Origin: Candidatus Thorarchaeota archaeon
GTDB lineage: Archaea > Asgardarchaeota > Thorarchaeia > Thorarchaeales > Thorarchaeaceae
Direction: 5' to 3'
Length of the DNA: 32,054 nt
NCBI GenBank assembly: GCA_018238375.1
Contig: JABCTJ010000161.1
Location: 1 to 32,054, forward strand
Shown piece by piece: positions 1 through 32,054 of the stretch. Position 1 is the stretch's first letter. The number at the start of each line of letters is the position of its first letter. The translations under genes and the position numbers were made by a program. The notes beneath the pieces were generated by a model that saw only the letters and a program-made list of their open reading frames with translations, searched no databases and had not been told where the DNA came from.

Positions 1-132
1 AGACAGTTTGATGTTGGCAGTCATCGAGGAGGATGTGCGGGCTGCTCGCTTGCAATGAGCAGTGAACCAGACACCAAGTTCAGAGGTTGGGAGCTGACTG
101 AAACAGGAAATAAGGTTGCCAGTGATATGTAA
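1..132 (+). CDS. FeoC-like small Cys-containing winged-helix protein, C-terminal fragment
   Basis: This is the 3' end of a gene cut by the window start: frame 1 is open for 43 codons and ends at TAA 130-132. The visible residues carry a CxxC pair (GCAGCSLA) and a C-terminal stretch ending WELTETGNKVASDM. The same layout occurs in the complete 88-residue protein at 10008-10274 (CVGCHLA, then YSITPKGMRYAKA), so the two are paralogues. Proteins of this kind resemble FeoC, a small winged-helix partner of FeoB that can hold an Fe-S cluster. Lying 67 bases upstream of feoB on the same strand supports an iron-transport role. The N-terminal part is not visible, so the family call rests mainly on the paralogue and the position. 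Confidence 0.6.
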   Translation, partial: RQFDVGSHRGGCAGCSLAMSSEPDTKFRGWELTETGNKVASDM

Positions 133-199
133 TGGCACATGATGGGCATTCAAAGATACAAGAGTGGCGCTAGGAAAATGAAATAGAACAGGTGCAAAC

Positions 200-2029
200 A
201 TGGTGAGACAATCGGGCACAATAGCGACTGTTCAACAAAGAACTGTGACTGTAGCAATCGCAGGACAACCTAACACAGGGAAATCTACTACCTTCAATGG
301 GCTCACCCGAAAGTTTCAACGTGTAGGGAACTGGCCAGGCAAGACTGTTGAAAAGAAAACAGGTACATACACGCGTGGCAACTGCAAGTACTATGTCACG
401 GACTTGCCAGGGACATACACCATGACTGTTCGCACTCCCGAAGAAAAGATCGCGAAGAACTTCATCGTCCAAAATAAGCCAGATATCGTCGTAGTCATGG
501 TGAGCGCAGCCGCGCTGGAGCGCGGATTGTATTTCGCATCCGAGCTTCTCTCGCTACCCACAAGAGTTGTTATTGCTCTCAACATGATGGATGTCGCAGA
601 GAAACGTGGAATCCAGATTGACATTGAACGCCTCGAAGAAGCCCTCAACATGAACGTCGTTCCAATGGTTTCCTCGAAGCACTTGGGACTGGAGGAGTTG
701 AAGCAAGCTGTTGAAGAAGTTGCCAATATGGCAGATTATGCTCCCAACGCGCCGACCATAGATACCAGGTCTGATGCACTATCTCTTGCATCAGAGAGGT
801 ATTCATGGGTTGCGCGAGTCACCACGGATACAATGCAAGAACTGAGAGAAGAACCAGTAAAGAGCAGAGCTCAACGCTTCGATAGGTATGCCACACATCC
901 AGTCACGGGAACGATCATTCTCATCGGGGTCGTTCTTGGTGCGTTTGGAGGTTCTTTCGTTTTCGGTGTCCCGTTAGTAATGAAGATGCTTGAGGTGCCG
1001 GCCCTACTCTCTGGACTTGTGGAACCCGCTCTGACTGGAATCCTGCCTGTTTGGGTTGTCGCCCTGGTTGTTGATGGCATGATTGACGCGTTTGCAGTCG
1101 TACTGGCGTTCCTCTTATTTCTCACCGTCTTTTTTACCATTTGGGCAGTTCTCGATGATGTGGGCTACATGGCCCGGGCGGCCTACCTCACTCACCGGTT
1201 CATGAATGCGGTAGGGCTGCATGGAAAATCATTCATGCCCCTAGCACTATGTGCGGGCTGCAATGTTGCTGGGGCGACAGGAACTCGCATAATAGAGGGC
1301 GAGCGAACTCGTCTCCTAACACTGCTCCTGATTCCCATAATGCCCTGCAAGGCAATCATGATGTTTATGATGTTCCTGAGCCAAGTCTTCTTCCCGGGAC
1401 CAGCAGGCTTTGTCATCTTGATTGGGTTGTATGCGCTCGACATTGCAATCATCGCTCTATCAGGATATTTGCTAAATAGGTTCGTCCTGAAAGGCGAGAA
1501 GACGGGATTCATCCTTGAGCTGCCTGAGTACCAGAAACCTAACAGACTGACAGTCTGGAAGACTGTTCGACACCATACCATGCAATTCCTCAAGAAAGCG
1601 GGACCAGTCATTATGATCATGTCAGTCACAACATGGGCGTTGGCATACTTTCCGTCAGGGGACTTCAACACCAGCTACCTGGCAATGATTGGACAGTACC
1701 TCACTCCCTTCGGAGATCTGATGGGGTGCGACTGGCGATGGATTGTCGCCCTAATCACATCCACGATTCAAAAGGAGAACGCCTTCGCAGTCTTGGCTGT
1801 ACTTTTTGGGGACGATATGATTCCCACAATGCAAGCCTCCCTCTCTCCAGCTGGTGCTCTCGCCTTTATGACGGCATATATGCTATCTATACCCTGCATG
1901 GTAACAATAGCGGCCATTGCCAGTGAGTCCCAATCCTGGAAGTGGGCAGCATTCATTCTGGTCTGGGTGACCTTCTTGTCAATCGTAATAGCGATTCTCA
2001 CATTCCAGGTAGCTAGCTTGTTCATGTAG
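200..2029 (+). CDS. feoB: Ferrous iron transporter FeoB, one-piece, divergent gate motifs
   Basis: A full-length FeoB of 609 residues: a cytosolic GTPase domain followed by a polytopic membrane domain that moves Fe2+ inward. G1 is GQPNTGKS (residues 22-29), then the FeoB-typical NWPGKTVEKKTG (44-55), G3 DLPG (68-71) and G4 NMMD (128-131). The membrane half contains GYMARAAY, LHGKSF and two conserved cysteines, C354 in AGCNVA and C383 in PCKA. In ordinary FeoB, including the second copy at 11873-13201, these sites read GFGCNIP and SCGARLP, so this copy is divergent exactly at the proposed ion path. The 'VVDA' motif after G3 is also changed, to MVSA. The ATG at 200 sits just behind a weak GGTG. 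No FeoA gene is visible on this side; a FeoC-like fragment precedes it. It may be a specialised paralogue or carry another divalent metal (inference). Confidence 0.93.
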   Translation: MVRQSGTIATVQQRTVTVAIAGQPNTGKSTTFNGLTRKFQRVGNWPGKTVEKKTGTYTRGNCKYYVTDLPGTYTMTVRTPEEKIAKNFIVQNKPDIVVVMVSAAALERGLYFASELLSLPTRVVIALNMMDVAEKRGIQIDIERLEEALNMNVVPMVSSKHLGLEELKQAVEEVANMADYAPNAPTIDTRSDALSLASERYSWVARVTTDTMQELREEPVKSRAQRFDRYATHPVTGTIILIGVVLGAFGGSFVFGVPLVMKMLEVPALLSGLVEPALTGILPVWVVALVVDGMIDAFAVVLAFLLFLTVFFTIWAVLDDVGYMARAAYLTHRFMNAVGLHGKSFMPLALCAGCNVAGATGTRIIEGERTRLLTLLLIPIMPCKAIMMFMMFLSQVFFPGPAGFVILIGLYALDIAIIALSGYLLNRFVLKGEKTGFILELPEYQKPNRLTVWKTVRHHTMQFLKKAGPVIMIMSVTTWALAYFPSGDFNTSYLAMIGQYLTPFGDLMGCDWRWIVALITSTIQKENAFAVLAVLFGDDMIPTMQASLSPAGALAFMTAYMLSIPCMVTIAAIASESQSWKWAAFILVWVTFLSIVIAILTFQVASLFM

Positions 2030-2077
2030 TGGATGAAATCCGGGTTAATCGCATTATGAAAAAGGGACGCAGCATGG

Positions 2078-2836
2078 GTGACTAATCGCATGGTAACTAT
2101 TAGAACCATTAATTTGAAAGATACGAATGTTTTCTTATTGCCATGTAATGATGGGTATCTGCTAATCGATACAAGTAGACCTGGAACATACCCTCAATTC
2201 TTAGGGGCGATTAAGGATCTTGGAATTGCTGTAGGCGACATTCGTTATCTATTTCTCACTCATCATCACTGGGATCATGTTGGCTTCATCAATGAGTTAG
2301 TGAATGACCCCAAGTCAGATGTCAAGGTGGTACTACATGAAAAGGAACTCCCCTTTCTTTCACATGAACGAATGAGCAATCTGAGAGGAAGGAATCGCGG
2401 ACTAAAACTTGTCTTGTGGTACGTCCATAATGTCATGAAGACTTGCTACGAACCGTATTTTCCGAAATCAGATGATGTGATTATTAGGACAACGGAATAT
2501 TCCATGAATGATATTGGTATCGATGGCCTTGCGTTACATACACCTGGATGCAGTGAAGGTTCAATCTCACTTATTCTAGAAACCGGAGATTCTTTTGTTG
2601 GCGATGTGGCCATGAAAAGGAGAAGGTTGTTTCTATCGTATCCCGCCCCTAGCTATATTGAAGACCTGCAACAGATTCATGACAGTTGGCGAAATCTGAT
2701 CAGACACGGAGCCCAAGTGATCCATCCATCACACGGAAGCTCCTTTCCAGTTGATAGGTTGCACAAGGAGCTGGAGAAACATGAGTGGAAGGGGTATTTC
2801 TCTGACGTTATTCTCTACATGTACGATGAGATTTGA
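2078..2836 (+). CDS. MBL-fold metallo-hydrolase with a Cys in place of the third-motif His
   Basis: A 252-residue metallo-beta-lactamase-fold hydrolase. The metal motif HHHWDH (62-67) gives the family H-x-H-x-D-H ligands; D176 (VGDVAM) and H219 (HPSHGSSF) supply later ligands. The third motif, normally HTPGH, reads HTPGC with C158 where the zinc-binding His is expected. This may change metal preference or activity. The N-terminus (TINLKDTNVFLLPCNDGYLLIDT) is typical of glyoxalase II/RNase-Z-like hydrolases that act on esters, thioesters or phosphodiesters; the substrate cannot be read from sequence. The start is GTG 2078, behind a GGGA 11 bases upstream; ATG 2090 is an alternative. It follows feoB on the same strand after 48 bases and may be co-transcribed. 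Confidence 0.85.
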   Translation: MTNRMVTIRTINLKDTNVFLLPCNDGYLLIDTSRPGTYPQFLGAIKDLGIAVGDIRYLFLTHHHWDHVGFINELVNDPKSDVKVVLHEKELPFLSHERMSNLRGRNRGLKLVLWYVHNVMKTCYEPYFPKSDDVIIRTTEYSMNDIGIDGLALHTPGCSEGSISLILETGDSFVGDVAMKRRRLFLSYPAPSYIEDLQQIHDSWRNLIRHGAQVIHPSHGSSFPVDRLHKELEKHEWKGYFSDVILYMYDEI

Positions 2837-2875
2837 GCCTGTCTGACAGAAACCCAATCAAGTCATGATATACTA

Positions 2876-3079
2876 CTGGATTCCCTTGGCAGCCGCTCTC
2901 GTCGCCTCCTTGTCACATTCCCTATTGCTCTGGGCCTTCTTATTCTCTTCAACATCTATCTCAGCTTCGTTGGCTACCACCTGAAGACTCAAGCAGAGGG
3001 CGAGAACCTGCTGAGAACATATGAAACTGAAGATAAGGCCCACTATGCGCGAATATGGCAATGCATTCCCCGAATCTAG
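2876..3079 (+). pseudogene. Possible membrane-peptide remnant in the gap after the MBL gene
   Basis: In this otherwise gene-free stretch one plus frame reads 67 residues with a Leu/Ile-rich likely membrane segment (LLVTFPIALGLLILFNIYLS) followed by a charged tail ending ARIWQCIPRI and TAG. There is no ATG, GTG or TTG in frame; only CTG codons could start it, and it runs in frame from the MBL stop codon. It may be a decayed membrane protein, a 3' remnant, or chance. A second frame holds a 39-residue hydrophobic ORF from ATG 2865 without a ribosome-binding site. Confidence 0.2.
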
Positions 3080-3135
3080 TGAATCGCCCAACGAGTTGGA
3101 TCGTGCGCTTCAATATGCTGAAGGAGCGGGTCAAT

Positions 3136-3969
3136 TCACTCCTTAGTCCACCACATGACGACCGCGCAGCATTGTTCCTTATGTTGTTCAGTTCCTTTTT
3201 TTTCATGAATATAGTTCTCAATAGCCTTCATCCTGTTTGCATTGACCTCTATGTGTTTCCCGACTAGAAATGCGATGTGTCTTGCTTCTTGGTCCAAGTT
3301 TCTCTCAATGCTGTATTCCATGGTTTTCACATTTACCAATCTGCCCCACTTTCGTAGAACCAGATAGACAAAGAAGTCGGCGTCTGGCTCTAACTGACCC
3401 CTATAATCTTGCCTCGTGACTTCCGTCCACGCTTCTCTCACCAGGCTATCTCTTCCAGCAGGCTGTATCACCACACAATGTTTCCTAGACGCGTTCTCCA
3501 TTCTTCTCAAATGCTCCTCAAGATCTTTCACTTGCCAAAGGAAATGAGAACAGACCACGAGATCAAACCGGTCTTTCAACTCGGAATCGCTAAGTTCCTC
3601 CCACCTCTTATTCACGACTTCGATGTTGGTGAGTTGGTGCTCTTTCATGTTCTTGGCCAAGTAGCTTGCAGCAAGCTCCGAGCACTCAACAGCAATTACC
3701 TTTTTGACATTCTTAGCCAAAGGTATTGTCAATGTTCCGGGTCCGGGGCCTATCTCCAAGGTTTCATGGTTTTCCTTTAATATTACTTTCAAGACTTTTA
3801 CTGCTTTTCGTCCATATTCGTAATTGCTGGACTTGAGTACTTGGAACTGGTCGTGCATAACTCTCTCATTGAACTCTGAATCGAATGTCACCTTCGATGG
3901 TCTCATTCTTTCTTTTCGCATTGCATTCCACGAATTCTTCCAATGTAAGTTGGATTCGTTGTTCGTCAT
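3136..3969 (-). CDS. Class I SAM-dependent methyltransferase
   Basis: A Rossmann-fold methyltransferase of about 277 residues. Motif I is LEIGPGPGTLTIPLA, followed by the acidic ribose-binding strand end VIAVECSE and a FDLVVCSHFLWQV strand (motif IV region). The fold is shared with small-molecule, protein and rRNA methyltransferases; the substrate is not evident. The open frame extends upstream to a TTG at 4020, but ATG 3969 gives a more natural N-terminus (MTNNESN) and is preferred; no strong ribosome-binding site precedes it. It lies downstream of the MFS/ABC/ABC genes on the same strand after a 154-base gap, so it could act on the compound moved by those transporters (inference). Confidence 0.8.
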   Translation of the reverse strand: MTNNESNLHWKNSWNAMRKERMRPSKVTFDSEFNERVMHDQFQVLKSSNYEYGRKAVKVLKVILKENHETLEIGPGPGTLTIPLAKNVKKVIAVECSELAASYLAKNMKEHQLTNIEVVNKRWEELSDSELKDRFDLVVCSHFLWQVKDLEEHLRRMENASRKHCVVIQPAGRDSLVREAWTEVTRQDYRGQLEPDADFFVYLVLRKWGRLVNVKTMEYSIERNLDQEARHIAFLVGKHIEVNANRMKAIENYIHEKKGTEQHKEQCCAVVMWWTKE

Positions 3970-4123
3970 CTTGAGGTTTCCCTGTTTATGTTGCGCTTGG
4001 CATCTTACACGCAGCAGCAAGTGACTAGCCTTTTACTTCCGATTCTGGCAATCTTTTCGATGCGATGGTTCAGCCGCACTAGATATCATTCCTGATGATC
4101 GCAGTCGTCTACTCCTACCTCAT

Positions 4124-5908
4124 CTATGGCGCTCTTTGAATAGGCGTCAGATTGGGACGATTCTTGCGATCAGGCTGGATTTTCTGACATTGGCCTTTAT
4201 TGAGGAGATAGATGTTGTCAACATTGGCAATAGGTGAAAGCCGGTGAGTGACGATAATAACGGTTCTATCTTTGGCGATATTGTTCAGTGTTTCTTGCAC
4301 AACATTCTCACTCAGAGCATCCAGGTACGATGTCGGCTCGTCCAAGATTAGAATGGGCGTGTCTTTCAGAAGAGCTCTACTGATGATAATCCGCTGTCGC
4401 TCTCCGCCTGAGAGCTTATCACCCAGCTCGCCAATAGACGTGTCATAGCCTTTTGGCAGTGTTTCGATGAAGTCGTGAATGTTAGCGTTCATGGCGCATT
4501 TGACAATCTCTTTCATTGTCGCATTTGGGTTGCCTATGGCAATGTTCTCTTTGATAGTGGCATCGAACAAGTGTGAATCGTGAGAAACGACTGCAATGAG
4601 ACTCTGGAGAGTTTCCAAGCACATCTCTTTAACGTTCATGCCACCAATTGCAATCAGACCGGAGTTTACATCCCAGAATCGAAGGAGTAGTCGCAGTACG
4701 GTGCTTTTCCCACATCCACTTTCACCAATAATGGCTATCGAAGTAGCCGGAGGAACATCCAAATTGAATCTACTCAAGATAGCGGGACTATTGCTCGAAT
4801 ACGCGAATTCCACGTCCTTGAACTCTATCCCAAAACTAGCGGGGGGTTGATGAGAGCACTCGGGAGAGTCTGTCACCTCGGGCTCTTCATCCATTATTTT
4901 AAACAGGCGTTCCGCAGCGGCGAATGTCAGGGTCAAGTGATGCGCAACACCACCGACTGCTGATACAGGACCGAATGAACTTATTGCAATTGCAGCAACG
5001 ACAATCAGTTCCTGAGCATTTAGGTAGCCATCAGAAAAGGCCTGCGCTGCAAAGGCAATAAAGATGATATCAGCAATGAGAACAGTCACGCTGATCAGCC
5101 CTTGCAGTATGCCTTCGTAGGACACATGTTGCCCCATTAGCTTGTTTAGGAATCGACCTCTTTTGGCAATCTCTTCTCTTCTCGTAGGGCCTTGATTGAA
5201 TAGCAGGATTGTTTCTAGTCCTTGCAGCGAATCTGTGAGGTGTGCGTGGGTTTCTCCTAATGTGTTTCGAACCCTCTGTCCATGATGCCTGACGACTCGT
5301 TCCCATGCAAATGGGACTCCGATGCCTAGAAAAACGTAGAACGGTAGCAGAACAAAAGGCAAGATAGTCCACCTTGCCGCCAGGAAAACGAGTACTAGCC
5401 CTGAAACAATGGCTGCAATGGAAACAGGAGATATCGTATGAGCGAAAAAGACTTCGATCAGTTCTATGTCTCCACCGACGGTTGATGTTATGTCACCGCT
5501 GCGCTTGTTCATGAGCTTGGCAGGCGCAAGCGGCTCTAGATGCCCGTAGAGTTTTGTTCGCAAATGAGCAAGTAGTCGAAAAGCTACGTCATGGTTCTTG
5601 GTTTGTTCAGCATAGGAACATACAGCTTTGACTATGGCCAAGATGAAAAGGAAGCTAATGTGGAGTGGAGTCGGAAATTGAGCTTCTGGAAGGATGACCA
5701 AAGAAATTAGGTACGCCCCCCATGCTACCAATGCGATATTGGAGAGATGATTCAATACACCAAGAGCGATGGCAATTGACATAGAACGACGCAGGCCACT
5801 TACCATTCGAAGAAGTCTAACAACTATTGTCACTCGTGACATACTTGTTTCTTCGTTTTCCGTGGTTCTAACAACAGTATTTCGGCGAACCATGGCATCA
5901 TCTCTCAT
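4124..5908 (-). CDS. Exporter-fold ABC half-transporter (permease-ATPase fusion), CydC/YbtQ-like
   Basis: A 594-residue half-transporter with an N-terminal six-helix type IV ABC domain (about residues 40-340) and a C-terminal ATPase. Walker A is GESGCGKS (395-402), the signature is canonical LSGGE (499-503), Walker B is ILILDE (519-524) with the catalytic Glu, and the H-loop is H555. The membrane-domain stretch LTDSLQGLETILLFNQG recalls CydC/CydD and the siderophore-importing YbtPQ/IrtAB group. The ATG at 5908 has a clear GGAGAG upstream that overlaps the end of the preceding ABC gene, 15 bases away, so the two are co-translated and probably form a heterodimer. Substrate candidates are thiols, a metallophore or a peptide; the iron-box-like site upstream of the operon favours a metal-related role. 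Confidence 0.9.
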   Translation of the reverse strand: MRDDAMVRRNTVVRTTENEETSMSRVTIVVRLLRMVSGLRRSMSIAIALGVLNHLSNIALVAWGAYLISLVILPEAQFPTPLHISFLFILAIVKAVCSYAEQTKNHDVAFRLLAHLRTKLYGHLEPLAPAKLMNKRSGDITSTVGGDIELIEVFFAHTISPVSIAAIVSGLVLVFLAARWTILPFVLLPFYVFLGIGVPFAWERVVRHHGQRVRNTLGETHAHLTDSLQGLETILLFNQGPTRREEIAKRGRFLNKLMGQHVSYEGILQGLISVTVLIADIIFIAFAAQAFSDGYLNAQELIVVAAIAISSFGPVSAVGGVAHHLTLTFAAAERLFKIMDEEPEVTDSPECSHQPPASFGIEFKDVEFAYSSNSPAILSRFNLDVPPATSIAIIGESGCGKSTVLRLLLRFWDVNSGLIAIGGMNVKEMCLETLQSLIAVVSHDSHLFDATIKENIAIGNPNATMKEIVKCAMNANIHDFIETLPKGYDTSIGELGDKLSGGERQRIIISRALLKDTPILILDEPTSYLDALSENVVQETLNNIAKDRTVIIVTHRLSPIANVDNIYLLNKGQCQKIQPDRKNRPNLTPIQRAP

Positions 5909-5923
5909 CTTTATTTCTCTCCA

Positions 5924-7690
5924 CTATCCTGCAACAACTAAGCGCGCTCCCGATGCACGTTCCACCACTGTGTGGTCACGGAACAGCTCGGCATAAGCGC
6001 CCTCCTTCTTCATTAGCTCATCATGAGTTCCCTGTTCGACAATAATACCCTTGTCAATCAGAGCAATCATATCCGCTCTCCTAACTGTGCTTAGCCTGTG
6101 CGAAATGAGAATCGTAGTCTTGTGTTCTGCAATCGACTCTAGAGTCCGCATAATCTTCTCTTCGTTATCGGCGTCAACATTCGATGTTGGCTCATCTAAA
6201 ATGAGTATACGGGTATTCTTCAATAATGCTCTAGCGATGGCGACTCTCTGAATCTGCCCGCTAGAGATGTTTTTGGCTTTTTCAACAAGTGACGAGTCGA
6301 GCCCCTCTGGAAGGGATTTCACGAAATCGACAATTCCTGCCTGCTCACACGCCCAATACAACTCATCATCAGTTGCGTCAGGTTTTGCTATGAGCAAGTT
6401 CTCACGAATTGACCCGTGAAATAGGTATGATCTTTGTGATATCACTGAAATCTCTCTTCGGATATCTTTGGGGCATAGAGTCTGCAAGTCAAAGGATCCT
6501 ATCCATATCTGGCCGGACTTCGGATCATGGAGTCGCGTGATGAGATCAGCGATTGTGGTCTTCCCCGAGCCACTCTTTCCAACAATGGCAGTGATTTGAC
6601 CTGTCTTAGCCTTCAGATTTATCCCTCTCAGTGCAAAGACAGCATCGTCCTCATAGGAGAATTCCACATTCTTGAACTCGATGTCCAGATTGGGACCAAA
6701 CTCGAAGTCCTTACATTCTCCAAGCTCATTGCGTCTTGGTTTTTGATTGAGGATTTCAGAGATAGAATTGAAGGCTGACATACCGTTTACAGCGAAGTGG
6801 AAGTAGGACCCCAATTGTCTGAAGGGCCTGAAGAACTCGTAGGATACAAACAGAACAAGCAGTGCTACTTGAAGCCCGATCAGACCTGCGTGAAGATGGG
6901 AGATGGCTAACATAATCCCCAGAGCAGTCCCTAGCATGGCAACAAGGTCCATTACCAGAATGGATGAAAGGTTGGCATATAGCAATCTCATTGTCTTGTC
7001 ACGGAAATCCCAGCTTCGCCTCGAGATCTCTTCGATTCTGTTTCCTGTCTGGCCGAACAGCTTCAGTGTTGTCAGACCTTGAAGGGAGTCCAAGTAGTAG
7101 GCGTTTAGGTCCTCATAGGTGCTCCAGTGCATTCTCGCTGTTCGCCGCACCCATACCTGAACAATTCCTATGCTGATTGGGATTAGCGGGATGGTGAGAA
7201 TGAGTATCAGAGCAATGGAATAGCTGAATTGAGCGATATAGAAGAACAGAATCATCGGGCTCAAAATACTAATGAAAATCTGTGGAAAGAAACGCCCGTA
7301 GAAGACCTCTAACGATTCGACTCCCTCCACGATGGTAGTCACGATTCCGCCTGTTCTCTTGTCATCCCTGTATCCAAGTTCTAGTTCAAGTATCTTCGAG
7401 TAGATTTGGTCGCGAATTTCAATCTTGATTTTAGAAGAAATATTGGCGACTGCCTTGCTAGATGTCCACAAGAGGAAGAATCTAGTAGCCAATGCGAATG
7501 CCATGATGATCATGGTGTCGAAGAACAGTTCTTGAGTCAGTGACTCCGAGATTGCCACCATTATGAGATAGGTGACGCGGTCAATTATCGCAACTGTTGT
7601 GATGAGCGTTCCCAAGTCTGAGAGTATCTTCGTCCACATCCACCTTGCAGAGAGTTTCCCAAATGAGAAGAGCCCATGCTTCATCCTCAT
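5924..7690 (-). CDS. Exporter-fold ABC half-transporter with degenerate signature, CydD/YbtP-like
   Basis: The partner half-transporter, 588 residues from ATG 7690, which has GGAGG nine bases upstream; a GTG at 7708 would extend it by six residues. The membrane domain carries YYLDSLQGL (198-206) and YEFFRPFRQLGSYFH, typical of CydD-like subunits. The ATPase has Walker A GKSGSGKT (371-378), Walker B ILILDE and the ISHRLS H-loop, but the signature is ISSGQ (475-479) instead of LSGGQ. With the canonical LSGGE in the neighbour, this predicts one consensus and one weakened ATP site, as in asymmetric heterodimeric exporters. It starts 22 bases after the MFS gene. Confidence 0.9.
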   Translation of the reverse strand: MRMKHGLFSFGKLSARWMWTKILSDLGTLITTVAIIDRVTYLIMVAISESLTQELFFDTMIIMAFALATRFFLLWTSSKAVANISSKIKIEIRDQIYSKILELELGYRDDKRTGGIVTTIVEGVESLEVFYGRFFPQIFISILSPMILFFYIAQFSYSIALILILTIPLIPISIGIVQVWVRRTARMHWSTYEDLNAYYLDSLQGLTTLKLFGQTGNRIEEISRRSWDFRDKTMRLLYANLSSILVMDLVAMLGTALGIMLAISHLHAGLIGLQVALLVLFVSYEFFRPFRQLGSYFHFAVNGMSAFNSISEILNQKPRRNELGECKDFEFGPNLDIEFKNVEFSYEDDAVFALRGINLKAKTGQITAIVGKSGSGKTTIADLITRLHDPKSGQIWIGSFDLQTLCPKDIRREISVISQRSYLFHGSIRENLLIAKPDATDDELYWACEQAGIVDFVKSLPEGLDSSLVEKAKNISSGQIQRVAIARALLKNTRILILDEPTSNVDADNEEKIMRTLESIAEHKTTILISHRLSTVRRADMIALIDKGIIVEQGTHDELMKKEGAYAELFRDHTVVERASGARLVVAG

Positions 7691-7712
7691 AACCACTCGC
7701 CTCCGCACTCTA

Positions 7713-8951
7713 CTATGATATCATAAGCTCAGAATGAGTCTGCTTACGAAATCTCCGAATAATAATCACATTGAGAATCAATGAAACCAGTTCAATTAGG
7801 CCCGCAACGAGGAATGCTATCACAAGATTGCCGTATGCCCAAAATAATCCCCCAACGACGGGTCCCACTATCATTCCGATATTGCCCATAAAGTTGAAGA
7901 AACCCATTCCCATAGCATGATCTTTCTTATCAACAGAATCACCAACCATTGCCATTGACGGAGGGGAGGTGACACCCGAGAAAACCCCCAGGATGAAGAG
8001 CAGTACAACAAGTACTCCAAAGCCCATTTGTCCGAAGTATCCAACAACACACAGAACAACTCCGTAGGCAAAGCTTCCAAGAACCAGTAGCTTGTATCGA
8101 CCAATTCTGTCAGATAGCTTGCCCACCGGATACTGTAAGGCGATAAAAGGTAATGCGAAGATTCCCATCGCCATACCTCTCATAGATGGCCCCAGACCAA
8201 GAGTGACTACTATAAAGTAGGGGAGAATGAATATGATGAATCCCATATGCAGGCGGTCCACGAAGTTGAAGAGACCGGGGACGATTATCTTCGGGTTCTG
8301 CTGTACAACTCTCAGGCTATCTTTCAGAACAGGGTTCTTTGAGAGCTCTTGAGGCTCTCTCAATAGCGACATACTCAGAATAAATACCAGTGCGCTTAGT
8401 GCCGCTGCAACGTAGTACGGCATGAAGACACTCACTTCGGAGATGAGTCCACCAAGCATGGGGCCTAATCCCATGGCAAGTGCTAGGAAGAAGCCGTAGA
8501 TTCCCATGTTCCGGCCTCGATTCTTGGATGAAGACAGATCCAGAATCAGAGTCATGAGTGTCTGCCAAGCCATGACTATGAATGCACCCTGAGCGAATCT
8601 AAAGGCTAACAGAATAGGGTAGACCAAGGTCGCAGTCATTAGTATGTAGAATAAGCTAGCACCTAGTGTCCCAATAGCGATGAATATTCTTCGTTTCCCT
8701 ACCCTGTTGGATACTATACCTGTGGTGATTCCGAAGACGAGATAGGCAACATAGAGCACAGTGTCGAAATAGGACACATCAAGCTCGGATAGCCCCGGAA
8801 ACCTCGCGAAAATGAACTCTGGTTGATTAGCATGTAGGATAGAGGCTGAAGTGATTGTTAGCAAGGTCAGCAACCCTAGAACAAGTACCTGCGAAATATT
8901 GTTCTCTTGAGTCGGGGTTTCAGTAACTGTTGCATGTGATTGCTCTACCAT
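7713..8951 (-). CDS. MFS transporter
   Basis: A 412-residue major-facilitator protein with about 12 hydrophobic segments. The motif-A-like loops GIVSNRVGKRR and PVGKLSDRIGRYK lie after TM2 and TM8, as expected for the family. ATG 8951 is chosen because GGAGAA lies about ten bases upstream; a TTG at 8972 is possible but less likely. It is the first gene of a run MFS, ABC, ABC and perhaps methyltransferase. In Yersinia, the MFS protein YbtX is encoded next to the exporter-fold siderophore importer YbtPQ, a close parallel. A candidate iron-regulator operator lies about 120 bases upstream (9069-9084). A drug or metabolite exporter is an alternative. Confidence 0.88.
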   Translation of the reverse strand: MVEQSHATVTETPTQENNISQVLVLGLLTLLTITSASILHANQPEFIFARFPGLSELDVSYFDTVLYVAYLVFGITTGIVSNRVGKRRIFIAIGTLGASLFYILMTATLVYPILLAFRFAQGAFIVMAWQTLMTLILDLSSSKNRGRNMGIYGFFLALAMGLGPMLGGLISEVSVFMPYYVAAALSALVFILSMSLLREPQELSKNPVLKDSLRVVQQNPKIIVPGLFNFVDRLHMGFIIFILPYFIVVTLGLGPSMRGMAMGIFALPFIALQYPVGKLSDRIGRYKLLVLGSFAYGVVLCVVGYFGQMGFGVLVVLLFILGVFSGVTSPPSMAMVGDSVDKKDHAMGMGFFNFMGNIGMIVGPVVGGLFWAYGNLVIAFLVAGLIELVSLILNVIIIRRFRKQTHSELMIS

Positions 8952-9042
8952 TTGTATCACTTCTCCGGACAAGAACTCAATGACTCGGGCTCAGGTTGTT
9001 CCAGATGAGCTTGCGGTGTCCGATTTGGAATTGGAAGCCTAC

Positions 9043-9052
9043 AAATATAGTT
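9043..9052 (-). promoter_or_regulatory. Putative TATA box for the MFS/ABC operon
   Basis: On the minus strand this reads AAACTATATTTG, about 95 bases before the MFS start codon and next to the iron-box-like repeat at 9069-9084. It is the best AT-rich promoter candidate in this 260-base gap. Confidence 0.4.
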
Positions 9053-9068
9053 TTGGTTTACTACAAAA

Positions 9069-9084
9069 TTTAGTACGGCCTAAC
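9069..9084. promoter_or_regulatory. Candidate DtxR-family iron-regulator operator (site A)
   Basis: TTTAG-TACGGC-CTAAC is an imperfect inverted repeat with a 6-base spacer. With its flank it reads TTAGTACGGCCTAACTTAA, matching 14 of 19 positions of the DtxR/IdeR consensus TTAGGTTAGSCTAACCTAA as I remember it. The same core recurs at 10723-10738 in front of the FeoA-like gene. It lies upstream of the MFS/ABC operon. Confidence 0.55.
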
Positions 9085-9214
9085 TTAAGCTAATAAGTGC
9101 AGTTCACCTGAACGCAGCTTTCTTGCACGGATAGTGGCTTCAAGTTATCCCGTATTCACAAGACTCCTACAGGAAACAACCTGGTCAATACTGAGATGTC
9201 CAGGAGCCCCTGGC

Positions 9215-9568
9215 CTAAGACTTCTGTGTGTAACCTGGTGAATGCTCGTGAAGACTATGCCGAATCCATTCAATAGGCGAACGAATCATCATTCGAGGTC
9301 CGGAGAATCGCATCACGTTTCTAATTATATCTCTCATGCTTGGTTTGTAACAATGAACAGGACAATTCCTACATGTTGGCTTTTCATCACCAAACCGACA
9401 GTTGTCCAGTCTTCCGTGAGCATACGCCAATAGATCAGTGCATTCCTCGCATAGACCTGCCCCTGAGGTCTTGTGTTTCCGTTTACAATAGTACGAAATC
9501 ATTTTCTCGATAGTGACCTTTTCTCTTAGGATGTGGGACCCAATGCTTTCAGGTGCAGGATCAGTCAT
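9215..9568 (-). CDS. ygbA: YgbA-family (nitrous oxide-stimulated promoter family) Cys-rich protein
   Basis: A 117-residue protein matching the YgbA_NO family as I remember it: REKVTIEKMISYYC, LCEECTDLLAYA, RLDNCRFGDEKPTCRNCPVHCYKP and MRFSGPRM appear in order. Seven cysteines (28, 40, 43, 57, 66, 69, 73) could bind a metal or Fe-S cluster. In enterobacteria ygbA is controlled by NsrR and helps growth under nitrosative stress; its biochemistry is uncertain. Here it is the last gene of a minus-strand iron cluster, one base after the DtxR-like gene. ATG 9568 has GGTGA just upstream, spanning the preceding stop; a GTG at 9577 is the other option. The context suggests protecting or sensing iron or Fe-S during stress (inference). 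Confidence 0.82.
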   Translation of the reverse strand: MTDPAPESIGSHILREKVTIEKMISYYCKRKHKTSGAGLCEECTDLLAYAHGRLDNCRFGDEKPTCRNCPVHCYKPSMRDIIRNVMRFSGPRMMIRSPIEWIRHSLHEHSPGYTQKS

Positions 9569-9569
9569 T

Positions 9570-9950
9570 CTATTCACCTTGGATCTGATAGGACTGGACG
9601 AACTCTCTCAATCTCCGGATGGTGCGGGCGCTAACGACATGATTCATCTCATGCGCATCATTGTCAGCAGTTTCCTCGTCAAGGCCTGCAAGCATGAAGA
9701 ACTCCTTGATGATTCCATGCCTGGCTTGGAGGTTCTCCACTACATCTCGTCCTTTCTTGTTGGTGCTGACTTTTTCGTAACGCTTGTAGCTGATCAAACC
9801 ACAACTATCCAGTTTCTGCAGGGCAGCAGTTACGCTCGGCGCCTTGACTCTCATCTTCTCTGCAATCTTTGAAACACGCACGGGTCCCCTCTCGCATTCC
9901 AACTCGTAGATAACCCTAAGGTACTTCTCAAGTGCCTTCGTCAGAAACAT
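9570..9950 (-). CDS. DtxR/MntR-family metal-dependent regulator with altered ligands
   Basis: A 126-residue DtxR-type repressor: winged-helix DNA-binding domain (about 1-65; KIAEKMRVKAPSVTAALQKL is the recognition region) and a dimerisation/metal domain (70-126). The usual C-x-x-E-H ligand motif reads H-E-M-N-H (H100, N103, H104), so the Cys is His and the Glu is Asn; H78 and E83 are present. This suggests a changed metal preference. It lacks the SH3-like third domain, like MntR. ATG 9950 has no well-spaced ribosome-binding site (GGGG is almost adjacent). It sits between the FeoC-like and YgbA-like genes and is a candidate reader of the operators at 9069 and 10723. Confidence 0.88.
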   Translation of the reverse strand: MFLTKALEKYLRVIYELECERGPVRVSKIAEKMRVKAPSVTAALQKLDSCGLISYKRYEKVSTNKKGRDVVENLQARHGIIKEFFMLAGLDEETADNDAHEMNHVVSARTIRRLREFVQSYQIQGE

Positions 9951-10007
9951 GTCCCCACGCCATCTTGTCTAGGTCTCTCTGGACCAATTGGAAGCGCTTT
10001 TTCCCCT

Positions 10008-10274
10008 CTATGCCTTAGCGTATCTCATTCCCTTCGGAGTGATGCTGTACGTCTGTAGAGTTGAGTTTCCGGACCCACATTTGGATGCGAGATGACAACC
10101 AACACAAGCAGAATGGCTCAATTCAGCATGGCTGCTTTTGGACAAGTATCCATGATCAACCAACATGCATATGATATCCTCAACAACCTCTACATGAACA
10201 CCCACCTTTCTGGCGATGTGGGGTTTGTTGATGAGTCCATCTGCAATCATCTCTCGAAGAATCTCTCTAAACAC
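10008..10274 (-). CDS. FeoC-like winged-helix protein with C-terminal cysteines
   Basis: An 88-residue protein. Residues 1-50 look like a small winged helix (MIADGLINKPHIARKVGVHVEVVEDIICMLVDHGYL), followed by a Cys cluster (SACVGCHLASKCG) and a short C-terminal tail. FeoC proteins combine a winged helix with a Cys motif that can bind an Fe-S cluster and help control FeoB; the match is by architecture. The GTG start at 10274 has an excellent GGGTGA five bases upstream and follows the FeoA-like stop by ten bases, so the two are co-translated. A paralogue lies at 1-132, next to the first feoB. A stand-alone transcription regulator is the alternative. Confidence 0.7.
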   Translation of the reverse strand: MFREILREMIADGLINKPHIARKVGVHVEVVEDIICMLVDHGYLSKSSHAELSHSACVGCHLASKCGSGNSTLQTYSITPKGMRYAKA

Positions 10275-10284
10275 ACAATCACCC

Positions 10285-10647
10285 TCACGCAGGTGTTTCT
10301 TCCGCAGCGACTTCCTCCACCAATATCTTGTGAGTCAGTCCGCGACCAAGCGCAAGTTTCGAGTCCCGGACTTGAATAAGTATTGGACCTCCATCTTGTT
10401 CACGTATGACTCTTACAACAGTACCAGGTGTCAGTCCAAGGGCACAAAGTCGTCGAACTACTTGCCTTTCCCGGTGTCCATCATCATCTCTAATCCCACA
10501 GAAGAAATTAGTTATTGGCTTGCTTCCAATGGGTCTGTTCTGGCCTTCATCAGCTACTCCAAGTATCGTGCAGTCTGTACCTGCAGCAACTGTACTTAGC
10601 CTTACGGCCCTATGGCCGGGAATTTCAACTGTCAGAATGGTTTCCAT
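10285..10647 (-). CDS. feoA: FeoA-domain protein with an internal insertion
   Basis: A 120-residue protein with an SH3-like FeoA fold: AVRLSTVAAGTDCTILGVAD near the start, and RRLCALGLTPGTVVRVIRE and LALGRGLTHKILVEEV in the second half. About 25 residues (roughly 34-60) are inserted between the strand pairs compared with the 79-residue FeoA at 10942-11181. FeoA acts with FeoB in Fe2+ uptake. ATG 10647 is preceded by GGAAGTG. It is the first gene of the minus-strand cluster FeoA-like, FeoC-like, DtxR-like, YgbA-like, and is driven by the TATA box at 10738-10747 with the operator just downstream of it. Confidence 0.85.
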   Translation of the reverse strand: METILTVEIPGHRAVRLSTVAAGTDCTILGVADEGQNRPIGSKPITNFFCGIRDDDGHRERQVVRRLCALGLTPGTVVRVIREQDGGPILIQVRDSKLALGRGLTHKILVEEVAAEETPA

Positions 10648-10722
10648 TGATGCACTTCCTTGTAGGCGTTGGTTGGACTAGCGCTCGTCCATTTTGGATA
10701 TAGAGGGTTTTCTTCCGTCGGA

Positions 10723-10738
10723 GTTAGAATGGTCTAAC
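10723..10738. promoter_or_regulatory. Candidate DtxR-family operator (site B)
   Basis: GTTAG-AATGGT-CTAAC is a perfect 5-base inverted repeat with a 6-base spacer. It abuts the TATA box CTTATATAAG and lies between it and the expected start of the minus-strand FeoA-like transcript, a typical repressor position. Its core and 3' flank (CTAACTTA) are shared with site A at 9069-9084. Confidence 0.6.
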
Positions 10739-10747
10739 TTATATAAG
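10738..10747 (-). promoter_or_regulatory. TATA box of the minus-strand FeoA-like cluster
   Basis: CTTATATAAG is a palindromic archaeal TATA element 91 bases before the FeoA-like ATG. Transcription would start near 10715, just past operator site B. Confidence 0.6.
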
Positions 10748-10835
10748 CATACCTAAAGAATATATTGTTGGTCGTTCAGCACGCTCCCTTAAACATCAGC
10801 GTGACCTCTAGCGAAAAGGTCCTTGCGCAGGGCCA

Positions 10836-10853
10836 ACAGGAACCATTTCCTGT
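10836..10853. repeat. Inverted repeat between the divergent feo promoters
   Basis: ACAGGAA-CCAT-TTCCTGT is a perfect 7-base inverted repeat with a 4-base loop, in the 294-base gap between the divergent FeoA genes. It could be a second regulator site or a hairpin that separates the two transcripts. Confidence 0.4.
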
Positions 10854-10877
10854 GCACAGTCGCCTTATTTGGAAGCT

Positions 10878-10904
10878 TTTATATAGGAGTTAGATAGCAC
10901 GAAT
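10878..10904 (+). promoter_or_regulatory. TATA box and degenerate iron-box half-site of the plus-strand feoAB operon
   Basis: TTTATATA at 10878-10885 is followed by GTTAG-ATAGCA-CGAAT (10889-10904). The left arm is identical to site B and the right arm matches three of five bases. The position just after TATA mirrors site B, so this is a plausible weaker operator for feoA-feoB. Confidence 0.45.
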
Positions 10905-10941
10905 TTCCATAGAAGTACTTAACTTCTGGAGAGAAATTCTT

Positions 10942-11181
10942 TTGGAGACTAAATTGAGTGATTTGAGGCCCGGTAATACTGCAACCGTGACCAAGGTAAC
11001 AGGATCCGGTGCTGTCAAGAGGCGTATCGCAGACATGGGAATCACTCCTGGTGCCCGTATCGAAATGATTCGGAATGCACCGCTGGGTGACCCCATCGAG
11101 TTCAAGGTGAGGGGATATCTCTTGACCCTTAGAAGGAGCGAAGCCGAAGATGTGATGGTGTCTACGGAGGTGCAAATGTGA
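10942..11181 (+). CDS. feoA: FeoA, ferrous iron transport accessory protein
   Basis: A 79-residue FeoA: LSDLRPGNTATVTKVTGSG, then KRRIADMGITPGARIEMIRNAPLGDPIEFKVRGYLLTLRRSEAEDV, the complete SH3-like family pattern. It is a small cytosolic partner of FeoB. The start is TTG 10942 with GGAGAG eight bases upstream. Its stop overlaps the GTG start of the FeoB GTPase gene in GTGA, so the three genes feoA, feoB G-domain and feoB membrane domain are translationally coupled in series. Confidence 0.92.
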   Translation: METKLSDLRPGNTATVTKVTGSGAVKRRIADMGITPGARIEMIRNAPLGDPIEFKVRGYLLTLRRSEAEDVMVSTEVQM

Positions 11182-11876
11182 CAGTGAGAGTAGCTCTCAT
11201 CGGGAACCCAAACGTGGGCAAGAGCGTGATTTTCAACAACCTAGTCCCTGGTGCGCGTCAGCACGTTGGGAATTGGCCTGGCAAGACTGTTGAGAAGAAG
11301 ACAGGCAAGTACAGATACAAGGGCGAGGAATACGAGCTAGTCGACTTGCCCGGCTGCTACAGTCTGACGGCGCGCGCCATAGACGAATTGGTGTCGCGAA
11401 CCTACATTCTTGAGGAGAAGCCCGATGTTGTTGTCAATATAGTAGATGCATCAAATGTGGAGCGAAATCTCTACTTGACTCTACTTCTAATGGAGCTCGA
11501 AGCCAACATTGTGGTAGCCCTAAACCAAATGGATGTAGCCAAGTCCAAGGGGTACACAATCCGCACAGAAAAACTTGCGTCACGATTGGGGGTTCCAGTC
11601 GTTGAAACCATTGCTACGAAAAAAGCGGGGATGGAGAAGCTGAAGGAGGCTATCAAGAACGCGGCCAAGTCACCGAAACCTGCCTCCCTGACTTACCCGT
11701 CTGACATAGAGGATCTAATTGAGAAACTGGCCACTATCCTCAGTGCGGATGCATCCCTAGTGACTCATCACCCAGCAAGGTGGCTGGCGATCAAGCTGAT
11801 TGAGAGGGACAAAGAGGTCCTTGAGATGATTCAGGGGACTACATTAGGTTCTAAGATTGAGGAGGTATTTGCATGA
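11178..11876 (+). CDS. feoB: Split FeoB, GTPase-domain subunit
   Basis: A 232-residue stand-alone FeoB G-protein: G1 GNPNVGKS (9-16), NWPGKTVEKKTG (32-43), G3 DLPG (56-59), VDASNVERNLYL (89-100) and G4 NQMD (116-119), then a helical GDI-like region. No membrane segment is present. The gene ends TGA inside the start of the next gene (ATGA), which codes the membrane half. The break lies in the linker, so the two chains together equal a normal FeoB (674 residues). It may be a natural split, or a -1 slip at the overlap could make a fused form. It starts with GTG 11178. Confidence 0.92.
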   Translation: MTVRVALIGNPNVGKSVIFNNLVPGARQHVGNWPGKTVEKKTGKYRYKGEEYELVDLPGCYSLTARAIDELVSRTYILEEKPDVVVNIVDASNVERNLYLTLLLMELEANIVVALNQMDVAKSKGYTIRTEKLASRLGVPVVETIATKKAGMEKLKEAIKNAAKSPKPASLTYPSDIEDLIEKLATILSADASLVTHHPARWLAIKLIERDKEVLEMIQGTTLGSKIEEVFA

Positions 11877-13201
11877 AACGTGTCAAGGCTGTACTTGGGG
11901 ATGACCCCGAGATAACATTCGCAGAAAAACGATACAATATGATTGGCGAAATCTTGGAAGAGTGCCTTACCAAGACCGAAACTGGGATGACGTTTTCAGA
12001 TAAGTTGGACAAGGTGCTGCTGAACAAGTACCTTGGGATTCCAATATTCCTAATTCTTGTTTGGGCTTTATTCCAGTTCTCAATTGAGGCTTCAGGTGTG
12101 TTTATGGTAATCATCGAAACGGCTCTAGTGACTGTTGGCGAGTTCTTTGGAACTCTCCTGGTGGGCAATGAAATAGCCGCATCCTTGGTGCAGGACGGAA
12201 TCTTTGGTGGTTTTGCATTCATCCTACCATTCCTTGCCCCGATTTTCCTCATGTTCCTAGGCATAGCTTGGCTTGAGGATAGTGGCTATTTCGCTCGGAC
12301 AGCCTTTGTCATGGACAAGCTCTTGCGGAAGCTAGGAGTACACGGAAAGACATTCATACCCATGATGCTTGGATTTGGCTGCAACATTCCCGCCATAATG
12401 GCCTGCCGCAGCATCGAAGGTGAAAAGGATCGGATGATATCCATTCTGAGTAATCCATACATCTCATGCGGTGCAAGGCTGCCTGTATACGTTCTATTTG
12501 CAGCAGCATTCTTTCCTGGCTTTGAGGGATCCGTCATATTCTCGATGTACATACTCGGACTCGCTGTCGCTATCTTCACAGCTTGGTTGCTTCGAAAGAC
12601 TTTCTTCAAGGGAGAACCTGAGCCTTTCATAATGGAGCTCCCGATATACAGAGTCCCAACACTCCGAGAGTCCGTATTGCACATGTGGGAACGTGGTGTG
12701 GTCTTTCTGAAGAAGGCTGGTACTTGGCTGTTTCTTGGTGCGATTATTCTCTGGTTCATGTCGGCGTTCGGCCCTGCTGGCTACTTAGGGATTGATCCAG
12801 ATGTATCTGTGTCGTATACTGGAATCCTAGGCGGTCTGATTCAGCCGATCTTTGCTCCTCTTGGATTCGATTGGCGCCTTGGAGCGGCTCTAATATTCGC
12901 TTTCCTAGCAAAGGAGATTGCAGTGGAGAGTCTCGGCATAATCTTCGCAGTCGAAGGAGACATCGCAATCGGGAGTGCCCTAGCTGGTGTCTTCAGTCCA
13001 GCAACTGCTGCAGCATTCATGATATTCATTTTGCTATACATACCATGCGTGGCTGCAGTGGGAACCATCAAATCCGAAACGAACTCTTGGAAGTGGACTC
13101 TATTCTCAGTAGTCTACTCAATCATCATAGCCTATGTCATTGCGGCTATTGCATTTGCATTGCTATCGGCGATTGGTCTGGGCGTCATTGGAGGTGCATG
13201 A
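11873..13201 (+). CDS. feoB: Split FeoB, membrane permease subunit
   Basis: The 442-residue membrane half of a split FeoB. The cytosolic start (VKAVLGDDPEITFAEKRYNMI) is what normally follows the GTPase in one-piece FeoB. The membrane core has LGIPIFL, DSGYFARTAFVMDKLLRKLGVHGKTF, GFGCNIPA with C170 and SCGARLPVY with C199, all canonical, unlike the first FeoB of this window. Translation is coupled to the GTPase gene by the ATGA overlap at 11873-11876. It moves Fe2+ across the cytoplasmic membrane together with its GTPase partner. Confidence 0.93.
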   Translation: MKRVKAVLGDDPEITFAEKRYNMIGEILEECLTKTETGMTFSDKLDKVLLNKYLGIPIFLILVWALFQFSIEASGVFMVIIETALVTVGEFFGTLLVGNEIAASLVQDGIFGGFAFILPFLAPIFLMFLGIAWLEDSGYFARTAFVMDKLLRKLGVHGKTFIPMMLGFGCNIPAIMACRSIEGEKDRMISILSNPYISCGARLPVYVLFAAAFFPGFEGSVIFSMYILGLAVAIFTAWLLRKTFFKGEPEPFIMELPIYRVPTLRESVLHMWERGVVFLKKAGTWLFLGAIILWFMSAFGPAGYLGIDPDVSVSYTGILGGLIQPIFAPLGFDWRLGAALIFAFLAKEIAVESLGIIFAVEGDIAIGSALAGVFSPATAAAFMIFILLYIPCVAAVGTIKSETNSWKWTLFSVVYSIIIAYVIAAIAFALLSAIGLGVIGGA

Positions 13202-13204
13202 TAA

Positions 13205-13645
13205 ATGACAGTAGCAAACAAGAATAGTACGGGTCTAGGACTCTATTCTCTCGCTGTAGGTTTAATCTACATGCTTGTTGGTGGAGCCCAGTTTGTCAAT
13301 GGATTCATTGGCTACGAAACTTGGATTGTACCTGGTGACTGGTTTCAAGGGCTTGTCTTGGTCATCATCGGACTGGTCTTTTCATGGGGTTATGTTCTCA
13401 TGAGAAAGGGTGATCAAGAGTGGGATTCATATCTTGCAATTGGTTCGCTGCTTGCAGGGATCATATTCGCCCTCTATCTGTTCATGATGTTGGCGAATGG
13501 ACTCGGTTGGATGCTGGGTTTCGAGGATTGGTTGGAATGGACATTTATTGAGCAGTTCCAGCCGGGTTTGTGGCTGTTCACAGTCGCGATACCTGGAGCG
13601 TACCTCACAATGAAGGAGCACGTATGGAATAAATCAGTTCATTGA
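13205..13645 (+). CDS. Four-helix membrane protein of the feo operon, unknown function
   Basis: A 146-residue protein with four hydrophobic segments (about 12-35, 45-66, 78-98, 120-138) rich in Trp and Gly. I do not recognise a family. It begins three bases after the feoB permease stop and uses a strong GGAGGTG located inside the end of feoB, so it is part of the same transcript. A role next to the FeoB pore, or as an accessory subunit of a split FeoB, is inference from position. A hairpin terminator follows at 13709-13758. Confidence 0.75.
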   Translation: MTVANKNSTGLGLYSLAVGLIYMLVGGAQFVNGFIGYETWIVPGDWFQGLVLVIIGLVFSWGYVLMRKGDQEWDSYLAIGSLLAGIIFALYLFMMLANGLGWMLGFEDWLEWTFIEQFQPGLWLFTVAIPGAYLTMKEHVWNKSVH

Positions 13646-13708
13646 GTTCTCAGACATTATCCGATTCCGCCAAGGAAACGGGTGACTTCAATCAGCGGTA
13701 GTGGATCA

Positions 13709-13758
13709 GGTCCCTGAACGGAATCTCCAATGGTATTCAGGGGCCAGTTTCTTTTTTT
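13709..13758 (+). terminator. Hairpin plus T-tract terminator after the feo operon
   Basis: GGTCCCTGAA (13709-13718) pairs with TTCAGGGGCC (13736-13745) to give a 10-base stem with one G-T pair. T7 follows at 13752-13758. The T-tract is the usual archaeal signal; the strong stem resembles a bacterial terminator. It lies 64 bases after the membrane-protein gene. Confidence 0.6.
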
Positions 13759-13886
13759 GTGATTCATACAAGGTGCTTTTCGCATACGGTTATGACCTCA
13801 CGGGTGTATTGGAAGTTTTATTACACTCCGGGAACCTGTTTTACATAGCGACTAGATAGAGCGTCTGTTCAAAAGAAAGTGATACT

Positions 13887-14354
13887 GTGCCAAGGGACTT
13901 GTCAACGACTCTGGAACATTATATTGAAACTATACACGACCTGCAGAAGGAGTGGGGGGCTGCTAGCGTTACTGACATTGCGGAGAAGAGAGGAGTGAAG
14001 TCCCCAAGTGTCACATATGTCCTCCAGAAACTCAAGGCTCTTGGTCTAGTTCGCTATAAGAAATATCGCAGCGTCACCCTGACACCTGCAGGTCTAAAGA
14101 TCGCGAAGAAGTTTGAGAAAACACGTTCAACTCTCACATGGTTCCTGACTCTAGTCGGCGTGAGTGAAGAGGTAGCGATTGTTGACGCTTGTGAACTAGA
14201 ACACCACATTCATCCAGAAACTATGGCCAGACTCACCGATTTTACTGAGTGGGTGAAGGGCGCACCTAAGGACCTCAAGTGGGTTGAGCATTTCGAGGAG
14301 TATCGTAGGACTGGTAAGCGTGTCAAGGAGTGCGACGGGGACACGTGGGACTAG
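13887..14354 (+). CDS. DtxR-family iron-dependent regulator
   Basis: A 155-residue DtxR-type regulator: winged helix (1-65, recognition helix around SPSVTYVLQKLK) plus metal/dimer domain. The ligand motif C102-E105-H106 (ACELEH) equals DtxR Cys102, Glu105 and His106 in spacing and number, suggesting Fe2+ sensing. The ancillary-site positions His79, Glu83 and His98 of DtxR are Thr, Thr and Ile here, so that site seems absent; the Met10 position is His11. No SH3 domain is present. The start is GTG 13887. It sits after the feo operon with its own promoter (TTGGAAGTTTTAT at about 13809, similar to TTGGAAGCTTTTAT before feoA). Confidence 0.88.
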   Translation: MPRDLSTTLEHYIETIHDLQKEWGAASVTDIAEKRGVKSPSVTYVLQKLKALGLVRYKKYRSVTLTPAGLKIAKKFEKTRSTLTWFLTLVGVSEEVAIVDACELEHHIHPETMARLTDFTEWVKGAPKDLKWVEHFEEYRRTGKRVKECDGDTWD

Positions 14355-14386
14355 GTAATCTTGACGCCTACAGAGAAACAGCTCTA

Positions 14387-15652
14387 CTAGGGGCCCAGCT
14401 TGGTGTGCACAACTTGACCATTTGCGATGACCGTATGAACAAGATTGACGCCGAACCTCCATGTCAGGAATTCGGGGTTGGGACACTCAAGAACCAAGAT
14501 ATCTGCCCTCTTACCGGGCTCCAAGCTACCAATTTCATGTCCCTTGTCCAAGGCATGTGCCCCGTTTATGGTCGTGGCAGAGATCGCTTCTCTGGCTGTC
14601 ATCTTCATCTTGTAGGTAGCTAGGGCAATTGTGAAGAATAGCGATTCATTCGCACAGTTTGGATTGAAGTCAGTGGCCAGAGCAATGGGGAGTCCCATCT
14701 CTATCATGTAGCGGGCACGAGCGTATGCAGTGTTTAGACTGAATGCAGTAGCGGGAAGTAAGGTGGCAATTGTACCGGCCTTCAACATGGCCTCAAGACC
14801 CTCATCTGAAGCCATCAAGAGATGATCTGCGGAGACCGCCCCGACCTCTGCAGCAAGTCCCGCACCACCCAGTTGTACAATCTCGTCCGCATGCAATTTG
14901 AGTTTCATTCCGGCTTCCTTGGCAGCCAGCAGAATCCTCCGCGATTGCTCGATATCAAAGACTCCTTTCTCACAGAAGACATCACAGAACTCTGCAATCC
15001 CTAGTTCTGCTACAGCTGGTATCATTTCATCGATTACAACATTCACGTAATCATCCGTCTTTCCCTCGTACTCTGGAGGGACTGCATGAGCCCCTAGGAA
15101 TGTTCTGATGATTCCCATGGGTAAACGATCACTGAGGTCTCCCGCAGCTTGAAGCATCTTCACTTCATCATCACGATTTAGCCCATAGCCGCTCTTGGCC
15201 TCCACTGTTGTGGTTCCACTAGCAAGCATACTCTCTCCGTAAGTGAAAGCGGAATGGCAGAGATCTTCTCTGCTAGCTTGGCGCGTTGCCCTGAGAGTGT
15301 TCAGGATGCCACCCCCAGCCTCAAGAATCTCCATGTAGGTCTTACCTGCGAGCTTCATGGCGAAGTCGTTCTCGCGAGAGCCACCAAATATCAGGTGTGT
15401 GTGACTGTCAACAAGCCCGGGCATGGCGAACATGCCTGGGAATTCAATTGCGGGCAGAACTGGTTCCTCGTCAATTTGGGAGATGATATCCTTGGTAGTG
15501 CCAACAGCCAGTATCATGCCATCCTTGATAGCAATGGCACCGTTCTCTATTATGGCTAGGTTTCCGAGCTCATCGCCCGTTTTGGGATGGTCGCTGTTTC
15601 CAGCTAATGTGGCCAGCTGACCAATGTGGGTTAGTAGCATATCCGGCTTCAT
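14387..15652 (-). CDS. hutI: Imidazolonepropionase (histidine degradation)
   Basis: A 421-residue amidohydrolase that opens imidazolone-5-propionate to N-formimino-L-glutamate, the third step of histidine breakdown. The metal motif DSHTH (His near 84 and 86), LGAHAVPPEY, LKLHADEI and LATDFNPNC follow HutI order and spacing, and the substrate-loop LIFGGSREND is present. Length is normal for the family. ATG 15652 is preferred; a GTG at 15664 is also in frame and neither has a strong ribosome site. No other hut gene is visible in the window, so the pathway would have to be completed elsewhere. Confidence 0.93.
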   Translation of the reverse strand: MKPDMLLTHIGQLATLAGNSDHPKTGDELGNLAIIENGAIAIKDGMILAVGTTKDIISQIDEEPVLPAIEFPGMFAMPGLVDSHTHLIFGGSRENDFAMKLAGKTYMEILEAGGGILNTLRATRQASREDLCHSAFTYGESMLASGTTTVEAKSGYGLNRDDEVKMLQAAGDLSDRLPMGIIRTFLGAHAVPPEYEGKTDDYVNVVIDEMIPAVAELGIAEFCDVFCEKGVFDIEQSRRILLAAKEAGMKLKLHADEIVQLGGAGLAAEVGAVSADHLLMASDEGLEAMLKAGTIATLLPATAFSLNTAYARARYMIEMGLPIALATDFNPNCANESLFFTIALATYKMKMTAREAISATTINGAHALDKGHEIGSLEPGKRADILVLECPNPEFLTWRFGVNLVHTVIANGQVVHTKLGP

Positions 15653-15719
15653 TGTGTGCCACACATCAGGCGAATGTATGCGGTGCAGATGTACCTTGTG
15701 TTAGTCACAAAGCTTGGTA

Positions 15720-15729
15720 GTGTATATAT
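15720..15729 (+). promoter_or_regulatory. Putative TATA box of the phosphoribosyltransferase gene
   Basis: GTGTATATATG lies about 55 bases before the ATG at 15779, in the gap shared with the divergent hutI gene. Confidence 0.45.
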
Positions 15730-15778
15730 GGGGGTTCTGTCACTCTCAAGCAAAGCGCATGCGAGGCATTAGTGGAAA

Positions 15779-16360
15779 ATGCAGTACCTCATTCTTTCTT
15801 GGGACGCAATATACAACCTCACGCTGCGGCTATCTGAGCGTGTTGTGAATGACGGATTCAAACCGGACACTATCGTCGGAATCGCTAGAGGCGGATGGAT
15901 ACCGGCCCGCATTCTGTCAGATGTACTATATGCTAATACTCTGCAGAATATTCGGATTGAGTACTATAGCGATGTAGGTGTAAAAGGAAAAGAGCCGATA
16001 ATTACTCAGCCGCTGTCCGGCTCTCTTGACGGAAAAACAATTCTCCTAGTTGACGAGGTTGCAGACACTGGTGATAGTCTGGCTCACGCGGTTGAGCATG
16101 TAAAGGGCCTTGGCGCAAGGGAAGTTCGAACCGCTGTTCTTCACTTGAAGCCCACCTCTTGTATAATCCCTGACTACTACATGGTGAAGACTGAGAGCTG
16201 GACAGTCTACCCCTGGGAACATCGCGAGTCTATCATCGCTCTCGTGAATATATTCAAATCCGAAGACCCATCACTTACCATCAAGCAAATTCGAGACCGG
16301 CTAGTGTTCGAAGCTGGTTTTGACCCCACTATTGCTGACTATTTCATCAAGCGTCTATGA
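15779..16360 (+). CDS. Phosphoribosyltransferase, purine/xanthine type
   Basis: A 193-residue type I phosphoribosyltransferase. The PRPP-binding loop VDEVADTGDS (91-100) and the early TIVGIARGGW loop (31-40) are standard. The hydrophobic strand before the PRPP loop (ILLVDEVADTG) and the ending WTVYPWEHRE resemble archaeal and gpt-type xanthine or hypoxanthine enzymes. It would salvage a purine base to its nucleotide using PRPP in the cytosol. The exact base is not certain. It is followed after 27 bases by the Cgi121 gene and may share its transcript. Confidence 0.85.
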   Translation: MQYLILSWDAIYNLTLRLSERVVNDGFKPDTIVGIARGGWIPARILSDVLYANTLQNIRIEYYSDVGVKGKEPIITQPLSGSLDGKTILLVDEVADTGDSLAHAVEHVKGLGAREVRTAVLHLKPTSCIIPDYYMVKTESWTVYPWEHRESIIALVNIFKSEDPSLTIKQIRDRLVFEAGFDPTIADYFIKRL

Positions 16361-16387
16361 GCAATAGAACCCCTTCGAGGTGCGACT

Positions 16388-16969
16388 GTGATACTTGAAA
16401 CTGTGGAGTATGAAGACGAAGTTTTCTGGGCGGGTATAGCTGAACTCTTCAACTCCTCTCACATGGGGACGGATGTCTTGGTTAAGCTGGCATCTGAGAG
16501 AGACGAAGGCATCTATGCCATTCAATACCTTGATTCTTCTCTTATCGTAAGCGTTGGCCATCTCCTCTCGGCAGCACAGAATGCTGTAAATGCGTGGAAG
16601 GGTGACTACATGCTGACAAGAGGCCTCGATGCTGAAATTCTCGTGTATGCTTCAGCACAAAGGCAGATTAGTCGCGCAATCGAGAACTTGGGGGTACGTG
16701 ACGGTTTGCAGAGCATAGCGTTGGTCGTTGTCGGTAGCGACAAAAGTGCTGTTCGTGACGTGATTACGAAGATGGTTAACATGGTGGGAGAAGAGATCAA
16801 GACTGCCTTTCTGCCTGACCGAGACCGTCTAGAACGAATCATGCGCCATTACGACGTTAATGCGAAAGAGATCAAGGCATTTACGGATTCAGATGAGGTT
16901 GAAATTTGGGCTGAAGCCCTCTCGAGGTGTGTTGTTAGCAGGGTTTCTATGGTTGCTCTCGACACCTAA
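16388..16969 (+). CDS. cgi121: KEOPS complex subunit Cgi121
   Basis: A 193-residue Cgi121 (TPRKB-like) protein, the KEOPS subunit that binds Bud32 and captures the tRNA 3' CCA end for t6A37 synthesis. The region SVGHLLSAAQNAVNAWKG with MLTRGLDAEILVYASAQRQISRAIENLGV is the family signature. The start is GTG 16388 with GAGGTG five bases upstream. The last residues are three bases from the convergent Tan1-like gene. The nearby Sua5-family gene makes the threonylcarbamoyl-AMP used by the same pathway. Confidence 0.88.
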   Translation: MILETVEYEDEVFWAGIAELFNSSHMGTDVLVKLASERDEGIYAIQYLDSSLIVSVGHLLSAAQNAVNAWKGDYMLTRGLDAEILVYASAQRQISRAIENLGVRDGLQSIALVVVGSDKSAVRDVITKMVNMVGEEIKTAFLPDRDRLERIMRHYDVNAKEIKAFTDSDEVEIWAEALSRCVVSRVSMVALDT

Positions 16970-16972
16970 GCT

Positions 16973-17563
16973 CTAGTATTGATCATCGCGCATAGTCATG
17001 ATTGATAGAATATCCTCATCAGGAATTAGAACAGACAAACCTGTCATCTCGCCGACAATCTCAATCCACACAATTCTATCAGGATTGTCAAGATTCACCT
17101 TTCTTGGGATGACCGAGGCTACTGCTTCAACAACCTGCATGTTCTCAAGCTCTGTGTGTCGCCTTCTTACGGTGACTCTGAACGTTTCATCCTCACCAAT
17201 CTTCTGAAGAAGGAGTTCCGCGGCCTTGACGATGCTCTCGATATCAGAAGGAACGCATAGTTCAAGCGGTGTGAATCTAATGGCAAAGCGAAACTGGTAT
17301 GCGTTCTCAATTGCATACTCTCTTAGTTTATGGACGACATCAAATGGATCAAGCCCAGTCCAACAAGTTAGAATTCCTGAAATACGAGTCATTGACACTC
17401 GCAATGCGTCATCTTCGATTAGGTCCCCAACGAAATACTGGACCTCCGACCTCGCAGCTTTCTCGCGGTTCCTAGGACATCCTACAAGTAGATTGAATTC
17501 ATGCAGCTTACTCGCCTCACTTGTCTGCGAAGATAATTCTGGTGGTCCAGAATCGGAGGGCAT
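16973..17563 (-). CDS. THUMP-domain tRNA acetylation adaptor, Tan1-like
   Basis: A 196-residue protein. FNLLVGCPRNREKAARSEVQYF at about 24-45 is the typical start of Tan1/THUMPD1 proteins, and the C-terminal half contains the THUMP fold (SIVKAAELLLQKIGEDETFRVTVRRRHTEL, ending with DRIVWIEIVGEMTGLSVL). Tan1 binds tRNA and helps form N4-acetylcytidine with the Tmca/Kre33 enzyme. The only plausible start, ATG 17563, overlaps the end of the upstream Sua5-family gene by 47 bases, so the genes are coupled. Confidence 0.82.
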   Translation of the reverse strand: MPSDSGPPELSSQTSEASKLHEFNLLVGCPRNREKAARSEVQYFVGDLIEDDALRVSMTRISGILTCWTGLDPFDVVHKLREYAIENAYQFRFAIRFTPLELCVPSDIESIVKAAELLLQKIGEDETFRVTVRRRHTELENMQVVEAVASVIPRKVNLDNPDRIVWIEIVGEMTGLSVLIPDEDILSIMTMRDDQY

Positions 17564-18251
17564 CCGAATCTACTTTCAGGCTCTCGACAAGTTTACCCAT
17601 GGTCAACGCCCCTTCGCGAATTACCTTGATACTTGCCCCCTCCACATCATTTTCTTCAACTCTTACAATAGTGGAGTTCGCTTCAGATTTCGATGGCCCG
17701 GCATCAATGTAGAGGTCCACATCATCACCAAGCTGGTCCTTTGCCACTGTGATTTCAAACGGGCTTGGTTCACCACTTCGATTCGCACTTGTTCCCACAA
17801 TTGGTCCCTTAATTCCTTGAGCAATCCCTCGGGGGATGATGTGATCTGGGACTCTAACAGCTATGGAGCCACGTCCTCCTGTGACAAGTTCTGGAACCGA
17901 CCCCTTCGGAGTGACGATTAGCGTAAGGGCTCCAGGCCAGAATAGCCTTGTTAGCACTCGCTCAAGATTGCTAAATTCGTGGTAAGTATCACATTGCGCG
18001 GAGTCTGAGAACAGCAAAGGAACTCCGAGTTTCTTGTTTCGTCGTTTGACGTTGATGATTTTCTCAATAGCGGCCTGATTACTTGAATCACAAGCCAAAC
18101 CATAGCTGGTATCTGTAGGGCAAACAATTAGTCCCCCCGCCTTGATTACCTCTATAGCTCGATTTATGATGGCTTGATAGTTCTCCTCTTTAGCTACTAC
18201 AGTTTCAGCTGTCAATGGAGTGACCTGATACGTCCCCCTGCAAACACACAT
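17517..18251 (-). CDS. Threonylcarbamoyl-AMP synthase, Sua5/YrdC family
   Basis: A 244-residue YrdC-domain enzyme that makes threonylcarbamoyl-AMP from threonine, bicarbonate and ATP for tRNA t6A37. Seen: GGLIVCPTDTSYGLACDSSN, VKRRNKKLGVPLLF (the KRR basic motif), FWPGALTLIV, and VGTSANRSGEPSP. The long C-terminal Sua5 domain is absent, so it is of the short YrdC type. The N-terminal 20 residues are outside the fold, and TTG 18215 (with AGGT upstream) is a possible shorter start. Together with Cgi121 and Tan1-like it makes a tRNA-modification cluster. Confidence 0.9.
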   Translation of the reverse strand: MCVCRGTYQVTPLTAETVVAKEENYQAIINRAIEVIKAGGLIVCPTDTSYGLACDSSNQAAIEKIINVKRRNKKLGVPLLFSDSAQCDTYHEFSNLERVLTRLFWPGALTLIVTPKGSVPELVTGGRGSIAVRVPDHIIPRGIAQGIKGPIVGTSANRSGEPSPFEITVAKDQLGDDVDLYIDAGPSKSEANSTIVRVEENDVEGASIKVIREGALTMGKLVESLKVDSDALRFWTTRIIFADK

Positions 18252-18327
18252 ATGAATGGCCCGTAATCAAATGCCCATACCACAGAGTACACTCTACTGA
18301 TGTAGTGGAGGGATACAAATCCGCGCG

Positions 18328-19344
18328 GTGATACTGGCTGCAGGCAAAGGGGAACGAATGTCCCCACTTACAGATGGCATTCAGAAGGCGTTGATATCGT
18401 GTGTTGGCATGACGTTGATTGATCGACTTGTGTCTGTGCTAAGGGCTGAAGGAATAGAGAGCTTCACTATTGGCGTTGGCTGGAAAGGAACCGAGATGGA
18501 GCGCCACTTCGATAATCATCCCGAAAGAAACCGGATTGACATAGTTCATGTTCCTGAATACGAACATGGTCCATTACAGACCCTTGTAACGGCTCTTGAT
18601 GTGGTCCGTGATGAACGGTTTATTGTATGCCCTGCTGACTTATTCGTCGAAGGGAAAATAGTTTCCCTTACAATGTCAGAACATGTTACTGACAATCCCC
18701 CGAGAACTGCTTCCCTTGCAGTTGATAAGTCCGCCAGAACCGGAACTCCTGTTTACGTGAGGGATGCTGGTCTACTTGCAGGTCTCGGACGTGTTGTTCA
18801 AGATTGCTCAGAATCTGGGCGTTCAGCCATGGTTTTGGCAGTCAACAGGCGCTTCATCAAATACTGTAGAGAAGCACTTGGCTCTGGTGAACGAAGAGTT
18901 GTCGATGCTCTGAATTTAGCAATTCACAAAGGAGAAGCTATCCGTCAAGTAGATGTCACTGGACGATGGTTCGACGTTGATGATGTCGCGAGTCTTCTGG
19001 AGGCCACTGAGTACCTCCTCAGGTTTTCTACGCCCGAAATCGATGGGTCTGTGTTTATTCCCACAGGGGATACCATGGACATTGGAGAAACTATAATTCT
19101 ACCATCTGGCATTGTTCTGGAGTCCGGTGTCCAGATTATTGGGCCCTCATTCATAGCCCCCGGATGCAAGGTCGGTTCGCATTGTGTGATTGGTCCTGTC
19201 GTGAGCTTGGAAATGAACGCAATGGTGGGATCCAACTCCAATGTGCGGGAGTCCCTACTCCTTGGGGGATCGCAAGTAAGAACGGGCACCAATCTGACGG
19301 GCTCTGTGGTACATGGCATCGATGTGTTTCAGAAGGGAAAATGA
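18328..19344 (+). CDS. Sugar/polyol-phosphate nucleotidyltransferase with left-handed beta-helix
   Basis: A 338-residue NTP-transferase. LAAGKGERMSPLT (3-15) is the nucleotide loop, PADLF the metal-binding segment, and VTGRWFDVDDVASLLEA ends the catalytic domain. Residues about 245-330 form hexapeptide repeats (IGETIILPSGIVLESGVQIIGPSFIAPG). The substrate is unknown. It ends one base before the CDP-alcohol phosphatidyltransferase gene, so a CDP-activated polyol (for example CDP-inositol or CDP-glycerol) is plausible. The GTG start at 18328 has GGAGGG 15 bases upstream, unusually far, and the fold would naturally begin a few residues earlier (QIRAVILAAG). Confidence 0.85.
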   Translation: MILAAGKGERMSPLTDGIQKALISCVGMTLIDRLVSVLRAEGIESFTIGVGWKGTEMERHFDNHPERNRIDIVHVPEYEHGPLQTLVTALDVVRDERFIVCPADLFVEGKIVSLTMSEHVTDNPPRTASLAVDKSARTGTPVYVRDAGLLAGLGRVVQDCSESGRSAMVLAVNRRFIKYCREALGSGERRVVDALNLAIHKGEAIRQVDVTGRWFDVDDVASLLEATEYLLRFSTPEIDGSVFIPTGDTMDIGETIILPSGIVLESGVQIIGPSFIAPGCKVGSHCVIGPVVSLEMNAMVGSNSNVRESLLLGGSQVRTGTNLTGSVVHGIDVFQKGK

Positions 19345-19345
19345 T

Positions 19346-19957
19346 ATGTCACCAAGCAAGTACAGGGTAAGGCGAATCTTCAGGTGGCTTATGCAGCCCA
19401 TTGGCGAGCGGCTAGCCCGCGCAGGCGTTCGACCTGACACAGTGACGTACGTTTCACTTCAGCTTGCAGTACTTGGCCTCGTGCTCTTCTTTCTCACTCT
19501 AAACCAGTGGCTGTATGCTCTCTTTGTATTTCTAGTGGGTCTCCTCGATGGTATCGACGGAGTAGTGGCAAGAGCGGCCAATCGCTCAACCCCAATGGGT
19601 GCCTTCACTGATTCCATTATCGATAAGGTGTCCGAGATTATACTCTTGTTGGCTTTAATCCTTGGTTTTCCTGATCAGGCCGTGCTGGGAGTAGGTGTCC
19701 CGATCTGGGTCATGCTGTGTGTATCTGGCTGGCTACTTACGAGTTACTCACGGTCCCGGGCGGAAGCCCTAGGAGTCAAGGATTTGGATGTAGGTCTTGG
19801 AGGAAGATCCGAGCGCCTCTTCACTCTGATTATCTTCTCATTGTTTTTCCAAGTGCTCTGGGGCCTAGTAGTCGTCACGTTCATGGGTGTATTGACAGCA
19901 GCGTATCGCTTCTATCATTACAGGAGAGAGCTCACAGATTCGTACCATCAGATTTAA
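19346..19957 (+). CDS. CDP-alcohol phosphatidyltransferase, membrane enzyme
   Basis: A 203-residue integral membrane enzyme. The family motif D-G-I-D-G-V-V-A-R ... G-A-F-T-D-S-I-I-D is complete (LLDGIDGVVARAANRS then GAFTDSIIDK), with four Asp for the metal site. Several hydrophobic segments surround it. It joins an alcohol (inositol phosphate, glycerol or serine) to a CDP-lipid or CDP-polyol. It pairs with the preceding nucleotidyltransferase and may share its pathway, as in archaeal inositol-phospholipid or di-inositol-phosphate synthesis. ATG 19346 has GGGAAAA upstream; a longer frame from 19313 overlaps the previous gene and is unlikely. Confidence 0.87.
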   Translation: MSPSKYRVRRIFRWLMQPIGERLARAGVRPDTVTYVSLQLAVLGLVLFFLTLNQWLYALFVFLVGLLDGIDGVVARAANRSTPMGAFTDSIIDKVSEIILLLALILGFPDQAVLGVGVPIWVMLCVSGWLLTSYSRSRAEALGVKDLDVGLGGRSERLFTLIIFSLFFQVLWGLVVVTFMGVLTAAYRFYHYRRELTDSYHQI

Positions 19958-19996
19958 GTGACATCTGGAATAGGCCGCTAGCGGAGAGCATCACAC

Positions 19997-20413
19997 ATGG
20001 CTAAGTTCAGAGCTGATCATTATCTACTTGCAGAGTTTGAGAAACCAGACAGAACGAAGGATGGTCAGAGAATTCTAGAGGCACTAAAAGAGATATCAGA
20101 ACTTAAGGACCTCGCAATAGTGTCCAAGAGACTTGAAGGTAAAAGTTGGCAGGAGATCCTTGGTAGAATAGACATCCCAGCCGGTTCGAAAGCATTCTGG
20201 GCAATGGTGAAGAACGATGTCAGTGAACGTGAGCCTTACAACCTGCTAATCCGCCTTGATGTGAATGGTGAGGGAGCAGACATCGAGGATGCTCGAGCTA
20301 AAGTAAAGTCCTGGGTGGAAAGCGCGTTTATTCCTCGAATCAAGTCTAAGGTCCCTGTGAAGACAATCAATGTCCTTCAAGCCAACGAGATCTATATGCC
20401 AGACTTGGCGTGA
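19997..20413 (+). CDS. Conserved-looking protein of unknown function
   Basis: A 138-residue soluble protein; I do not recognise the family. It starts with a strand-like segment (FRADHYLLAEFEK), has helical stretches around 20-55, and a mixed C-terminal half (PYNLLIRLDVNGEGADIEDARAKVKSWVESAFIPRI). No membrane segment or Cys is seen. ATG 19997 has a good GGAGAG eight bases upstream. It lies after the lipid-related pair with a 39-base gap and converges with the propeller gene six bases away. Confidence 0.72.
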   Translation: MAKFRADHYLLAEFEKPDRTKDGQRILEALKEISELKDLAIVSKRLEGKSWQEILGRIDIPAGSKAFWAMVKNDVSEREPYNLLIRLDVNGEGADIEDARAKVKSWVESAFIPRIKSKVPVKTINVLQANEIYMPDLA

Positions 20414-20419
20414 AACGTT

Positions 20420-21433
20420 TTAATTCGGAACAATTGACATTAGATACAGCGTACGGCCCACCGACTGCACGATTTCTACGGAGCCATCTCCATCCACATC
20501 TCCAAGTGCTACTAATGCCTCAGCTGCCTTTTTGACTGGCCTAATCGAAGCCTCCGGAGTTAGCATTCTCGATTCGTAAGAAAGAACCGTTATGTTCGAG
20601 TTACCTTGGCAGGACACTATTTGACCATCAGCTCCTGCCTTATCCAAAAGATGACCAATCCGCACAGATGTGATCGGGCTTGGCGCTCTGATGTTCGCCA
20701 GTTGCTTCATTTCTCCTTGGTCGATTCCGTGCAACGTTAGCTGTTTGTCATCCGAAATCGTAAGAATCTCATCACTATACCCGCCAGTGACTGCACCTGT
20801 AGCGACGAGGCTAATCTCGCCCTTGACCTTAGAACGATGAATCTCATGGAGCCTATCGTCTGCATACTGATAGACATAGAGGTACCCGGCGTCATCTCCA
20901 AACACAAATCGGCTGAATGAGAGCCCCCTGCTTTTTAGTGGTTTCATTGAGAATACCGGTCTATCAACCACCTTATGCGCAAGCTTGTCTAATGCAACGT
21001 CAAACCATCCGTAGCATCTCAGGGTATTATCGGCAGTAGCCACGATTACTTCAGCTGAGTCATCACTTACGACGTTTGTGACACAAATGGCCGTGGGAAG
21101 AGTTCCAAGAGGTGTAGTAGCTCTGACCCCCAACTCGTCATCAATAAAGCTCACAACTCGGAGCATATTATCGAGGCCCCCGAGCACGAAGTCCTTGACG
21201 CCATTTCCCATCACATCGCCAAGCGCCATTGCAGCAACGGGTGGTAGATTGCCGGTCTTCATAATCTCGATGGCTTTAACCTTCTTGCCAACCTCAAATT
21301 CAAAGATCCGAAGCTCACCATTCATTGTAGTAAGAACAAGACTATCTTTGCCATCGCCAGTGAGGTCTGTAAGTTCTATTCCAGTGATGACCTCCTTGAA
21401 TGGAATCTCTGCGATTATCTCGAGCTTGGGCAT
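20420..21433 (-). CDS. Cytosolic FG-GAP/integrin-like beta-propeller protein
   Basis: A 337-residue propeller of repeated blades with FG-GAP-like calcium loops: DLTGDGKDSLVL, GDVMGNGVKDFVLGG and GDVDGDGSVEIV. Each is followed by strands such as GELRIFEFEV and DNTLRCYGW. There is no signal peptide or membrane segment, which is unusual for this fold in archaea where it is often secreted. Eukaryotic cytosolic proteins with such propellers (for example ITFG2 of KICSTOR, and BBSome subunits) act as scaffolds; a link to these in an Asgard genome is inference. ATG 21433 has GAGGA nine bases upstream. Confidence 0.8.
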   Translation of the reverse strand: MPKLEIIAEIPFKEVITGIELTDLTGDGKDSLVLTTMNGELRIFEFEVGKKVKAIEIMKTGNLPPVAAMALGDVMGNGVKDFVLGGLDNMLRVVSFIDDELGVRATTPLGTLPTAICVTNVVSDDSAEVIVATADNTLRCYGWFDVALDKLAHKVVDRPVFSMKPLKSRGLSFSRFVFGDDAGYLYVYQYADDRLHEIHRSKVKGEISLVATGAVTGGYSDEILTISDDKQLTLHGIDQGEMKQLANIRAPSPITSVRIGHLLDKAGADGQIVSCQGNSNITVLSYESRMLTPEASIRPVKKAAEALVALGDVDGDGSVEIVQSVGRTLYLMSIVPN

Positions 21434-21589
21434 TCTATGGTGTCCTCTTTACATTGTAGTGATTGGGATGTTGAACTCAGCTTGACCAATTTAAGAGTTG
21501 TTCCAGTAGATAGCTAAGAAAATATCGAATCGCTCACTGATGAAGCCAATCGTATCGAGAATGAATTTAAGAGATGCTCTGTCAAACAA

Positions 21590-22156
21590 TTGTCCGAAGC
21601 ATCTATGCGGAAGCAAGACCATCCACCTGTTCTAGAGCCGAAGAATTGGAATGCCCCAGCAGAAGAGGTAGCAGATGAGCTACATTCATTCATCCAAGAG
21701 TTTGGTTCGTTCACTCCGGAACGTTTCGCTCAGATAAAATTCCATCTCTTACGATATTCGGGGTTGGACCAAGAGAGCAGAGATAATATCTGTCATATTT
21801 CCATCTACAATGGTCTTTGTCCCAAATGCGACTTTCTCTACACGGCAAAGAAATGTCTACTCTGGTACAATCTCTTCAAGATGATTAACTGGAGGACCGT
21901 GGAGAGGTCGCCGCCCTGCATCAGACTTGCATTCGCGAAGAAGAGCATCAAGAACGTGACCAAGTTCCTTGTTAAAACGAACTTGATAGATGCGCCCTTC
22001 TACAAGGCGAGAAGCGCTCCATCGTGTAGAGCCATGCGTAACTGGGGTTACTGCACCCCCGATAGATACTGTCGTGCCATGAAAACTGGGAGCACATTAG
22101 AGTACAACAGTGCCCGTGAGAGAGTAAAGCTGTCAGGAGTACAGGATGACCTGTAG
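21590..22156 (+). CDS. Stand-alone protein resembling the PriL primase Fe-S C-terminal domain
   Basis: A 188-residue Cys-rich protein. Residues 108-161 contain PPC (C110), then APSCRAMRNWGYC (C146, C155) and C161, the order and spacing seen around the [4Fe-4S] site of archaeal PriL (PPC ... PSC-x-x-M-R-x-x-G-x-C ...). It has no room for the PriL N-terminal domain. An extra CPKC (77-80) could bind zinc. The start is TTG 21590; ATG 21605 is also possible. The frame is open further upstream to a stop at about 21512, so an unusual start or a longer ancestor cannot be excluded. Call made by motif only. Confidence 0.55.
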   Translation: MSEASMRKQDHPPVLEPKNWNAPAEEVADELHSFIQEFGSFTPERFAQIKFHLLRYSGLDQESRDNICHISIYNGLCPKCDFLYTAKKCLLWYNLFKMINWRTVERSPPCIRLAFAKKSIKNVTKFLVKTNLIDAPFYKARSAPSCRAMRNWGYCTPDRYCRAMKTGSTLEYNSARERVKLSGVQDDL

Positions 22157-22193
22157 GCCACCAATTCTCACTGCAGGTTAACCCCTAGCCATC

Positions 22194-22203
22194 GCTTAAA
22201 TAG
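22194..22203 (+). promoter_or_regulatory. TATA box of the HD-domain gene
   Basis: GCTTAAATAG, 45 bases before the start codon of the HD gene, is identical to the ten-mer in front of the actin gene (25485-25494). Confidence 0.6.
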
Positions 22204-22238
22204 CGGCTCAACCAGAAACCGCCTAGGGGCGGACCCAA

Positions 22239-23750
22239 GTGTCTAATGATTCTGTCATCGAGCTCATCAAATTGGTGCGTATCACAGGAATGCGTGAGGC
22301 CGAATTGACCTCATTGAAGGCAGCTGGAGGTTCAGGTTGGAGTAGAGTTATGCAGCTGGTCGCGAATCACGAGGCTCTGCTTTCGAAGGGAGAGAAACAC
22401 ACACGTCAGAAGGCAATTCAAGATCCTGTACACGGCGCCATTCTTTTGGAGCCTTGGGAACTTGACGTCATTTCTACTTGGGAGATGCTCCGGCTGAGGT
22501 TTGTGATGCAACTAGGTCCGGCTCACATTGTCTATCCCGGCGCAACTCACACAAGGTTTCAACATTGCTTGGGCACGAATTTCCTTGCTCAGAAGTCGAT
22601 TCGAGTCGTGAACTACTGCGATGACCTAGAGCACGTGTGCTTCGCTCCACTATCACAGCTTCTGGATGACTATCAACAGAAGATATTCAGAATCACGGCT
22701 TTGCTTCACGACGTGGGTCATCCCCCAACCTCTCACACAATTGAGTTTGCCCTAAAGGGCGCCCATGACTTGGATCATATCGATCTTGGCGAATCGCTGA
22801 TTCTTCATAGCGGACTAACTGATGTCTTGACTCGCAATGACATCGAGCCCCAAACAGTGGTGGATGTTCTAAGACGTAAGTCAAAGGACCCAGTTCTGGC
22901 GTTGCTCTCGGAATTCCTTGACAATCCCTTTGACATAGACAAGACAGACTACCTCATCCGCGATGCCCATTTCAGTGGTGTACAACTAGGCGTCTTTCCT
23001 GCTGAACGTGTCATGCTTACAAATAGAGTTGTGAAAGACAAGAAGGATCGATACATACGGGGCTATATGCTCAAGGCGTTTCGGTCTCTGGAATCACTGG
23101 TCTTGAGTCGAAACTGGATGTTCTCCGACCTGTATCTGCACCACGCAGTACGATTAGCCGAGGCCATGGTTTCCAAGGCGACGTACTTTAGGATCAAAGA
23201 GGAGAAACTCTCAAGGAACGAGTGCATTGGGTTGTTCACACGGATGACTGATGCCGATCTTTACAGGTGGCTTCTCGAGTCTGAAACGAAATTCGTGCAC
23301 GAATACGCAGCAAGAATCAGGTATCGCCGCCTGTTCAAGGTGGTCCTGTCAAAGCCAATAACATTCTTTGAGGATGATGTCAAATTGCGGTTCTTGAAAA
23401 TGCTTGATGAAATTCAGGTGCTCCTTGACGCTGAAGAGGAACTTAATGAAGAGCCTGGGGCTGCGATAATCGATGTAGTCTATCCTGAGTTTGGAGTCAA
23501 CACCTTGGGGAACTTGCCCCTTCTTGCTGGTGGTGAGGGGATAGGTCTTGACATTGTTAAACTTGAGGACACTCAGGAAGGCAAGTCCTTGATACATATT
23601 TTGAGTCAACAAGAAAGTACGATTCCCTCGGTCAGAGTATATGCAAGCCCAGAGATAGCAGTCAAGGTGCACAAGAGGTTCGACCAGCTCTTTCCCGTGA
23701 AGGAGCACGTCGCATATCGCGAAGACGAGTATGATATGACTGAAACCTAG
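22239..23750 (+). CDS. HD-domain phosphohydrolase, SAMHD1/dGTPase-like
   Basis: A 503-residue HD-superfamily enzyme. Residues 60-70 (IQDPVHGAILL) begin the domain; metal ligands are predicted at H109 (HTRFQHCLGT), H157-D158 (LLHDVGHPPTSH) and D234 (FDIDKTDYLIRDAHFSG), matching the SAMHD1 set H, H-D, D in order. SAMHD1-type enzymes split dNTPs to deoxynucleoside and triphosphate. Neighbouring primase-like, CARF-like and RNase III-like proteins suggest a nucleic-acid or nucleotide theme. The GTG start at 22239 fits the TATA box 45 bases upstream. A general housekeeping dNTPase is possible. Confidence 0.9.
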   Translation: MSNDSVIELIKLVRITGMREAELTSLKAAGGSGWSRVMQLVANHEALLSKGEKHTRQKAIQDPVHGAILLEPWELDVISTWEMLRLRFVMQLGPAHIVYPGATHTRFQHCLGTNFLAQKSIRVVNYCDDLEHVCFAPLSQLLDDYQQKIFRITALLHDVGHPPTSHTIEFALKGAHDLDHIDLGESLILHSGLTDVLTRNDIEPQTVVDVLRRKSKDPVLALLSEFLDNPFDIDKTDYLIRDAHFSGVQLGVFPAERVMLTNRVVKDKKDRYIRGYMLKAFRSLESLVLSRNWMFSDLYLHHAVRLAEAMVSKATYFRIKEEKLSRNECIGLFTRMTDADLYRWLLESETKFVHEYAARIRYRRLFKVVLSKPITFFEDDVKLRFLKMLDEIQVLLDAEEELNEEPGAAIIDVVYPEFGVNTLGNLPLLAGGEGIGLDIVKLEDTQEGKSLIHILSQQESTIPSVRVYASPEIAVKVHKRFDQLFPVKEHVAYREDEYDMTET

Positions 23751-23771
23751 ACCGCGTCTTGCAGAACCACA

Positions 23772-24431
23772 TCAGACAAGATACCGGACTAGTTCCTTGA
23801 TCTTTTCTAGCCCATGTTCAATGTAGACGATTCCGTAGATTGCTTCAAGCAGCGTACCCTTGTCATGTTCCATCTCTGACTTGCTCACAGCGTGGGGGTC
23901 GAAGTGGATGCGGTGTTCATAGAGCCCCCAATCATCGCAAAGTTCAGCCATATGTTCGTTGTTGACAATGTCTGACCTCTTCTGGGTCAATATGCCCACA
24001 TCAATCGATTTCGGCTGCCAGATGTGGTGCAATGCAGCCAATGAGATTGACGCATCTCCCACTAGTGCCAGCGCCTCCGCCATTTCGCTAAGAGCCACAA
24101 GATGCTTCAGTTCTTCCTGCTTGATTGGGAATTCATCTATCATCTCAAGAAACAGGTTTTTCGTGCTTGGCTGGAACATCGCAACTAGGAGTAGCTCGCT
24201 CTTGTGTAGAGACACTTCTAGAACTTTCTCAAGTTTCGGCCTTAGTGTATCTTTGATTCGGTCTATTAGGGACAGTATGCTGGCTAACTGTTTGGCCCAA
24301 CGTTTCATCTTTCCAAGAAGACGTGTGTTCTGAGAGGGCACGTTCTCTTTCGCCTTCTTCACTTCAGTCAGCAGTGAAGTTATCTTCTTCTCGATATGGC
24401 CTTGTTCGAGATTAAGGTCGCCTATACTCAC
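23772..24431 (-). CDS. RNase III-fold protein with N-terminal helical region
   Basis: A 219-residue protein. Residues 112-215 match the RNase III fold: MAEALALVGDASISLAALHHIW (E119, D126), GILTQKRSDIVNNEHMAEL and KGTLLEAIYGIVYIEHG (T193, E196). The canonical second Glu and second Asp of bacterial RNase III are Ala and Thr, as in Mini-III, but D126 and E196, the core metal ligands, remain. The first 75 residues look like coiled coil; no double-stranded-RNA-binding domain follows. It could cleave structured RNA or be a binding-only protein. The GTG start overlaps the stop of the CARF-like gene (GTGA), so the two are made together. Confidence 0.72.
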   Translation of the reverse strand: MSIGDLNLEQGHIEKKITSLLTEVKKAKENVPSQNTRLLGKMKRWAKQLASILSLIDRIKDTLRPKLEKVLEVSLHKSELLLVAMFQPSTKNLFLEMIDEFPIKQEELKHLVALSEMAEALALVGDASISLAALHHIWQPKSIDVGILTQKRSDIVNNEHMAELCDDWGLYEHRIHFDPHAVSKSEMEHDKGTLLEAIYGIVYIEHGLEKIKELVRYLV

Positions 24432-25222
24432 GTTACTTCTCTCCTGGGCAGAACTGTTGTGATTGTAGTTTTATCCCCCTCGTATCTCTGCACATGAATT
24501 GCGGGCAGTGAGTATTCCATAGCCAGAAGACTCAATGCAAGCACAATTGTAGGCGGGCCTGAAGACAGATCCACAAGAATATCCCCCTCTGGTATGTCTT
24601 CCAGAACTACCTTCTCTATCTCGGAGTATGTGGACATGAGATTCCCTCGGAGACCTCCTTCATTGTCCCCCGCTATCTCGATAGGCAGTTCAAGCCATCT
24701 GTTCTCCCACTGCCGAGGTGCATTGTCTGGAATGTGTTTCTCAAGGTTCTTGGAAACCCCTCTGGCAAAGCGCTGTTGTTCTACAACTAACCGTAGGAGC
24801 TTGATGTCAGGACTGGCCTCTGTGGAAAGCCATGCAACCAGCAGCCGAGCGTCTTCGGGCAGTGCCAACGACGTGAGGAATACCTTGGGCTTCGAGATAC
24901 CAAGTGCTCTTCTTACGGGGTGTACTGCTTTCGGTTCAAGACTGAATACACGCTGCTGTGACTCTCTCCAGCTACGGATGATTCCTACATCCTCAAGGTG
25001 TTGCGTGTTGAAGTAGAGCTTTGGGTCCGTGACTTTGACTTTCTTTGGGTCTACCTTCTTGCCTTTTGAGCCGACCTGCCTCGCAGCCATATCCTTTCTG
25101 ATACTCTCTCTTAATTCGCTCCCGGTTCGTGGACCTCCTTCAAGTTGATCTAGAATTATCCTGCGAGCACGCACTCCTTCTATCTCTTTGCGGATGATGT
25201 CGTCACCAGATGGCCAGAACAT
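24428..25222 (-). CDS. Winged-helix protein with C-terminal CARF-like ligand-sensing domain
   Basis: A 264-residue protein with two parts. Residues about 12-100 look like a winged helix with a lysine-rich insert (SKGKKVDPKKVKV) typical of a DNA-binding wing. Residues 110-264 look like a Rossmann-type CARF domain: VFLTSLALPEDARLLVAWLS at its start and DILVDLSSGPPTIVLALSLLAMEYSLPAIHVQRYEG at its end, with D-L-S-S-G-P at 218-223 as the nucleotide-loop candidate. CARF domains bind cyclic oligonucleotides, and some also occur in non-CRISPR archaeal regulators. ATG 25222 has GGTGA six bases upstream. It is the first gene of an operon with the RNase III-like gene. Confidence 0.65.
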   Translation of the reverse strand: MFWPSGDDIIRKEIEGVRARRIILDQLEGGPRTGSELRESIRKDMAARQVGSKGKKVDPKKVKVTDPKLYFNTQHLEDVGIIRSWRESQQRVFSLEPKAVHPVRRALGISKPKVFLTSLALPEDARLLVAWLSTEASPDIKLLRLVVEQQRFARGVSKNLEKHIPDNAPRQWENRWLELPIEIAGDNEGGLRGNLMSTYSEIEKVVLEDIPEGDILVDLSSGPPTIVLALSLLAMEYSLPAIHVQRYEGDKTTITTVLPRREVT

Positions 25223-25583
25223 GATTATTCACCACGGCCTTATATCGACATGACCTATATATATTATGTTGGTTGATGTGTGTGTTATCCTGATGATATA
25301 TATTGTAATCTTTTGATGAAACAGGACAGTCATACGAAATCGCCCCATGTGCTACTTCCCGCCCTCGAAAGCCTACAATGCGGTTTTGGGCATTTTCGGG
25401 TATTTTTACTATGAAATACATTATCTATATAGAATAGATAGTTCTCGAACTAATCGGGCTGTTTTTCGAACCCAACCAAACAAGGCTTAAATAGAAAAAG
25501 AATGCAATTTCTGCCAGCACAGAGTTTGGATAACTTTGCGCGGGAATCTAGATTCTAGATAAACAATAATGAGGACCGACAAA
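25223..25583 (+). other. AT-rich promoter region between the CARF-like gene and actin
   Basis: This 361-base gap holds no convincing gene. It contains the actin TATA box, a run of TA repeats (about 25255-25305) that may provide the CARF-like gene's promoter on the minus strand, and a 7-base inverted repeat TATCTAT-N5-ATAGATA (25422-25440). Confidence 0.6.
25485..25494 (+). promoter_or_regulatory. TATA box of the actin gene
   Basis: GCTTAAATAG lies about 99 bases before the preferred actin ATG. The start site would be near 25520, giving a leader of about 65 bases. The same ten-mer is used by the HD gene. Confidence 0.65.
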
Positions 25584-26723
25584 ATGGCTGAAGACGAATT
25601 TCTTGGCGCGAAACCTGTTGTCATTGATAATGGCACAGGTCTCAGTAAGAATGGTTACGCCGGCGAAGATCAGCCACGAAGTGTTTGGCCCACACTAATT
25701 GGTTATCCGCGATACGAGTCGATTATGACAGACGTCGACCACTACACGCGTGATTACTACATTGGTGAAGAGGCTATCAACTTGCGTGGTGTTCTACGTC
25801 TGGTATACCCAATCGAGCACGGTGTGATCGATGACTGGGATGCTATCGAGAAGATATGGAGCTATACGTTCTATAACGATCTCAAGATAGACCCCAGCGA
25901 GAACCCAGTGCTTCTTACCGAAGCGCCGTTCAACCCCAGAGAAAACAGAGAACGAATGGCATCTGTCATGTTCGACAACTTCGGAGTACCCGCAGTGTAT
26001 GTCGCAACGCAGGCAGTGCTATCACTATACGCATCAGGTCGGACAACTGGTCTGGTCATCGACTCCGGTGATGGTGTGACACACATAGTCCCAATCTACG
26101 AGGGCTTTGCTATATCACATGCCATCGCGAGAATCGATCTTGCAGGACGTGACGTCACCGAGTATCTGCGCAGACTGCTCAGACAGAGGGGTTACACCTT
26201 TGTCAGCGGTGCAGAGAAGGAGATTGTCCGAGACATCAAGGAGAAACTCTGCTACGTTGCCCTCGACCCTGAACGTGAGAGGACCGTTGCAGACAAGGCA
26301 GGCGTTGACAAGCCGTACATGCTCCCCGACGGTGATGTAATCACCATTGGTGCAGAGCGCTTCCAGGCTCCCGAGTTGTTCTTCAACCCGAGCGCTATTG
26401 GCTTGGACACGAAGCCACTCGATGAGCACATCTTTGGCTCAATCAAGGCATGTGACGTCGACTTGAGACGTGATCTGTACGCGAACATCGTGTTGTCAGG
26501 TGGCTCCACCATGTTCCCAGGACTTAAGGAGAGGCTCCACAAGGAGATCACCGAACTAGTCCCAGAGAACGTCGAGGTTCGCATCATTGCTCCTCCTGAG
26601 AGGCAGTACTCAGTCTGGATTGGTGGAAGCATCCTAGCGTCACTAAAGACCTTCCAAAAAATGTGGGTTTCGAGGAAGGAATTTGATGAGGCAGGGCCTG
26701 AAGTCATCCACAGATGCATCTAG
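25584..26723 (+). CDS. Asgard actin homologue (Lokiactin-type)
   Basis: A 379-residue actin. The phosphate loops are [14 protein letters not shown] (14-27) and [13 protein letters not shown] (158-170), and the adenosine segment is [11 protein letters not shown] (304-314). YVALDPERE and the C-terminal [19 protein letters not shown] are nearly eukaryotic. The catalytic-site Q143 and H167 correspond to actin Gln137 and His161. Length matches eukaryotic actin (375), so this is not a MreB or crenactin. ATG 25584 is preferred because GAGGA lies nine bases upstream; ATG 25569 lacks a ribosome site. It should polymerise into filaments with profilin and gelsolin-type regulators. A hairpin terminator follows, and the 3' end is duplicated at 28799-28886. 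Confidence 0.97.
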
Positions 26724-26778
26724 TGCAATTAGTTTCTGAAGGAAGGGCTGCAAGGCCCTCCTTCAAACTCTCTTTCTT
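26691..26778 (+). repeat. Direct repeat copy 1: actin 3' end plus terminator
   Basis: This 88-base stretch covers the last 11 actin codons, the stop and the following hairpin. It recurs at 28799-28886 with 5 mismatches (about 94 percent identity) in the same orientation. Confidence 0.9.
26738..26778 (+). terminator. Actin gene terminator hairpin
   Basis: GAAGG-A-AGGGC (26738-26748) pairs with GCCCTCCTTC (26755-26764) with one bulged A and a 6-base loop. A pyrimidine-rich tract (ACTCTCTTTCTT) follows. Confidence 0.6.
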
Positions 26779-26836
26779 ATCCACACTGATAACCAAAGAA
26801 TATAGGAGTGTTCTGAGCCCTCCTGTTGTGGTCATT

Positions 26837-27319
26837 ATGACAGGAAATAGCATCCGCTTCAGACCTGGAAGTATTGATGATCTTGAGTCCATTGTAGAGT
26901 TATGGATCGAGTCCGCTCGCTTTCATGCTAGGCTTGAGCCGCGTTTCCAGTATGCTCCGGATGTCACTCAACCAACGAAGGAATACTATGCAAAACAGCT
27001 TCAGTCAGAGAACTCCTACGTTGGTGTCGCTCAGTCAAATGACGACATTGTCGGATTCATCAGTGTGCAGGTTCATGAGCGGCCACCAATTCATGTTCCT
27101 CGCAGAATGGGCTTTATAGATGGCCTTTTCGTGAAGTCAAGTGTACGTCGTCATGGTATTGGGACCCGCTTATGGTATATGGCTCTCGACTGGTTGAAAC
27201 AGCAGGAAGTCCACAAGGCTCACGTGACAGTAGCTTCGAAGAACCCAGAATCAATTGAATTCTGGCGGAAAAAGGGCTTCAGCGACTTGATGCTCCGTCT
27301 TGAGTTCGGTTGTGTCTAG
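26837..27319 (+). CDS. GNAT-family N-acetyltransferase
   Basis: A 160-residue GNAT enzyme that would transfer an acetyl group from acetyl-CoA to an amine. The acetyl-CoA loop is VRRHGIGTRLW, following the GFIDGLFVKSS strand, and the C-terminal half ends NPESIEFWRKKGFSDLMLRLEFG, typical of the family. ATG 26837 starts the usual IRFRPGSIDDL strand; a longer frame from 26714 would run through the actin terminator and is unlikely. The acceptor is unknown; some RimI-like members act on protein N-termini. Confidence 0.85.
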   Translation: MTGNSIRFRPGSIDDLESIVELWIESARFHARLEPRFQYAPDVTQPTKEYYAKQLQSENSYVGVAQSNDDIVGFISVQVHERPPIHVPRRMGFIDGLFVKSSVRRHGIGTRLWYMALDWLKQQEVHKAHVTVASKNPESIEFWRKKGFSDLMLRLEFGCV

Positions 27320-27447
27320 AATCAGATATTGCCCTAAGTTCCCCGTCAAGCTCTTTTATTTCAGACATTCCAGAACGCTATGCTCAACCAATCAAGAATG
27401 CGAATACTGATATGATTATTTTCTAACATGAACGTGAGGTTAAGAGC

Positions 27448-27588
27448 ATGCAGCTTCCCACATGGGACCTAACAGTCCTCATTGTCATTGTTCTCATTCC
27501 CGTACTCATCTACTGCTTAACTGGCGGTAGATCGAGCCGTGGATATCGTCCTTCCGAAGATATCCCAAACGTAGAAGAAATCCAATGA
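27448..27588 (+). CDS. 46-residue single-span membrane peptide
   Basis: A small gene starting at ATG 27448 with GAGGT eight bases upstream. Residues 8-24 form one hydrophobic helix (LTVLIVIVLIPVLIYCL), followed by a short basic stretch (GGRSSRGYR) and an acidic tail (EDIPNVEEIQ). The stop is TGA 27586-27588. I do not recognise the family. Single-span peptides like this often bind larger membrane proteins or act as leader or toxin peptides; nothing in the sequence decides. Confidence 0.6.
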   Translation: MQLPTWDLTVLIVIVLIPVLIYCLTGGRSSRGYRPSEDIPNVEEIQ

Positions 27589-27644
27589 GCCCGATAGAAT
27601 AGCACGTCCTATTCGTGTCCGACCGTTTGAAGGAGCGCCCTTGT

Positions 27645-28097
27645 TCATAGTCGCTTCGTCATGTGATATGCCCTAGTGTTGAACCCGAGCTTGTCGTAGA
27701 GCCTCTTTGCTTCTATGGCTTCAGCAGGGCAATGTAGAATGACGCGGTCGGCTCCTGCCTTCTTGAGTTCTTCCAGCACCCTATGTAGTAATGCTGTGCC
27801 GATTCCCTTATTCCTGTGGTTTGCATCGACCACTACAAGCGTAATCTCTCCAACCTTGGAGGCTCCCCATCGTGTCAAGACTTCACCCGGAACATCTTTG
27901 AAATAGCCAAAGGCAACTCCGACTACTCTGCCACTATCTTCAGCAATCCAGAACCCATTTGGAAAGAATCTCGACACTACTAGATCCGCCTCACTTGTCG
28001 TTCCGTCGAAGGCGGCATACATGTTAGCCAGCTGAAGCACAATCGTCATGTCTTCAGACCTGAAAATACGAATTTCCAACTTCCCATCACCAATCAT
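27645..28097 (-). CDS. GNAT acetyltransferase coupled to a toxin-antitoxin pair
   Basis: A 150-residue GNAT. The acetyl-CoA loop HRNKGIGTALLHRVLEEL, preceded by ITLVVVDA, is clear, and the end RLYDKLGFNTRAYHMTKRL is typical. ATG 28097 follows the DUF5615 stop by six bases and has AGGT upstream, so it is the third gene of an operon DUF433, DUF5615, GNAT. Its acceptor is unknown; several GNATs act as toxins on aminoacyl-tRNA or modify antitoxins, so a role in this operon is possible but is inference. Confidence 0.87.
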   Translation of the reverse strand: MIGDGKLEIRIFRSEDMTIVLQLANMYAAFDGTTSEADLVVSRFFPNGFWIAEDSGRVVGVAFGYFKDVPGEVLTRWGASKVGEITLVVVDANHRNKGIGTALLHRVLEELKKAGADRVILHCPAEAIEAKRLYDKLGFNTRAYHMTKRL

Positions 28098-28103
28098 CAA
28101 AAC

Positions 28104-28472
28104 CTAATCTTTCTTCGATATTGGAGGTCTACTGATTCTTACTGTTGTTGGAGATATGACCACGAATTTGCCTTCCATCTCATCAGAGTATTCCTTGAGG
28201 GCGTCAGCAATAATCATTGCTTTGTTACTAGTCCGAAGTCCGTGAAGGCGTGTCAGGATGACTCCTGCTGAAGCTCGCCTTTGCCTAAAGACAATCTCGC
28301 CAAAGTCCTTATCAGCTGTTAGGAGTATCGCATTTGACGATTGTGCCATTTCCAAAACCACATCATCACTTGCGCCCGATAAATTTTCAGCGATATAATC
28401 GATCGCGAATCCCTGTGACCGAAGATACTCTACAACAGTCCTCTCGATGCATTCATCTGCAAGTAGTTTCAC
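28104..28472 (-). CDS. DUF5615 PIN-like toxin
   Basis: A 122-residue PIN-like protein. LLADECIERTVVEYLRSQGF and ILLTADKDFGEIVF carry the acidic residues (D6, E7, D54, D56) of a PIN-type nuclease centre. DUF5615 proteins are normally paired with DUF433 antitoxins and may act as RNases. It overlaps the DUF433 gene by four bases and is followed by a GNAT gene. Confidence 0.85.
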   Translation of the reverse strand: MKLLADECIERTVVEYLRSQGFAIDYIAENLSGASDDVVLEMAQSSNAILLTADKDFGEIVFRQRRASAGVILTRLHGLRTSNKAMIIADALKEYSDEMEGKFVVISPTTVRISRPPISKKD

Positions 28473-28705
28473 TCTGCTGCTTCTCCACTAGGATGAGTGA
28501 CAGTCGCTTTGAGCGCATCAGACGCAAATGCTATGGCAGCAAGAACAGCTTTGCGACTGAGTTGAGGATAGTCCTTTAGGATTTGCTTAATGGTTTCGCC
28601 AGCCGCGAGCTTGTCCAGTATCAATTCAACTGTGATTCTAGTGCCAGCTATTAGCGGTTTTCCCATCATAGCACTTGGATCTGTTATTATGAGGTCATCC
28701 TGCAT
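28469..28705 (-). CDS. DUF433 antitoxin
   Basis: A 78-residue DUF433 protein: MMGKPLIAGTRITVELILDKLAAGETIKQILKDYPQLSRKAVLAAIAFA is the complete helix-turn-helix-like domain. It is the likely antitoxin and autoregulator of the DUF5615 toxin. ATG 28705 has a strong GAGGTG seven bases upstream; a longer frame from 28861 would read through the duplicated actin fragment and is rejected. A TATA-like GTTATAAG lies near 28749-28756 on the minus strand. Confidence 0.88.
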   Translation of the reverse strand: MQDDLIITDPSAMMGKPLIAGTRITVELILDKLAAGETIKQILKDYPQLSRKAVLAAIAFASDALKATVTHPSGEAAE

Positions 28706-28798
28706 CTTAGACACCTCTCGGCTCTGGGAGTAATATGTATCTGATTGCTTATAACAATCCCGAACAAGTGCCCCTGTATCGAACGACGCTACACACAG

Positions 28799-28886
28799 GC
28801 AGGACCTGAAGTCATCCACCGATGCATCTAGTGCAATTAGTTTCTGAAGGCAGGGCTGCAAGGTCCTCCTTCAAACTCTCTTTCCT
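28799..28886 (+). repeat. Direct repeat copy 2: orphan actin 3' end with terminator
   Basis: This stretch still encodes the actin C-terminus in frame ([10 protein letters not shown] then TAG) and the hairpin, where one arm changed (GCCCT to GTCCT) but a G-T pair keeps the stem. No actin sequence precedes 28799. It is a pseudogene-like fragment of a lost or copied actin gene, in a gap of 215 bases. Confidence 0.88.
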
Positions 28887-28920
28887 ACATTAGCTCTAGA
28901 AAGATGTTGGCTCTTCTCTA

Positions 28921-30105
28921 CTAAGCGCGCTTCTTTTTCTTGCTGTCTAGCTCACGGACACGTTTGTCTATCGCGGCCTTTGACTTGCTGATGCTGCTCT
29001 GAAGCTTCTTGAGTTGCTTCTCTCTACCGGTAAGTTCCTTCTTTCTGCGATCCTCGGACTCGTAGTATTGCTTACCTGCATCTATCAGTTCCTGTTTTGC
29101 CTGACCGAGTTGCTCTTTCAGAGTCTCATAATGTATCTTCTTGGCTTCAGCCGCATTTTGATACTTTTGGACCTCCGCATCTTGCTGCAATCGGACACTG
29201 TCAAGCTCGGACTCGATTTGCTTCAGTTTGTCATGGATAATCTTATGATCAAGCAGCATTGGCCCCAGTTTGGAATCATTGCGATACTCCGAATCATGTA
29301 TCCCTGTCATTGGTGACTCAGTCTTGCTCTCTACTTTTTGGGTCTGCACAATGGCTGCGGCTTCGATGACTGGTTCTGGAACAACTGGTGGTGGTGCAAC
29401 TTTCACAATAGGTTTTTTGGCTTGCAGGACAGGCATAGCTCGGGGAGGGGGCCTCGGTGTAGGTTCGACTTCCTCCTTTCGCGGTTCCATTTTGGGCTCA
29501 GCCTTGGGGGGGTGTTTCGAAACGGGTGCTGTCTGATCCGCAAATGTGCGCTCGGTGCTCGTGATATCCGCTTTAACGGGCTGGGGAGTGGCAACAGGCG
29601 ATACCCCGGTTTCTGGTGCTTTCTGTGGGGACGATTCTGGTTGGATCGTCAACTCCGGCTCCTGAGTTATGGTGTCATCTTGCAAATTCGCCATGCTGGC
29701 CATGAGCTCACGCACCTCGCTAGCCCTAAGCATCCTAGGTTCAACGATTCCCCCATGGCCCTCCTCTGTGCCAGCTTGATCCGCTCGATGAAATGCATCC
29801 TTTGCTTTATTGAGCTCAGTCTTTCCCACATGATGCTCAGCTGTCCTCACCCTGTTTTGTCGAATCGCGCTCGGTTTAACCAGTTTGCTACTTGTGATGA
29901 TTCCCTCTGGCTTAGGAGTTGGGGATTCCTTATGCGTTTCAACCCTCGGTGTTGTTTCTCTGGTTGTGGCCTGCGTTGCCTCAGGAATGCGAGCTACCTC
30001 CTTTGGCTCTTCCTTTTTAGTCGGTTGAATAAGAGAAGCTCCGCAACGTACGCAGTACTTCCGAGTCACATTATTGCTTCTACCACACTTGGCACAGATT
30101 CTCAA
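28921..30105 (-). CDS. Zinc-ribbon protein with disordered middle and coiled-coil end
   Basis: A 394-residue protein in three parts. Residues 1-25 form a zinc ribbon with two CxxC knuckles (CAKC, CVRC). Residues 28-275 are low-complexity, rich in Pro, Thr, Glu and Lys. Residues 285-394 are a long charged coiled coil with a basic end (KKKKRA). The start is TTG 30105, since the ribbon begins there. No enzymatic domain is visible. Such a layout suits a scaffold or nucleic-acid/cytoskeleton-linked protein; the function is unknown. Confidence 0.8.
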   Translation of the reverse strand: MRICAKCGRSNNVTRKYCVRCGASLIQPTKKEEPKEVARIPEATQATTRETTPRVETHKESPTPKPEGIITSSKLVKPSAIRQNRVRTAEHHVGKTELNKAKDAFHRADQAGTEEGHGGIVEPRMLRASEVRELMASMANLQDDTITQEPELTIQPESSPQKAPETGVSPVATPQPVKADITSTERTFADQTAPVSKHPPKAEPKMEPRKEEVEPTPRPPPRAMPVLQAKKPIVKVAPPPVVPEPVIEAAAIVQTQKVESKTESPMTGIHDSEYRNDSKLGPMLLDHKIIHDKLKQIESELDSVRLQQDAEVQKYQNAAEAKKIHYETLKEQLGQAKQELIDAGKQYYESEDRRKKELTGREKQLKKLQSSISKSKAAIDKRVRELDSKKKKRA

Positions 30106-30355
30106 GGTTACACGTCCGTGTCCAACACCACATACTAATCGTTTTACATTTGTCGGATGGGGGATTCATTGGCAAATGCTATACATGAGCCTCATATCAT
30201 GAGTAAGAACGGAGCGTACTTTCCCTAACCAAACCGCTAGGAATAAGTCAGTTTACGTGTGGATTCAACCGGATAACTAAACGACTGGCTACCGCGGAAT
30301 AATATATTTCGCTCTAGTTCCCTCTCTGAATACCCTTATGGAGTGATTGGAATTC

Positions 30356-30922
30356 ATGAACGAGAAACATGACGAGGATAAGCCATTCACAGTGCGCATG
30401 GCTAAAGCTGCTGAGGAAGATGTCCAAGAACTCACGAAAGTAATGAAGAATTCCTTTGATGATGATGCCATTAGATTCAAGGGTGATCCAGATGGCGGTG
30501 GTCCACCGGGTTACGATGATGGCAGTTTCTTGATGACATGGGGGATTAAAGGCGATGGCCAGTATCCGTCTGGTCATCTCTACAAAATCCTAGTTACTAC
30601 TGACGAGAGAGAAGAGCCGGTGGGTGCCTTCATTGTGTTCCTCGGTAGTGACGTGGGGAACCCTAGCAACAATGTTCTGGGAACTATCTTTGTGAATCCT
30701 GACTGGCAGAATCATGGCATTGGTTCCCAAGCGATGCAGTACATATTCTCAACATTCCCGGGAAAACGATGGGAGCTTGGCACTCCTGAATGGGCCACAC
30801 GTAACCACCGTTTCTATGAGAAGAACGGGTTTGTTAAGATTAAGGAGGTTTGGGATTCCCATCTTGACGAGGAGAAAGGCGGCGCCTCCTCTTACATATA
30901 TGAGAGAGTTATAGACTCTTAA
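30356..30922 (+). CDS. GNAT-family N-acetyltransferase
   Basis: A 188-residue GNAT. The acetyl-CoA loop is WQNHGIGSQAM, following VLGTIFVNPD, and the C-terminal part (ATRNHRFYEKNGFVKIKEVW) is typical. An acidic, Gly-rich insertion (DDDAIRFKGDPDGGGPPGYDD) lies before the second strand. ATG 30356 is preferred over TTG 30347 because GAGTGA is then spaced nine bases. A TATA-like AATATATTT is at about 30299-30307. The acceptor is unknown. Confidence 0.85.
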   Translation: MNEKHDEDKPFTVRMAKAAEEDVQELTKVMKNSFDDDAIRFKGDPDGGGPPGYDDGSFLMTWGIKGDGQYPSGHLYKILVTTDEREEPVGAFIVFLGSDVGNPSNNVLGTIFVNPDWQNHGIGSQAMQYIFSTFPGKRWELGTPEWATRNHRFYEKNGFVKIKEVWDSHLDEEKGGASSYIYERVIDS

Positions 30923-31283
30923 CGACGCTCCGTCATGGTGGCTCGAGCTTTGTTTTGACTGATTCAATGCTCAGCCCTTGAATTACTAGCTTCAGCGTTT
31001 CAAGATCATGTCTTCTGGCAAAAATGCGTTAGGTATATGTTGGACCTAGGAATGCAGACAGCTGTCCCAAACTTGGGCAATACTGGACATTTTCGAATAT
31101 GGTCTTATATACTCAAGTCGTGAAACTAGTTCTTGAGGTTGAATGACAGGAAAATGACCTCAAGGAGTACGTTCCCAGTGCCGCTCTTGGGAGGACAAAG
31201 ACTCCCTGTCAAAGTTTGTCTAAGTAACAATGAACGGTAAGAAGGCAACTGTTTAAACATTCGCCTTGCCAAGTAGGAACGAG
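30923..31283. other. 361-base gap with a candidate promoter
   Basis: No gene is supported here. A TATA-like CTTATATACTC at about 31104-31114 is the likely promoter of the downstream GNAT gene, about 175 bases before its ATG. Confidence 0.4.
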
Positions 31284-32054
31284 ATGAGCGAAATAGAGAT
31301 TCTCGTGGAAACCGCAGAGTCCTTCGAAGACTATGAGGAAGCTTGGTTGGCGTGCATGAGTCATGTCCACTGGATTGAGGACCGTGGTCCGTTTGACTAT
31401 CACTCGGAGGAGGAACTAGAAGAGATACAGGAAGAGTTCGACAAACCTGAGAATGCCTTCCTAGTTGCACGGCTGGATGATGATGACGAAATCGTGGGAG
31501 TCTTGAGCATCACGTCAGATGAGAAGACAGGCTGGCTCAGGAGATGGGAACCAGGGGTGCCTCCCTTTGAGCGGGGCAGCGGTGTTGCTGATGCACTCAT
31601 GAGATTCAGCCTTTCGTTTCTGAAGGACAGCGGGATCGAGAGGGTAAGAGCTAGGCTGAGATATCCGCTTGACCGTCCAGATCTCATAGCATGGCACGCC
31701 CAACTGTACGATAGCTTTGGTTTCAAGAAGAGTGGACCCATGAGTGTGACGCTGCTGCTAGACCTGAGTTTGTCGATACCGCAGCCTACACCAGCGGACA
31801 TAGTAGTCAAGACACTTGATGACTTCACATTGGAGGAACTAAGCGAGCTCACAGTAACGGCATTCGCGTCTACCCCCGAGGATAGGGCTGTTCATGGTTT
31901 CTACTCTACAGTCACAGATTATGACCAAAGTCTTCAGATTCAACAAGCAATCAAAAACGGGAAGTTTGGCCACTCTCCAGCGGACTTCTGGAGGATTGCC
32001 GTGGTGGACGGAGAGCCAGCAGGTCTACTGATAGGATGGATACCTGAATTCAAG
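31284..32054 (+). CDS. Two-domain GNAT acetyltransferase, cut by the window end
   Basis: The frame from ATG 31284 (AGGA five bases upstream) stays open for 257 codons to the window edge. The first GNAT-like domain (about 1-160) has ENAFLVARLDDDDEIVGVLSI, a helix FLKDSGIERVRARL, and ends LYDSFGFKKSGP; its acetyl-CoA loop (FERGSGVADALM) deviates from the Q/R-x-x-G-x-G/A motif. A second GNAT domain begins near 175 (IVVKTLDDFTLEELSELTVTAF) and has FWRIAVVDGEPAGLLIGWI before the cut. Tandem GNATs often keep one active and one degenerate domain. Confidence 0.82.
   Translation, partial: MSEIEILVETAESFEDYEEAWLACMSHVHWIEDRGPFDYHSEEELEEIQEEFDKPENAFLVARLDDDDEIVGVLSITSDEKTGWLRRWEPGVPPFERGSGVADALMRFSLSFLKDSGIERVRARLRYPLDRPDLIAWHAQLYDSFGFKKSGPMSVTLLLDLSLSIPQPTPADIVVKTLDDFTLEELSELTVTAFASTPEDRAVHGFYSTVTDYDQSLQIQQAIKNGKFGHSPADFWRIAVVDGEPAGLLIGWIPEFK

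Follow-up and report, generated by a model that had tools for sequence, protein, structure and literature searches.

What does a domain familiar chiefly from CRISPR immunity do beside an actin gene? In Asgard archaea we find a CARF domain in this position, and in one class, the Thorarchaeia, it has been rebuilt and paired with a protein of the RNase III fold. The locus lies in a 32,054-nucleotide stretch of a Candidatus Thorarchaeota archaeon genome (contig JABCTJ010000161.1; hereinafter the window), in which an initial annotation, made from the sequence alone, had proposed a ligand-controlled RNA-processing operon of two minus-strand genes overlapping by GTGA. Both ORFs, and the four bases that they have in common, are indeed as it described (Table 1). 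It had also taken the pair to be undescribed, and in the partial library of literature that we searched we found no CARF/RNase III pair, and nothing joining Asgard archaea with CARF and winged-helix domains, or Asgard archaea or Thorarchaeia with RNase III. Both components are members of known superfamilies; as far as we checked, it is the combination and the residue changes that are new. The reading that we favor, if only tentatively, is that one autoregulated operon co-expresses a rebuilt regulator of the actin locus and a Mini-III-like RNase. The locus offers three candidates: an actin regulator for Asgard archaea, a CARF domain whose ligand would be new, and a minimal RNase III of archaea whose active site is of the Mini-III type.

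Table 1. The paired genes and the adjacent actin locus, in coordinates of the window
Feature	Position	Strand	Description and evidence
Gene 2, RNase III-fold protein without dsRBD	23772..24431	-	ORF of 219 aa, GTG start
E196 codon of gene 2	23844..23846	-	Equivalent of Aquifex RNase III E110 and Mini-III E106; invariant in alignments
D126 codon of gene 2	24054..24056	-	Equivalent of Aquifex RNase III D44 and Mini-III D23; invariant in alignments
N-terminal helical extension of gene 2	24225..24431	-	Residues 1-69, not part of the RNase III core; AF2 helices at 13-29 and 36-71
GTGA overlap, gene 1 stop and gene 2 start	24428..24431	-	Four bases common to both ORFs
Gene 1, winged-helix/CARF protein, CARF_m5-like	24428..25222	-	ORF of 264 aa, ATG start
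C-terminal CARF (Rossmann-like) domain of gene 1	24431..24886	-	Residues 113-264; AF2 model, Foldseek, PADLOC
CARF motif 2 loop, D218-L-S-S-G-P-P224	24551..24571	-	Pro in place of the oligoadenylate-motif Arg/Lys
N-terminal winged-helix domain of gene 1, ArsR/PadR-like	24893..25222	-	Residues 1-110; AF2 model, Pfam PadR, Foldseek
Divergent intergenic region	25223..25568	.	TATA-like CTTAAATA of actin (25486-25493), from aligned Thorarchaeia intergenic regions
Conserved hairpin/inverted repeat in the actin leader	25512..25544	+	Covariation in Thorarchaeia alignment; model search
Lokiactin gene, divergent to gene 1	25569..26723	+	Pfam Actin 7.3e-132; place conserved in many Asgard families

Domain architecture of the two proteins

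The AlphaFold2 model of the gene 1 product, obtained with 42 aligned sequences (pLDDT 87.3, pTM 0.84), contains a winged helix, with helices across residues 6-79 followed by a beta wing at 82-95, and then a Rossmann-like domain. For the N-terminal part, Foldseek searches of the PDB recovered regulators of the ArsR and PadR types, and the Pfam PadR profile matches 14 of 42 homologues (best e-value 5e-6). The best Foldseek matches overall are Csm6, Cam1, ring nucleases, Can2 and Csa3, with a probability of 1.00 to Csm6, Cam1 and others and e-values from 3e-5; the TM-scores are moderate (for Cam1 ~0.6, normalized to the target), which is what a distant domain should give. At the sequence level the PADLOC profile CARF_m5 matches residues 62-244 (e-value 4.7e-17), and the Csm6-CARF profiles of Pfam and NCBIfam give weak matches (0.042 and 0.0055). 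The confident model, the structural matches and the profiles agree on the winged helix and C-terminal Rossmann domain that had first been read from the sequence, and the loop described there as D-L-S-S-G-P is found at residues 218-224. By its predicted fold, gene 1 is a member of the CARF superfamily.

The winged helix precedes the CARF domain in the model, the reverse of the order seen in most described CARF families (PMC4012209). This sets gene 1 apart from Csa3, the transcription factor that likewise combines CARF and winged-helix domains (Foldseek e-value ~8e-3) but carries the CARF domain first. The same order as in gene 1 is found in the CARF_m5 minor family (PADLOC PDLC01987), whose profile scores far better against L145, L117 and L116 (1e-43 to 1e-50) than against gene 1, and which includes four proteins of Lokiarchaeia CRISPR loci (L145-L148). 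Two of these, L145 and L148, have Cas10, RAMP or Cas1 genes nearby; genes of the STIV_B116-like family, which includes known cA4 ring nucleases, lie close to L146 and L148. Unlike these CRISPR-locus proteins, the Thorarchaeia form lacks the Arg/Lys of motif 2, has an RNase III-fold partner and lies outside CRISPR loci.

The gene 2 product matches the Pfam Ribonuclease_3 profile (PF00636) above its curated cut-off (e-value 2.9e-12), with RNase III profile matches beginning at about residue 103-119, and its AlphaFold2 model is all helical (pLDDT 89.4, pTM 0.86). Foldseek aligned this model to Drosha and bacterial RNase III with a probability of 1.00, though at e-values of just 0.003-0.1, and also recovered mitoribosomal RNase III-fold proteins; a sequence-profile search was stronger (Drosha 5.8e-17, bacterial RNase III 1e-10). 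The similarities to CARF and RNase III on which the initial annotation had staked its reading are borne out, and we regard both folds as practically certain.

Conservation of the pair

Gene 1 and gene 2 were each found in 43 of the 47 Thorarchaeia genomes (family f1), and in all 42 genomes with both they are adjacent on one strand with gene 1 first, at spacings between a 4-base overlap and a short gap; the remaining five genomes are incomplete or have the partner gene at a contig end. Among the Asgard genomes we found the pair in Thorarchaeia alone. Scattered genomes of Lokiarchaeia and of other Asgard lineages have the RNase III-like protein without a CARF neighbor, some copies being interrupted by stops, and this distribution suggests that the gene 2 family can work alone. 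Conversely, many other Asgard families have the CARF protein without the RNase III. The anticipated conservation of the pairing across Asgard genomes therefore holds throughout one class, and elsewhere each gene is found without the other.

The two genes are part of a larger block conserved as a whole in Thorarchaeia, which includes an NTP transferase, a CDP-alcohol transferase, a 138-aa protein, an HD protein, an FG-GAP protein and actin, and of which the first three are partly common to other Asgard loci too. Because the entire neighborhood is conserved, adjacency is weak evidence of coupling. The two could be independent housekeeping genes held together by the conservation of a block that also spans the HD, FG-GAP and 138-aa genes, with the regulator acting at the actin locus, the RNase III processing RNA elsewhere, and neither controlling the other, as their separate occurrence in other Asgard families would also allow. 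Nevertheless, no Thorarchaeia genome has them separated: wherever both are present they are on the same strand and overlap or lie a short gap apart, and the pairing coincides with a long stem branch and a motif change of the CARF protein (see below). We consider independence somewhat unlikely; on the sequence evidence, coupled action of the two genes in an autoregulated operon is plausible.

The active site of the RNase III-fold protein

D126 and E196, the residues to which the RNase III-like motifs of gene 2 had originally been pinned, are invariant in 29 homologues, including those of the Lokiarchaeia type, and K191, T193, N158 and D166 are likewise strongly conserved. Of 52 family members, 49 carry A-D-T-E at the four catalytic positions (in Aquifex RNase III E40, D44, D107 and E110), two carry G-D-T-E and one A-D-S-E; the equivalents of E40 and D107 in gene 2 are Ala and Thr, so that two canonical catalytic acids are missing. 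The Mini-III of B. subtilis, a sequence that differs from the PDB chains 4oun and 6tnn solely by their respective E106Q and D23N changes, also reads A-D-T-E at these positions. The E106Q mutant of Mini-III is inactive (PMC5141509). Since active Mini-III has the same four letters, the reduced site is compatible with catalysis. The sequence kinship between the two is weak (4oun, e-value 0.3), so convergence is as likely as descent.

The two missing acids, together with the mitoribosomal proteins among the structural matches, would also suit a pseudo-enzyme that serves as an RNA-binding scaffold, like the mitoribosomal RNase III-fold proteins, and works with the regulator. Against this stand the invariance of D126 and E196 in all homologues, the strong conservation of the other four residues and the identical site of an active enzyme, and we judge a scaffold of this kind clearly unlikely compared with a Mini-III-like RNase.

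With respect to the known classes of RNase III, gene 2 departs from the canonical class 1 in having A-D-T-E rather than E-D-D-E and in a chain that ends with the RNase III domain, with no C-terminal dsRBD. It resembles Mini-III (class 4) in combining an RNase III domain that lacks a dsRBD with the reduced site, but Mini-III, which cleaves dsRNA as a homodimer, consists of the catalytic domain alone, and gene 2 adds a helical N-terminal extension of ~70 residues and has its own FQPSTKNLF and K-G-T motifs. A single RNase III domain in 219 aa does not fit Drosha or Dicer (classes 2 and 3), whose chains each hold two such domains together with others. We rejected a kinship with these enzymes: Drosha is the best PDB sequence match, but bacterial RNase III scores alike by fold and the domain plan differs, and we propose no special RNAi link. 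Other Asgard archaea encode RNase III proteins with the same fold, such as L069 and L070, which carry E-D-D-E and dsRBD-type C-terminal extensions, both lacking in the Thorarchaeia protein; an Asgard rnc gene has also been located beside HrAgo1 (PMC11217426). A Pfam Ribonuclease_3 search of the Thorarchaeia genomes recovered no second RNase III domain, leaving gene 2 as the only one found. No relatives of its product were found in viral contigs or plasmids, and a mobile origin was rejected on this ground.

A rebuilt CARF ligand motif

The loop that follows beta 4 in CARF domains generally, if not universally, carries an oligoadenylate-binding motif, (D/N)-x-(S/T)-x3-(R/K); Csa3 retains Arg98 and binds cA4 (PMC8844856). 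With D-L-S-S-G-P-P, gene 1 departs from this motif. The basic residue is missing in 37 of 38 Thorarchaeia rows of our alignment, where Pro, Ser, Thr or another residue replaces it and the usual version is D-L-S/T-x-G-P. It is retained in all 24 rows from other Asgard lineages, 22 of which fit the whole motif (L118 and L144 among the 24 are the same locus counted twice), and in all four CRISPR-locus relatives, three of which have Glu at the start of the motif. The CARF tree follows the classes: on a very long stem (1.69 changes per column), the Thorarchaeia form one clade that adjoins the Hermodarchaeia. It is on the Thorarchaeia side that the Arg/Lys was lost. As the replacement is itself conserved, it suggests a changed function rather than decay. 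We take gene 1 to be the Thorarchaeial version of an Asgard actin-locus regulator that predates the pair.

Consistent with the initial remark that the window has no CRISPR or cyclase gene, its larger ORFs yielded no Cas or cyclase domain, and gene 1 lacks the hallmark of type III CRISPR ancillary proteins, namely being encoded with or dependent on Cas10. Searches of the 47 Thorarchaeia genomes detected the Cas10 palm domain in nine, and in neither the window's genome nor its genus. The loss of the Arg/Lys and the rarity of Cas10 disfavor control by cyclic oligoadenylate. Of the operon originally proposed, the folds and the tight pairing stand, and the known CARF-ligand model for gene 1 is unsupported. 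On the same two observations we reject, as a main reading, a defence module, whether stand-alone or ancillary to type III CRISPR, in which cyclic oligoadenylate from Cas10 binds the CARF domain and switches on the RNase III-like nuclease: the CARF fold and the similarly ordered relatives in Lokiarchaeia loci would fit it, but the pair is single-copy, beside actin and outside defence loci, the RNase III protein lacks viral or plasmid relatives, and we hold such a module to be most improbable.

The actin locus and a conserved leader hairpin

The CARF gene is divergent to lokiactin in the Thorarchaeia loci examined, and the same arrangement recurs, without the RNase III, in 14 distinct loci of eight other Asgard families, which include f3 and records named Hermod-, Jord- and Baldrarchaeia; it is absent at L076, L080, L123, L127, L128 and L143. 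That the CARF regulator is fixed beside actin in many Asgard lineages indicates that it is probably old in them. This synteny alone is no proof of a functional link, because the wider block is partly conserved too. In family f27 (L139 and L142) the CARF gene stands tail to tail with a gene for a small Ras-like GTPase.

The intergenic region shows an AT-rich similarity near both promoters, from which we do not claim a shared operator. A conserved hairpin lies just downstream of the likely transcription start of actin. In the alignment of Thorarchaeia leaders 88.9% of the hairpin cells are paired, as against 22-43% in slid controls, and 14 cells show two-sided changes, a number reached in 0 of 500 shuffles, these pairing and covariation figures being inflated by the choice of leaders that looked alignable. 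L108, which had been left out of the model, was matched independently (e-value 0.001), and in the genomes searched the best match to the model, where there was any, was the actin leader. Either an RNA structure or a DNA operator could underlie the element. A hairpin also forms in Hermodarchaeia actin leaders, with no RNase III gene present; those of L117, L120 and L122 have a different, strong one of the form GGAATAC...GTATTCC. For all its good covariation, we set aside the Thorarchaeia hairpin as an RNase III substrate and leave it as a lead: its 7-bp stem is short for RNase III, an operator palindrome would look alike, and in Hermodarchaeia a leader hairpin exists apart from the enzyme.

A model for a possible operon

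The autoregulated operon of our preferred reading would be a two-gene unit specific to Thorarchaeia. The gene 1 product is probably a dimer, whose winged helices would bind the divergent promoter region between gene 1 and actin, and whose CARF domain would sense either no ligand or one that is not canonical cyclic oligoadenylate. Gene 2 would be a Mini-III-like RNase acting on a limited set of structured RNAs, and co-transcription would place this nuclease under the autogenous control of the gene 1 regulator; the two proteins may, in addition, contact each other directly. In a bolder version, the CARF domain, with its sensing site rebuilt on the Thorarchaeia stem, would physically gate the Mini-III-like RNase and both would control actin expression via the leader hairpin. 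We regard this as a long shot; if true, it would be a CARF/RNase III switch outside immunity, regulating a cytoskeletal gene of an archaeal relative of the eukaryotes.

Other features of the window

The HD-domain protein of the conserved block (22239-23750, plus strand) carries an HD_assoc_2 domain and is SAMHD1-like; its gene is convergent to the RNase III gene, a place conserved in Thorarchaeia. Beside it in the block is the FG-GAP protein, a BBS7-like beta-propeller (20420-21433, minus strand). No Rfam family matched anywhere in the window. A DUF5615 PIN-like protein (28104-28861, minus strand; Pfam e-value 1.9e-24) is preceded by a small ORF that is likely of the antitoxin type, and the two probably form a toxin-antitoxin pair. 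FeoB is split into two adjacent genes (11178-13201, plus strand) near an iron-dependent repressor (13887-14354), and a second, full-length FeoB is encoded at 200-2029.
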